Assembly (NCBI GenBank): GCA_024244705.1
Contig: JAAEOK010000119.1
Location: 1-49,426 of the forward strand
Source of the DNA: Alphaproteobacteria bacterium
GTDB taxonomy: Bacteria > Pseudomonadota > Alphaproteobacteria > JAAEOK01
DNA length: 49,426 nt
Direction of reading: 5' to 3'
Shown here: piece after piece, positions 1 to 49,426 of the stretch
How positions within the stretch are numbered: position 1 is the first letter of the stretch
Layout: every line of letters starts with the position of its first letter
The notes under the pieces: generated by a model
The model's database searches: none
What the model saw: only the letters and a program-made list of their open reading frames with translations
Told to the model about the DNA's origin: nothing
Made by a program: the position numbers and the translations under genes

Positions 1-27
1 AACAGAATCAGCTACAGCGGATCACAG

Positions 28-101
28 TGGAGCGGGTCATGGGAATCGAACCCGCATAACCAGCCTGGAAGGCTGGCGCTCTACCATTGAGCTACACCCG
101 C
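28..101 (-). tRNA. tRNA-Gly (anticodon TCC)
   Basis: Read on the minus strand, this folds into a full cloverleaf: a GCGGGTG acceptor arm, a D arm, an anticodon stem CCAGC/GCTGG around the loop CTTCCAG, and a T arm with TTCGATT. The anticodon is TCC, which specifies glycine. The CCA end is encoded (positions 28-30). It lies 64 bases downstream of tRNA-Tyr on the same strand, so the two are probably cotranscribed. In many alphaproteobacteria a Tyr-Gly tRNA pair next to rlmB leads into tuf and the ribosomal protein genes; those would lie beyond the left edge. Confidence 0.97.
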
Positions 102-165
102 TTGCGCGATTGAGCTTCACCCTTTCATGCACCCGCCGCTCCCGATGTTCGAGCGCCCGGTATCT

Positions 166-251
166 TGGTGGAGGGGGTAGGATTCGAACCTACGTAGGGA
201 AACCCCGGCAGATTTACAGTCTGCTGCCTTTGACCGCTCGGCCACCCCTCC
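166..251 (-). tRNA. tRNA-Tyr (anticodon GTA)
   Basis: The minus strand gives a class II tRNA. It has the acceptor arm GGAGGGG, a D arm with GCCGAGC, the anticodon loop CTGTAAA (anticodon GTA, tyrosine), a long variable arm, a T loop TTCGAAT, and an encoded CCA at 166-168. The long variable arm and the anticodon agree. It is the first of the two leftward tRNA genes. Confidence 0.97.
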
Positions 252-284
252 GAATGAGGCCGCGATCAGGGTCGCGGATGCCGG

Positions 285-314
285 CGAATATCGCCAGATT
301 CCGGTGAAAGTCAA
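285..314 (-). promoter_or_regulatory. possible promoter of the Tyr-Gly tRNA pair
   Basis: On the minus strand TTGACT (314-309) is followed after 18 bases by TATTCG (290-285), which would start transcription about 25 bases before tRNA-Tyr. The -35 box is good and the -10 box is weak, so this is tentative. The rest of 315-527 shows no gene. Confidence 0.3.
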
Positions 315-527
315 CACACGAACAAGCAAAAGACCTCCTGCAACACCAATCTATTCGAATCGGTGTCCCAAGAGGTCGTTACATATCTCCAACTCGCTGT
401 GAAATAATAGGGAGCCCTTACCGCAAAAACAAGAGGATTTCGGCATCGCAGCACGTATTTTCACAGCGGGCCAGATCCAGCGTTGGCACCACTATCGCGG
501 AACCCAACCAAGGCCCTGGACAGGGCA

Positions 528-887
528 TCACGACGTGCGAGCACCGGCCATGAAAGACGCCGGCGGTTTCCACGTGTTCGGCCACACCCCGTTCGCCCAG
601 ATGCAAATCTCTTGCAAAACCGGCAGCAGGTCGTTGCCACGCGCCGTCAATTCGTAGGCATAGCGCGTGGGATGACGCTGATACGGCCGCTTCGCGACCA
701 ACCCCGCGACCTCCATTCGCTTGAGCCGGTTCGCAAGGATATTCGTCGATATTCCCTCTGGCGAGCCCAGAAACTCGCTGAACAGGCGCTTTCCGGTCAA
801 AAGATCACGCACGATGATCAACGACCAGCGATCCCCCAGAACATCGAGTGTCGACGCGATCGGACACGCGGAACGTAGTGATTCCAT
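528..887 (-). CDS. HxlR-family transcriptional regulator
   Basis: A winged-helix regulator of the HxlR type, about 119 residues, the usual size. The start MESLRSACPIAS is chosen because the family begins just before the conserved CPI motif, where the Cys can act as a redox or aldehyde sensor. The following LDVLGDRWSLLI-like helix and the wing region are typical. It is divergent from the GFA-family gene at 1019, and the gap between them holds an inverted repeat and an 18-base direct repeat that suit an HxlR dimer. It therefore probably controls itself and that neighbour. HxlR proteins often answer formaldehyde, quinones or electrophiles, which fits a GFA-type target; the inducer is not visible from sequence. 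Confidence 0.88.
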   Translation of the reverse strand: MESLRSACPIASTLDVLGDRWSLIIVRDLLTGKRLFSEFLGSPEGISTNILANRLKRMEVAGLVAKRPYQRHPTRYAYELTARGNDLLPVLQEICIWANGVWPNTWKPPASFMAGARTS

Positions 888-938
888 CGCTTTCGCCCCC
901 GAACAATTCCAAGCGACACGATAAACTCTCGATAACCG

Positions 939-998
939 ACTTGCAATTAACAAGTCACTGCTCTAGCTTGAGACAGTCAATTGCAAATCACAAGTCAC
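939..998. promoter_or_regulatory. putative HxlR operator: repeated TTGCAA-N4-CAAGTCAC boxes
   Basis: Two near-identical 18-base units, at 941-958 and 981-998, match at 15 of 18 positions and are exactly 40 bases apart. The first lies within the inverted repeat ACTTG-N7-CAAGT (939-955). Both sit between the divergent HxlR gene and the GFA gene, the second ending about 20 bases before the GFA start codon. Position, repetition and symmetry suggest binding sites for the adjacent regulator. No binding data exist here. Confidence 0.55.
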
Positions 999-1018
999 AA
1001 ACCCAGGGAGGACATCAC

Positions 1019-1447
1019 ATGACAGACCCGATCTCCGGCGGCTGCCTGTGCGGCGACGTGAGGTACCAAGTGAACGGCGAGCCTCTTTTTGGCGGCCATT
1101 GCCAATGCGCGAGTTGCCGAAAAAGCAGTGGCACCGGGCATTGTTCCCATATGGGTGTTGCCAAATCCGGTTTCACAGCTTCGGGTCGGATAGAGGTCTA
1201 CGAATCACCGACCGACAGCGGCAACATGGTCGGTCGTGCGTTCTGTCCGCGATGTGGCGCGCCGGTTTACTCCCTCAATTCCGGTTTCGAGGACATTGTT
1301 TTTGTGCGGGCCTCGAGCCTCGACGATCCGGAAATATTCCAACCCCAAATGGTCGTCTTTACACAACATAGCCCCTCGTGGGATCGCATCGACCCTAATC
1401 TGCCGGCCTTCGAGGCAATGCCGCCGGCCGAATCGATGCCGCAATAG
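1019..1447 (+). CDS. GFA/CENP-V family zinc protein
   Basis: A 142-residue protein with the cysteine pattern of the GFA (glutathione-dependent formaldehyde-activating) fold: Cys9 and Cys11, then Cys28, Cys30 and Cys33, and later Cys76 and Cys79. These bind two zinc ions. The start ATG follows GGGAGG at a good distance. Some relatives were proposed to form S-hydroxymethylglutathione from formaldehyde and glutathione, but most members have no proven reaction, so a specific activity is not claimed. Its placement opposite an HxlR regulator suggests inducible detoxification or a small-thiol-related role. Confidence 0.85.
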   Translation: MTDPISGGCLCGDVRYQVNGEPLFGGHCQCASCRKSSGTGHCSHMGVAKSGFTASGRIEVYESPTDSGNMVGRAFCPRCGAPVYSLNSGFEDIVFVRASSLDDPEIFQPQMVVFTQHSPSWDRIDPNLPAFEAMPPAESMPQ

Positions 1448-1554
1448 TTCGGAACGGAATTCTTCAGCCCCGGTCCGGCTGCAGGATCGCCGCGGTTGGA
1501 CGGTTTTGAACCGGACGACGTTGCGAGACATGCCAAGGCGCCATATTAAGGGGC

Positions 1555-2310
1555 ATGTCTTCTCATCGACGCAGCCATAACAGAAAGCCGGCGACGCGGC
1601 AGGGCTCGTGGATCTATGGTCTGCATGCGGTTAAGGCCGCTTTGGCGAACCCTCGCCGACGCTGCCGACGATTGGTTGCGATCAAGGAAGTCGCCCAGAC
1701 GTCCTTGGCCACAGACGCCCCAAAATGCGAATACCTGTCGCGCGCCGCGCTCAATGAAATACTCCCGCTTGGCGCGGTTCATCAGGGCATTGCCGGCCTG
1801 TTTGATCCGTTGCCGCCGGTCGCGCTGGATGATTTATTGGCAGACCTCAGCGAGGTCGAGAGATGCGCGCTAATGGTTCTCGATCAGGTGTCCGATCCGC
1901 GTAACGTCGGCGCCATCCTGCGGACCGCCGCCGCATTTGGCTGCCAAGGCGTTGTCGTTCAGGATCGGCATTCCCCGGCGCTCACAGGAACCCTTCAGAA
2001 GGCCGCATCCGGCGGGCTTGAGGTGGTTCCGATTGTTCGCGTCACCAATCTTGCGCGGGCGATAGACGCCATGCGGTCGGCCGACATCTGGTGTATCGGT
2101 TTCGACGTCGCGGATAATGAGCCGTTGTCAAAATCGAGACTAGCCGACCGTGTCGCCTTCGTCCTCGGCGCCGAGGGACAGGGCCTTCGCCGCTTGACCC
2201 GCGAACGATGCGACCAGCTCCTGAGAATTCCGATCGGGCCCGCGGTCGAAAGCTTGAATGTCAGTGCTGCGGCGGCGATCGCCCTTTACGAATGGGCGCG
2301 GCCCACATAG
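1555..2310 (+). CDS. rlmB: 23S rRNA (guanosine-2'-O)-methyltransferase RlmB
   Basis: A 251-residue SPOUT methyltransferase of the TrmH/RlmB group, which uses S-adenosylmethionine to methylate the 2'-O of G2251 in the peptidyl-transferase loop of 23S rRNA. An N-terminal substrate-binding domain with IYGLHAVKAAL (residues 20-30) is followed by the three SPOUT motifs: DPRNVGAILRT (114-124) with the catalytic Asn and Arg, FVLGAEGQGL (202-211), and IPIGPAVESLNVS (225-237), which form the trefoil knot. Length and all motifs are intact. Other TrmH paralogues act on tRNA, but the N-terminal domain favours RlmB. Confidence 0.92.
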   Translation: MSSHRRSHNRKPATRQGSWIYGLHAVKAALANPRRRCRRLVAIKEVAQTSLATDAPKCEYLSRAALNEILPLGAVHQGIAGLFDPLPPVALDDLLADLSEVERCALMVLDQVSDPRNVGAILRTAAAFGCQGVVVQDRHSPALTGTLQKAASGGLEVVPIVRVTNLARAIDAMRSADIWCIGFDVADNEPLSKSRLADRVAFVLGAEGQGLRRLTRERCDQLLRIPIGPAVESLNVSAAAAIALYEWARPT

Positions 2311-2356
2311 GTTCTTTGGTGCCGAAAACGGCGCTCTCTCGTTTGGGGAAACCACG

Positions 2357-2797
2357 ATGGCAAGGCCAAGAATGTTCCTTTTCACCGTCATTGGATTGAC
2401 GGTCGCAGCGACAGGTCTTGCCATGGCCCAGAGCGACGCGACCCGGTCGATCTTCGATCGGATGGACCTCGACAATGACGGCGCCATCGATAGCGATGAA
2501 CTCGCGGCGCTACGCGCCCGGGCCTTCAACGGCATGGACCGCGACCTCGATGGCGTTTTGACCGAGGCCGAGTTCGTCGAGCTGTGGATCGCCGAAGCGG
2601 CCGACGAAGACGATCCGCGCATCGAGGATATTACGCGGCTCCGTCGCGGCCGATTCGCCGAAATGGACGAGGACGACGACGGGGAGATCGCCAAGGACGC
2701 CTATTTGGCGGTCGGCAACGACCGTTTTCTCGCTGCGGACGGCGACAAGGATGGCCAATTGAGCCTGGAGGAATTCAGCGGCATATCCGGGAACTGA
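2357..2797 (+). CDS. exported EF-hand protein
   Basis: A 146-residue protein with a probable signal peptide (residues 1-24, ending LAMAQ) and four EF-hand loops: 37-48 (DLDNDG...), 61-72 (DRDLDG...), 104-115 (DEDDDG...) and 128-139 (DGDKDG...). Loops 1, 2 and 4 have the acidic residue at position 12; loop 3 ends in Ala and may bind calcium poorly. The first ATG after GGGGAA (2346) is used; longer starts would place coding sequence inside the rlmB tail. Such proteins are presumed periplasmic calcium binders of unknown role. It follows rlmB by 46 bases, but a functional link is not evident. Confidence 0.8.
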   Translation: MARPRMFLFTVIGLTVAATGLAMAQSDATRSIFDRMDLDNDGAIDSDELAALRARAFNGMDRDLDGVLTEAEFVELWIAEAADEDDPRIEDITRLRRGRFAEMDEDDDGEIAKDAYLAVGNDRFLAADGDKDGQLSLEEFSGISGN

Positions 2798-2895
2798 TTA
2801 GGGTTTCTGAGATCCGACCGAAATCGCCGTCATGATCCTGTGCGGTGACCATCGATTCGAGCCACGCCGTCGGCCATTTCCACCTTGAGATGGGC

Positions 2896-2924
2896 TTGAC
2901 CCAGGAACGCCCCTTGGCTACGGC
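2896..2924 (+). promoter_or_regulatory. possible promoter of tRNA-Thr
   Basis: TTGACC (2896-2901), a 17-base spacer, then TACGGC (2919-2924) would start transcription about 35 bases before tRNA-Thr. The -35 box and spacing are good; the -10 box is poor. Confidence 0.3.
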
Positions 2925-2965
2925 TATCACCGGACTGCCTGAATATGCTGTAGCGGTCGCCGTCC

Positions 2966-3041
<76 letters not shown>

Positions 3042-3154
3042 TACTCACTTTTGTCCGACCCGATATCATTGAGTGCCGCCGGTTCGGCCCCATGCTTCAT
3101 TGCAGTACCGGCTTGTGCTTTGTTTTCGCCGGCCAAATTCGCTCCTACCCCCGA

Positions 3155-6007
3155 CTAGTTTCGCTCGGATGGTGTGTTTGGTGGCTTATTCTCGGTCGCA
3201 AGAACCCGCCAATCTGGCCAAGCGGCGGGGTCCAGGAGGAGATGGGACTCAAGACAAGCGACGAAGCGCTGCATGAGTAGGTGTGTCGCGGCGGCATGGT
3301 CGGTCGCGCCGTCGACCTCGAGGGGCGGATAGGCGACGACCCGGAAGTGGCGGTCGCCGTCGCGCAAGACAAATACCGGGATCAAAGCGGCGCCGGTTGA
3401 AAGGGCCAGCCGTGGCGGCCCCGTCGCGATCGTGATGCGGCCATCGAAGAAGGGTAGCTCGGTTGGCCTATCGGAGTGGAACCTAGCGTTGATAGACACG
3501 ATCCCATTCCGGCCGAGCAGCTGCCGGACCTGCTCGACGGACTGCTGTCCGTCGCCCGCGACGAAGATGCGGTCGCCGCGCAGGGACCCCTCCCACTCGC
3601 GCGACATACGGTTGAGGCCGAATTGGCCGACCCTAGTGGTCGAAAATCCGTATTGCGGACGCGCGAGGGTGGTCGCTCGAAAGCTGGCCTCTTTCAAGGC
3701 GACTCGGGTCGCCAAGGCACCGGAATAAAGCGGTGCCCGCCACAGGATAACCCCCCTGCCCCGGTTTAGCCCGGCGTCGATATGAACACGACCTTCGAGG
3801 GCAGCCGTCGGCGAGTCGACGTCGCTGGACCAGCCGTTCAATCGTAGGAGCAACTCCTCGAAAAAGTTTGCCATGCCTTCTGTGACCAGCGCCCGAGGCG
3901 GCAAATCGCGCGACCGGTTTCCAAGGACCCGACCGATCGCCTCCATCTTGGTCCGTGTGCTCCGTCGCCGAGCCGACGTGGCGAGCTTGGCGAGAGCTCG
4001 CAAGGTGTTCCTTGTTCGCTGTTTTGGAGATAGTCGGTCCGCGATGCCCAGCACAAGCAAGAGGGAAGGCGTAATCAGATCGTGGATGTCTATGGTCTTG
4101 GCCGGAATCGAATAACCTATGCGCGGGTCTGGTGCGGCGCTTGGTGATTTCTCGTCGACACCGGGCAACGACCCGCGGACGAGATCGGCGAGTTCCGCGA
4201 CCGTGCCGGCCCGCGACCAGATCACATCGGCATTCAATCTCACGCCCCACTTCTCTTCGATCGCGACGACAAGCTCGATCGACGTTAAAGAATCCGCGCC
4301 AAGGCCGATGATATCGTCGTCGATTCCAACCGGCGTGGCGTCAAGCAAATCCTCCAAGAGCTCGACGAGCGCATATTCGATTTCATCCCGTGGCCGGCCC
4401 TCGTGCCGAGCCGGCGCTTCGACACTGGGCGTGCGCGCCGCCAAGGCACGGCGGTCGATCTTGGCGCTCGCCGTGCGCGGCAACGAATCGAGGCGGACCA
4501 GCCTGGTCGGGATCATTGCCTGGGTCAGCCTCTCGCTCAATTTTGCGCGAATCTCGCGGACCGTTGGGGCACCGACATGGCTGACGTAATAGGCGGCCAA
4601 CCGGTCGGGGTTACCGCCTTCGGCATGGGGCTCCACAACCGCCGCCACTTCGTCGATCCCGTCCAGGTCGAGCAAGGCGGCCTCGATATCGGAAATTTCG
4701 ACTCGATTGCCGAGCACCCTGACCCGGTCGTCCGTACGGCCGGCCAACCGCAAGCATCCGTCATCTGCCATGACCCCCAGGTCGCCGGTTCGGTAAAGGC
4801 GTTCGTCGGTGCCCTCCAGGGATAGAAAAGCCTGTGCCGTAAGATCGGGCCGTTTCCAATATCCCTTTGCCAGATAACGGCTCTTGATTACGATCTCGCC
4901 AATCTCTCCGGCCGGAACATCATGCCCGCCCTCGTCGCGCAATAGCAGTTCCATACCGTCCACCGGGTATCCGACCGGCACGGCGCCATCGCTCAAGATC
5001 CTGGACCGGTCGATGAAATGCCGCCGGTAGGTCCCGGCCTCGTTACAGGCGACTTGATTGATCAGGGTGTCGCTGTTGGGAAAGCGGCGCTTCCACAAAT
5101 CGACATCGGACCGATAGACCGGATCGCTCGTCAGAACCACGGTACGGACCGTGGCACATTGGTTGCCGTCGGGAATCCCCGCCAATGCCCGGCGCATCAC
5201 GTTGACCGGGATCAGACAGATCGTTACCCCTCGCGTGCCCAGCCACGTGAACAAACCGGCTGTGCCTTTTCTCCTGATATCCCATGGGCAAAGGGTCGCG
5301 CCGCTGAGCAGGGCGGCGAGGATGACCCGCACGCTCGCCATGGTGCTGACATGGCGAACAAGTAACACTCCGTCGTCCGGCCTCATTCCGCACGCGACGG
5401 CAAAATAGCCAGCGCGGGCAAGGAAACTGCGATGGGATTGAACGACTCCCTTCGGGCTCCCGGTGCTGCCGGACGTATAGTAAATCGCGGCCACGGTGTC
5501 GGGCGACAGAACGACATCGGGATCGTGAATGGGCGCCGCCGATTTCAGCTCGTCGATATTCACCACACGGCAGGTGCTCGGAATGACGGCGGGTACCGCC
5601 GCCGCGTTGCGTTTATCCGTAAGACATAGGCTCACCTCCGCGTGACGGGCGATGTCCGCATTGCGCCGTGAAGGATGATCGGGGTCCAAGGACACATAAA
5701 TGCGGCCCATCCTCAACAGCGCCAAGGCGCCGGCGATGAACGGCGCGCCGTGCTCAAGGAAGAGCGCGACGGCGCCGGTCCCTGCGGCCTGATCCTGTCG
5801 CACCCGATGGGCGATTCGGTTAGCCCACAGGTTGAGGTCTCGATAAGTGACGTCGCCCTCCGGATCGGCTACTGCGATACGGTCCGCAAACGCTTCCAGC
5901 CGCGGATCCAGGCACTCCGGAACGCTGGCCTCGAATCCGGTTTGCGTCAGTTGCTCGATGTTTGCCGTTCCGCATTGCGGTGGCGGACTGTCCCTGGTGT
6001 CCAACAT
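3155..6007 (-). CDS. adenylation-carrier-LpxL-like acyltransferase fusion protein
   Basis: A 950-residue, three-part protein. Residues ~20-525 form an AMP-binding adenylation domain: YYTSGSTGSPKG (177-188) is the ATP loop, YRTGDLG (405-411) binds adenosine and ribose, and Lys516 in RTASAKIDRR is the catalytic lysine. Residues ~540-612 form a carrier domain with LGADSL; Ser573 would carry phosphopantetheine. Residues ~740-930 resemble LpxL/HtrB lipid acyltransferases (LPFFDGRITIATGPPRLAL at 851-869). It therefore probably activates an acid, loads it on its own carrier and passes it to a lipid or other acceptor. Oddities: the HX4(D/E) catalytic pair appears replaced by Pro759 and Ala764, and the A4 motif has Met223 where NRPS domains have the Asp that binds an alpha-amino group. 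There is no condensation or thioesterase domain. The start ATG is at 6007. Confidence 0.8.
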   Translation of the reverse strand: MLDTRDSPPPQCGTANIEQLTQTGFEASVPECLDPRLEAFADRIAVADPEGDVTYRDLNLWANRIAHRVRQDQAAGTGAVALFLEHGAPFIAGALALLRMGRIYVSLDPDHPSRRNADIARHAEVSLCLTDKRNAAAVPAVIPSTCRVVNIDELKSAAPIHDPDVVLSPDTVAAIYYTSGSTGSPKGVVQSHRSFLARAGYFAVACGMRPDDGVLLVRHVSTMASVRVILAALLSGATLCPWDIRRKGTAGLFTWLGTRGVTICLIPVNVMRRALAGIPDGNQCATVRTVVLTSDPVYRSDVDLWKRRFPNSDTLINQVACNEAGTYRRHFIDRSRILSDGAVPVGYPVDGMELLLRDEGGHDVPAGEIGEIVIKSRYLAKGYWKRPDLTAQAFLSLEGTDERLYRTGDLGVMADDGCLRLAGRTDDRVRVLGNRVEISDIEAALLDLDGIDEVAAVVEPHAEGGNPDRLAAYYVSHVGAPTVREIRAKLSERLTQAMIPTRLVRLDSLPRTASAKIDRRALAARTPSVEAPARHEGRPRDEIEYALVELLEDLLDATPVGIDDDIIGLGADSLTSIELVVAIEEKWGVRLNADVIWSRAGTVAELADLVRGSLPGVDEKSPSAAPDPRIGYSIPAKTIDIHDLITPSLLLVLGIADRLSPKQRTRNTLRALAKLATSARRRSTRTKMEAIGRVLGNRSRDLPPRALVTEGMANFFEELLLRLNGWSSDVDSPTAALEGRVHIDAGLNRGRGVILWRAPLYSGALATRVALKEASFRATTLARPQYGFSTTRVGQFGLNRMSREWEGSLRGDRIFVAGDGQQSVEQVRQLLGRNGIVSINARFHSDRPTELPFFDGRITIATGPPRLALSTGAALIPVFVLRDGDRHFRVVAYPPLEVDGATDHAAATHLLMQRFVACLESHLLLDPAAWPDWRVLATENKPPNTPSERN

Positions 6008-6336
6008 CGGGCGTCACCTACCCATTGGTCGAAATCGTGGCGGTATCCGGTATCCCGCTCTCGGTATCATGCGCCACTCCACACTTCCATTTCCCCGGCA
6101 AATGTCCAATTCCGTCCAACCATACCGAATAATTTGCCGCGGGAGGAACCGCTTCCGCCCGCCGCGATCGATAACTTGAAAAACCTGAATTGGCTGCGTC
6201 CGCGAGTACATCGACCAGCACTGTCGTCACTATGCCGGCGGCCCGAATTGGTCGAGCGGCACCGCCGCCTTGGGCGTTGGTTTGGCGCCTATTTCAAGGC
6301 TAGTATTGGCCCTCGACAACGCCCGACGGCCAAGAA
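6008..6336. other. intergenic region between divergent genes
   Basis: This 329-base spacer separates the start of the adenylation-acyltransferase gene from the GNAT gene and must hold both promoters. I see no gene, clear promoter pair or strong hairpin in it. Confidence 0.5.
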
Positions 6337-6903
6337 ATGCCAATGATGAGCGTGACTATCCGCCACGCGTGCGCTAGCGACGCCGACGCCCTGGCCCAGG
6401 TCAGCACCGAGTCGTGGCGCGACGCCTATCCGGTACTGTTGCCGGCGGACTACCTCGCCAATCAACTGTCACTGCCCCACCAACGGGCGCGATGGCGGCG
6501 ACGCCTGCGAAAGCCATGCGATGAAACGCTTCTTATCGCGGCCAACCCCGGAACGGATGTCATCGGATACGTGACCTTTGGCCGCTGCCGGCGATCAAAT
6601 ATGCGGGGGTACGGCGAAATTTATGAACTCTACGTTGCGACGGACTACCAGGACCAAGGTGTTGGTCGGCGCCTAGTCGAGGCTGCGATCGAGCGACTTC
6701 GCGGCGAGGCGCGGCAATCGGTCCTCGTCGAAGTATTAACCGGCAATCCCTCTCGCTTTTTCTATGAGCGTTTGGGAGCGATCGTTCGGGGCAATGCCAC
6801 CCGCAATTTCGCCGGCCGCAACCTGGATACGACGCTTTACCTATGGGGCGATACTTCGATCTTAGAGCAAGATCGTTTCAGATCGAATCGACCTGAAACG
6901 TGA
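6337..6903 (+). CDS. GNAT family N-acetyltransferase
   Basis: A 188-residue GNAT-fold enzyme that would move an acetyl group from acetyl-CoA to an amine. IRHACASDADALAQV starts the fold, IYELYVATDYQDQGVGRRLVEAA (about 100-122) contains strand beta4 and the Q/RxxGxG/A loop that grips the CoA pyrophosphate, and NPSRFFYERLGA is the conserved end of the fold. ATG codons at 6337, 6343 and 6346 are all possible starts and the ribosome site is weak. The last 15 or so residues fall in a palindromic element and are unlikely to be ancestral. The substrate is unknown. Confidence 0.85.
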   Translation: MPMMSVTIRHACASDADALAQVSTESWRDAYPVLLPADYLANQLSLPHQRARWRRRLRKPCDETLLIAANPGTDVIGYVTFGRCRRSNMRGYGEIYELYVATDYQDQGVGRRLVEAAIERLRGEARQSVLVEVLTGNPSRFFYERLGAIVRGNATRNFAGRNLDTTLYLWGDTSILEQDRFRSNRPET

Positions 6904-6951
6904 ATGTTGATCTAATTCAATATGTTAGCACGTGATTCACGGCTCACTTCG
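6863..6951. repeat. palindromic repeat-like element overlapping a gene end
   Basis: The perfect arms CGTTTCAG (6874-6881) and CTGAAACG (6893-6900) surround an 11-base loop, and a shorter palindrome CGTGA-T-TCACG follows near 6931-6941. The style (AGAGCA start, GATCG-TTTCAG, CTAATTCAAT, then GTGATTCACG) resembles short interspersed palindromic units I know from alphaproteobacterial genomes. It supplies the stop codon and tail of the GNAT protein. Only one copy is in the window, so repetition is inferred. Confidence 0.45.
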
Positions 6952-7040
6952 TTGCGACGAGAGCCGACCACGCCCTAGACTCGGAACAGGGCTGGGAAGC
7001 CGCCGCCCCGAATTCGCTTGAATCTCCCAAACGGCGATCA

Positions 7041-7067
7041 AAAAAATGGCCCCGCCGGTTGCGGGGC
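7041..7067 (-). terminator. intrinsic terminator after the Flp pilin gene
   Basis: On the minus strand, GCCCCGC (7067-7061) pairs with GCGGGGC (7055-7049) around a 5-base loop and is followed by CA and a T run (7046-7041). It lies 70 bases past the stop codon of the pilin gene, exactly where a terminator is expected. Confidence 0.85.
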
Positions 7068-7137
7068 TATTCTCTCGTTGGTGGAGTCGCAGTTACTCAA
7101 TCGTTCTTCGCCTAACCCCACTACTGTCGGCGAATTG

Positions 7138-7320
7138 TCACTCGGCGCCGGACCCAAAGGGACCCGCAAACCAAGCGAGCGATTCGAACACACCCATGAA
7201 TGTTGAACCGATGGCTCCGAGCATGGCGACACCGGTGAGCGATACGAGCATCAGCACCGCCCCAACTTCGATCGTCGTCAGGCCCGTCTCATCTTGCAGC
7301 AACCCCGAATTCCAACCCAT
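7138..7320 (-). CDS. Flp/Fap-type pilin subunit (orphan)
   Basis: A 60-residue prepilin. After a short leader (MGWNSGLLQDETG) comes LTTIEVG and a hydrophobic stretch (AVLMLVSLTGVAMLGAIGS). Prepilin peptidase would cut after Gly13, leaving Glu18 at +5, the signature of type IVb Flp pilins; the residue after Glu is Val where Tyr is usual. Starting at the ATG at 7320 places GAGGGG nine bases upstream, better than the TTG at 7329. It would assemble into Tad pili for adhesion. No tad/cpa assembly genes are present in the window, so they must lie elsewhere. A consensus CtrA box sits upstream, as for pilA of Caulobacter, and a terminator follows. Confidence 0.78.
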   Translation of the reverse strand: MGWNSGLLQDETGLTTIEVGAVLMLVSLTGVAMLGAIGSTFMGVFESLAWFAGPFGSGAE

Positions 7321-7402
7321 CGTAACCAACCCCTCGTTGACCCAAACATACGCGGCTAATGCGATGTGTCGCGCATCTGCATCATGAAAATGCGGGAGTC
7401 AA

Positions 7403-7417
7403 TTAAAAAAACATTAA
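7403..7417. promoter_or_regulatory. consensus CtrA box upstream of the Flp pilin
   Basis: TTAA-N7-TTAA, a full match to the CtrA consensus, lies 83-97 bases upstream of the pilin start codon. On the minus strand a TTGACT element directly follows it, so the box would sit at or just above the -35 position, as at CtrA-activated promoters. The surrounding 7395-7450 is markedly AT-rich. Confidence 0.6.
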
Positions 7418-7590
7418 TATTCAATGATTTAATAAAATTTTCCTGAATATTTAGCTAACCAATATTGGGAAAAGGATTGGTAACCATAGTCTCGTTGTAG
7501 TGCGGAATTTGGCGGCCAGGCGTTCGGGCCGAAGCTTTAGAAACGGCACCGACCCATCCCAAGCCGCTCGCCCATCCGCGATTTCGACCG

Positions 7591-7818
7591 GAAAGAAAAA
7601 CCCCGCCGAAGCGGGGTCAAGTCGTTGGAGGCATAAGACGATGTAAGGTTGTCGTTATCTGTTCAAGAGACGCCACATCTAAACAATTACAATTACTACA
7701 TTAAGGGAATGGCGAAATGGAGTTCGCCAGGGCAACGGCGAAAGCCCGTTATTGCCCTATAAAGCGATGCCGATTCACGCAACCGGTCGTATCGACGGAC
7801 TTCGAACGGCGGCATCGC
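7591..7818 (-). ncRNA. candidate structured small RNA (about 228 nt)
   Basis: No convincing protein is encoded here, but the minus strand has all parts of an RNA gene. In order: the 5' stem GCGATGCCG/CGGCATCGC (7818-7810 with 7772-7764, nine perfect pairs, with an inner hairpin); a second stem AGGGCAA/TTGCCCT (7758-7752 with 7735-7729) capped by a smaller hairpin; a third stem TGGCGAA/TTCGCCA (7729-7723 with 7716-7710) whose loop reads CTCCAT; and an intrinsic terminator at 7617-7595. The second and third stems share position 7729. A promoter-like pair at 7854-7825 predicts a start near 7818. The exposed CUCC loop could pair with Shine-Dalgarno sequences, as in many alphaproteobacterial regulatory RNAs. 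It matches no family I can name. Confidence 0.5.
7595..7617 (-). terminator. intrinsic terminator of the candidate small RNA
   Basis: On the minus strand ACCCCGC, the loop TTCG and GCGGGGT (7617-7600) form a perfect seven-pair stem with a stable tetraloop, followed by a T run (7600-7596). No protein gene ends before it on this strand, which is a main reason for proposing an RNA gene here. Confidence 0.85.
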
Positions 7819-7824
7819 CTGGTC

Positions 7825-7854
7825 ATATTCCCTGGTCCCATTGAGTGCGATCAA
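7825..7854 (-). promoter_or_regulatory. possible promoter of the candidate small RNA
   Basis: On the minus strand TTGATC (7854-7849), an 18-base spacer and GAATAT (7830-7825) would give a transcript starting about 7818, the first base of the long 5' stem. The agreement of promoter and stem positions supports both; each alone is weak. Confidence 0.4.
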
Positions 7855-7887
7855 TTCGTCCTTCGCCACCAATGTCGCAGTGGTTTC

Positions 7888-7902
7888 TTAACAATGGGTT
7901 AA
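7888..7902. promoter_or_regulatory. consensus CtrA box near the candidate small RNA
   Basis: A second perfect TTAA-N7-TTAA lies about 70-84 bases upstream of the predicted RNA start. The motif is nearly symmetric, so it could serve either strand; no rightward gene begins nearby. Confidence 0.45.
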
Positions 7903-8273
7903 CACGAATAGTTTTAGCCAAATTTTGCAAAAATGAACCGTAAAGGGCCGCTATTAAGGAAGTCTTAGGGGTATTTCGGATCCGGCGAGTTTTGTTGCCG
8001 TTTCGATCATGGTTAACCGTTCACTAACAATTCATGAACATTTCGTGAATCCACCCCCGGTAACACGTTGATATTCCGTAATTTCTATATTTAGAAAAAT
8101 TCTTTTCGTTGCGCTGGCGCAGATTAGCCGAGGCTGTCCCGCCTCGTCCGATCGATAAATTTGGTCGCTGTTCAAAATCGGACGGTTTGAATCCGATTTG
8201 CCACCAGATCAAACGCCATGACCGTCCCGCTCAGCACACGGGTCGGGGCGCCCAGGGATGGCTCAGGCCCAAT
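7903..8273. other. AT-rich intergenic region with a near-CtrA site
   Basis: No convincing gene is seen. TTAA-N7-CTAA at 8013-8027 misses the CtrA consensus by one base. Possible open frames here lack ribosome sites and protein-like composition. The region lies downstream of the CBS gene. Confidence 0.4.
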
Positions 8274-8702
8274 TTACATCGCAATATACTGACGGAGAGC
8301 CTCGGCCTCATTCTTGAGTTCGGTCAATCTTGCTTTTACGACATCGCCAATGCTGATGATCCCTTTCAATCGGCCATCGACGATAATCGGCAGGTGGCGA
8401 ATCCTGTTGTCAGTCATAACCTCCATGCATTCGTCGATGCTGTCATCGGGAGCGCACGCGGTCACCGATTTGGTCATAAGGTCCGCAACCGTCATGTCCA
8501 TCAGCGAATTGCCGTGATCGACCAGACTCCGGACAATATCCCGTTCGGACAATATGCCGTCCATGGTTTCGCCGTCGTCACTCACGACTAGGGCTCCGAC
8601 ACCAACGGATTTCAGCATTGCGAGGGCCTGCCCGATCGTCGAATCCGCCTTGATAAACGCGACGTCATCACCCTTGGACTGAAGAACTTTGTCTACATTC
8701 AT
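8274..8702 (-). CDS. two-CBS-domain protein
   Basis: A 142-residue protein made only of a CBS pair (Bateman module). The first repeat runs about residues 10-65 (FIKADSTIGQALAMLKSVGVGALVVSDDG...GILSERDIVRSL), the second about 75-130 (MTKSVTACAPDDSIDECMEVMTDNRIRHLPIIVDGRLKGIISIGDVVKA). Such modules bind adenine nucleotides or S-adenosylmethionine and sense energy state or partner proteins. The start MNVDKVLQ is preceded by GGAGACAGG; the longer reading upstream has no CBS sequence. It is similar in build to short CBS proteins common in alphaproteobacteria. Its partner is unknown. Confidence 0.88.
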   Translation of the reverse strand: MNVDKVLQSKGDDVAFIKADSTIGQALAMLKSVGVGALVVSDDGETMDGILSERDIVRSLVDHGNSLMDMTVADLMTKSVTACAPDDSIDECMEVMTDNRIRHLPIIVDGRLKGIISIGDVVKARLTELKNEAEALRQYIAM

Positions 8703-8870
8703 GCCCTGTCTCCATTTGTCACAGCCCGTAATGCCGGTAAGACCATGGTATTCGAATTCTGGCATGCGAGCAGGAGCCGTATTGCCATATTCTGCCATAA
8801 TTGGTGGAAAATTGCACGCCGATGGCAATCCTAGAAACGGGTCAAGGTGGTGATCGGGCCCCCGCTCCCA

Positions 8871-9830
8871 CTACATTCTGATGTTGAACCCCGGGGAGTC
8901 GACCGGTCGATAGATATTGCCGGGCGGAATCAATTCCTGGCCGCACTCGAATGGCGGAAAACTATCATCACGGAGCGTCGGAAGTGGCTTACGGGCCGCC
9001 GTTCCTGCCGGGAGATACCCAAATTTCTCCATGACCGCGCCTTGATCTCGGACGAGGCGCTCGACAAGCCTTGGCTTGAGTTCCGATTTCCATTGGCCGG
9101 CTCTGCCACTGCGGAAGAACTTCCGCCCCTCCGGCGCCTCGATGAAGCCGGATCTGGACTCCTGTGCCTTGAGTTTTTCAAAGCTGGAATTTTCGATCGC
9201 GCGGGTCATCTGATCGCGATTAGGCGATAGGCCGACGTGCCTCACCATGGCATCGAAACTCTTCATCGGATCGCTGAGCATGTCTTCGTACCGAACAACC
9301 AGCAACCGCGGATGCGGCCGACGGGTCCAGCTATGCACATGGTTGGCCCACGATGACATGAAGATGCTCACATTGTTCTTGTCGCGCAGCAATCGCACAT
9401 CAGTCCGCCCCATCCGGCGTATCGTTTCCAGCGTGCTGATACCCCAGAAATTCGCCAAGGAAAGAACGATATCCAACGGATTTCGGACAATATAGATCGC
9501 GCCGGATGTGTGGTCCGGAGAGACCAAGTGACTGTTGAGATAACGGGCGCACGCACAATGCGTTTTCAGAATCACGCCGCCGGTGGAAAGGCTTGAAAGG
9601 TAGGTCAGGGCCTCGGGACGCCGGCGCATCGTTTCCGCGTCGGTCATCTGGCTGACGTCGCCGCCGGTGAATCGCATCCACCATCGCACGGAGGTATCAC
9701 CGGTAATGAAATTCTTCGTGGAATTGATATTCACCTCTTCATCCCCGTCGGTGAGGAGATTCTCGAAAAACAAACGAGACCAAGTGTTTCCGGACTTGGG
9801 ATATGACGCGAGCCAGATAATCCCGGCCAT
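8871..9830 (-). CDS. PAPS-dependent sulfotransferase domain protein
   Basis: A 319-residue cytosolic sulfotransferase-like enzyme that would move sulfate from 3'-phosphoadenosine 5'-phosphosulfate to an alcohol or amine. YPKSGNTW (residues 10-17) is the 5'-phosphosulfate loop, IYIVRNPLDIVLSL is the 3'-phosphate site with Arg and Ser, and FRSGRAGQWK near the C-terminus is the second PAPS contact, the RxGxxGxWK element. A GGAGG five bases before the ATG at 9830 fixes the start; a GTG four codons earlier overlaps that site. No sulfate-activation genes are adjacent, and the acceptor cannot be deduced. Confidence 0.85.
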   Translation of the reverse strand: MAGIIWLASYPKSGNTWSRLFFENLLTDGDEEVNINSTKNFITGDTSVRWWMRFTGGDVSQMTDAETMRRRPEALTYLSSLSTGGVILKTHCACARYLNSHLVSPDHTSGAIYIVRNPLDIVLSLANFWGISTLETIRRMGRTDVRLLRDKNNVSIFMSSWANHVHSWTRRPHPRLLVVRYEDMLSDPMKSFDAMVRHVGLSPNRDQMTRAIENSSFEKLKAQESRSGFIEAPEGRKFFRSGRAGQWKSELKPRLVERLVRDQGAVMEKFGYLPAGTAARKPLPTLRDDSFPPFECGQELIPPGNIYRPVDSPGFNIRM

Positions 9831-10199
9831 CAATACCTCCACATCGGGCTAATTCATCGACTGGTGTGATCGCCGCGGCGGTCGCGACGTATTTGGTTCG
9901 AATCGGGAATATGCCCCATGATTGAGCTGATTTGAACCGCCTTGGCACGAGGTGGCGGTTGCTGCGGATGCGCCAATTTCAATCGGTATCTCGCCTGCGT
10001 GAGGTCGAAAAGAACGGCGTGCCCTGGGATGCAAGATTCACGTCGATTTCAATGGCTCTGTGCGGCGCCACAGCGCGGTGTCTTGCCAACGCCGGGCAAA
10101 GCCGCTACCAGCTTGAGTCGATCGATCGGCTCCGGCGCAAAGAATTTGTGTTCTTGTCCGCACCATCGAGCCGATTCCAAGGACCAGTTGGAGGACATC
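9831..10199. other. intergenic region
   Basis: Between the sulfotransferase start and the small exported protein I see no gene with a ribosome site and plausible composition, and no clear RNA or terminator. Confidence 0.4.
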
Positions 10200-10487
10200 G
10201 TGCGGAGTGGCTTCAAACGAACGGTAAGAGCGACCCTGATTGGCGCGATTGCAATCGGGACGACAGCGATGTCTCGCATTCCCCTCGGGTCTGAGTCCTA
10301 TCAGGAAGGATGGCTGCAGGGTTGCTTCGAGGGCTATAGCGCGGGCGGTTGGCTCGGCTACGAATACAACCTTGACCCCGACCGCCTGGCCAACGATGCC
10401 GACTATCGCCAAGGCCGCGAGGACGGGGTGCAGAAATGCTATGAAGAAGCGGTGGCCCGGCCAAAAGGGGTCGGTTCCGGCCGCTGA
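10200..10487 (+). CDS. small exported protein with paired Gly-Tyr-Cys motifs
   Basis: A 95-residue protein beginning at GTG with GGAGG five bases upstream. A basic start (RSGFKRT) and a hydrophobic stretch (ATLIGAIAIGTTA) suggest a signal peptide. The mature part has YQEGWLQGCFEGYSAGG and, about 30 residues later, YRQGREDGVQKCYEEA: two similar blocks, each with a YxxG...G pattern and one Cys. The two cysteines could form a disulfide in the periplasm. Small proteins with this look occur in alphaproteobacteria, but I know of no function. It converges with the oxidase gene, whose stop codon lies 27 bases away. Confidence 0.6.
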   Translation: MRSGFKRTVRATLIGAIAIGTTAMSRIPLGSESYQEGWLQGCFEGYSAGGWLGYEYNLDPDRLANDADYRQGREDGVQKCYEEAVARPKGVGSGR

Positions 10488-10513
10488 TTCCGGCGCACCG
10501 TTGCGCGCGTCGT

Positions 10514-11794
10514 TCAGAGCATGTCGCGAATTCGAAAATAGAGCATTGCAAGCGCCAGCAGAGGCGTCCGCAAGAGGCGCCCGCCGACGAAACTGTGATG
10601 GGGCAAGCGTTCGAATGCGTCGAACCGCTCGGCGGTGCCGGCGATTGCCTCGGCCACGACGCGACCGGCAATGCCGGTCATCGCCACGCCATGACCCGAG
10701 AAGCCCTGGGCAAAGTAAATGTTGTCGGAGAGCCGGCCGATATGAGGTGAGCGCTCGACCGTGATCGCTACATTTCCCCCCCATACATAGTCAACCCGAG
10801 CTTCGGCAAGGTCGGGAAAGACACGCACCATCGATCGTCGCATTGACGATTTCAGGCTTGGCGGGGGCATCGTCGTGTAGCTGACCTTGCCGCCGAAAAG
10901 CATACGCCGGTCGGCCGAGAGACGAAAATAGTCGAGAACGAAGTTTACATCCGCGACTGCTAAATCGTTGGGTATCAGGCGCTTAGCCAACGACTCGGCC
11001 AGGGGTTCGGTGGCGATGACATAAGTGCCGACGGGCATGACCTTGCGGCGCAGGACCGGCACCAGATCCCCGAGATAGGCATTTCCGCACAGCACGACAT
11101 ACTTGGCCCGGATCGTGCCAGCGGAAGTCTCGATGACCGGATTCGCTTGGCCGGTAATGCCAATGACCGGCGAGCCTTCGAAAATTCGCACGCCGCCCGC
11201 AACCGCGACACGGGCAAGTCCGAGCGCATAGTTGAGGGGATGAAAGTGTCCCCCACCATGGTCGAGCAAGCCACCGCAATAGGCTGCTGACGCCACTTCC
11301 TCGCCCATCCGGTCTCGGTCGAGGAGCTCGAATTGATCGTAACCGTAGTCCGAGTTGCAGCCTTCGGCTTCGGCACGCAACTCATCGATATGCCGGGGCT
11401 TGACCGCCGCAAACAAGTAGCCGCGCTTGAGATCGCACTCTATCGCATGCTCTCGAATACGCTCGTATAGGAGCGACTTGGCTTCCTCCGCCAAAGCCCA
11501 CAGAATCTTTGCATCTGCTTCGCCGACCTGGTTTCGAATCTTATCCATGCCGGAAGCAAATCCGGTGACGATTTGTCCCCCGTTGCGGCCAGACGCGCCC
11601 CAGCCGATGCGGTTGCCCTCGACCAAGACCGTATCGTAACCGCGGGCGGCGAGTTCGATGGCGGCCGAAATTCCGGTGTAGCCGCCGCCGACGATACAGA
11701 CATCCGCCGCAACAGTTCCCTGCACGGTCGGATGGTCGACCATCCCGTTGGCCGATGCCGCGTAGTAGGAATCGACGTGAGGTTCAGCAGCCAT
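10514..11794 (-). CDS. FAD-dependent oxidoreductase, gamma-glutamylputrescine oxidase-like
   Basis: A 426-residue flavoenzyme of the D-amino-acid-oxidase (DAO) family. VCIVGGGYTGISAAIELAARG (about 33-53) is the FAD Rossmann loop, GWGASGRNGGQIVTG (about 65-79) is the flavin-contact region typical of the PuuB/PauB oxidases, and FAQGFSGHGVAMTGIAG near the C-terminus is the second FAD motif. These enzymes oxidise gamma-glutamylputrescine or related glutamylated amines to the aldehyde. It is divergent from the glutamylpolyamine synthetase gene across a 194-base gap, which supports a polyamine role. The ATG at 11794 is preferred to the TTG/ATG two codons earlier. Other amine substrates remain possible. 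Confidence 0.83.
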   Translation of the reverse strand: MAAEPHVDSYYAASANGMVDHPTVQGTVAADVCIVGGGYTGISAAIELAARGYDTVLVEGNRIGWGASGRNGGQIVTGFASGMDKIRNQVGEADAKILWALAEEAKSLLYERIREHAIECDLKRGYLFAAVKPRHIDELRAEAEGCNSDYGYDQFELLDRDRMGEEVASAAYCGGLLDHGGGHFHPLNYALGLARVAVAGGVRIFEGSPVIGITGQANPVIETSAGTIRAKYVVLCGNAYLGDLVPVLRRKVMPVGTYVIATEPLAESLAKRLIPNDLAVADVNFVLDYFRLSADRRMLFGGKVSYTTMPPPSLKSSMRRSMVRVFPDLAEARVDYVWGGNVAITVERSPHIGRLSDNIYFAQGFSGHGVAMTGIAGRVVAEAIAGTAERFDAFERLPHHSFVGGRLLRTPLLALAMLYFRIRDML

Positions 11795-11988
11795 CAGCAC
11801 AAAACACCCCGATCACTCATCCTCGGCCCAGATATCATATTTGCGAGGTGCCGCCCACGACACTTCCTCTTGCCACCGGATAGCAGCCTATAGGATTATC
11901 GGCGTCGATCGGTCGAAGGCACTACACAATTCGTTCGCGTTGATAGCTCTCCGATCATGTTATCGGCAATGCATCAAAAGAGATTCAA

Positions 11989-13356
11989 TTGGCAAAGCAC
12001 TCAAAATCAATGGATGGGTGGATCCAAACGCAGAAGGTAACCGAGGTCGAATGCATGATCGCCGACCTCGCGGGAATTGCACGCGGCAAAATTCTGCCCA
12101 GCGAAAAATTCTTGGCCGGTCACAAAGAACGCACCCTGCGCCTTCCCGAAGCGGTTTTTGTGCAAACCGTTTCCGGCACCTATCCTGAAGAGGATGACCT
12201 CGATCATCGAGTTTCCGATCCGGCCAACATCGATGTGGTCATGGTGCCCGATGCCGAGACGATTCGGCTTGTGCCGTGGTATGAGGAACCGACCGCGCAG
12301 GTGATTTGCGATTGCTACTACGCCGATGGCCGCGAGCTCGATTTCGCCGCACGCAGTGTCTTGAGGCGGGTCCTGAAACTATACGATGACAAGGGTTGGA
12401 AGCCGCTGGTGGCGCCGGAACTGGAATTCTTCCTGGTCCGCGTCAACACCGATCCTGACTATCCACTGGAACCCCCCGTCGGTAGCTCGGGGCGGGCGGA
12501 AACCGGGAGGCAGGCGTTCGGTATCGACGCCGTTAACGAATTCGATCCGCTTTTCGAAGACATCTACGACCACTGCGAAGCACAGGGTTTGGATATCGAC
12601 ACGCTGTCTCACGAGGCCGGGGCAGCGCAAATGGAAATCAATTTCAATCACGGCGATCCGCTCGAGCTCGCTGATCAGGCATTCCTATTCAAGCGGACCG
12701 TGCGACAGACCGCTCTTCGCCACAACATCTATGCGACATTCATGGCAAAGCCGATGTCGCAGGAGCCCGGCAGTTCGATGCATATCCACCAAAGCGTGGT
12801 GGATGCGAAGACCGGACAAAACCTCTTCGCGACCAAGAGCGGTGCGGATTCGAAACTATTCCGATCCCATGTCGCCGGACTCCAAAAATACCTTCCACAA
12901 TCGATGCCGCTCTTTGCGCCCAACGTAAATTCCTACCGCCGGTTGCTTCGCTATTCGGATGCGCCGATCAATGTCCATTGGGGCCTGGACAATCGGACGG
13001 TCGGACTGCGGGTTCCGGTCTCCGGGCCCAAAGCGCGGCGGATCGAGAACCGGATCGCCGGCGCCGACGTCAATCCCTATCTGGCGATCGCCGGCTCGCT
13101 AGCCTGCGGCTATATCGGTATGGTCGATAAATTGGACCCACGCGAACCGGTCGAAGGAAGCGCCTATCGGTTGGCCCATACCCTGCCGCGGCATCTATTC
13201 GACGCGCTGAGGCGTTTCAACGCCTGCAAGCCCCTGAGGGACCTTCTCGGGACCCGATTCGTCGATACCATCGACCTCGTCAAATCGGCGGAACTGGACG
13301 CGTACCAGGAAGTCATCAGTTCTTGGGAACGCGAACATCTTCTGCTAAATGTATGA
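11989..13356 (+). CDS. glutamine synthetase-family gamma-glutamylpolyamine synthetase
   Basis: A 455-residue enzyme of the GSIII-like/PuuA-SpuB branch of glutamine synthetase. It would use ATP to join glutamate to the amine of putrescine or another polyamine. Landmarks are ELEFFLVR with the metal-binding Glu, HEAGAAQMEINFNHGDPLE (the central GAGQxEi-type metal site), SSMHIHQS (His for ATP/metal), and the Arg-containing RIENRIAGADVNPYLAIA loop. It begins the run SpuB, SpuC, SpuD, SpuF, SpuG, SpuH. The first possible start is TTG at 11989, behind AAAAGAGA; an ATG at 12010 is the alternative. Relatives act on ethanolamine or amines in general, so the exact amine is inferred. Confidence 0.85.
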   Translation: MAKHSKSMDGWIQTQKVTEVECMIADLAGIARGKILPSEKFLAGHKERTLRLPEAVFVQTVSGTYPEEDDLDHRVSDPANIDVVMVPDAETIRLVPWYEEPTAQVICDCYYADGRELDFAARSVLRRVLKLYDDKGWKPLVAPELEFFLVRVNTDPDYPLEPPVGSSGRAETGRQAFGIDAVNEFDPLFEDIYDHCEAQGLDIDTLSHEAGAAQMEINFNHGDPLELADQAFLFKRTVRQTALRHNIYATFMAKPMSQEPGSSMHIHQSVVDAKTGQNLFATKSGADSKLFRSHVAGLQKYLPQSMPLFAPNVNSYRRLLRYSDAPINVHWGLDNRTVGLRVPVSGPKARRIENRIAGADVNPYLAIAGSLACGYIGMVDKLDPREPVEGSAYRLAHTLPRHLFDALRRFNACKPLRDLLGTRFVDTIDLVKSAELDAYQEVISSWEREHLLLNV

Positions 13357-13536
13357 CACATGGCTGCGTTACGTCGAAATCTTGACCCCGTTGGACTGTG
13401 CCGGCACAGCGAAATGCTGTTGCTGTGCGCGCGCATCGGTTTCAACCCCTAGTTCCGAGTTCTGAATTACCGATGTTGAAATGGCTGGCCAAAGCCATTT
13501 CGACGCGATTCTGGACTTTGACCAGGGAGCGGTAAA

Positions 13537-14907
13537 ATGGCTTTTTCAGAAAGAACGACACAGGAGTGGCAGGCGCTCGACCGACAGCACCTGCATCCGT
13601 TCACTGACTACAAGGAGATCGCCAAAATCGGCAGCCGGGTGATTACCCGCGCCGAGGGCGTCTATTTGTGGGACAGCGAAGGCAATCGGATTATCGACGG
13701 CATGGCCGGGCTGTGGAACGTCAACATCGGATATGGCCGGCGCGAGTTGGCGGATGCCGCCTACCAACAAATGCTGCAATTGCCTTACTACAACACGTTT
13801 TTCAAAACCGCGACGCCGCCATCCATCGAACTGTCGCGCGTTCTAACCGAGATCACGCCTGACGGGCTCGATCACGTGTTCTTCGCCAGCTCCGGTTCCG
13901 AAGCAAACGACACCATCGTGCGCATGGTTCGTCACTATTGGAACCTGATGGGCAAGTCGAAAAAGAAGACATTCATCAGCCGCGAGTACGCCTATCACGG
14001 CAGCACGCTGGCCGCCGCCAGCCTTGGCGGCATGAAGCCGATGCACGACGTCGCCGACCTGCCGCTCGATGGCTTCGTTCATGTCATGCCGCCCTACTGG
14101 TACGAATATGGCGAAGACCTCTCGCCGGAGGAATTCGGGCTCAAAGCGGCGCGCGCGATCGAGGACAAGATCCTTGAACTTGGTCCCGACAAGATCGCCG
14201 CCTTTATAGGAGAACCGATCCAGGGCGCCGGCGGCGTTATCATTCCGCCGCAAACCTATTGGCCGGAAGTACAGCGCATCTGCAAAGAGTACGACGTCCT
14301 GTTGATCATCGACGAGGTAATCTGCGGATTCGGCAGGATCGGCAAGTGGTTTGCGAGCGAGGCACTCGACATCGTGAAGCCCGATTTCATGACCCTGGCC
14401 AAGGGCATTACATCGGGATACCTCCCATTGTCCGCGGTGATGGTCGGCGACCGCGTCGCGAAGGAGTTGCTGGCTGAGGGATCTGAATTCACCCACGGGT
14501 TTACCTATTCAGGCCACCCGGTGCCGTGTGCCGTTGCCCTCGAGAACATCCGTTTGCTGGATGAGGAAAACATTGTCGAACGAGTTGCCAACGAGGTCGG
14601 GCCGCATTTCTGCGCCCGTTTGAACGCACTGGCCGATCATCCGCTGGTCGGTGAAGTGAGGGCGCAAGGGCTGATTGGAGCCGTTGAACTCGTTGCCGAC
14701 AAATCATCCCGGCGTCACTTCGACGATATCGGCAAGGTCGGTGGCATCTGCCGCGACCATTGTACGCGACAGAACCTTGTTCTCCGCGCGGTTCGCGACT
14801 GTATTGTCGCCGCGCCGCCGTTGGTCATCTCGATATCGGAGATTGACGAATTGATGGATGGCCTGGAGCGATGTCTCGATCTTACCATGGATGAAATCGC
14901 GAGCTAG
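13537..14907 (+). CDS. class III aminotransferase, putrescine-pyruvate type (SpuC-like)
   Basis: A 456-residue PLP enzyme that moves an amino group from putrescine or cadaverine to pyruvate. GLWNVNIGYGRREL (about 58-71) and FFASSGSEANDT (about 114-125) are class III motifs; LLIIDEVICGFGRIGKWFA contains the Asp that pairs with the PLP ring nitrogen; and FMTLAKGITSGYLPLSAVMV contains the Schiff-base Lys. Many omega-aminotransferases look alike, so pyruvate and putrescine are assigned mainly by context: it lies between the glutamylpolyamine synthetase and the polyamine-binding protein, as in the Pseudomonas spu operon. GGGAGCGG precedes the ATG. Confidence 0.87.
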   Translation: MAFSERTTQEWQALDRQHLHPFTDYKEIAKIGSRVITRAEGVYLWDSEGNRIIDGMAGLWNVNIGYGRRELADAAYQQMLQLPYYNTFFKTATPPSIELSRVLTEITPDGLDHVFFASSGSEANDTIVRMVRHYWNLMGKSKKKTFISREYAYHGSTLAAASLGGMKPMHDVADLPLDGFVHVMPPYWYEYGEDLSPEEFGLKAARAIEDKILELGPDKIAAFIGEPIQGAGGVIIPPQTYWPEVQRICKEYDVLLIIDEVICGFGRIGKWFASEALDIVKPDFMTLAKGITSGYLPLSAVMVGDRVAKELLAEGSEFTHGFTYSGHPVPCAVALENIRLLDEENIVERVANEVGPHFCARLNALADHPLVGEVRAQGLIGAVELVADKSSRRHFDDIGKVGGICRDHCTRQNLVLRAVRDCIVAAPPLVISISEIDELMDGLERCLDLTMDEIAS

Positions 14908-15033
14908 CGTTGCGGGAAATTGATTTCACCGACTAACCAAAGCTTGCAGCAAAGCCGGAGCGCGGTAAACTTCGGCACTAAGGACCACAACAACAATGGA
15001 CCGTACAACCAATAGTCAGACAGGGAGACGATC

Positions 15034-16134
15034 ATGAAACGGACAATGACAGCGGCCGTATCGGTCGCAAGCATCCTGGCCCTCGCTGCCTCGGCGGCGT
15101 GGGCCGATGAAGAAAAGGTACTCAACGTATACAATTGGTCGGACTACATCGCCGAAGAGACGATCGCCAACTTCGAGAAAGAGACCGGAATCAAGGTCAA
15201 CTACGATGTGTTCGACTCCAATGAAGTCTTGGAAGGGAAGCTATTGGCCGGCAATACCGGCTATGACATCGTGGTGCCGTCGGGCGCGTTCCTCGAAAGA
15301 CAGATCCAGGCTGGAGTCTTTCAGGAACTCGACAGGAACCAGCTGCCGAACCATGGCAACCTGGACGACGAAATCCTCGGCAATGTCGCCGTGCACGACC
15401 CCGGAAACGCCCACGCGATTCCCTATATGTGGGGCACCACCGGGTTCGGCTACAACATCGACATGATCAACGAACGCATGGCCGATGCGCCGGTCGGCAG
15501 TTGGGACATGATCTTCAATCCGGATGTCGTTTCCAAGTTCGCCGATTGCGGAGTCACCTTGCTTGACGCGTCGAGCGAAGTTCTCGAAACCGCGCTCAAT
15601 TACCTCGGGCTCGATCCCCATACCGAGGACAAGGAAACTCTGGCAAAGGCCGAAGCGCTGCTCCTTACGATCCGGCCCTATATCAAATACTTCCACTCGT
15701 CGCAGAATATCAACGACCTCGCCAACGGCGACATCTGTCTCGCTATGGGATGGTCGGGCGACATGCTGATTGCTCGAGACCGCGCCGACGAGGCGGAACA
15801 GGGAATCAATGTCGCCTACGTGATCCCCGAGGAAGGCGCGGTGATGTGGTTCGACCTCATGGCGATACCGGCCGGCGCGCCGCATCCGCAGAATGCCCAC
15901 GCGTTCCTGAATTACATCATGGAGCCGCAGGTCGTAGCCGATATCTCGAATTACGTCTTTTACGCCAATGGCAATGCGGCCGCGACCGAACTGGTCGACG
16001 AGGAGGTCACTGGCGACCCCGGCATCTACCCGTCGGACGAGGTAAAGGCAAATCTGTTCGCGGACAAGACCGTCTCACCCAAGATGGACCGGCATCGCAC
16101 ACGCGCCTGGACAAAGATCAAGACTGGGCAATAA
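15034..16134 (+). CDS. polyamine ABC transporter substrate-binding protein (PotF/SpuD-like)
   Basis: A 366-residue periplasmic binding protein. Residues 1-24 form a signal peptide (MKRTMTAAV...ASAAWA). The mature start VLNVYNWSDYIAEETIANFEKETGI is the hallmark of the PotD/PotF family; the Trp-Ser-Asp segment lines the ligand pocket. YDIVVPSGAFLERQI, IPYMWGTTGFGYN and CLAMGWSGDM are further family blocks. It delivers putrescine or spermidine to the permeases encoded downstream. The next gene is separated by a strong hairpin, a typical way to keep the binding protein more abundant than the membrane parts. Confidence 0.93.
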   Translation: MKRTMTAAVSVASILALAASAAWADEEKVLNVYNWSDYIAEETIANFEKETGIKVNYDVFDSNEVLEGKLLAGNTGYDIVVPSGAFLERQIQAGVFQELDRNQLPNHGNLDDEILGNVAVHDPGNAHAIPYMWGTTGFGYNIDMINERMADAPVGSWDMIFNPDVVSKFADCGVTLLDASSEVLETALNYLGLDPHTEDKETLAKAEALLLTIRPYIKYFHSSQNINDLANGDICLAMGWSGDMLIARDRADEAEQGINVAYVIPEEGAVMWFDLMAIPAGAPHPQNAHAFLNYIMEPQVVADISNYVFYANGNAAATELVDEEVTGDPGIYPSDEVKANLFADKTVSPKMDRHRTRAWTKIKTGQ

Positions 16135-16155
16135 TCGCCGCATAAGGATTGTGGC

Positions 16156-16186
16156 CGGGGTCCCCGACCAATAGCCGGGGACCCCG
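16156..16186 (+). promoter_or_regulatory. strong intercistronic hairpin between binding protein and ATPase genes
   Basis: CGGGGTCCCCG (16156-16166) and CGGGGACCCCG (16176-16186) are perfect 11-base inverted repeats with a 9-base loop. There is no T run, so it looks less like a full terminator than an mRNA-stabilising or attenuating stem 22 bases after the stop of the binding protein gene. Confidence 0.7.
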
Positions 16187-16211
16187 CAGCGGGTGTGGGA
16201 GCAAACAGGCG

Positions 16212-17348
16212 ATGCCGGATCCGACCACTTCATCACCAGACGCGTGGAATTCACCGGACGCGGTTCCCTATGTCCGGATCCAGAATGTCACCAAGCAATT
16301 TGGCGACTTCACCGCGGTAAGGAACGTTTCGCTCGATATTTACGAGCGCGAGTTGTTCTGCTTGCTCGGTGGATCCGGCTGCGGGAAATCCACTCTTTTG
16401 CGCATGCTTGCCGGCTTCGAGTTGCCGACCTCCGGGCAAATCCTCATCGATGGCGTCGATATGTCCGGCATTCCGCCTTACGAACGGCCGGTCAATATGA
16501 TGTTCCAGTCCTATGCGTTGTTCCCGCATATGAATGTCGAACAGAATATTGCATTTGGCCTTAAACAGGATGGTGTGGCCAAACCGGAGATCAAGCGCCG
16601 CGTCAGCGACATGATCGAACTTGTGCAACTGGGCCAGTTTGCCAAACGGAAACCGCACCAACTGTCGGGCGGCCAGCGGCAGCGGGTTGCCCTCGCCCGA
16701 AGCCTGGTTAAACAGCCGAAACTGCTCTTGCTCGACGAACCGCTCGGCGCACTCGACAAGAAACTACGCGAGGAAACTCAGTTTGAGCTGGTGAATATCC
16801 AGGAATCCGTCGGCATTACCTTCGTCGTCGTCACCCATGACCAGGAAGAGGCGATGACGCTGTCGACCCGTATCGGTGTGATGGACCAGGGCGAGATTGT
16901 CCAGACCGGGACACCGTCGGAGATATACGAGATCCCAGACAGCCGCTTTGTCGCCGATTTCGTCGGTTCGGTGAACATGTTCGCGGGACGGATCATCGAG
17001 GACGAGCCCGATCATGTCGTGATCGAATCGGAAGAGTCGGGAGGTCGCATTCGGGTCGAGCACGGTATCAGCGGCCATGTCGGACAGCAGGTCTGGGTCG
17101 CCCTCAGGCCGGAAAAAATCATCATCGGCACGGAGCAACCCACCCAGGAGACGAATGTCATAAAGGGACGCGTCGACGAGATCGCCTATCTCGGAAACTC
17201 TTCGGTCTTTCGCGTCCGCCTCGATAACGGTCGGATTGTCAGGGTCACGAGGCCGAATATCTATCGCGCGACGGAAGCCGACATCACCTGGGAGGACGAA
17301 GTCTATCTGAGCTGGCATGGCACCAGTCCGGTGGTGTTGACGTCGTGA
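16212..17348 (+). CDS. polyamine ABC transporter ATP-binding protein (PotA/PotG-like)
   Basis: A 378-residue ATPase that powers uptake by the two permeases. [10 protein letters not shown] is Walker [15 protein letters not shown] the Q-loop, [15 protein letters not shown] the ABC signature, [12 protein letters not shown] Walker B, and [10 protein letters not shown] the switch His. The C-terminal ~120 residues carry the TOBE beta domain typical of polyamine and other importers ([12 protein letters not shown]..., [10 protein letters not shown]). The start ATG (16212) avoids an extension through the upstream hairpin. Its stop codon overlaps the next gene's start, so translation is coupled. Confidence 0.94.
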
Positions 17349-18328
17349 GCGTGCCAGCCTCCACCACGGGCGGGCGTACTCCCGCCGATATCGAAAAAGG
17401 TCACGGCGTAAGCTCGCTGGCAGGTCTCGAAGCCGCGCTCGGCCGGGTCGGGCTGCGCGGTCGAACTTTGGTAATTCTGATCCCCTATTTGTGGCTGTTG
17501 CTGTTTTTCCTGATTCCATTCGTCATCGTCCTCAAGATCAGCCTGGCCCAACTTGCGATCGCCATCCCGCCCTATTCATCCTTGTTGAGTTGGACCGCCG
17601 ATGGGGCCCTCGAGATCAAGCTGCATTTTGACAATTTCCTGTTTCTCCTCGAGGACAGCCTCTATTGGGTGGCTTATCTGAATTCAGTCAAGATCGCCCT
17701 GATATCGACGGTGCTGTGCCTGCTGCTTGGCTATCCGATGGCCTACGGCATTGCCCGCGCACCCACCGCATGGCGAAATGTCCTGTTGATGATGGTGATC
17801 CTGCCGTTCTGGACATCGTTTCTGCTGCGCGTCTATGCCTGGGTCGGGATCCTTAAGAATAACGGCGTTATCAATAACGCACTGATGTCGCTCGGCATCA
17901 TCGATCAACCCATACCCATGCTGCACACGGACTTTTCGGTCTATATCGGGATCGTCTATTCCTACCTGCCGTTCATGATCTTGCCGCTTTATGCCAACCT
18001 GGAAAAACTCGACGGTACGCTCTTGGAAGCCGCCGCCGATCTCGGCTGCCGTCCTGCCAAAGCCTTTCTTTACGTGACTTTGCCACTTTCCCTGCCGGGC
18101 ATCATCGCAGGTTGCCTGTTGGTCTTCATCCCGGCGGTCGGTGAATTCGTGATACCGGCCCTCCTCGGCGGACCCGACAGTCTTATGATCGGGCGCGTTC
18201 TGTGGGACGAATTCTTTTCCAATCGAGACTGGCCGGTGGCTTCGGCGGTCGCCATCGCCGTGCTCTTGCTGTTGGTCGTCCCCATCGTCCTGTACCAACG
18301 CATTCAGATCCGGGAGCCGGGGGCGTAG
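17345..18328 (+). CDS. polyamine ABC transporter permease (PotH/PotB-like)
   Basis: A 327-residue inner-membrane subunit with six predicted helices; the first is LVILIPYLWLLLFFLIPFVIVL (about 39-60). The EAA loop that contacts the ATPase is GTLLEAAADLGCRPAKAFLYVTLPLSLPG (about 227-255). It begins at GTG, overlapping the preceding stop codon by four bases (GTGA), and is followed after one base by its partner permease, so all are one operon. The large first periplasmic loop is usual for PotB/PotH. Confidence 0.93.
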   Translation: MSVPASTTGGRTPADIEKGHGVSSLAGLEAALGRVGLRGRTLVILIPYLWLLLFFLIPFVIVLKISLAQLAIAIPPYSSLLSWTADGALEIKLHFDNFLFLLEDSLYWVAYLNSVKIALISTVLCLLLGYPMAYGIARAPTAWRNVLLMMVILPFWTSFLLRVYAWVGILKNNGVINNALMSLGIIDQPIPMLHTDFSVYIGIVYSYLPFMILPLYANLEKLDGTLLEAAADLGCRPAKAFLYVTLPLSLPGIIAGCLLVFIPAVGEFVIPALLGGPDSLMIGRVLWDEFFSNRDWPVASAVAIAVLLLLVVPIVLYQRIQIREPGA

Positions 18329-18329
18329 A

Positions 18330-19172
18330 ATGGTCCGGAATCGCTCCTTCTTTATTCTTACCGTGATGGCGTTCGGCTTCGCGTTTCTGTACGGCCCGAT
18401 CCTTTCGCTAATCATTTTTTCGTTCAACAAATCGAAGCTCGTAACGGTGTGGGGTGGATTTTCGACCCAATGGTATGGCGAGCTGATCCGTAACGATCAA
18501 ATCCTGCAAGCCGCCTGGGTAAGTTTGCGGATCGCGGTGATGAATGCGACACTGGCGGTAATCCTGGGGACGTTGGCGGCTTTCATTCTTGTCCGATTCG
18601 GTCGGTTTCGCGGCCGGACACTGTTTACCGGCATGGTCACCGCTCCGCTCGTCATGCCCGAGGTGATTACGGGTCTGTCGCTGTTGCTGCTTTTCGTCGC
18701 CATGGAGAGCGCCCTGGGTTGGCCGGCGGGACGCGGCATGACGACGATCACGATCGCCCATATCACGTTCTCGATGGCCTATGTCGCGGTGATCATCCAG
18801 TCTCGGCTTTCGGACATGGATGAATCCATCGAGGAGGCCGCACTCGATCTCGGTGCCCGACCGGGCAAGGTCTTCTTCGTGATAACCGTGCCAATCATCA
18901 CCCCGGCTTTGGTATCGGGCTGGTTGCTTGCCTTCACGATGTCCCTGGATGATCTCGTGATCGCAAGTTTTGTTGCCGGACCCGGCTCGTCGACGCTGCC
19001 GATGGTGATCTTTTCGAAGGTGCGGCTCGGCGTAAGCCCGGAAATCAATGCCTTGGCAACGATCATTGTTTTGTTCGTCGCCTCCGGCATTCTATTGGCT
19101 GGCTGGTTGATGATGCGCCAGGACAAGCGGCGTCGACGCGATGCCCAACTAGCGATCGCCGCCAACGAATAA
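18330..19172 (+). CDS. polyamine ABC transporter permease (PotI/PotC-like)
   Basis: A 280-residue second permease subunit with six predicted helices, the first at about residues 7-29 (FILTVMAFGFAFLYGPILSLIIF). The EAA loop is EEAALDLGARPGKVFFVITVPIITPAL (about 167-193). It follows the first permease with a one-base gap and closes the transporter operon. The tail is basic (RQDKRRRRDAQ), likely cytoplasmic. No clear terminator follows; a weak 5-pair hairpin near 19200 lacks a T run. Confidence 0.93.
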   Translation: MVRNRSFFILTVMAFGFAFLYGPILSLIIFSFNKSKLVTVWGGFSTQWYGELIRNDQILQAAWVSLRIAVMNATLAVILGTLAAFILVRFGRFRGRTLFTGMVTAPLVMPEVITGLSLLLLFVAMESALGWPAGRGMTTITIAHITFSMAYVAVIIQSRLSDMDESIEEAALDLGARPGKVFFVITVPIITPALVSGWLLAFTMSLDDLVIASFVAGPGSSTLPMVIFSKVRLGVSPEINALATIIVLFVASGILLAGWLMMRQDKRRRRDAQLAIAANE

Positions 19173-19291
19173 AATCCGTACCGAACCAATCGAATCCGAG
19201 AGCGCTATGGGCTCTGGTTCGCTGGCCTATGATTGGGAATTGCGGCGCCCCACGGGATTCGATGGAGCGCCGCTATCCAAGAACCGGCTCG

Positions 19292-20386
19292 TCAGCCTTG
19301 GGGCACGCCGATCGCCACCGGTCGGACCGGAGAACCGGACCCGCCGCGCGAACGCAGCGGCAAGATAATCGTGCACGAGGTCCAGACCTTGTCCGCGGCC
19401 AAGGCGCCAAGGTTCGCGTTCTGAATGTTGTGGATGCCCGATTGGGTAAGATTGTGATGGTGGATTGCAAACGGCAATCCGGGGGGTGTGCCCTCGGCCG
19501 GCGGTGCCTTGCCCATCAACATGCCGTCGGCCACCGGATCGGTGAAGGGGTTGTCGAGCGCGACCAGAACGACCGCATGATCTTCGAGATACTTGGCGCC
19601 GTCATATGCCAAGCCCGGGCCCATGGCATAATAGAACTTCTCTTGATCCGGATCGTTCCAGTTGTCGCCCCAACCTGTATAGATGTAGACGACATCGCCT
19701 GGCAGAATACCCCGCGAATCTAGGCCCTGCGCCTTGAGCATCGCGTCGATATCGGCTGCGGTGATGGTCTCACCCGGCTTCATCGGCTCGCCGCCGCCGA
19801 GATGCGCTTTCGCGTCGAGCAGGACCGCCGTCGTCACGATCGGCGGCACCTTCTCGATTCCCAAGTGCAAAAGCGGCGACTCGGCCGAAGGCTTGACCTG
19901 ATCCTGAGAAAATCCGCTGTAGTATTGGGCGCCGGCGGAAGGGAATTCGCTTTCTCCGTCCCAGGCCTCGCCGAGGACCGCGAAATGGCCGAGCGCGTCC
20001 ATTTGGGTGCCTTGGGCGCCGGGCTCGCCGGACACGACATGCTCGCCGTTGAAGGCATGCAACGAGCCGGGAATGCCGACGGTCGGTCGAAAGTCGTATT
20101 TGAGTGGCGTGCCAAAGGGCGACATCGGCATCGTGTTCGACCGCTCATGGGACACCTCGTAGACCTTGGCGTCGGGCTGGCCCAAATGGTAGCCGCACCG
20201 CAACCAAGTTCCTGCACCCAAGGTGTTGGCCATGCCGCGTTCATCGCCGGCCGGCCAGGGCGGCATCGGGACAAGCGCCTTCGACTGATCGACGACCATT
20301 TTCTGATCGGCGTTCTGGGCCACCGACGGTCCCGCGCAGAGGGCCACGAGGGCCGCTGCCGCAAGGGTTGATATTGCTATCTTCAT
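19292..20386 (-). CDS. exported cyclase-family (PF04199-type) metal hydrolase
   Basis: A 364-residue protein with a clear signal peptide (residues 1-23, ending PSVAQ). The body is of the cyclase/kynurenine formamidase fold, a metal-dependent hydrolase family. GAQGTQMDALGHF (about 123-135) is the metal site in the form found in longer members (GTQxDxxxH), where the first His of the short-form motif is absent. GDVVYIYTGWGDNW and VVLVALDNPFTDPV are further family blocks, and HHHNLTQSGI near the end adds possible metal ligands. The substrate is unknown. It converges with the polyamine operon. Confidence 0.8.
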   Translation of the reverse strand: MKIAISTLAAAALVALCAGPSVAQNADQKMVVDQSKALVPMPPWPAGDERGMANTLGAGTWLRCGYHLGQPDAKVYEVSHERSNTMPMSPFGTPLKYDFRPTVGIPGSLHAFNGEHVVSGEPGAQGTQMDALGHFAVLGEAWDGESEFPSAGAQYYSGFSQDQVKPSAESPLLHLGIEKVPPIVTTAVLLDAKAHLGGGEPMKPGETITAADIDAMLKAQGLDSRGILPGDVVYIYTGWGDNWNDPDQEKFYYAMGPGLAYDGAKYLEDHAVVLVALDNPFTDPVADGMLMGKAPPAEGTPPGLPFAIHHHNLTQSGIHNIQNANLGALAADKVWTSCTIILPLRSRGGSGSPVRPVAIGVPQG

Positions 20387-20465
20387 GAAGACCTCCCTGA
20401 ATCGCTTGTTTCGTTCTTCGCGATGCCGAAGCGGAAAACCATAGCACTCGCAGCTTTATATGCAA

Positions 20466-21644
20466 TTACATACAACTGCTATCGGATGTTGTCGAAATCC
20501 GATGGCCGCGTTCCGATGCCATCGACCATTCTGCCCCAACCTCCGCATCGGTCTCTCTGGGCGCCTGCGATGCGCGCAGCAACTCGAAATCCCGCCCTGC
20601 CAATAGTCTGGAAAGCGCCCACACGGCCATCGCGCGTACGAGCGGCGACGGATCCGAGAGATGCGGCCGGACATGGCCCACGAGATCAGGTCTGCCGCTG
20701 TTCCCCGCCGCGATCAGGACATTGCGCAGGATACGATTGCGCCCGGTCCTCTTGATCGCCGACCCGGCAAAGAAGTCGCGAAAGGCGGGTTCATCTAGAG
20801 ACAATAGGTGCACCAGCCTCGGCGCGGTCAATTCGGCCCGGGCGAAATAGGCGTTCTCCCGGGCGCGCCGGGCAAATTTGTTCCACGGACAGACGGCCAG
20901 GCAATCATCACAGCCATAGATTCGATTTCCCATCGCGGACCTGAATTCGGCCGGTATGTGGCCCTTATGCTCGATCGTGAGGTAGGAAATACAGCGCCGT
21001 GCATCGAGTCGGTAGGGCGCAGGAAAAGCGTCCGTCGGGCAAATATCGAGGCAGCGCCGGCACGACCCGCAATGATCGGCATGACCGGACTCGCTCTCTA
21101 AGTCGAGGTCGGTAAATACGGAGCCGAGAAACAGCCAGGATCCCAGATCGCGCGAAACGATGTTGGTGTGTTTGCCCTGCCACCCGACCCCGGCCAAGGC
21201 CGCCAGGGGCTTTTCCATGACCGGCGCGGTATCCACGAAAACCTTGACTTCGCACGAATGAGTTTCGACGAGCCACCGCGCCAATTTCTTCAGCCGCGTC
21301 TTGAGGACATCATGGTAGTCGCGTCCCCGCGCATAGACGGAAATATTACCGCGATCCCAGCGCTCCAGCGTTTTGAGAGGATCGGTGCGCGGCCCATAAT
21401 TCTGCCCGACAACGATGATCGATCGTGCATCGGCCCACAATGCGCGTGGGTGGCGTCGTCGCTCCTCGGTTTCGGCCATCCAAGCCATGTCGCCGTGAAG
21501 ACCAAGTCGGAGGTATTCCGTCAGCCGATCTCCCGGCCCTTCTTCGATGTCGGCGCGCGTAAAGCCCACCGCATCGAACCCCATTTCGCTGGCTCTGTTT
21601 CGTATCGCCTCTTTTCGGCTCGTCAATCGACTACCCGCGGCCAC
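20466..21644 (-). CDS. queG: epoxyqueuosine reductase QueG
   Basis: The last enzyme of queuosine synthesis, about 392 residues. It uses cobalamin and two [4Fe-4S] clusters to reduce epoxyqueuosine in tRNA to queuosine. The ferredoxin-like cysteines are [12 protein letters not shown] and, later, [22 protein letters not shown] near the N-terminus and [25 protein letters not shown] are QueG blocks. The C-terminal part ([13 protein letters not shown]...[12 protein letters not shown]) is a HEAT-like tRNA-binding tail. A GTG at 21644 overlaps the end of queF by 14 bases; a TTG at 21626 is another possible start. It ends the queA-tgt-queF-queG series. Confidence 0.93.
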
Positions 21645-22107
21645 GATATGGTGCGACGCCCTGCTCCGGTAGCCAGAGGCCGGCGGGGGGAACTCCGGTT
21701 TGATAGAAGACATCGATCGGTATTCCACCGCGCGGATACCAATAACCGCCAATCCTCAACCACTTGGGCTCAATTTCACGTACCAAACGTTTCGCGATGC
21801 CGATCGTCGTGGCCTCGTGAAATGCGCCATGATTTCGATAAGCGCCGAGAAAAAGCTTCAATGACTTGCTTTCGACCAGACGATCGCCCGGCACGTATTC
21901 GATCACAAGATGGGCGAAATCGGGCTGCCCGGTTATCGGGCACAGACAGGTAAACTCGGGGCAGGTCAATCGCACCAGGTAAACTTCGCCAGGTTGCGGA
22001 TTCGAGACGGATTCGATTACCGCGGCGTCAGGCGAGGCGGGCATTTCGGCCTCGCGGCCCAAGAGTGTCAGGTCATCCTGCAATCTGGTCTCCATATTGT
22101 CGGTCAA
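21631..22107 (-). CDS. queF: NADPH-dependent 7-cyano-7-deazaguanine reductase QueF
   Basis: A 158-residue short-form (type I) QueF that reduces preQ0 to preQ1 with [20 protein letters not shown] holds the catalytic Cys56, which forms a thioimide with the nitrile, and Asp63, which protonates it. [20 protein letters not shown] is the NADPH-binding QueF signature. The fold assembles as a tunnel-shaped oligomer. It lies 66 bases after tgt, whose substrate it makes, and overlaps queG. All key residues are present. Confidence 0.95.
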
Positions 22108-22173
22108 GCTAAAATCCGGTAACTCGGGGATTTTCCGGCTTGCTGTATTTCAGGCTCGGTCGGCATCCGTTCA

Positions 22174-23298
22174 TCAGGCCGGGATATCCCCGCTATTTTG
22201 CTCGACGGCAAAGGCCGCCGCGTAATCACCGACCCGTTCGGTCTCTATGGCATCACGGAGCTGATGCATAAGATACTGATAATACTGGAGATTATGCCAG
22301 GTCAAGAGCATCGCCCCCAATATTTCCTCTGATTTTGAAAGATGGTGAAGGTATGCGCGCGAATAATTCGCGCAGGCCGGACAAAGGCACGCCTCATCGA
22401 GCGGGCGCGGGTCATCCTTGTGTCGAGCGTTGCGAAGATTGACCTGTCCGCGACGCGTAAAGGCCTGGGCATTGCGGCCGGAACGTGTCGGCAAGACGCA
22501 ATCGAACATATCGACCCCGCGTAGGACGGCTCCGACGATATCTTCGGGCTTGCCGACACCCATCAAGTAGCGCGGACGGTCGCCGGGCAGATGAGAGATG
22601 GTTTCCTCCAACGTAGCGAACATACGTTCCTGACCCTCTCCGACCGCAAGGCCACCGATTGCATACCCGTCGAATCCCGTGGTGGATAGGGATTGCGCGG
22701 ATTCCGCGCGCAGCCTCGGGTAGATGCTCCCCTGCACAATCCCAAACAATCCGTAACCGGGACGGGGGCGAAATGCGGCCTTCGACCGTTCTGCCCAGCG
22801 CATGGACAAGCGCATGGATTGGGCCGCGGTCTCCTCGTCCACCGGCCAGGGCGTGCACTCGTCCAGCGCCATCGTGATGTCGGCGCCAAGCAGGTGCTGG
22901 ATCGCGATGGATTTCTCCGGCGACAGCACGTACCGGGTGCCATCGATATGCGACTGAAAGGTGGCACCATCTTCATCGATTTTCCGCAACTTGGCCAACG
23001 ACATGACTTGGAACCCTCCCGAATCGGTCAAGATCGGGCCACTCCAGTTCATAAACCGGTGTAGGCCCCCGAGCCGCTCGATCCGTTCCGCCGTCGGTCG
23101 AATCATGAGGTGGTAGGTGTTTCCGAGTATGATCTCGGCGCCTGTTTCACGCACCGCCTCCGGCCGCATCGCCTTGACCGTCGCAGCAGTTCCGACCGGC
23201 ATGAATGCCGGGGTCTCGACCGAACCATGGGCGGTTACCAGCCGACCGCGGCGGGCTTCGCCATCGCGCGCCGATATATCGAAGCCAAAGGCGATCAC
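22174..23298 (-). CDS. tgt: tRNA-guanine transglycosylase Tgt
   Basis: A 374-residue TIM-barrel enzyme that swaps guanine-34 for preQ1 in tRNAs with GUN anticodons. [16 protein letters not shown] starts the barrel; [13 protein letters not shown] and [19 protein letters not shown] are conserved; [18 protein letters not shown] includes the nucleophilic Asp; and [17 protein letters not shown] supplies the zinc ligands. The GTG at 23298 overlaps the queA stop (GTGA) and gives the normal family length; a longer upstream reading is not coding-like. The order with queA and queF confirms the role. Confidence 0.95.
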
Positions 23299-24374
23299 AT
23301 TATCGCCCGGTGCAACAAACACGCATCGCCGAAGGAGAAGAAGCGGTACCGCGATTCGATGGCATGGGCATAGGCCGCCTGCATGCGCTCCAACCCGGCA
23401 AACGCCGACACGAGTATGAAAAGTGTCGATTTGGGCAGATGAAAATTGGTCAGCAGGAGGTCCGCGGTTCGGAAGCGATAACCGGGACAAATGAAGATGT
23501 TGGTCCAGTCGTCGAACGGTTGGATCCGGCCTTGTTCGTCGGCAGCCGATTCGAGCAAACGGAGACTGGTGGTGCCGACCGCCACGATCCGCCCGCCGGC
23601 GTCGCGCACGCGATTGATCTTATCCGCCGCGTTCGCCGAGACATGCCCACGCTCCGCATGCATCCGATGGGCCCGAATGTCCTTGACCCTGATCGGAAGA
23701 AAGGTGCCGGCCCCGACATGCAAGGTCAGGTTTACCATTGTCGCCCCTGTGCCGGCGACGGCGTCCAAAAGCCGCGTCGTAAAGTGCAGTCCCGCGGTCG
23801 GAGCCGCCACCGCGCCCTCGTGCTTGGCGTAGATAGTCTGATAATCGCGAAGGTCCCGCTCATCTGCAGGGCGTTTTATGTAAGGCGGCAGCGGCATGCG
23901 CCCGTACACATCCAATTGTGCCCGGAAATGGCCTGGATCGTTCGCGAAGCGCACTGCGACCTCTCCACCTTCATCCTTGGAAACAACGTCGGCGAAAAAA
24001 TCCGTGCCAAAGTCGATCCGGTCTCCAACGCGCAACTTTTTCGCCGGCCGCGCGAAGGCGCGCCATTGATCCGATCCATCGGCGGCATGAAGCGTCAAAT
24101 GGATCCGCGTTCGCCCACGAAGGCCGGTCAGCTGCGCCGGAATAACACGTGTGTCGTTGAACACCAGTACGTCATCGGGACGCAGAAGATCGGGCAACGA
24201 ATGGACTGCCGAATCCTGAATTCGCGGCCCAACCACAAGCAGTCGCGCACTGTCGCGTGGATCCGCGGGTCGCTCCGCGATCAGATTGGGCGGCAACTCG
24301 AAATCATAGGATTCCAGCGAGGCGGCGGTCGCCGGCGGATCACGGTCGAGCCGTCTGGTGTTCGATGTTGGCAT
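23295..24374 (-). CDS. queA: S-adenosylmethionine:tRNA ribosyltransferase-isomerase QueA
   Basis: A 359-residue enzyme that moves the ribosyl part of S-adenosylmethionine to preQ1 in tRNA, forming epoxyqueuosine. [54 protein letters not shown] and [13 protein letters not shown] are QueA blocks, and [17 protein letters not shown] closes the protein in the usual way. The ATG at 24374 is chosen; the first block starts about 20 residues in. It is the first gene of the queuosine operon and is divergent from hpnC across a 145-base gap. I found no preQ1 riboswitch pattern in front. Confidence 0.94.
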
Positions 24375-24519
24375 GGGCGTCGCGTTGCTCGATTTGACCC
24401 GGTGCGGAAAACTAGCTCTTTCTCGCAATAAATTGCACCAACCAAACATTATGATGCGCGTGGAATCTGAACCGTCGCTTGGTCTATAAGGGCGCGACTA
24501 TTGTCAGGGCCGGAAAAGA

Positions 24520-25407
24520 ATGAGCGCGCAACCAATTCGTGTCGAAACACCCTCGGGAAAGGGCGCGGGAGACGAGAATTTCCCGGTTGGCTCCATGCTT
24601 CTGCCGGCGCGCCTTCGACCGCATGTCGCGAAGTATTATGCCTTCGCGCGAGCGATCGATGACATCGCGGACAACCCCGATCTCGCGCCTGAGGACAAAG
24701 TGGCCCGGCTCGACGGTTTCGACAAGGCGCTGATCGGAGAAATTGATGACGAACCCGCCTTTGCGAAAGCCTATGCGATACGAATGAGCTGCGCCGAGAC
24801 CAATGTCCCGATCGCGCATTGCCGCGACCTCATCGTCGCGTTCAAGCAGGATGCCGTGAAGCTGCGCTATCGGGACTGGGATGACCTTATGGGATATTGC
24901 AACAATTCGGCGTCGCCGGTCGGAAGATACCTGCTCGACTTGCACGGAGAATCGCGGGACCACTACCGCTACTCCGACGCCCTCTGCAATGCCCTTCAGG
25001 TCATCAACCATCTCCAGGATTGCCAGGATGACTATCGGAACCTCGATCGGGTCTATTTGCCGGAGCCGTGGCTAATAGAAGCCGGAGCAACGGTCGCGGA
25101 CCTGGGCGGCACGCAGTCCAATGCCGGCGTGCGGCAGACCATAGAACGATGCCTCACCTACACCGAACGCCTCATGACCGACGCCAGGCGGCTGCCGGGC
25201 GTGCTGCGCAACCGGCGTTTAGCCTACGAATCTTCGGCTATCGTGAGGTTGGCCGACACACTGATCGATCGCCTCCATCGTCAGGACCCATTGGCTCGGA
25301 GGGTCGAGCTTTCCAAACCGCACTTTCTGTGGTGCGTCGCCATGGGAATCGCACGGGCATTGCTAAACCGCGCCGACCGGTCAAAGAGACATGGTGAAGG
25401 TTTATGA
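24520..25407 (+). CDS. hpnC: hydroxysqualene synthase HpnC
   Basis: A 295-residue squalene/phytoene synthase-like enzyme. In the three-step bacterial route to squalene, HpnC turns presqualene diphosphate into hydroxysqualene. ENFPVGSMLLPARLRPHVAKYYAFARAIDDIAD (residues ~19-52) contains the first Asp-rich motif, and HLQDCQDDYRNLDRVYLP contains the second. The N-terminal ENFPV block distinguishes it from HpnD, present downstream. It opens the hopanoid region and is followed by a 428-base spacer before dxs. Confidence 0.93.
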   Translation: MSAQPIRVETPSGKGAGDENFPVGSMLLPARLRPHVAKYYAFARAIDDIADNPDLAPEDKVARLDGFDKALIGEIDDEPAFAKAYAIRMSCAETNVPIAHCRDLIVAFKQDAVKLRYRDWDDLMGYCNNSASPVGRYLLDLHGESRDHYRYSDALCNALQVINHLQDCQDDYRNLDRVYLPEPWLIEAGATVADLGGTQSNAGVRQTIERCLTYTERLMTDARRLPGVLRNRRLAYESSAIVRLADTLIDRLHRQDPLARRVELSKPHFLWCVAMGIARALLNRADRSKRHGEGL

Positions 25408-25835
25408 CGCAGAATTGATACTTGACATTTCATGCGCCGCCTGCCTCGCGAGTGGTGTGTATCAGGCGGTAGCACTCCGTGCCTGGTCGTGATCGGTAGG
25501 AATCAGCGGGATCCCGTCCATGCCAGGGCTGGATGTGGCGACCTCCAGTCTCGGTAAGAAAAATAGCGGTTTTCTTAGCCGATCATGAAATCATCGGTTC
25601 TCAAATCCCAACAACCGAGAGTATAGGGCGACCCCAAAGCCGCCAATGCCGATACGAGCGTGGCCCGGATTTCGCCTACCGATTTGTTGAAGTGTCATCT
25701 ACTGTTAGGCTGGTTTTGTATTTGAAAACGCTCAAAGTGTATGGTGTATTCATTATTCGCGAGATAATAATTTTTTCCTAGCATCATCGACCGTGATGCA
25801 TTGGATAGCGAACAAACTCAGGGGGTTTGTTGACA
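25408..25835. other. AT-rich spacer and leader before dxs
   Basis: No gene is recognised. From about 25690 the GC content falls sharply. ATTAT/ATAAT arms around TCGCGA (25752-25768) are followed by a T run, and GCATCA-N7-TGATGC (25781-25799) is a perfect inverted repeat 37 bases before the likely dxs start. These could be an operator or an attenuator, but no known motif fits. Confidence 0.4.
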
Positions 25836-27749
25836 GTGTCTAGCAGAACGCCACTACTCGACCGGGTTTGCGTCCCGGCCGACATGAGGGAGTTACCCGA
25901 GTCCGACCTGCGCCAGTTAGCCGACGAGTTGCGCTATGAAATGATCGATGCCGTTTCCGTAACGGGCGGCCATTTCGGCGCCGGGCTTGGTGTCGTCGAA
26001 TTGACCGTGGCGCTTCACTACGTATTCAACACGCCGGACGACCGAGTCATTTGGGACGTCGGTCACCAGGCCTATCCACACAAGATTCTCACCGGGCGGC
26101 GGGATCGCATCCGCACCATACGCCAACACGGGGGCCTCTCGGGCTTCACCAAGCGTTTGGAAAGCGAATATGACCCGTTTGGTGCCGCGCACAGCTCGAC
26201 CTCCATATCATCCGGCCTCGGCATGGCCGTCGCGCGAGATCTGTTGGGCGGCGACAACAACATAATCTCGGTGATCGGTGATGGCGCTCTGAGTGCCGGC
26301 ATGGCCTATGAGGCGATGAACAACGCCGGCGCTTTGCAGTCCCGGTTGTTGGTCGTTCTGAACGACAACGACATGTCCATTGCACCGCCGGTCGGGGCAA
26401 TGAGCGCCTATCTGTCGCGCCTGATCTCGTCGAAGTCGTACCAATCCCTCCGCCACATCGGCAAGGAGGTCGCCAAGAAATTTCCCAAGGCGCTCGAGAC
26501 GGCGGCGCGACGCGCCGAAGAATATGCGCGCGGAATGGTAACCGGCGGAACGCTCTTTGAGGAAATGGGCTTCTATTATGTTGGCCCGATCGATGGGCAC
26601 AACATGGATCACTTGGTGCCGATCCTGAAAAACATCCGTGATGCTGACGAGGGTCCAATTCTACTCCATATCGTGACCCACAAAGGCAAGGGATACGAGC
26701 CGGCGGAAAAATCGGCCGATAAGGGTCATGCGGTCGCTAAGTTTGACGTCGAAACGGGGCAACAAAAGAAACCCGCGCCCAATGCGCCGAATTATACGAA
26801 GGTCTTTGCGAACGCGCTCATCAAGGAGGCGGAGAAAGACGAACGGATCGTCGCCATAAATGCGGCCATGCCTTCGGGAACCGGACTGGACCTGTTCGCC
26901 CAGGCCTATCCCGACCGATGTTTCGATGTCGGCATTGCCGAGCAACACGCGGTGACATTTGCGGCCGGACTGGCGACCGAGGGAATGAAGCCATTTGCCG
27001 CGATCTATTCGACCTTTCTCCAGCGAGGGTATGACCAGGTCGTTCACGACGTCGCCATACAGTCGCTCCCGGTCCGTTTCGCCATCGACCGCGCCGGCCT
27101 GGTCGGCGCGGACGGCCCGACCCACGCCGGCTCGTTCGATATTGCTTATCTCGGATGCCTGCCTGGATTCGTGGTCATGGCCGCGGGCGACGAGGCGGAG
27201 TTGGTACACATGGTGGCGACCGCGGCGGCGATCGACGACCGCCCCTCCGCGTTTCGCTACCCGCGTGGCGAGGGCATCGGCGTGGAGATGCCGGACCAAG
27301 GCGTTCCGCTGGAGATTGGTAAAGGCCGAATTCTCCGTGAGGGGACCACAATTGCTCTGCTTTCCTTGGGCGCCCGCCTTAAGGAGTGCCTGGAAGCAGC
27401 CGATGAGCTGTCGGTGCGCGGATTCAGCACGACGGTTGCCGACGCCAGGTTCGCCAAGCCCCTCGACACCGACTTGATAATTCGGTTGGCAAAGGAGCAC
27501 GAGATCATCGTGACCATCGAAGAGGGTGCGATCGGCGGGTTCGCCTCTCATGTGCTCCAATTCCTCAGCACGGCTGGCATGTTGGATCGGGGTCTGAAGA
27601 TCCGACCCATGATTCTGCCGGACTATTTCATCGACCACGGCTCGCCCGAAGGCATGTACGAGGAAGCGGGGCTCAAAGCACCAAATATTGTCGAGACCGC
27701 GCTGGCGGCGCTCGGCCGGCAATCGGAAATCAAGGCCGTGCGAGCCTGA
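25836..27749 (+). CDS. dxs: 1-deoxy-D-xylulose-5-phosphate synthase
   Basis: About 637 residues. Dxs joins pyruvate and glyceraldehyde 3-phosphate with thiamine diphosphate, the first and often rate-setting step of the MEP isoprenoid pathway. [20 protein letters not shown], the ThDP motif [18 protein letters not shown], and the transketolase-type second half ([34 protein letters not shown]) are intact. The start is uncertain: GTG at 25836 lies ten bases after GGGGG and is preferred; TTG at 25827 and 25830 are close to that site. Its place inside the hpn genes suggests supply of precursors to hopanoids. Confidence 0.95.
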
Positions 27750-27858
27750 ATGTCGTTCTGTCAAACGTCGTCGATGGTTGTTCGGGGCTGACCGTCTGCT
27801 GCTGTGAGCGGGACCAACTCCGGACCATTGCTCTCAAACCAGCGAGGACAGGAGCGTT

Positions 27859-29034
27859 ATGCCAGAAGGCCTGACGGCGATTGCTGCTTTTTCCTTGCTG
27901 ATCTGGCTTTATCTGGCGCTTTTTCACGGGCGCTACTGGCGCGCCGATCAACGCTTACCGCAAAACCCACCTGAGCTCGATCAATGGCCGGCGGTGGCCG
28001 CAATCATACCGGCACGAGACGAGGCCGATGTCATTGGCGAAACGGTCCGCTCGCTTCTGAACCAGGACTATCCGGGGAAGTTCAATGTCGTTGTCGTCGA
28101 TGACCGGAGCACCGACGGGACGGCCGAAGTCGCGCAGCGCGCAGCCGACGAAATGGCCGCCCCCGACCGATTTGCCATGATCGAAGGCGCATCTCTTCCG
28201 CAAGGTTGGTCGGGCAAATTGTGGGCGCTTGATCAGGGCGTGACCTGGGCATCACAAAACCTGTCCGGCGTCGAATATTTCCTGCTCACGGATGCCGATA
28301 TCGCCCACGACCGACTGGCCCTTCGCCGCCTGACTTCGAAGGCCGTGCTCGAACGTCATGACCTGGTGTCGTTGATGGTACTTTTGCATTGCAAGAATGG
28401 CATTGAGCGATTTTTGATTCCCGCCTTCGTATATTTCTTCCAGCAGTTATACCCGTTTCCCGAGGCCAACCAGCGCGGGCGCAAAGTTGCGGCAGCCGCC
28501 GGCGGCTGCATGCTGGTACGCCGACCTGCTTTGGAGCGGGTGGGCGGCATCCAGAGCATTCGCTCGGCGTTGATCGATGATTGCACGCTCGCGGCGGCGA
28601 TCAAGGCGACCGGTACCATTTGGATTGGATTGGCCGAAGACTCACGCAGCATCCGTCCCTATGACGGCATTGGCGAAATCTGGGACATGGTCGCCCGGAC
28701 CGCGTATACCCAGCTTCGTTACTCTCCCCTCTATTTGGTTGGGACGGTTTTCGGACTGATCGTCACCTACCTCGGCCCGGTGGTGACGATAGTCCTTGGA
28801 TTGATGTTCGGCGCCGGTCAAGCTATCGCGTTCGGCGTCATCGCGTGGGCGATCATGATCATGACCTATGCACCGACCCTCAAGCTATATCGGCTGCCGT
28901 TTATCTATGGCCTCGTTCTGCCCTTCGTGGCCCTGCTATACACCGCGATGACGATTGATTCTGCGAAGCGCCACTGGGAGGGGCGTGGTGGGGCCTGGAA
29001 GGGCCGGACCTACACCAATATCGAAGGTTTTTGA
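27859..29034 (+). CDS. hpnB: hopanoid-associated glycosyltransferase HpnB
   Basis: A 391-residue membrane-bound GT2 enzyme. One N-terminal helix (LTAIAAFSLLIWLYLALF) precedes a GT-A catalytic domain with PARDEADVIGETVRSLL, VVVDDRSTDGT (DxD-like), YFLLTDADIAH and GGCMLVRR; three or four helices close the protein (from ~300). HpnB occurs in hpn clusters, but its donor and acceptor sugars are not established. AGGACAGGAG precedes the ATG. It lies between dxs and hpnD, in the same direction. Confidence 0.9.
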   Translation: MPEGLTAIAAFSLLIWLYLALFHGRYWRADQRLPQNPPELDQWPAVAAIIPARDEADVIGETVRSLLNQDYPGKFNVVVVDDRSTDGTAEVAQRAADEMAAPDRFAMIEGASLPQGWSGKLWALDQGVTWASQNLSGVEYFLLTDADIAHDRLALRRLTSKAVLERHDLVSLMVLLHCKNGIERFLIPAFVYFFQQLYPFPEANQRGRKVAAAAGGCMLVRRPALERVGGIQSIRSALIDDCTLAAAIKATGTIWIGLAEDSRSIRPYDGIGEIWDMVARTAYTQLRYSPLYLVGTVFGLIVTYLGPVVTIVLGLMFGAGQAIAFGVIAWAIMIMTYAPTLKLYRLPFIYGLVLPFVALLYTAMTIDSAKRHWEGRGGAWKGRTYTNIEGF

Positions 29035-29170
29035 TGCACCGCCCCACCCTCACGCGGCCGTATCCGGGGTTCCGATATTTGGCCCGGCCCCCCACATCTG
29101 CGGGCTGGCGTTTTTGGAGACGGCGAAGTAATAAGCGGACCCTATCTCGAATCCACCAACAACATCTCGC

Positions 29171-30052
29171 ATGATATCCGACTCCACCGGTAATAGACCC
29201 GCCGGCACCGCACCTGATCGAGAGGCGCTAGAGCATGTCCGCCGCATCACCAAGGCGTCGGGGACGTCATTCTTTTGGGCCATGCGATTGCTCACCGAAA
29301 GGCGGCGCGATGCCATGTTCGCCATTTACGCGTTCTGCCGGGAGATCGACGATATCGCCGACGAGGAGGCGCCCACGGCCGACAAGATTACCCGGTTGAA
29401 CGCATGGCGTGATGAGATTGACCGGCTCTACGAGGGCCAACCCAGATTCCCAATCTCACGCGCTCTGGCCGGACCGCTTTCCGACTACAATCTCGAAAAG
29501 GCCGATTTTCTGGCATTGATCGAAGGCATGGAAATGGACGCAACCCGAACGGTATGCGCCCCCACCATGGCCGAGTTGGAATATTACTGCGATCGCGTCG
29601 CCTGCGCCGTCGGACGGTTGTCGGTTAAGGCCTTTGGCGCGACTGAACCCGAGGCCGTAGACGTTGCATTCGCGCTCGGTCAGGCACTGCAACTTACGAA
29701 TATCCTAAGAGACCCCCTCGAGGACGCGGAACGGGATCGCCTGTATCTGCCGTCCGAGCTCTTGCTGAAACACGGGATTGGGTCGCGGGACCCGCGTACG
29801 GTCCTATCCCACCCTAGTTTGCCCGATGTCTGTCGGGATTTGGCCGACGTCGCCGATCGAAGATTCGACGAGGCCGATGCGGCTTTAGCAAAATGCGCCC
29901 GCCAACCCATGCGGCCGGCGATCGTCATGAAGGAGATTTACCATCGTTATCTCGAAAAACTCATGGCCGGCGGCTGGCGAGACCTGAGTTACCGAGGGTC
30001 CCTGTCCGGGCCGGAGAAGTTGTGGATTGGATTGCGGTACGGATTGCTTTAG
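29171..30052 (+). CDS. hpnD: presqualene diphosphate synthase HpnD
   Basis: A 293-residue enzyme that condenses two farnesyl diphosphates to presqualene diphosphate. ASGTSFFWAMRLLTERRRDAMFAIYAFCREIDDIADE contains the first Asp-rich motif, and LQLTNILRDPLEDAERDRLYLP contains the second. The YAFCR block is HpnD-like and separates it from HpnC. The ribosome site before the ATG at 29171 is weak. The hpnE start follows 14 bases after the stop, so the two are likely cotranscribed. Confidence 0.93.
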   Translation: MISDSTGNRPAGTAPDREALEHVRRITKASGTSFFWAMRLLTERRRDAMFAIYAFCREIDDIADEEAPTADKITRLNAWRDEIDRLYEGQPRFPISRALAGPLSDYNLEKADFLALIEGMEMDATRTVCAPTMAELEYYCDRVACAVGRLSVKAFGATEPEAVDVAFALGQALQLTNILRDPLEDAERDRLYLPSELLLKHGIGSRDPRTVLSHPSLPDVCRDLADVADRRFDEADAALAKCARQPMRPAIVMKEIYHRYLEKLMAGGWRDLSYRGSLSGPEKLWIGLRYGLL

Positions 30053-30066
30053 CGGGCTGCTGATCG

Positions 30067-31323
30067 ATGACCAGGGTCCACATCATTGGTGCCGGTTTGG
30101 CCGGACTTGCAGCCGCAACCCGGTTGTCTCGTCACGGCCATGACGTCACGGTCTATGAGGCGGCGGGGCACGCCGGCGGGCGCTGCCGGTCCTACCACGA
30201 TGACGTACTCGGCATTGAAATCGACAACGGCAACCACCTGCTGCTCAGCGGCAATCATGCCGCGATGGACTTCCTCGACGAGGTCGGTAGTCGCGGGACC
30301 CTCTTCGCGAGTGAACGCGCGGCGTTTCCCTTCGTGGACTTCGCCGACGACGCGAGATGGACCATCCGCCCCAACCGGGGCCGCCTTCCATGGTGGGTGT
30401 TGTCGCCGCGCATGCGCGTGCCGAATACGACCGCGGCCGATTATTTCCGCGCCTTGCGATTACGAAGTGTCGACGAAAATGAGACCGTTGCCGAGGTTTT
30501 CGATCCGCAACAACCCTCATTCCGGCGATTTTGGGAACCGCTGACGGTTGCCATCCTGAACGCGCGCGCGGACGAGGCGGCGGCGTCCCTGCTATGGCCC
30601 GTACTTAAGGAGACCTTCGGTCGCGGCGAACAGGCTTGCCGAGCCTGCATCGCTCGAACCGGGCTGTCCAATAGCTTTGCGAGGCCTGCGGTTTCGGCGC
30701 TCAAATCTCGCGGACGGGCCGTTCATTTCAATGCCCGCCTCCGCGAGGTCGAGAAAACGGAGAATCGGCTCGGCACTCTGAGGTTTTCGAAAGAAGACAT
30801 CGAAGTTACCGGCGGCGATAGCGTCATTCTTGCCGTTACACCCTCGGTCGCGGCCTCTCTGCTTCCTGACCTGACTGTGCCGGTCGGGAGCCGCTCCATT
30901 GCCAATGCTCATTTTCACCTGGAAGACGACGCGCTGTCGCTCAACGACATTCCCTTCCTCGGCATCATCGGCGGCACCGCTGAATGGCTTTTTGTACGGG
31001 ATCGCGTTGTCTCTGTCACCGTAAGCGCTGCCGAGCATGTCATTGATTTGGATGGTGAAAGTCTGGCCACGCGCCTTTGGAATGATGTCACCCGCGCGCT
31101 CGACCTGGTGGACATGGCAATTCCGCCCTATCGGATCGTCAAGGAAAAGCGCGCAACTTTCGCCCAGACGCCGTCGAACATCGGTCGCCGGCCGGGGCCG
31201 GTTACCGCGCTGAGCAACGTGTTTCTCGCCGGCGACTGGACAAATACTGGGTTGCCGGCAACCATCGAGGGCGCCATCCGCAGCGGCAATGCCGCAGCCG
31301 TGGCGGTGATCGCAAAAACTTGA
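30067..31323 (+). CDS. hpnE: hydroxysqualene dehydroxylase HpnE
   Basis: A 418-residue FAD enzyme of the desaturase-amine oxidase type that reduces hydroxysqualene to squalene, the last of the three steps begun by HpnD and HpnC. VHIIGAGLAGLAAATRLSRHGHDVTVYEA is the N-terminal dinucleotide fold, followed by GGRCRSYHDD, and VFLAGDWTNTGLPATIEGAIRSGNAAA is the closing FAD motif. Length and motifs are complete. It is directly followed by shc, so substrate flow matches gene order. Confidence 0.93.
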   Translation: MTRVHIIGAGLAGLAAATRLSRHGHDVTVYEAAGHAGGRCRSYHDDVLGIEIDNGNHLLLSGNHAAMDFLDEVGSRGTLFASERAAFPFVDFADDARWTIRPNRGRLPWWVLSPRMRVPNTTAADYFRALRLRSVDENETVAEVFDPQQPSFRRFWEPLTVAILNARADEAAASLLWPVLKETFGRGEQACRACIARTGLSNSFARPAVSALKSRGRAVHFNARLREVEKTENRLGTLRFSKEDIEVTGGDSVILAVTPSVAASLLPDLTVPVGSRSIANAHFHLEDDALSLNDIPFLGIIGGTAEWLFVRDRVVSVTVSAAEHVIDLDGESLATRLWNDVTRALDLVDMAIPPYRIVKEKRATFAQTPSNIGRRPGPVTALSNVFLAGDWTNTGLPATIEGAIRSGNAAAVAVIAKT

Positions 31324-31362
31324 TGAAATCCTTGATTTTGCGGCCAAATATAGGCACATAGG

Positions 31363-33396
31363 ATGATCGTGAAGGGGTCATTGGCGACTGAAGGCGCCGA
31401 TGGGGACAATTATGACCTATTATCAGGGATGACAGCGTTGGCGATGCAAAGCGCAGCGGCCTATGAAGCAATGCGCCGCCCTGCGGACGATCTGGATTCG
31501 GTCGACCGGACTGTCGCCGAGGTTCGATCGGCATTCCATGATATCCAAGCTTCGGATGGACATTGGCTCTATGAGCTTGAGGCGGATGCGACGATTCCAT
31601 CCGAATACGTCATGCTTGAGCACTATCTCGACGAAATCGACGATGCGCTCGAGCACAAGATTGCGGTCTACCTGCGCGACGGCCAAGGCGAGCACGGCGG
31701 GTGGCCCTTGTTCTATGGCGGTGACTTCAATATCAGCGCGACCGTGAAGGCCTACTACGCACTCAAGCTTATCGGCGATGACATCGACGCCCCGCATATG
31801 CGGCGGGCCCGGGAAGCCGTGCTGGCACGGGGCGGGGCCGCACGCGCCAATGTCTTCACGCGCTTTGCCCTCGCCCTGTTCGATCAGATCCCGTGGTGCG
31901 GCACGCCGGTGATGCCGGTGGAAATCATGCACCTGCCGAGCTGGTTCCCGTTCCACCTCGATAAGGTCTCATATTGGTCACGAGCGGTGATCGCCCCGTT
32001 GCTCGTGCTCACCGCGCTCAAACCCAAGGCTCGAAACCCGCGCGGCATTCACATTCAAGAGTTGTTCGTCACGCCGCCCGCAGAGGAGAAGACCTGGAAC
32101 CTCAATCCGACCGGCGCCTGGGTCGGCGAGTTCTTCCTGCTGCTCGATCGTGCATTGCAGAAAGTCGAGCCGCATTTCCCGAAGGGGCCAAGAAAAAGAG
32201 CAATCCAGAAGGCAGTGGATTTCTTCGCCGAACGCCTCAACGGCGAGGATGGCCTCGGCGCCATCTACCCGGCGATGGCCAACAGCGTCATGGCCCTTGA
32301 TGCCCTCGGCTATCCCAAGGATCACCCAGACCTCATCATTGCGAAGAAATCGATCAAGAATCTGCTCGTTGAATTCGAAGACCGCGCCTATTGCCAACCT
32401 TGTGTGTCGCCGATTTGGGACACCTCCCTCGCCGCCCATGCAATGTTGGAGGCGGGCGACAGTGGACGCGGCGACGCCACCGGACGCGCGCTCGATTGGC
32501 TCAGAGATCGTCAAATACTGGATGTGGTTGGCGACTGGGCCGCGCAGCGCCCCGATCTGCGACCGGGCGGCTGGGCGTTTCAGTATTGGAATGATCACTA
32601 CCCTGATGTCGATGACTCGGCTGTGGTGGCGCTCGCGCTGCACCGTGCCGACCCCGATCGCTACAAGGAATCGATCGACCGCGCTGCCGAATGGGTGCTC
32701 GGCATGCAGTCTGCAAATGGGGGCTGGGGCGCGTTCGATGCAGATAACGAACACTACAAGCTCAATTCTATTCCGTTTGCCGACCACGGGGCGCTTCTCG
32801 ATCCGCCGACCTCCGATGTGACGGCACGCTGCTTGGGCATGCTGGCGCAGCTCGGCTATACACGCGACCATCCCGCCGTGGCCAAGGCGGTCGACTTCCT
32901 GATACGCGAACAGGAAGAGGATGGATCATGGTTCGGCAGATGGGGCACCAACTACGTTTATGGGACCTGGTCTGTTCTTTGCGCCTTGAACGCGATCGGC
33001 GAGGACCCCAACCAGCCCTATCTTCAAAAGACGATCGCCTGGCTGCGCGGCCAACAGGGCGAGGACGGCGGCTGGGGCGAGGACGGCGCCACCTATTGGG
33101 CAGATCGGCGAGGGGATTGCAAGGAGAGCACGCCGTCGCAGACCGCCTGGGCGCTGATGGCGCTGATGGCAATGGGTGAAGTCGATAGCGAGACGGTAAA
33201 ACGCGGCGTCGATTTCCTCATGACGGCACCCCGACAAGGCACCAAGTGGGACGAGCAATGGTACACCGCGGTCGGATTCCCGCGGGTGTTCTATCTCCGC
33301 TACCATGGCTACAGCGCGTACTTCCCACTGTGGGCGTTGGCCCGTTATCGCAACCTTCGCCGGGCGAACGATAAGTCGGTCGCCTACGGCATGTAG
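31363..33396 (+). CDS. shc: squalene-hopene cyclase
   Basis: A 677-residue monotopic membrane enzyme that folds squalene into hopene (diploptene) and diplopterol. The acid motif DVDD (Asp415, Asp417, Asp418) starts the cyclisation, and several QW repeats are visible (for example QSANGGWGAFD, EEDGSWFGRWG, GEDGGWGED). The WFPFHLDKVSYWSR segment is part of the membrane channel region. The start ATG at 31363 gives a slightly long N-terminus; start codons further in are possible. Also called hpnF. It is the key gene of the locus and appears fully functional. Confidence 0.97.
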   Translation: MIVKGSLATEGADGDNYDLLSGMTALAMQSAAAYEAMRRPADDLDSVDRTVAEVRSAFHDIQASDGHWLYELEADATIPSEYVMLEHYLDEIDDALEHKIAVYLRDGQGEHGGWPLFYGGDFNISATVKAYYALKLIGDDIDAPHMRRAREAVLARGGAARANVFTRFALALFDQIPWCGTPVMPVEIMHLPSWFPFHLDKVSYWSRAVIAPLLVLTALKPKARNPRGIHIQELFVTPPAEEKTWNLNPTGAWVGEFFLLLDRALQKVEPHFPKGPRKRAIQKAVDFFAERLNGEDGLGAIYPAMANSVMALDALGYPKDHPDLIIAKKSIKNLLVEFEDRAYCQPCVSPIWDTSLAAHAMLEAGDSGRGDATGRALDWLRDRQILDVVGDWAAQRPDLRPGGWAFQYWNDHYPDVDDSAVVALALHRADPDRYKESIDRAAEWVLGMQSANGGWGAFDADNEHYKLNSIPFADHGALLDPPTSDVTARCLGMLAQLGYTRDHPAVAKAVDFLIREQEEDGSWFGRWGTNYVYGTWSVLCALNAIGEDPNQPYLQKTIAWLRGQQGEDGGWGEDGATYWADRRGDCKESTPSQTAWALMALMAMGEVDSETVKRGVDFLMTAPRQGTKWDEQWYTAVGFPRVFYLRYHGYSAYFPLWALARYRNLRRANDKSVAYGM

Positions 33397-33422
33397 CAAC
33401 CTACCGTCCGCCTCGATCGGTC

Positions 33423-34106
33423 ATGAATATCGGTGTCATCACCGGTATGGTTATCGAGGCTCGTTGTTTCGGCGCGGAACCCGCAAATTTAACGATCGAA
33501 GTCACCGGCGCGGACCGAAACCGTACCCGTGACGCATGCCAGAAACTGTGCCGGGCAGGTGTAGAATCGCTGCTGAGTTTCGGGTTGGCCGGCGGTCTAG
33601 ACCCCAGGTTCGAACCGGGTGACCTCATCATTGCCGATTCGGTGATCGGAAGTGGTGGCGCGCGACACGAAACCGAATCGCGATGCCGTCCCATATTGTC
33701 CGCAAACGCCAAGGGTATATTGCCCTATCAGATTGCGCCCATCATCGGCAGCGCGGTGGCAATTCGGACAAAGGAAGAAAAGGCCGAGCTCTACCGCAAG
33801 TACGGCGCCGCCGCGGTCGATATGGAGAGCGACATCGTCGCCGAAATGGCAACCGCTTCGAGCTTGCCGTTCGTGGTCGTGCGAGCGGTGGCGGATGCAG
33901 CCGACTGTCAGGTTCCCGATGCGGCGATCGTTGGTCTTGGCGAAGATGGAAGAACCCGGCCGTTTTCGGTCATGGGATCACTGATCACCCGCCCAAGCGA
34001 GCTGTTACCGCTCATCAAACTGGCCTTGGGAACGCGGCGTGCACTGGCCGCCCTGCGGCTCGCCGCGCCACTTATTCAGGAAGCGATGCGCACTCCGGAA
34101 GGGTGA
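33423..34106 (+). CDS. hpnG: adenosylhopane nucleosidase/phosphorylase HpnG
   Basis: A 227-residue member of the purine nucleoside phosphorylase fold. HpnG removes adenine from adenosylhopane, giving ribosylhopane or its phosphate, the next step in making bacteriohopanetetrol-type side chains. NIGVITGMVIEARCFG opens the fold, LLSFGLAGGLDPRFEPGDLIIADSV is the central block, and AAVDMESDIVAEMA contains the substrate-binding MES motif. It follows shc by 26 bases and ends facing hpnH. Confidence 0.92.
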   Translation: MNIGVITGMVIEARCFGAEPANLTIEVTGADRNRTRDACQKLCRAGVESLLSFGLAGGLDPRFEPGDLIIADSVIGSGGARHETESRCRPILSANAKGILPYQIAPIIGSAVAIRTKEEKAELYRKYGAAAVDMESDIVAEMATASSLPFVVVRAVADAADCQVPDAAIVGLGEDGRTRPFSVMGSLITRPSELLPLIKLALGTRRALAALRLAAPLIQEAMRTPEG

Positions 34107-34182
34107 GGTTCGCGATATTCACCCATCGGCGCAACGAATCGTCGGAGCATCGGCATAGCGCGCCGGACCCCATTGGGGGCCG

Positions 34183-35349
34183 TTATGCTGCGTGGCTTCG
34201 ATCCGTCCCCGACGCCGCCTCGGCTTCCGATTCCGTCGCATGAGCCTCATCGAGGAACTTCTCGACATGGCGAGAGAATACGTACTCGGCCGGGCGCTGC
34301 TCTTCGAGAGAAATCTCAGGTGCCATCGGCCCTTCCGTGCGCACACCGCGAAGAGCCACGCCGAGCGCCCTCAGCGAATGACGAATGGTGTCATTGACCG
34401 CGGTGGGCTCATAGCCGCAATGGACCATGCAATTTGCACATTTCTCGTAGTTACCCGTGCCGTACTGGTCCCACGCCGTTTCTTCCATGAGCTGCTTGAA
34501 GGTAGGCACATAGCCCTCGCCGAGCAGATAACACGGCTTCTGCCAGCCGAACACGTTGCGAGTAGGATTACCCCAGGGAGTGCAATGGTATTCTTGATTG
34601 CCGGCCAAGAAATCGAGGAACATCGACGACTGACTAAACCGCCATTTGACGTCGCGCTCGCGCCCCTTGCGGAAGACGTCCCTGAACAAAGTCTTCGTCT
34701 TCTGCCGCGACAGGAAATGCTCCTGATCCGGCGCGCGTTCGTAGGCATAGCCGGGCGAGACGGTAATGCCCTCCACACCGAGATCGTTCGCGAAGTCGAA
34801 AAACGAGGCGATGTCATCGGCGGTGACGCCGTCAAATACGGTAGTGTTGACGTTGACCCGGAAACCCCGATCGCGCGCCGCCTTGATCGCCTTGACCGCC
34901 TTCTCGAACACGCCCTTCTGGTTTACCGCACGGTCGTGCTCTTCCTCCAAACCGTCGAGATGCACGGAGAATGTGAGGTATTGGCTCGGCTTGAACAGGT
35001 CGAGCTTCTTCCCGAGCAACAGGGCATTGGTGCACAAATAGACAAACTTCTTCCGCGCGACGATGCCTTCGACGATCTGGTCGATTTCCTTGTGAATGAG
35101 CGGCTCGCCCCCGGGAATCGAGACGATCGGGGCTTCGCACTCGTCGACGGCATCGAGGCACTCCCGAACGCTCAAGCGACGATTGAGGATCGCGTCGGGA
35201 TAGTCGATTTTTCCGCATCCAGGACAAGCCAGATTGCATCGGAACAAGGGCTCAAGCATGAGCACGAGGGGATAACGTTTGTTTCCCAAAACATGCTGCT
35301 TGACGATATAAGCGCCGACACGAACTTGCTGTATCAAAGGAACCGCCAC
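34183..35349 (-). CDS. hpnH: adenosylhopane synthase HpnH (radical SAM)
   Basis: A 388-residue radical SAM enzyme that couples the 5'-deoxyadenosyl radical to diploptene, making adenosylhopane, the first extended hopanoid. Cys38, Cys42 and Cys45 (CNLACPGC) bind the [4Fe-4S] cluster; SIPGGEPLIHKEI is the GGEP motif that binds SAM. The C-terminal region (CTPWGNPTRNVFGWQKPCYLL..., EKCANCMVHCGYEP) is the family's extra Cys-containing domain. The GTG at 35349 starts the canonical AVPLIQQVRVGAY; longer reading upstream is not coding. It faces hpnG, with which it acts. Confidence 0.94.
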   Translation of the reverse strand: MAVPLIQQVRVGAYIVKQHVLGNKRYPLVLMLEPLFRCNLACPGCGKIDYPDAILNRRLSVRECLDAVDECEAPIVSIPGGEPLIHKEIDQIVEGIVARKKFVYLCTNALLLGKKLDLFKPSQYLTFSVHLDGLEEEHDRAVNQKGVFEKAVKAIKAARDRGFRVNVNTTVFDGVTADDIASFFDFANDLGVEGITVSPGYAYERAPDQEHFLSRQKTKTLFRDVFRKGRERDVKWRFSQSSMFLDFLAGNQEYHCTPWGNPTRNVFGWQKPCYLLGEGYVPTFKQLMEETAWDQYGTGNYEKCANCMVHCGYEPTAVNDTIRHSLRALGVALRGVRTEGPMAPEISLEEQRPAEYVFSRHVEKFLDEAHATESEAEAASGTDRSHAA

Positions 35350-35429
35350 AATATCACCTACTAAGATTAACGCGTTTAACCAATTGGCCCGGCAAAAGGA
35401 AAACCGAATCTCCGGTCTACAAGACCGAT

Positions 35430-36365
35430 CTACATCGCTACGTCGCGAAGTTCTTCGGGCAGTTTGAACTGGACGTTTTCCTGGATCCCATCGAGCACCT
35501 CGACATCGATACCGGTGTCCAAGGCGCGCAATCGTCCTATCAGTTCCTGCACCAAGTCCTCTGGTGCCGATGCGCCGGCCGTTATCCCGACCGCGTCCGC
35601 ACCCTTCAACCACGCCGGGTCGAGCGCCGCCGCGTCATCGATGAGATAGCTTGGCACGCCCATTTCGGTACCGATCTCGCGCAGCCGATTCGAGTTCGAG
35701 CTGTTCTGGGCGCCGACAACGAGAATGACATCGACCTCGCGCGCGAGTTCCCGGACCGCGGCCTGCCGATTCTGCGTGGCATAGCAGATATCCTTGACAT
35801 CGGGTCCGACGATTTTCGGGAAGCGAACTTTGAGTGCCTCGATAACCTCCCGCGTGTCATCGACACTCAATGTCGTCTGGGTAACGTAGGAGAGCTTGGA
35901 GGGATCCGATACCTCCAACGTCGTCACATCTTGCGGCGTCGAAACGAGATGCACCTTTCCCGGGATCCGTCCCATCGTTCCTTCGACTTCGGGATGGCCC
36001 TCGTGGCCGATCAGGACGACTTCGTAGTCTTTTTCCGCGTAGCGTTGCCCCTCTTTGTGCACTTTGGCAACCAACGGGCATGTTGCATCGATTACCGGCA
36101 GGCTTCGCTCACGTGCCGTATCCTCGACCCGTTGCGATACGCCATGGGCGCTGAAGACCGTGATTGCTCCCTTCGGAACTTCGTTCAATTCCTCGACAAA
36201 AACGGCGCCTTTCGCCTTCAGGTCCTCGACGACACGTTTGTTGTGAACGATTTCGTGGCGCACATAAACGGGCGGTCCGTAAAGGCGGATAGCGCGTTCG
36301 ACGATCTCGATCGCACGCTCGACCCCGGCGCAAAAGCCTCTCGGCTGAGCAAGAATAACCCGCAT
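35430..36365 (-). CDS. ispH: 4-hydroxy-3-methylbut-2-enyl diphosphate reductase
   Basis: A 311-residue iron-sulfur enzyme, the last step of the MEP pathway, making isopentenyl and dimethylallyl diphosphate. [22 protein letters not shown] and ICYATQNRQ carry the three cluster cysteines; EIVHNKRVV and [11 protein letters not shown] hold substrate His residues; SSNSNRLRE is the substrate loop. The ATG at 36365 has GAGGGG six bases upstream; an ATG two codons earlier is less well placed. It lies 80 bases upstream of hpnH on the same strand, probably one transcript. Confidence 0.96.
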
Positions 36366-36782
36366 AACCATCCCCTCACCCGTCCGAATCGTGCGATCCG
36401 GAATGGAAAAAAGTCACTGCTCTTGCGGCGGCCGACTGAAACAGCCGCGAATGAACGTGATCAAATTCTTATGCGTCTAGTGACTACCACGAATGAGGCC
36501 AAGACACCAATGGAATCACGCGTCCTAAAGCCTTCAACCGCTTCACTTTTCTGCAAAATTTCATCAAAATTCGGTTTCGCCGGGTTTGCCGTCAAACCCA
36601 TCGGCCAGGAATATTGTGCACTGCAACAAAAAGGTCAAGCGAAGATTTGCAACGAGACGGAACCGCCAGTCGGGGACCGCGTCTCTGGCCCGCCGGCGTG
36701 CCAATGCGCCCGCACTCGTGGGACAGCCCAATGGGCCCGGTTCGAAACAGCGGGAGGTGGACAACAATTATGGCACCTGTCT
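36366..36782. other. spacer with a Shine-Dalgarno-led short frame
   Basis: The 417 bases between ispH and hpnL hold no recognised gene. Near the end, GGGAGG (36752-36757) precedes ATG at 36770, which reads MAPVYAPAVPAP and stops at 36808, overlapping the chosen hpnL start in another frame. It may be a leader peptide, or the sign of a shifted hpnL start. Confidence 0.35.
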
Positions 36783-37823
36783 ATGCTCCCGCGGTCCCGG
36801 CACCCTGATTGCCACGAAAGACGGATTTTGCACCGGTTTCAAGTGATAGCGCTGGCAATCGGCCTTGCAGCGGCGGTTGCCGTAATCGGGGTTTACGGTT
36901 TTTCAGACATCTCCGCGGCCGTTTTCTCGGCCGGGTGGGGCATCGTTTGGCTGGTCGGCTACCATGCGCTGCCACTTTTCGCCGACGCGATGGGATGGGC
37001 CACGCTGATCCGGCAGCGCCCGGCGCCATCCTTCGGCATGCTGTATCTGATCCGTTGGATTAGCGAATCCGTCAACAATCTCATGCCGGTGGCCCAGGTC
37101 GGCGGTGAATTCGTCAGGGCCAGGCTGGCGCAAAAAGAAGGCTGCCGCGGTGCCGAAGCCGGTGCCTCGGTCGTAATCGACGTCACCATGGGACTGTTTG
37201 CCCTGATGGCCTTCTCATTAATCGGCGTGGCGCTCTTGGTATGGAAGATCGAGGCTAACGACCAGATTTTCTCGATCGTTGTCGGCGTCTTGATTTTCTT
37301 CGCTCTCATTCTTGGATTCTACTTCGCGCAGCGTGCCGGGATGATCGGCCGTGCCGGCGAGCTCACCGCCCGCATCGGAGGTTTGGTCGGGACGGACCGC
37401 CTGACAAATTTGGTTGGCGGAACCCGGCGCCTTGATGATGCCTTGCATGCAATCTATCGCCAACGCGCACGCCTCGCCTCATGCGCCGCCCTTCGCCTGG
37501 CATCGTTCGTCATTGGCTCCGGTGAGGTATGGATCGGTCTGAATCTCCTTGGCTACCCTGGCGGAATTGCAGACGCTGTCATCATAAACGCCATTACCAT
37601 GGCAGTGCGAAGCGCGGCCTTCGCTATACCCGGGGGCCTCGGCGCCCAAGAGGGCGGTTTCTTGATCGTCGGTACAATGCTCGGGCTATCGCCAGAAATT
37701 TCTTTGGCACTGGCGTTGCTGCGACGAGTTCGGGAGATCTTGTTCGGCGTTCCTGGGCTGGCAATTTGGTGGTTGCTGGAAAACCGTACCTATGGTCACG
37801 CCGGCGACAGCGCTAGAGACTGA
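36783..37823 (+). CDS. hpnL: hopanoid-associated membrane protein HpnL
   Basis: A 346-residue inner-membrane protein of the HpnL family, related to the transmembrane part of lysylphosphatidylglycerol synthases (flippase-like). About eight hydrophobic segments are visible, the first VIALAIGLAAAVAVIGVYGF. NNLMPVAQVGGEFVRARL and FAIPGGLGAQEGGFLIVGTMLG are the family's conserved loops. It may move a hopanoid or sugar-lipid across the membrane; this is not proven. The ATG at 36783 has a weak ribosome site; GTG at 36843 would start at the first helix. Its end overlaps the convergent glycosyltransferase by 28 bases. Confidence 0.85.
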   Translation: MLPRSRHPDCHERRILHRFQVIALAIGLAAAVAVIGVYGFSDISAAVFSAGWGIVWLVGYHALPLFADAMGWATLIRQRPAPSFGMLYLIRWISESVNNLMPVAQVGGEFVRARLAQKEGCRGAEAGASVVIDVTMGLFALMAFSLIGVALLVWKIEANDQIFSIVVGVLIFFALILGFYFAQRAGMIGRAGELTARIGGLVGTDRLTNLVGGTRRLDDALHAIYRQRARLASCAALRLASFVIGSGEVWIGLNLLGYPGGIADAVIINAITMAVRSAAFAIPGGLGAQEGGFLIVGTMLGLSPEISLALALLRRVREILFGVPGLAIWWLLENRTYGHAGDSARD

Positions 37824-39091
37824 TTCGCCACGTGGTTCCACACCGGCAGCAGGTCTTGCCGCAACACATCCGACCACGATGGCCAAGTCAATTCCACGTT
37901 TTGGCGGGCTCTTTCAGCCATCTGACGGCGACGCTCGACATCGCAGCCGAGGCTCTTTATTGCATCCGCCCATGTCCGCGGTTCGATTTCATCGACCAAG
38001 AGGCCGTCATGTTGGTGTCGCGCAACCATCGCATTTGAACCGCCACGAGACGAAACTATGATTGGCAGGCCACTGGCTTTGGCTTCGACGACGACATTCG
38101 GCGTCAGCTCGGTCGTCGACGGGAACACGAACAAATCGGCGCTCGCATAGACAACGCGCAGATCGGCTTGACTGAGCGGACCCGGTAAGGTTGCCCTTTC
38201 GCCGAGCACGTCCCGAACTGCGCCCCGTTGGGAGCCACGCCCAATGAACATGGCGTGGATCGGGAGCCCCTCATCGACGAGAAGGCGTACCGCTCGCGCT
38301 AGCACCATTGCGTTCTTACTCGCATCCACCCGACCGACATAGAGTACCAGCAGCTGATCTGGAGAAATCCCGAAGCGTTCGCGGATCACCGCACGATCGC
38401 GCCATTTCGGATGAAAATAATCCTTATCGATACCGCGCCGGAGTCGACCGACGCGAGACTCCGGCAGCAATTTCAGGGCCCGTCGATGATCGGCATCGCT
38501 GGAAGCCAAAACATATGTCGACGCAGAGATATAGCTGTCGAGCGCGGCACTCATCGAGGCTGCGGCGCGTTCATGAACTTCCAGCCGGTCGAGCAGGTAG
38601 CGCCCGACATATCCCGGGCCGGCGAGGCGTTCGACCATGCTACGGGTGAAGATACTGGTGTATTTCGGCGTGTCGGTGTGGGTCGAGCTTACCAGCGGCA
38701 CACCGCGCCGATGGGCATAGGCTCGGGCCGTCTTGGCAAACGCGAAATACGCGTCCGTCGCGTGAATAACGTCATAATTCGGCAATTGGCGGCGCAGCCC
38801 AGCGTGCCGTGGCGCCAAATCCGTGTGATCGGGCGTATCACCAAGAAATGGTACGCGTGCGGTGCTCAGGACCGGCCGGTGAATGACAAACCGAACATTG
38901 GACGCGACGATCCGACGCTCATCGCGATCGCCGGAGAAATGCACGGTTAGATCAAGATAATCGCTGAATTGCGCCGCCGCCTCCGCCAAGCGCTCCCAGC
39001 ACTTTACATGCCCTCCAGCTAGCTCGCTCAGATGCAGATCAACCAGGGCGCCGACGCGGATTGTCGGCGATTTGACGGAAGGGTCAGGCAT
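37796..39091 (-). CDS. GT4-family glycosyltransferase
   Basis: A 431-residue retaining glycosyltransferase of the GT-B fold. The N-terminal half (RVGALVDLHLSELAGGHVKCWERLAEAA, YDVIHATDAYFAFA) binds the acceptor; the C-terminal half has VLYVGRVDASKNAMVLARAV, FVFPSTTELTPNVVVEAKASGLPIIVSSRGG (the EX7E donor site) and is complete. The likely role is adding a sugar to a lipid or glycan. It runs opposite to hpnL, overlapping its end, and is divergent from hpnM 83 bases away. Whether it acts on hopanoids is only suggested by place. Confidence 0.88.
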   Translation of the reverse strand: MPDPSVKSPTIRVGALVDLHLSELAGGHVKCWERLAEAAAQFSDYLDLTVHFSGDRDERRIVASNVRFVIHRPVLSTARVPFLGDTPDHTDLAPRHAGLRRQLPNYDVIHATDAYFAFAKTARAYAHRRGVPLVSSTHTDTPKYTSIFTRSMVERLAGPGYVGRYLLDRLEVHERAAASMSAALDSYISASTYVLASSDADHRRALKLLPESRVGRLRRGIDKDYFHPKWRDRAVIRERFGISPDQLLVLYVGRVDASKNAMVLARAVRLLVDEGLPIHAMFIGRGSQRGAVRDVLGERATLPGPLSQADLRVVYASADLFVFPSTTELTPNVVVEAKASGLPIIVSSRGGSNAMVARHQHDGLLVDEIEPRTWADAIKSLGCDVERRRQMAERARQNVELTWPSWSDVLRQDLLPVWNHVANQSLALSPA

Positions 39092-39173
39092 TTTCCTTAT
39101 TCACAACTTGCACCGAACTCAGTGAGAGCACACATAGTATCGACCGCTCGCTGTTTTTAGAGGAGGGAGATCC

Positions 39174-39782
39174 GTGCTCAAGAACTTGTGTCTCGCCGTT
39201 ACCGCGGCGACCTATCTAGGGTTCAGCAATCCGGCCGTCATTTTGGCACAGGACACACCATCCGGTGAGATCGAGCGTTATTACGACGTCCTTCATGACG
39301 CATGGACCCGAGCCGATGAATTGGGTTTCAGCGGTCGGTTTGAACTCCTCGAACCGGCGATTCGCGACACATTCAACATGCCGTATATCGCTCAATTCAC
39401 AGTCGGGCGCTACTGGAAAAAACTGACCGACGATCAGCGGGTCGTTCTGATCGACGCGGTTACACGGCTAAGCGCAGCGACCTACGCGTCCCGATTCGAC
39501 AAATATTCCGGCGAACAATTCAAGGTCCTTAGCGAAAGTCAGACCGATCGCGGCGACTTGCTTGTCCTCACCAACATAATCGATTCGAAGGGTGATCCGG
39601 TCGATATCAATTATCTGATGCGCCAAAATAGCGAAGATTGGCGTATTATCGACATCTACTTGAAGGGATCGATCAGCGAACTCGCAACACGTCGCTCCGA
39701 ATTTACTTCGGTCATGAAACGAGAAGGTTTCGATGGCCTGATCTCCGCGATCAATAAGAAAGTTGCTGGATTAGAGGAATAG
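39174..39782 (+). CDS. hpnM: MlaC/Ttg2D-type lipid-binding protein HpnM
   Basis: A 202-residue periplasmic protein with a signal peptide (residues 1-25, ending VILAQ) and the MlaC fold: IERYYDVLHDAW, FELLEPAIRDTFNMPYIAQFTVGRYWKKLTDDQR and WRIIDIYLKGSISELATRRSEFTSVMKREGFDGLI are family blocks. MlaC proteins ferry lipids between inner and outer membranes, and the hopanoid-linked branch (HpnM) probably carries hopanoids with an RND partner, HpnN. No hpnN is in the window. GGAGGGAG before the GTG fixes the start. Confidence 0.87.
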   Translation: MLKNLCLAVTAATYLGFSNPAVILAQDTPSGEIERYYDVLHDAWTRADELGFSGRFELLEPAIRDTFNMPYIAQFTVGRYWKKLTDDQRVVLIDAVTRLSAATYASRFDKYSGEQFKVLSESQTDRGDLLVLTNIIDSKGDPVDINYLMRQNSEDWRIIDIYLKGSISELATRRSEFTSVMKREGFDGLISAINKKVAGLEE

Positions 39783-39790
39783 TTGCGCCG

Positions 39791-40273
39791 GTGGATGACG
39801 ACAAAGGGCACCCCGATTCCAAAGATCTGATTCGCGATCGTAGCCCGTTCAATCAGCGAGTCGGTTACCGTTTGGTCGAATGGCGGGACGACTATGCTCT
39901 CGTCGAACTCGATGTTCGCGACGACCACATGAACAGGCGCGGTGCCGTACACGGCGGCGTATTGATGACGGCGATCGATGCCGCCGGAGGCTATTGCGGC
40001 ACGTTCTGTCCCTATCCCGGCCGCACACGTATGTGCGTAACCGTCTCTTTGACAACAGAGTTCCTTCGCCCTGCCGGGCACGACGAACGCTTGGCAATCA
40101 CGGCGCGGCGGCGCGGCGGCGGTCGTGGATTATTCGCCGCCTCCATCGAGGTTCACGACCAACACGATCATCTAATCGCTCTCGGCCATGGTATATATCG
40201 ATATGTCAGGGGCAGCGGTGCGCCCGATGGGATTCCGGGCGCCGATTCGACGGAGCGCGACGACGATGCCTGA
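39791..40273 (+). CDS. PaaI-type hotdog thioesterase
   Basis: A 160-residue hotdog-fold protein that would split an acyl- or aryl-CoA thioester. NRRGAVHGGVLMTAIDAAGGYCG contains the HGG motif and the acidic residue typical of PaaI thioesterases, and VTVSLTTEFLRPAGHDERLAITARRRGGGRGLFAASIEV is the conserved sheet. It begins at GTG nine bases after the hpnM stop, so the two are probably cotranscribed. The substrate is unknown. Confidence 0.85.
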   Translation: MDDDKGHPDSKDLIRDRSPFNQRVGYRLVEWRDDYALVELDVRDDHMNRRGAVHGGVLMTAIDAAGGYCGTFCPYPGRTRMCVTVSLTTEFLRPAGHDERLAITARRRGGGRGLFAASIEVHDQHDHLIALGHGIYRYVRGSGAPDGIPGADSTERDDDA

Positions 40274-40309
40274 CCAGTGCCATCATGTCGTCGCATGGGA
40301 GTTAGCGGG

Positions 40310-40756
40310 ATGAAATACACAACCCTTGTCTTCATGGCTCTCGCCTGTTGCGTCATTGTGACGGCGCCGGCGCCGGCCGACAGCGTGCGCGGCGGGTGCT
40401 ATGCGGAATCGGACCACTTCCGGTGTATCGACCGGCCCTATCGAGAGGACCGCTCCATACGTACGCCCGTTGTTCCACCACGACCGAGCTTTTCCCCGGC
40501 CGAGCAACGCACGCTGGATATGACAGGGAAACCACGGTTTACCGGCCATACGGATTCGTTGCGACCGGAGTTGCGGCCGCAGGGCGCGGTCAGTGCCGCC
40601 GAGGGCCGCGCGCGGCGTTACCGTCCAATCCCCGACCAGGACGCCGGCCGCTACATGCCGGGCACGCGCATAAGCCCCAGTTCGCCACTCTTCGGCCGCG
40701 CCGGCTCGGCCGGCGCCTTCGGGCTCCGCAGCGGATCAGTCCTGAGGCGAAACTAA
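40310..40756 (+). CDS. small exported Arg/Pro-rich protein
   Basis: A 148-residue protein of unknown function. Residues 1-24 (KYTTLVFMALACCVIVTAPAPA) look like a signal peptide. Then comes a short segment with two cysteines (GGCYAESDHFRCIDR) and a long Arg-, Pro- and Ser-rich tail with little predicted structure. GGGAG precedes the ATG at 40310; ATG at 40295 is also possible. The end overlaps the convergent CoA-transferase gene by 21 bases. Confidence 0.55.
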   Translation: MKYTTLVFMALACCVIVTAPAPADSVRGGCYAESDHFRCIDRPYREDRSIRTPVVPPRPSFSPAEQRTLDMTGKPRFTGHTDSLRPELRPQGAVSAAEGRARRYRPIPDQDAGRYMPGTRISPSSPLFGRAGSAGAFGLRSGSVLRRN

Positions 40757-41968
40757 GCCGTCAGACGGCAGACCGGTATCAATCGCGCCCTCGGCCGCGA
40801 AATGCCCGATCTCTTCGTTCGAATAACCCAATTCGCCGAGGACCTCCCGCGTATGTTCGCCAAAATCCGGCGCCGGGCGCGCGATTTCGGATGGGGTACG
40901 CGTAAATTTCACTGGCGATCCGATCGATTTCACCTCGCCCAGCCGGCGGTGAACCGAACTCGTCACCATTTCACGGGCGATCGTTTGGGGATCCTCGTGC
41001 ATTTGCCCAATGTCGAGAACAGGACCCGCCGGCAAGCCTGCCTCGCGCAATCGCTCCAGCCAATCCGCCGTCGTTCGCTGTCTGAAATAGTCGGTCAGGA
41101 GTTCGACGAGTTTTGGCAAGTTTTCCATCCGCCCGGCGTTTTCGGCGAAGCGCGGGTCCTCGTCGAGGGCCTCCGCGCCCAGAACCTCCAGAAGACGCTT
41201 CCAATTCGTTTGATTAGCGGCACCGATGGTGACCCACCCGTCGGCGGTTTCAAAGGCCTGATAAGGAGCCATAAGCGGATGGGCCGATCCCATGGGTCCC
41301 GGTGAAACTCCTGTCGCAAAACAAATAGCCGACTGCCAGTAGGTATGAATGATTCCCGCCTCGAAGAGCGAGGTATCGATCATTTGCCCCTCACCGGTTT
41401 TGAGACGGTGTGTATAGGCTGCGAGAACGCCCATCGCGGCCAGAACCCCAGCGGTGATATCGGTCATCGGCGCACCGACCTTTACCGGTGGGCGCCCGTC
41501 GCCCTCGCCGGTTATGCTCATGAGGCCGCTCATGCCCTGTGCTATGAGATCGAATCCGCCCCGATCCGCGTACGGTCCGGTTTGCCCAAATCCGGAGATC
41601 GCACAATAGATCAACGCCGGATTTACACTTTTTAGAGTTTCATAGCCGATGCCGAGGCGGTCCATGGTGCCCGTTCGCTGATTTTCGACCACGACATCGG
41701 CGGCGGCGGCGAGACGCAAGAAAATTTCGCGACCCGAAGTCGATTTGAGGTCGATGGCGATACCGCGTTTGTTGCGGTTCATCATCAGGAACGCCGCCGA
41801 GACATCGTCGATCGCCGGCGGCACGGCGCGCCGAATATCGTCGCCACCGGGTATCTTTTCGACCTTGATAACATCGGCGCCGAGATCGGCGAGCATCAAT
41901 CCGCAGGTCGGTCCCGCCATGATGTGGCCGACCTCGACCACCCGCATCCCAGTTAGCGGACCGGCCAT
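40736..41968 (-). CDS. CaiB/BaiF family CoA-transferase
   Basis: A 410-residue type III CoA-transferase that moves CoA between carboxylic acids through a glutamyl-CoA-type or Asp anhydride intermediate. MRVVEVGHIMAGPTCGLMLADLGADVIKVEKIPGGDD (near the N-terminus) and NRNKRGIAIDLKS are the hallmark blocks, FDLIAQGMSGLMSITGE includes the catalytic Asp-region, and GGNxTLL-like motifs follow. The ATG at 41968 follows the hydratase stop by one base, so both are one operon. The acid is unknown; pairing with an enoyl-CoA hydratase suggests breakdown of an acid such as carnitine-like or bile-acid-like compounds. Confidence 0.88.
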   Translation of the reverse strand: MAGPLTGMRVVEVGHIMAGPTCGLMLADLGADVIKVEKIPGGDDIRRAVPPAIDDVSAAFLMMNRNKRGIAIDLKSTSGREIFLRLAAAADVVVENQRTGTMDRLGIGYETLKSVNPALIYCAISGFGQTGPYADRGGFDLIAQGMSGLMSITGEGDGRPPVKVGAPMTDITAGVLAAMGVLAAYTHRLKTGEGQMIDTSLFEAGIIHTYWQSAICFATGVSPGPMGSAHPLMAPYQAFETADGWVTIGAANQTNWKRLLEVLGAEALDEDPRFAENAGRMENLPKLVELLTDYFRQRTTADWLERLREAGLPAGPVLDIGQMHEDPQTIAREMVTSSVHRRLGEVKSIGSPVKFTRTPSEIARPAPDFGEHTREVLGELGYSNEEIGHFAAEGAIDTGLPSDGLVSPQD

Positions 41969-41969
41969 A

Positions 41970-42746
41970 TTAGCGGCCCTTGAAGACCGGCCGTTCCTTT
42001 CGCAGAAAAGCTCGAAAGGCAGCGCGATAATCCTCGGTATCGAAGGCGGCATAGGACTCGCGCAGTTCGGCCTCCGTCACCGGTCGGGGATCCATTAGGC
42101 GGCGCGCGAATTCCTTATGCCAGCGATTGACGAGGGGCGCACCGTCGGCGATTCGGCGGGCCGTTCCATAGGCCTCCTCCTCGACTTTGTCGTCGGGCAC
42201 GACCCTAGTCACCAGCCCCTTCTCCTCGGCCTCGTCAGCGCCAAAAACCCGCCCTTCCAGGACAATCTCAAGGGCGGTCGCCCGGCCCACCAGATCGATC
42301 AGCGCGCTGATCTCAGGATACGGCATCACGACACCGATGCGGTTGATCGGCACGCCGAAACGGCTCGACACGCCGCAAATCCGAATATCGGCCATGGAGG
42401 CGAGCTCGAGCCCGCCACCGACGCATACACCCTCGATCAAGGCCACCGTCGGATGCCTGCAATCTCGAATTCCATACATCGCCCGGTGCATCAGTTCGCC
42501 ATATTCGGCCGCCTGGGAACTATTCGCCCGGGTCGATTCGAACTCGGCAATATCCGCGCCCGGAGAAAACGTGGCGCCGGCACCGCGGATGACAATACAG
42601 CGGAGTTGGTCGTCTTTGGATAAGTCCCTCAACGCGTCGCCGATGCCGGCCCACATCGGCTTGTTGAGGGCGTTCATCTTTGCCGGACGGTTTAGGACAA
42701 CCGTCGCAATATCATCATTTCGCTCGACAAGTATGACATCTGCCAT
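41970..42746 (-). CDS. enoyl-CoA hydratase/isomerase family protein
   Basis: A 258-residue crotonase-fold enzyme. VVLNRPAKMNALNKPMWAGI, CIVIRGAGATFSPGADIAEFES (the oxyanion-hole and CoA-binding loop) and ALIEGVCVGGGLELASMADIRI (the second oxyanion-hole glycine region) are present. SRFGVPINRIGVVMPYPEI is the catalytic region, but the two acidic residues of classic hydratases are not both obvious, so isomerase, hydratase or related chemistry is open. It is the first gene of a pair with the CoA-transferase. Confidence 0.88.
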   Translation of the reverse strand: MADVILVERNDDIATVVLNRPAKMNALNKPMWAGIGDALRDLSKDDQLRCIVIRGAGATFSPGADIAEFESTRANSSQAAEYGELMHRAMYGIRDCRHPTVALIEGVCVGGGLELASMADIRICGVSSRFGVPINRIGVVMPYPEISALIDLVGRATALEIVLEGRVFGADEAEEKGLVTRVVPDDKVEEEAYGTARRIADGAPLVNRWHKEFARRLMDPRPVTEAELRESYAAFDTEDYRAAFRAFLRKERPVFKGR

Positions 42747-42895
42747 GGCCGCGACACTCCGTTTCCGAGCCGCACAGCGTAAGGAGAAGCGGCGCCTGGC
42801 GCAATCGAGACAAGGTACCGCAGCGCGCTTCGCTATCGGGAACGCAATGACATCCGTGTCTCGTGCTAAGGTTTGCCGACGACAGGAGTGATTGG

Positions 42896-43207
42896 ATGGC
42901 GGCGAGCGCGAAATTCGAGATTGGACAATTGATCCAGCACCGACTGTTTGGTTATCGCGGTGTGATTGCCGACGCCGATCCCGGGTTTCAACTCAGCGAC
43001 GAATGGTACGCCATGATGGCACGGACCCAGCCGCCGAAGGATCAACCGTGGTATCACGTCCTTGTACACGACACCGACCAAACGACCTATGTTGCGGAAC
43101 GAAACCTGGAACCCGATGAAAGTGCCGCGCCAATTCGTCACCCCGCCGTCACGGAGATCTTCGAAACATTCGCGGGAGACCGATACCACCGCCGCCGAAT
43201 GAACTGA
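42896..43207 (+). CDS. hspQ: heat shock protein HspQ (YccV-like)
   Basis: A 103-residue protein of the HspQ/YccV family. KFEIGQLIQHRLFGYRGVIADADPGFQLSDEWY and QPWYHVLVHDTDQTTYVAERNLEPD are the conserved fold, which binds hemimethylated DNA in E. coli and modulates Lon. CAGGAG lies seven bases before the ATG at 42896; earlier readings lack conserved sequence. It lies alone between the hydratase and pyrE. In some alphaproteobacteria the gene is placed near heat-shock genes; none are seen here. Confidence 0.9.
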   Translation: MAASAKFEIGQLIQHRLFGYRGVIADADPGFQLSDEWYAMMARTQPPKDQPWYHVLVHDTDQTTYVAERNLEPDESAAPIRHPAVTEIFETFAGDRYHRRRMN

Positions 43208-43280
43208 GCTTGACCAATTGCGTCGCTTGGTTCGCGTCACATCTTTCTGAGCGGGCACAAACGTTTGCGCTAATTCTTGA

Positions 43281-43988
43281 ATGCCCTTAAAAAAAAGCAT
43301 GGCTTACACGATCGATTACATGGATCCGGCCGACGTTGCGCGTGCGACGGCACGCATCTTGCTCGACATTGGCGCGGTCAATTTTCGCCCTGAAGACCCC
43401 TATAGATTGACGTCCGGCCGGGCCAGTCCGAGCTATATCGATTGCCGCAAGATCATTTCATTTCCCGACGAGCGACGCGAAATTACGAAGATGGCGGTGG
43501 GGCTGTTGGACCGTGACATTGGTCGCGACGACATCGATGTGATCGCGGGCGGCGAAACGGCTGGCATTCCGTTCGCCGCTTGGATTGCCGCGGCGACCGA
43601 TAAGCCAATGGTTTATGTGCGCAAAAAGCCCAAGGGTTTCGGCCGGATGGCGCAGATCGAGGGTGACCTCGACGATGGTACGCGCGTCCTATTGGTCGAG
43701 GATCTGGCGACCGATGCCGGAAGCAAGATCGCTTTTTGCGAGGCCCTGAGGTCGGCGGGCGCCACCGTCAATCATTGCTTGGTGGTCTTTCACTACGGAA
43801 TATTCCCCGCGAGCTTTGAGCGGCTGGCCGAGATCGGCGTGGCGCTCCATGGTCTCGCGACATGGTGGGACGTCCTGGCTGCGGCGCGAACGAAAAGCGA
43901 ATTCTCAGAGGCAACGCTAACAGAGGTCGAATCATTCCTGCGCGACCCCGAGCGCTGGTCGGAGGCGCATGGCGGTGCAAGCCAGTAG
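43281..43988 (+). CDS. pyrE: orotate phosphoribosyltransferase
   Basis: A 235-residue enzyme that joins orotate with PRPP to make orotidine 5'-phosphate in pyrimidine synthesis. LLDIGAVNFRPEDPYRLTSGRASPSYIDCRK is the orotate site, MVYVRKKPKGFG a flexible catalytic loop, and VLLVEDLATDAGSK the PRPP loop in the form seen in alphaproteobacterial members. ATGs at 43281, 43299 and 43320 compete; no clear ribosome site decides. It ends 116 bases before the solute-binding gene. Confidence 0.92.
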   Translation: MPLKKSMAYTIDYMDPADVARATARILLDIGAVNFRPEDPYRLTSGRASPSYIDCRKIISFPDERREITKMAVGLLDRDIGRDDIDVIAGGETAGIPFAAWIAAATDKPMVYVRKKPKGFGRMAQIEGDLDDGTRVLLVEDLATDAGSKIAFCEALRSAGATVNHCLVVFHYGIFPASFERLAEIGVALHGLATWWDVLAAARTKSEFSEATLTEVESFLRDPERWSEAHGGASQ

Positions 43989-44104
43989 CGTTGAAATCTG
44001 TCCGGGCCGCGCCATCCAAGCCGTCCCCGCCCCAAAGGCCCCAATGTCGCCTCAAATCCGCATTAAGCCCGGCGACGAGACGAAATACGGGGTCAGGTAA
44101 GACG

Positions 44105-45763
44105 ATGTCGAGACGTTTGTTTATTTTGACAGCCGCAATCTTAGTCGTCGCGACGGGAATCGCCCGCGCCGCCAAGGACGATTTGGTCATTGGTATCACT
44201 CAGTTCCCCTCCACTTTCCACCCGATGATCGATTCGATGCTCGCCAAGAGCTATATCCTGGCGATGACTCGGCGCTCGGTCACCGTTTATGACGCGAACT
44301 GGGAATTGGTCTGTCTTCTTTGCACCGAATTGCCCACGCTCGAGAACGGATTGGCCACGATCGAAGAACTGCCCGACGGCAAGCAGGGAATCGCGCTAAC
44401 CGTCCAAATCCACCCCGACGCGAGATGGGGAGATGGCACGCCGGTCACATCCGACGACATGGTTTTCACCTGGGAGGTCGGTCGAGACCCGCAGAGCGGA
44501 GTCAGCAACGCCGAAGCCTTTCGTCGCATCCTCGGTGTGGATGTCGTCGACGACAAAACGTTCGTTCTTCACGTCGATCGCGTGACCTTCAACTATAACG
44601 ACCTGAGCGGGCTGGATATCCTCCCCGCCCATCTCGAAAGACCGAAATTCGCTGATCCGATCGAATACAAGAATCGGACAGCCTACGATACCGATACGAC
44701 CAATCCCGGACTCTATTTCGGCCCCTACCGTATCGATGAGGTCGTACCGGGATCCCATGTCGTCCTGGTCCCGAACGAAACATGGTACGACGATCCGCCC
44801 CATTTTCAGCGCATCGTCGCGCGGGTCGTCGAGAACACAGCGGCATTGGAAGCCAACCTACTGTCCGGCGCGGTCGACTACGTGGCCGGCGAGCTGGGGC
44901 TCAGTCTCGATCAGGCGCTTGCCTTCGAGAAACGCTATGGCGCGGATTTCGATATTCAGTACAAGGCCGGTCTGGTCTACGAGCATATCGACCTGAACCT
45001 CGACGATCCGATTCTTCAAGACCCCAACGTCCGCCGCGCCCTATTGCACGGCATCGACCGCCAAGCGATCAGCGAGCAATTGTTCGCCGGCAAACAACCG
45101 GTCGCCCATTCGAGCGTCAGTCCGCTCGACTGGGTCTACGAGGAAGACATCCCGATTTATGATTATGATCCCGACAAGGCGGCCGCACTCCTGGAGGCGG
45201 CGGGCTGGAAACCGGGTCCCGATGGCACCCGAATCAATTCCAATGGAGAACCGCTGCGGCTCGACCTGATGACGACGGCGGGAAATCGCGTTCGTGAGCT
45301 GGTCGAGCAGGTCATCCAGGGACAATTGCGCAAGATCGGCGCCGATATCCGAATCCGAAACGAACCGGCGCGGGTGTTTTTCGGCGAAACGGTCACGCGG
45401 CGAAAGTTCAACGGAATGGCTATGTTTGCCTGGATTAGCGCCCCGGAAAACGTTCCGCTTTCGACCCTGAAATCAGACCAGATACCGAGCCAGGAAAACA
45501 ATTTCGCCGGGCAAAACTACACCGGCTACAGCAATCCGGAGATGGATCGGCTGATCGACGATATCGAGGTCGAGTTGGACCGCGACAAGCGCCGGGCTCT
45601 GTGGAGCGATTTGCAGCGTCTCTACGCGACCGATTTGCCGGTATTGCCCCTCTACTTTCGCGCCAACCCGTATATCCTGCCGAAATGGCTCAAGGGCGTG
45701 ATCCCCACCGGCCATCAGTATCCGACGACCAATTGGATCGAACACTGGTCGGCCGACAACTAA
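44105..45763 (+). CDS. peptide/nickel-type ABC transporter substrate-binding protein
   Basis: A 552-residue periplasmic protein of the SBP_bac_5 (DppA/OppA) family. The signal peptide is residues 1-22 (MSRRLFILTAAILVVATGIARA). DLVIGITQFPSTFHPMIDSMLAKSYI opens the fold; WGDGTPVTSDDMVFTWE, NPGLYFGPYRIDEVVPGSHVVL, NVRRALLHGIDRQAI and GYSNPEMDRLIDDIEVELDRDKRRALWSDLQRL are family blocks. It would deliver peptides, amino sugars or nickel chelates to the two permeases that follow. The start used follows a plausible GTCAGGTAAG region; a longer frame overlapping pyrE is not coding. Confidence 0.92.
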   Translation: MSRRLFILTAAILVVATGIARAAKDDLVIGITQFPSTFHPMIDSMLAKSYILAMTRRSVTVYDANWELVCLLCTELPTLENGLATIEELPDGKQGIALTVQIHPDARWGDGTPVTSDDMVFTWEVGRDPQSGVSNAEAFRRILGVDVVDDKTFVLHVDRVTFNYNDLSGLDILPAHLERPKFADPIEYKNRTAYDTDTTNPGLYFGPYRIDEVVPGSHVVLVPNETWYDDPPHFQRIVARVVENTAALEANLLSGAVDYVAGELGLSLDQALAFEKRYGADFDIQYKAGLVYEHIDLNLDDPILQDPNVRRALLHGIDRQAISEQLFAGKQPVAHSSVSPLDWVYEEDIPIYDYDPDKAAALLEAAGWKPGPDGTRINSNGEPLRLDLMTTAGNRVRELVEQVIQGQLRKIGADIRIRNEPARVFFGETVTRRKFNGMAMFAWISAPENVPLSTLKSDQIPSQENNFAGQNYTGYSNPEMDRLIDDIEVELDRDKRRALWSDLQRLYATDLPVLPLYFRANPYILPKWLKGVIPTGHQYPTTNWIEHWSADN

Positions 45764-45885
45764 GTCGTGGGCAAGTCGCAACGGGTCTGGAATACGTTGC
45801 ATTGCCCTATCCGCCGACATCAAGATCGGGCCCTTCGAGCACCGATGATGAAATTCGGTGTTTCGGCAGATAGGCTCTTTCCGCA

Positions 45886-46857
45886 ATGATGCGATTTCTT
45901 GTTCATCGAATCGTTCAGGCATTTGTCGTTCTTCTAGCGATGTCCTTTGTGATCTACGGGTTGATCGGGCTGATGCCCGGTGACCCCATCGATCTCATGA
46001 TCAGCGCCGACCCCAATCTGACACCCGCCGACGCCGAACGGTTGAAAGCCATATACGGGCTCGACCGTCCCTTCTCGCAGCGCTATTTGGCCTGGCTGGT
46101 AAATGCGCTTGGAGGCGACTTCGGTTATTCGCGGCTCCACGCCAAGCCGGTGATGGACGTCCTTCTGCCACGCCTCGGCAATACCTTGGTTCTGATGGGC
46201 GTGGCCTTCGCGGTGACCTTGGCGATCGCGCTGCCAATTGGAACGATCGCCGCAATTCGGCGCGATAGCGCGGCCGATTACGCGATCAATTTTGTCGCCT
46301 TCGCCGGTATCTCGACCCCACCCTTCTGGCTGGCACTTTTGCTCATCATGCTGTTCTCGGTGACCCTTGGCTGGCTTCCGGCGGGCGGTATGGGAAACGC
46401 CGCGATGGGCGGCGGATTTGACCGTTTGACGTACCTGGTCCTGCCGGTCATGACGCTATCGCTGGCCAGTATCGGAGGCTATACCCGCTATACCCGCGCG
46501 GCCATGGGCGAGGCTCTGGGCCAGGACTACATAAGGACCGCCTGGGCCAAAGGGGCCAACATGGCCCGTGTCGTCATCCACCATGCCCTTCCTAATGCCC
46601 TGATTCCGATCGTGACCATCATAGCGCTCGATTTCGGCACACTTTTTTCCGGCGCATTGATAACGGAAACGATGTTTTCCTATTTGGGCATGGGCAAGCT
46701 GATCTATGACTCGATCATGGGCAATGACTTCAATCTGGCCCTGGTCGGACTCCTGCTCGCCACCTTCGTCGTTCTGATGGCCAATCTGTTTGCCGATATC
46801 GCCTATACGGTTCTCGACCCGCGCATAAACTTCCGTGCGCAGGAGGCCGCGCCGTGA
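45886..46857 (+). CDS. DppB/OppB-like ABC permease
   Basis: A 323-residue membrane protein with six helices, the first VHRIVQAFVVLLAMSFVIYGLIGLMPGDP. The GTIAAIRRDSAADY block, the periplasmic loop and the EAA-type loop (EALGQDYIRTAWAKGANMARVVIHHALPNALIPIV) are those of DppB/OppB proteins. Two ATG codons are adjacent at 45886 and 45889. It overlaps its partner by four bases and belongs to the peptide-type transporter operon. Confidence 0.93.
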   Translation: MMRFLVHRIVQAFVVLLAMSFVIYGLIGLMPGDPIDLMISADPNLTPADAERLKAIYGLDRPFSQRYLAWLVNALGGDFGYSRLHAKPVMDVLLPRLGNTLVLMGVAFAVTLAIALPIGTIAAIRRDSAADYAINFVAFAGISTPPFWLALLLIMLFSVTLGWLPAGGMGNAAMGGGFDRLTYLVLPVMTLSLASIGGYTRYTRAAMGEALGQDYIRTAWAKGANMARVVIHHALPNALIPIVTIIALDFGTLFSGALITETMFSYLGMGKLIYDSIMGNDFNLALVGLLLATFVVLMANLFADIAYTVLDPRINFRAQEAAP

Positions 46858-47798
46858 GCGGATCGACGCAAGCCGCAGTGGCGGCTATGCCATCTGGACC
46901 ACCGCGTTCGGCGGCCAGAATGGCTTTGGGCCGGTTCCGGCGAAATCCGGTTGCCATGAGCAGCCTTCTCTTGCTCTGCGTCATGGCCATGCTGGCAATT
47001 TTCGCCCCGGCAATCGAAGCAGTCACCGGTATCGGTGCCGACGATATCGATCTCTTCAACAGACTGGCGGGATCCTCGCTTGCCCATCCGCTTGGCACCG
47101 ATGAGTTGGGGCGCGACCTCTTCATGCGACTGCTCTATGGCGGCAGGATATCCTTGCTCGTGGGTCTGACCGCGGCCTGCGCCGCGGCGATCATTGGTAC
47201 CACGATTGGCCTGTTTGCCGGCTATTATGGCGGCCGGTTGGACAACATTCTGATGCGATTGACCGATGGGGTGATTTCGCTCCCGCTCCTGCCCTTGTTG
47301 ATCGTTTTGGCGGCGGTCGACCTGTCGAAACTTGGTCTTCCCGAGGCATGGGTCAGCTCGGAGGATGCCAGTCTCTATCGAATAATCGTCTTGATCGCCC
47401 TGGTCGGCTGGACAACGGTTGCCCGATTGGCGCGTGGCGCTTCGCTCTCCATTCGACAGCGTGAATTCGTCCGAGCCGCGACCGCCCTGGGCGCACCCAA
47501 CCGTCGCATCATGTGGGTCCATGTCCTGCCAAATGTCGTATCGCCGATCATCGTCGCGACGACGTTGTCGGTCGGCAACGTAATCCTGCTGGAATCGGTC
47601 TTGAGCTTCCTCGGGCTTGGCATCCAGCCGCCTATTCCAAGCTGGGGCAACATGCTGACGAACGCGCAGGAATTGGTCTGGACCGCACCAAGTCTGGCAG
47701 TCTGGCCTGGGCTAATGATCTTCCTGACTGTTATCGCCTTCAATTTCGTCGGTGATGGGTCGCAAGACGCGTTCAATCCAAAATCCCAGATTCACTGA
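46854..47798 (+). CDS. DppC/OppC-like ABC permease
   Basis: A 314-residue partner permease. ALGRFRRNPVAMSSLLLLCVMAMLAIFAPAI is the typical cytosolic tail and first helix; HPLGTDELGRDLFMRLLYGGRISLLVG is the signature of DppC/OppC proteins; REFVRAATALGAPNRRIMWVHVLPNVVSPI is the EAA loop. It starts at GTG, overlapping the previous stop. No ATP-binding gene follows: the next gene is a sugar-nucleotide enzyme. Confidence 0.93.
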   Translation: MSGSTQAAVAAMPSGPPRSAARMALGRFRRNPVAMSSLLLLCVMAMLAIFAPAIEAVTGIGADDIDLFNRLAGSSLAHPLGTDELGRDLFMRLLYGGRISLLVGLTAACAAAIIGTTIGLFAGYYGGRLDNILMRLTDGVISLPLLPLLIVLAAVDLSKLGLPEAWVSSEDASLYRIIVLIALVGWTTVARLARGASLSIRQREFVRAATALGAPNRRIMWVHVLPNVVSPIIVATTLSVGNVILLESVLSFLGLGIQPPIPSWGNMLTNAQELVWTAPSLAVWPGLMIFLTVIAFNFVGDGSQDAFNPKSQIH

Positions 47799-47852
47799 CT
47801 TTCAAACCTTTCACATTGTAAATGGCGGCAAGATTTGCAGACTGGACCCGCC

Positions 47853-49289
47853 ATGACCACGGACCGACAAGACAAGATTCAACCGGTAATTCTTTCCGGT
47901 GGCGCGGGGACGCGCCTGTGGCCCCAGTCCCGCGAACTGTATCCGAAACAGCTGCTGGCGCTGTTGGACGAGTACAGCCTCTTGCAGATGACGGCGCAGC
48001 GGGTTTTGGACTTTGACCGTTTCACTGCGCCGATCGTGGTCTGCAATCATGAGCACCGGTTCATCGTCGCCGAGCAATTGCGAGAAATCGGCGTCGAGCA
48101 GGCGATCATCATGGTCGAGCCGGAAGGCAGGAACACGGCGCCGGCCGCCGCCGCCGCCGCCGAGTTGGCGCTGAAATCCGATAACGATGCGGTCATCCTA
48201 ATCCTGCCGTCGGATCACGCGATCGACAAGCCGGGCCACTTGATGGACGCGGTCGCGCGCGGGGAAGCGACGGCCCGTGCCGGTGGGTTGGTGGCTTTTG
48301 GCATTGCACCCGATCGGGCCGAAACCGGTTACGGATACCTTCATCGCGGAGAGTTGGTCTCCGGTTCCGACGGTGTCTTTCACCTTCGCCGATTTGTCGA
48401 AAAGCCAGACCGGAAAACCGCAGAGGAACTCGTCGCCGACGGCCACCATCTGTGGAACGCGGGGATCTTTCTCTTTTCAGCGCAGCGCTACCTAAGCGAG
48501 TTGGCACAACTCGAGCCGGAGATAGCGGCAGCGACGAGTGCAGCCCTGCGTGAAGCCCGGCAGGATATCGATTTCTTATGGCTCGATCCGGACGAATTCT
48601 CAAAAAGCCCCTCAAATTCAATAGATTATGCGGTCATGGAGCGCATTGACGACGCCTTTATCGTCGAAACAGACTTGGGATGGAACGACCTTGGCTCCTG
48701 GCAGTCGCTGTGGCAAATCGGTCCAAAGGACGAGAACGGAAACGTTTTGACCGGCGACGTCATCGTTCAGGGTGTGACCCGTTCGTACATCCACGCGTCC
48801 GGGCAGCTGGTCACGGCGACCGGGATCGACAATATGGCGGTCGTGGCGACCGGCGATGCGGTGCTCGTCGTCCCCCTGGAACGGGCTCAAGATGTAAAGT
48901 CGATTGTCGAGCGCCTGAAGACCGACGAGCGGCCGGAGGCGTCCGTACATAGTCGGGTCTATCGCCCATGGGGCTACTATCAGGGGATCGATCTCGATAC
49001 CAACTTTCAAGTCAAACGGATCGCCGTTTACCCGGGCCGCCGGCTTTCCTTGCAGAAACACGCGCATCGCGCCGAGCACTGGATCGTGGTCGAGGGTACG
49101 GCAATCGTCACCTGCGATGATGAGACCTTCGAACTTGACAAGAACCAGTCGACATTCATCCCGTTGGGCGCCGTTCACCGCCTCGAGAACCGGGGTCCGG
49201 GGCTGCTGAAGCTGATCGAGGTTCAATCGGGTGATTACCTCGGCGAAGACGATATCGTCCGTTTGGAGGACGCCTACGGCCGGACCTAA
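47853..49289 (+). CDS. mannose-1-phosphate guanylyltransferase / mannose-6-phosphate isomerase
   Basis: A 478-residue two-domain enzyme (ManC/AlgA/CpsB type). The N-terminal domain has the nucleotidyltransferase start ILSGGAGTRLWPQSRELYPKQ and FVEKPD, making GDP-mannose from GTP and mannose 1-phosphate; the C-terminal cupin (RPWGYY, LSLQKHAHRAEHWIVVEGTA) is the phosphomannose isomerase part. GDP-mannose feeds O-antigen or exopolysaccharide. ATG at 47853 is preferred to a TTG at 47835. The usual C-terminus, ...YGR, is reached, and the TAA stop lies in the end of an IS630-like element. Confidence 0.94.
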   Translation: MTTDRQDKIQPVILSGGAGTRLWPQSRELYPKQLLALLDEYSLLQMTAQRVLDFDRFTAPIVVCNHEHRFIVAEQLREIGVEQAIIMVEPEGRNTAPAAAAAAELALKSDNDAVILILPSDHAIDKPGHLMDAVARGEATARAGGLVAFGIAPDRAETGYGYLHRGELVSGSDGVFHLRRFVEKPDRKTAEELVADGHHLWNAGIFLFSAQRYLSELAQLEPEIAAATSAALREARQDIDFLWLDPDEFSKSPSNSIDYAVMERIDDAFIVETDLGWNDLGSWQSLWQIGPKDENGNVLTGDVIVQGVTRSYIHASGQLVTATGIDNMAVVATGDAVLVVPLERAQDVKSIVERLKTDERPEASVHSRVYRPWGYYQGIDLDTNFQVKRIAVYPGRRLSLQKHAHRAEHWIVVEGTAIVTCDDETFELDKNQSTFIPLGAVHRLENRGPGLLKLIEVQSGDYLGEDDIVRLEDAYGRT

Positions 49290-49426
49290 TACCAAATCCC
49301 GTTGATCATGACCTATGTGCCCATTGCCTGTGTCCGATCGACATGATTTTCCAGGGCTGATCGATGAGCTTGTTCCAGGCGTCACAGCAGTGGTCGACGA
49401 TGTCGTCGTATGAGTTGAAGACGCGG
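49287..49426 (-). mobile_element. IS630-family insertion sequence, 3' end
   Basis: The element enters from the right edge and ends near 49287. The terminal sequence TAATACCAAATCC and the short distance to the transposase stop suit an IS630 terminus; this family inserts at TA. The other end is outside the window, so length, target duplication and intactness cannot be judged. Confidence 0.65.
49306..49426 (-). CDS. IS630-family transposase, C-terminal part
   Basis: The last 40 codons of a gene that begins beyond the window. The translation, read from the edge, has RVFNSYDDIVDHCCDAW, then KLIDQPWKIMSIGHRQWAH and a stop. This is the usual C-terminus of IS630-type DDE transposases (RVFxxYDxIVDxCCxAW...IxSIGxRxWA). 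The rest, with the catalytic triad, is not visible. Confidence 0.75.
   Translation of the reverse strand, partial: RVFNSYDDIVDHCCDAWNKLIDQPWKIMSIGHRQWAHRS

Follow-up and report, generated by a model that had tools for sequence, protein, structure and literature searches.

A rare fusion of adenylation and carrier domains to an LPLAT-fold domain with altered catalytic positions in an alphaproteobacterial genome

A ligase and an LPLAT transferase share one protein in Aas, the acyl-ACP synthetase/lysophospholipid acyltransferase, in which a PlsC-type LPLAT domain precedes the ligase and no carrier is built in. In V. cholerae, activation, carriage and transfer are distributed over three proteins, such that AlmE adenylates glycine, AlmF carries it and the LPLAT protein AlmG attaches it to lipid A (PMC12930378; PMC3783018, the latter with the names AlmE and AlmF interchanged). 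VexE, the acyltransferase of the Vi antigen anchor, joins an LPLAT fold to another domain and is still active with a Tyr in place of the HX4D/E acid (PMC9597891). We searched the literature for a single protein combining an adenylation domain, a carrier and an LPLAT-fold domain and found nothing relevant, nor any description of the architecture or of the sequence motif reported below. Here we analyzed such a fusion in the window, that is, the whole stretch of alphaproteobacterial DNA under study (49,426 nucleotides). At a probability of roughly 45%, we read it as a self-contained enzyme that activates, carries and transfers an acyl group, a single-chain analogue of AlmE-AlmF-AlmG with a re-tooled LPLAT-fold site acting on a membrane (glyco)lipid.

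The first-pass annotation of this DNA had proposed an open reading frame at 3155-6007 encoding three domains that are normally on separate proteins, for which AlmE, AlmF and AlmG provide the separate-protein counterpart. The frame exists, with the correction that its 950 codons run on the minus strand from 6007 to 3155, the plus strand of the interval being interrupted by stops (Table 1). Pfam matched AMP-binding at residues 37-384, AMP-binding_C at 441-516, PP-binding at 547-610 and Lip_A_acyltrans at 848-918, and all four matches exceeded their curated cut-offs. The Lip_A_acyltrans match (PF03279, cut-off 22.3 bits) covered only the C-terminal 71 residues, and as a calibration of this profile E. 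coli LpxL scored 418 bits vs 36 for the window protein. Since two other full-length proteins carry the domains in the same order and the third domain adopts the PatA/LpxM fold in its AF2 model, the fused three-part architecture is far beyond chance, and the proposed fusion was borne out.

Table 1. Positions of the fused gene, its domains and key residues in the window, and of gene pairs and neighbors at related loci.
Feature	Position	Strand	Evidence
Gene, 950-aa adenylation-carrier-LPLAT-fold protein	3155..6007	(-)	ATG-to-stop frame; full-length relatives L002, L037
Adenylation domain, residues 37-516	4460..5899	(-)	PF00501 176.8 bits, PF13193 36.2 bits
Met223, A4 Asp position (PheA Asp235)	5339..5341	(-)	alignment with LgrA
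Carrier domain, residues 547-610	4178..4369	(-)	PF00550 41 bits
Ser573 in LGADS, predicted phosphopantetheine site	4289..4291	(-)	motif; kept in 3 fused proteins and L003
Third domain, residues ~641-935, PatA/LpxM fold	3203..4087	(-)	AF2 pLDDT 84.8; PF03279 36.4 bits
Pro759, HX4E His position	3731..3733	(-)	alignment with E. coli LpxL and LpxM
Ala764, HX4E Glu position	3716..3718	(-)	alignment with E. coli LpxL
Clade motif HGxS-x4-G-x3-LN, residues 786-799	3611..3652	(-)	Tyr786 (codon TAC) in window protein; His in 26/27 members
Arg842, LpxL Asp200/PatA Glu200 position	3482..3484	(-)	alignments
LPLAT-fold and ATP-grasp pair loci	L021:6756-9711, L063, L064, L065, L066, L067		
LPG_synthase_TM-like (PF03706) genes beside clade members, three genomes	L025:490-1542, L071:6460-7521, L072:8604-9770		

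Homologues with the same three-part order, which the first-pass annotation had proposed to look for, were found in L002, a full-length paralogue in the same genome (928 aa, 39% identity), and in G749, a genome from another order than the window (the order of G312) whose fused protein is open at its 5' end. L002 and the G749 protein share 72% identity in the adenylation core, 67% in the carrier and 56% in the third domain, and this high identity across all three domains indicates that the two are orthologous and that the window copy is an older paralogue. The window genome further encodes an adenylation-carrier-thioesterase cousin of 880 aa (L003, on G000:C36, L003:1441-4083), with 34% identity in the adenylation core, and, on contig C23, a third-domain protein that stands alone. 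L003 adjoins a gene resembling those for 2-oxoglutarate/iron oxygenases. Additional stand-alone members were found in G164, G280, G312, G227 and G620, in most of the G164 order, and in five genomes (~6 Mb) of one genus. All fused and stand-alone members belong to the class of the window, and the stand-alone relatives occur across that class. The closest PotA matches, on plasmids of Ruegeria and Azospirillum, indicate that the class is Alphaproteobacteria. The fusion is rare, with only three fused proteins emerging from about 1,200 genome searches. Searching 385 genomes of the class with the whole protein at 1e-120 returned no further fused copy (the G749 protein had been recovered through the third domain rather than the whole protein), a related-loci search of genome contigs gave just one distant adenylation-domain match, and the third domain had no match in plasmids. 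The genus and order of the window, as searched, contain its own genome only. In the phylogenetic tree the third domains of the three fused proteins form one clade with support of 98/98, a grouping that suggests that the fusion probably arose once. For L002 against G749, dN/dS by the method of Nei and Gojobori was 0.30 in the third domain, 0.30 in its core, 0.29 in the carrier, 0.17 in the adenylation domain and 0.79 in the linker, values that are approximate because dS is near 1. The value of 0.30 argues that the third domain is under selection, at least in this pair.

The adenylation domain of the window protein retains YTSGSTGSPKG, YRTGDL, GRxD and the A10 lysine, Lys516, and the carrier retains Ser573 within LGADS573L. 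These core motifs fit the earlier view of a ligase and carrier that look live, with activity inferred from the motifs. The nearest solved relatives of the adenylation domain are those of nonribosomal peptide synthetases (NRPS), such as LgrA (317.6 bits over two adenylation domains) and GrsA (173.8 bits), and TIGR01733 scored 277.6 bits, below its cut-off of 317.4. By its core motifs the pair qualifies as an NRPS adenylation-carrier module in all but the A4 Asp. In such domains this Asp holds the alpha-amino group of the substrate. The first-pass annotation had reported its absence; when aligned to LgrA the column holds Met223 in the window protein, and it is Tyr in L002, Gly in G749 and Ser in L003. 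With the Asp replaced, the activated acids probably have no alpha-amino group, and the window, L002 and G749 enzymes may take different acids. For an AlmE-like glycine specificity in particular, Met223 argues against an alpha-amino acid without proving the point. The A5 motif of the window protein, NQVACNEAG, is unusual, so that the substrate is not readable from the adenylation-domain sequence, and the pocket residues, which were read by hand from alignments, name no substrate. The NRPS-like character of the domain led us to reject a fatty acyl-AMP ligase as its default assignment.

An AF2 model of the third domain built from 13 family sequences reached a pLDDT of 84.8 and a pTM of 0.85. It matched PatA (5f2t) with Z 21.5 and an rmsd of 3.4 over 247 residues at 21% identity, and LpxM (5kn7) with Z 20.1 and an rmsd of 4.9 over 257 residues, while PlsC came next at 10.1; Foldseek was concordant, and PatA was the best match by profile as well as by fold. 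(A full-length AF2 model of the 950 residues from 4 sequences was poor, with pLDDT 51 and pTM 0.41, and was left unused.) These structural matches led us to reject an unrelated fold, and the LPLAT fold predicted for the third domain is secure. Alignment to E. coli LpxL (L076), and by HMM to LpxM (...VPHFGTWE...), placed Pro759 and Ala764 at the HX4E positions and thereby confirmed the reported loss of HX4E and of the PDQ loop; the distal acid of the dyad, in LpxL PDHD and in PatA Glu200, is replaced by Arg842. A clear HX4D/E elsewhere in the domain, the finding named at the outset as counting against this claim, occurred in 0/3 fused proteins.

The loss extends beyond the fused proteins. In an alignment of 27 clade members, the column of the HX4E His holds P in 11, H in 7, Q in 4, R in 3, N in 1 and Y in 1, and Glu is found in only one member of the 27 at the HX4E Glu column and likewise in one at the dyad-acid column. 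Lying 27 residues downstream of the HX4E His position is a different motif, HGxS-x4-G-x3-LN, in which the His is conserved in 26/27 members and Ser789, Gly794 and Asn799 in 25 each; Glu806 (24), Arg813 (26) and Asp643 (26) are further conserved columns. DSSP assigned domain residues 131 (P759), 158 (Y786) and 214 (R842) of the model to loops directly after strands 125-129, 150-154 and 208-212, respectively. Since post-strand loops in an alpha/beta fold line one sheet edge, the new motif may lie next to the abandoned HX4E site. The clade is apparently an undescribed LPLAT-fold branch with an exchanged active-site signature. The HGxS...G...LN loop might have a structural or lipid-binding role in place of a catalytic one. 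The window protein is the sole member of the 27 without the motif His; it reads YGFS, keeping the Gly, Ser, Gly, Leu and Asn. Its Tyr786 codon, TAC, is one base from CAC, and the substitution may be an assembly error in a draft genome. The first-pass suggestion of non-standard chemistry thus gained, through the clade-wide loss, a concrete candidate site in HGxS...G...LN. Because Tyr786 replaces the clade His, the third domain of the window copy may only bind lipid, as had also been proposed.

Generalized to all fused proteins, that proposal makes the third domain a non-catalytic lipid- or membrane-binding module and leaves the acyl-thioester of the adenylation-carrier pair to some other enzyme. 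The clade-wide loss of the canonical catalytic residues, with the window copy missing the clade His as well, is consistent with such a role, and L003 shows that an adenylation-carrier pair can join a separate release domain. However, the domain core is under purifying selection (dN/dS 0.30), and the clustered, near-invariant His, Ser, Asn, Glu and Arg (24-26/27) better fit an active site. The fused proteins also carry no extra release domain, and no transferase was recognized among the genes neighboring them. We therefore consider a purely binding role unlikely, though it deserves serious attention.

The acceptor of the predicted transfer can be approached through the lipid A genes. LpxC is encoded at C75:93192-94007 (299.5 bits) in this genome, which is 96.7% complete, and from its presence lipid A is probably made. 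Within the same genome PF03279 revealed no canonical LpxL-type protein; its matches were confined to the window protein, L002 and the C23 member, on contigs C119, C98 and C23, respectively. How a genome with LpxC and no recognizable LpxL finishes its lipid A is a question in its own right. If the fused protein were an LpxL stand-in, it would load a long-chain fatty acid and transfer it as a secondary lipid A acyltransferase, and the presence of LpxC without a canonical LpxL-type protein by PF03279 is what this role would predict. Yet the adenylation domain is of the NRPS type (by TIGR01733, below cut-off) and not a fatty acyl-AMP ligase, and the His, Glu and Asp positions of LpxL are all changed, which makes the stand-in distinctly improbable. 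Assignment of the window protein as an LpxL proper was ruled out, its catalytic features having been checked and found absent. For an enzyme that transfers a small acid onto a lipid of the membrane, our guess at the acceptor would naturally be lipid A or some other glycolipid of the envelope.

Flanked by tRNA-Thr (2966-3041) and a divergently oriented GNAT gene, the window gene stands on its own. Beside it we saw no operon partner, acceptor pathway or biosynthetic cluster, and a promoter and terminator scan gave results near chance. L002 is flanked on the same strand by an MFS exporter gene on its upstream side and, downstream, by a gene resembling nucleoside phosphorylases. This exporter, and the likeness in layout to single-module adenylation-carrier-thioesterase synthetases such as L003, would suit an NRPS-like enzyme that makes a small soluble metabolite, with the third domain standing in for a condensation or thioesterase domain and forming the ester or amide bond to a non-lipid acceptor. 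That the nearest folds of the third domain all act on membrane lipids or glycolipids, and that no biosynthetic cluster surrounds the window gene, renders a soluble product more doubtful still. A decaying duplicate of an L002-type enzyme, lacking transfer activity, is a very improbable reading of the window copy. Tyr786 does stand in place of the His of 26/27 members, and among the fused proteins this copy has the longest branch (1.7 vs 0.47 and 0.48). Yet the 950-codon frame is unbroken, the adenylation and carrier domains retain their motifs, GC3 stays even from domain to domain and most other clade-invariant third-domain residues are kept.

Several other features of the surrounding DNA were recorded. 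A sulfotransferase gene (PF00685) lies at window positions 8871-9842 on the minus strand, ~2.9 kb from the fused gene, and a second sulfotransferase gene lies near the clade member of G280; both may be due to chance. Between the GNAT gene and a CBS-domain gene, ~1.4 kb (6904-8270) contain no convincing open reading frame and no Rfam match. Positions 10514-19172 hold a putative cluster for putrescine or polyamine use, read from translations alone, with an FAD oxidase, a glutamine-synthetase-like enzyme, an aminotransferase and a PotFGHI-like ABC transporter. Aminotransferase-III neighbors were scattered and were given no weight.

The neighbors of the stand-alone members bear on the function of the clade. 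At 6/7 loci, members of stand-alone subgroup 'a', whose His position is occupied by Pro, have a Sugar-transfer-associated ATP-grasp gene (PF14397, ATPgrasp_ST) as neighbor, in same-strand, convergent and divergent orientation; the seven loci are sister genes and so represent few independent events. Adenylation-domain fusion and ATP-grasp adjacency say twice over that clade proteins go with a carboxylate-activating enzyme. Another stand-alone subgroup, together with the C23 and G761 members, adjoins GT2 glycosyltransferase genes, and clade members in three genomes adjoin LPG_synthase_TM-like genes, identified by Pfam on the L071 copy and by BLAST grouping with it for the other two. GT2 or LPG_synthase_TM neighbors fit envelope lipids, as expected. 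A tentative and broader reading, which we hold with some doubt, is that an undescribed LPLAT branch moved catalysis from HX4E to HGxS...G...LN, that fusion to an adenylation-carrier pair in one lineage gave a single-chain enzyme adding an unusual carboxylic acid to a lipid of the membrane, and that the stand-alone members do much the same in partnership with ATP-grasp ligases.

For the single-chain activate-carry-transfer enzyme we propose the following mechanism. The adenylation domain would adenylate a small carboxylic acid, probably one bound other than through an alpha-amino group, before the acyl group moves onto the phosphopantetheine arm of Ser573; both steps are predicted from motifs. 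The C-terminal PatA/LpxM-fold domain, at the inner membrane, would accept the thioester directly from the fused carrier and acylate a (glyco)lipid at a hydroxyl or an amine, a chemistry suggested by the fold. As candidate for the new catalytic or binding site we propose the HGxS...G...LN loop, located where the next strand ends; in the window copy, with Tyr786, transfer may proceed more slowly, take an altered form or be assisted by the substrate. Overall, this is a real, selected and rare fusion with a likely but predicted mechanism, the window copy being the odd one of its clade. If the proposal is true, a new lipid modification can be made by one protein, and a transferase fold that is very widespread can shift its catalytic site. 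The three-in-one layout makes the loaded acid and the recipient lipid both addressable with a single purified protein.

Compared with the described systems, the window protein resembles each in part. PatA is its best match by fold and profile, yet PatA uses a His together with Glu200 and is unfused, whereas the window protein has Pro759 and Arg842 and is fused. With LpxL and LpxM it shares the fold and a PF03279 score above cut-off, but it lacks HX4E and the distal Asp and scores far below E. coli LpxL. VexE keeps the essential His and the distal Asp and is fused to a TPR domain (PMC9597891), whereas the present clade kept none of these residues as a rule and its fusion is to an adenylation-carrier pair. 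The LPLAT domain of the window protein is of the LpxM/PatA type, follows the ligase and is accompanied by a carrier, so that the features of an Aas-type protein were absent. L003 has a related adenylation-carrier pair in which the A4 Asp is also missing, but it ends in a thioesterase and the window protein in an LPLAT fold. The closest parallel in working order is AlmE-AlmF-AlmG, where adenylation, carriage and transfer by an LPLAT protein related to LpxL follow in series, although these are three separate proteins vs one 950-codon chain here, and AlmE uses glycine whereas the A4 Asp of the fused proteins is Met, Tyr or Gly and their acid is probably a different one. Because it is one chain and because the A4 Asp is lost, we do not file the fused protein as a member of the Alm system and describe it instead as a protein that would work like it.

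Follow-up and report, generated by a model that had tools for sequence, protein, structure and literature searches.

Three described small RNAs come closest to the candidate considered here. CcnA, from Caulobacter crescentus, is a structured noncoding RNA, proposed to be driven by CtrA, whose C-rich loop pairs with G-rich sites in 5' UTRs, as presented in PMC8959179. EcpR1, from Sinorhizobium meliloti, is about 101 nt in length and comprises two stem-loops and a putative Rho-independent terminator; its gene lies downstream of divK-pleD, it belongs to the stringent-response regulon, and it has a conserved loop, UCCGCCGCAUCU, according to the features given in PMC4414408. GspR, also from Sinorhizobium, is 143 nt long and targets ctrA and cspA5 (as described in PMC5928217). 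The CtrA consensus is TTAA-N7-TTAA, and the pilA promoter of C. crescentus, as outlined in PMC11264516, has a CtrA site at -35 together with more CtrA sites upstream.

The locus examined here is part of an alphaproteobacterial genome of 4.5 Mb, assembled in 127 contigs and 96.7% complete. ‘The window’ refers to the whole stretch of DNA that was analysed, contig C119, of 49,426 bases. Among the best 80 of 356 relatives, which are Azospirillaceae and other Rhodospirillales, no glutamine synthetase shares more than 71% identity with that of this organism, and the CBS-domain protein encoded beside the candidate RNA is at most 55% identical to its class counterparts among the matches listed; the source is thus an isolated alphaproteobacterium, its class being read from the names of these relatives. 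The candidate occupies the gap 7339–8273, and is flanked by the CBS-domain gene and a pilin-like gene, all on the minus strand. The original prediction, of a structured small RNA of undescribed family at 7591–7818, is partly supported by our analysis; transcription and function are what we infer from it. Judged by sequence, an orphan sRNA gene is credible here, with a better regulatory context, and a weaker start site, than that prediction had given it. The locus as a whole is best explained as an orphan minus-strand sRNA unit whose expression would be set by CtrA and which would act by anti-Shine-Dalgarno pairing, a reading whose chances we put slightly better than even.

Hairpins, linker and terminator

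Three hairpins open the candidate RNA. Hairpin 1 (7764–7818, minus strand) has a perfect nine-pair outer stem that encloses inner stems of five and six pairs (z -2.47; 2 of 200 shuffles as good). The outer stem, formed by 7764–7772 and 7810–7818, is exact and 100% complementary, as had been claimed. Hairpin 2 (7729–7758, minus strand) is composed of an eight-pair stem, a bulge and a three-pair inner stem; folding of 7728–7758 (z -3.15, 0 of 200 shuffles) reproduces the shape of the two-part stem described previously at 7758–7729. Hairpin 3 (7711–7728, minus strand) displays CUCCAU (7722–7717) in its loop, just as proposed, although folding gives its stem six pairs rather than seven (7711–7730 folded: z -4.19, 0 of 200 shuffles). 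Folded as one minus-strand piece, 7709–7820 has a z of -3.93, with none of 200 shuffles equally stable, and the full 228 nt has a z of -2.82, with one of 200 equally good. The plus strand of the same 7709–7820 stretch also folds well (z -3.26); the minus strand is favoured nevertheless, because the T-run of the terminator points in that direction.

How exceptional this fold is can be gauged from 1172 windows in 138 intergenic stretches (449 kb) of the same genome, hand-chosen from a crude gene map and with the present window included. Twenty of these match the extremity of the 7709–7820 fold when 25 shuffles are used for each. When the 74 lowest windows, target included, are re-scored with 200 shuffles, 14, from 10 places, stand above the target. 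With 14–20 of the 1172 (about the top 1–2%) folding comparably, the fold is unusual, not unique. Within the window, the minus-strand segments 308–419, 6904–7015 and 45764–45875 outrank the candidate in folding (z -4.38, -4.08 and -4.15, respectively), and the first of these contains a 19-pair hairpin that adjoins tRNA genes. Elsewhere in the genome, L195:7991–8102 (G000:C85:87991–88102) is a very stable, long intergenic hairpin, good on both strands (z -5.6 to -6.0), which reaches the gathering score of no Rfam family.

An A+U-rich, unstructured linker (7619–7708, minus strand) follows the hairpins; folded as 7618–7708, it has a z of +1.08. It includes CCUCC at 7631–7627, an element absent from the original prediction and unpaired in folds of the linker. 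The RNA would end at an intrinsic terminator (7593–7618, minus strand), found by terminator scan and classed as an orphan from the gene map. This consists of GACCCCGC-TTCG-GCGGGGTT, at 7618–7599, and then TTTCTTT, and is present as had been stated. No protein gene ends at it: the crude gene map has no ORF end within 200 nt upstream, and, going upstream on the same strand, the first ORF end is reached after 655 nt. In a census, four of nine terminators were orphans, a count that is only rough because the crude ORF caller masked true sites, the pilin's among them.

The 5' start is less secure. The promoter-like pair proposed to specify it, TTGATC-N18-GAATAT, agrees at seven of 12 positions, which is the level of chance: 301 nt hold 13 pairs at 7/12 and none at 8, whereas mono-nucleotide shuffles average 18.2, and the promoter scan returned no pair at 9/12. 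A start at about 7818, at the first stem, therefore loses its promoter support and depends on folding. Extending the fold upstream to 7858 (38 nt more) weakens z to -1.75, and the 68 nt upstream (7819–7886) are, alone, not structured (z -1.15); both fit a structure whose edge lies near 7820.

CtrA-type boxes and the pilin-like gene

The consensus CtrA box said to lie upstream of the RNA is present, as an exact TTAA-N7-TTAA, TTAACAATGGGTTAA(C), at 7888–7902. It precedes the first stem by 69 nt, and is not at the -35 position of a 7818 start. Two more boxes had been missed: a near match with one mismatch, TTAGTGAACGGTTAAC on the minus strand, found at 8012–8028 by a one-mismatch scan, and a second exact TTAA-N7-TTAA box at 7403–7417, before the pilin-like gene. 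The two exact boxes are the only ones in the whole window and both occur in the gap; the number expected is 0.09, and none of 100 shuffles has two. Local shuffles of the gap, which is A+T-richer, give P 0.0008 (5000 shuffles). Allowing one mismatch to TTAA-N7-TTAAC, all six matches in the window, at three places, fall within 7402–8028, a number reached by three of 100 whole-window shuffles and by none of 1000 gap shuffles.

CtrA is encoded in the genome (413.7 bits; family cut-off 350), and a one-mismatch box precedes the longest ctrA ORF by 42 nt. Hfq is encoded, too (111.7 bits). With a TTAA-N7-TTAA box upstream and a CtrA protein to bind it, the candidate is probably a member of the predicted CtrA regulon. 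GcrA found no match in the genome (96.7% complete), so that the ‘cell-cycle control’ put forward originally may not apply as it does in Caulobacter; in this organism CtrA may have a role in pili or motility. One point against CtrA control is that, genome-wide, boxes are not in excess over a reversed-pattern control (28 versus 35 strand matches), nor is a shorter pattern (51 versus 92 per strand). Of 51 box places, 34 are on contig C103, a tally for the box pattern and not for the control. The fuller form, TTAAC-N6-TTAAC, accounts by hand count for nine of the 17 boxes outside C103 and for none on it. Nine sampled pieces of C103 are 22–28% G+C, compared with 54–64% in other box-bearing pieces, and this contig is probably a contaminant of the assembly. 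Ten proteins encoded near other boxes, at eight loci, include two sensor kinases; the others are mixed, and none is flagellar. On contig C32, five TTAA-N7-TTAA boxes crowd into about 100 bp, partly in two near-identical repeats (G000:C32:96138–96240; L132:1501–1603), between enoyl-CoA hydratase-like and homogentisate-dioxygenase-like genes; this cluster might be a hub for CtrA or an element of a replication origin.

The gene downstream of the candidate RNA (7138–7320, minus strand) encodes a divergent Flp/Fap-type pilin-like protein of 60 aa. Its match to PF04964 (16.7 bits, E 0.0065) is below the cut-off of 32.2, and we therefore term it pilin-like, membership of the Flp/Fap family not being confirmed. 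Its box is 82 nt before the ATG, directly abutted by a minus-strand, -35-like TTGACT (7402–7397), and it has its own terminator-like site at 7067–7049. Elsewhere in the genome, three Flp matches exceed the cut-off, and their loci, of about 3 kb each, are devoid of exact boxes; the strongest match does have a pair of one-mismatch boxes, of which the closer is about 170 nt upstream. Having a box and a terminator-like site of its own, the pilin-like gene can be taken as its own unit. The two boxes farther upstream would thus serve something else, and the RNA is the only candidate seen there.

The CBS-domain gene on the other side (8274–8699, minus strand; PF00571, E 3.1e-24, scanned as 8274–8828) has an uncertain start, and ends 455 nt ahead of hairpin 1. 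Farther off in the window, the minus strand of 3155–6007 encodes a 950-aa protein with an unusual combination of an AMP-binding domain, a carrier-protein site and a partial lipid A acyltransferase-like domain, and 29171–34106 appears, by eye, to be a hopanoid-like cluster (squalene synthase-like, desaturase-like and squalene-hopene cyclase genes).

Families, relatives and targets

The RNA was predicted to be of an undescribed family, and this agrees with a covariance scan of Rfam 15, in which no family attains its gathering score at the locus. Over the whole window, only three tRNAs do so. The best match at the locus is to RF02278 (20.7 bits; gathering score 50). The suhB/MmgR family (RF00519) matches weakly (14.6 bits against a gathering score of 41, E 3.7) at 7585–7651, which is the end of the linker plus the terminator.

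Relatives were looked for as DNA, with a 420 bp query, in 40 related genomes and the source genome itself, and then in a class set of 385 genomes, which includes the source and no other member of its order, with two candidates scored per genome. Neither search yielded a homologue. The matches that arose were mainly to the generic terminator (query 344–369); others were short, 20–45 nt, most often at query 142–164 and 90–114, and we judged these to be chance. Six plasmid records match, all at the terminator only, as do the eight listed of 153 phage records. Viral contigs, searched with one pattern, contained one exact match of 18 nt, which scored only 13.6 bits with the covariance model and was rejected. 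That model, built from the single sequence, found itself alone in the 385 class genomes under strict filters; the next best match, at 23.6 bits, is by eye a tRNA-arm-like stretch. Applied to 80 loci from Rhodospirillales and others—the best 80 of 356 relatives by glutamine synthetase, at 71% identity or below—it scored at most 19.7 bits, and revealed no homologue. Nor did these loci have a pilin match at E 1e-5. The CBS protein, used earlier as a query for collecting relatives, found nothing. Without a homologue in what was searched, the structure could be a young one, or could be due to chance.

Both CUCC and CCUCC complement Shine-Dalgarno sequences, and so a block to translation is the simplest guess at what the RNA would do. 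Duplex energies over 405 start regions, calculated simply and with crude gene starts, show no preference for the pilin-like, ctrA or CBS genes, which rank 131, 364 and 189, respectively, for the loop, and 124, 111 and 159 for the linker. A search of the open-access literature found nothing on CtrA and small RNAs in Rhodospirillales, which does not imply absence from print.

Alternative readings and comparison with known systems

Thirteen ORFs are listed in the gap; eight of these, one in a shorter form, and one nested ORF were scored for coding potential against 136 gene pieces. Eight ORF forms of 25–62 aa score below every one of the gene pieces, and one ORF of 160 aa, which runs antisense to the CBS gene, outscores a single piece. 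A Pfam scan of eight gap ORFs gave no match. The scored ORFs look non-coding. A small protein gene could fill the stretch as a 58-aa ORF (7696–7872) or a 25-aa ORF (7749–7826), since both frames are open and have third-position G+C of 0.63 and 0.62, respectively, yet both are among the low-scoring forms and the small ORFs that lack Pfam matches, and 43% of 143 intergenic ORFs equal or beat the first and 97% the second. NCBIfam has no match for the 58-aa ORF, either; matches to it at E <= 0.1 occur in 16 other genomes of the 385, fewer than the 38 or so that sound E-values would predict, and the strongest of them (E 0.0015) is interrupted by two stops. We regard a protein gene here as barely conceivable. 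Transcription might instead continue from the CBS gene for about 655 nt to the terminator at 7618–7599, in which case any RNA would be a by-product, or would be an sRNA processed from the 3' UTR. The CBS gene is on the same strand, and a scan of 7000–8300 detected no other terminator-like site between its stop and 7618. A 3' UTR of this length would be unusually long, however; CtrA-type boxes intervene between the CBS gene and the RNA; and 7901–8011 is unstructured (z +0.91), all of which leads us to think this origin unlikely.

The RNA might, alternatively, be the leader of the Flp-pilin mRNA, in which the terminator would work as an attenuator, since the pilin-like gene is next downstream on the same strand and CtrA-type boxes precede both. 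Against this, that gene has its own box, abutting TTGACT and terminator-like site, its ATG is about 270 nt from the terminator, and no antiterminator stood out in general folds of 7591–7650 or 7591–7818; an attenuated leader appears distinctly improbable. Chance could also have placed intergenic hairpins beside an unrelated terminator, with no functional RNA at all. That 1–2% of the genome's intergenic windows fold equally well, that the promoter is at chance level, and that no conservation is detectable in the genomes searched all fit such an accident, while the co-occurrence of boxes (P 0.0008), three hairpins and orphan terminator, in order on one strand, speaks against it, and we consider it quite unlikely.

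Returning to the orphan sRNA, we envisage the gap 7339–8273 as an independent minus-strand noncoding unit of roughly 230–280 nt, whose RNA would start between about 7870 and 7818 and finish near 7593, at the orphan terminator. In sequence, the unit has the anatomy of a trans-acting sRNA, with three stable hairpins at its 5' end and an unstructured, A+U-rich linker that leads to the terminator, and the molecule would presumably retain this anatomy in life. CtrA probably binds the boxes at 7888–7902 and 8012–8028, and so would set expression of the RNA; by binding at 7403–7417 it would drive expression of the Flp-type pilin next door. The RNA would most likely act by pairing its exposed loop, CUCCAU, and its single-stranded CCUCC with purine-rich ribosome-binding sites on the mRNAs it targets; Hfq, which is encoded, may assist. 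A bolder possibility, which we rate as rather unlikely, is a CtrA-controlled RNA–pilin module in this isolated order: CtrA would switch on an orphan Flp-type pilin and an sRNA of no described family through separate boxes, and the two anti-Shine-Dalgarno segments would add a post-transcriptional arm to the control of pili or surface life, in a genome where GcrA was not found. For the present, the orphan sRNA is an ordinary sort of sRNA prediction, and a reasonable one, to which the clustering of CtrA-type boxes lends strength.

The arrangement before the pilin-like gene, a box with an abutting TTGACT, resembles that of Caulobacter pilA, which has a CtrA site at -35 (as outlined in PMC11264516). 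The extra sites of pilA, which reduce and delay its expression, are within about 160 bp of the first, judging from the spacings given there; here, unlike pilA, the extra boxes precede the pilin's box by about 470 and 595 bp, past the terminator and in front of the RNA. Like EcpR1, the candidate combines stem-loops with a terminator, and EcpR1 is a trans-acting sRNA whose exposed loop pairs at the start regions of its targets (in the features given in PMC4414408); the conserved EcpR1 loop, UCCGCCGCAUCU, is absent from the 228-nt sequence. Like CcnA, the candidate would be a structured noncoding RNA with proposed CtrA control and a C-rich loop (as presented in PMC8959179). The loop of CcnA is CCCC, its gene is at the replication origin, and its targets include ctrA and gcrA, whereas the loop here is CUCCAU and no gcrA was found (the same description of CcnA, PMC8959179). 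The two were compared by features, not sequence: CCCC occurs only in the terminator stem, and GcrA has no match. GspR, compared by description only, shares three stem-loops, restriction to a lineage and the lack of a known promoter signature before the 5' end; it is 143 nt long and has no pilin link among the features described in PMC5928217. If the orphan sRNA is real, then a lineage-specific RNA joins the few CtrA-tied ones met here, CcnA and GspR, from outside Caulobacterales and Rhizobiales, and a CtrA-tied sRNA is placed beside a pilin gene.
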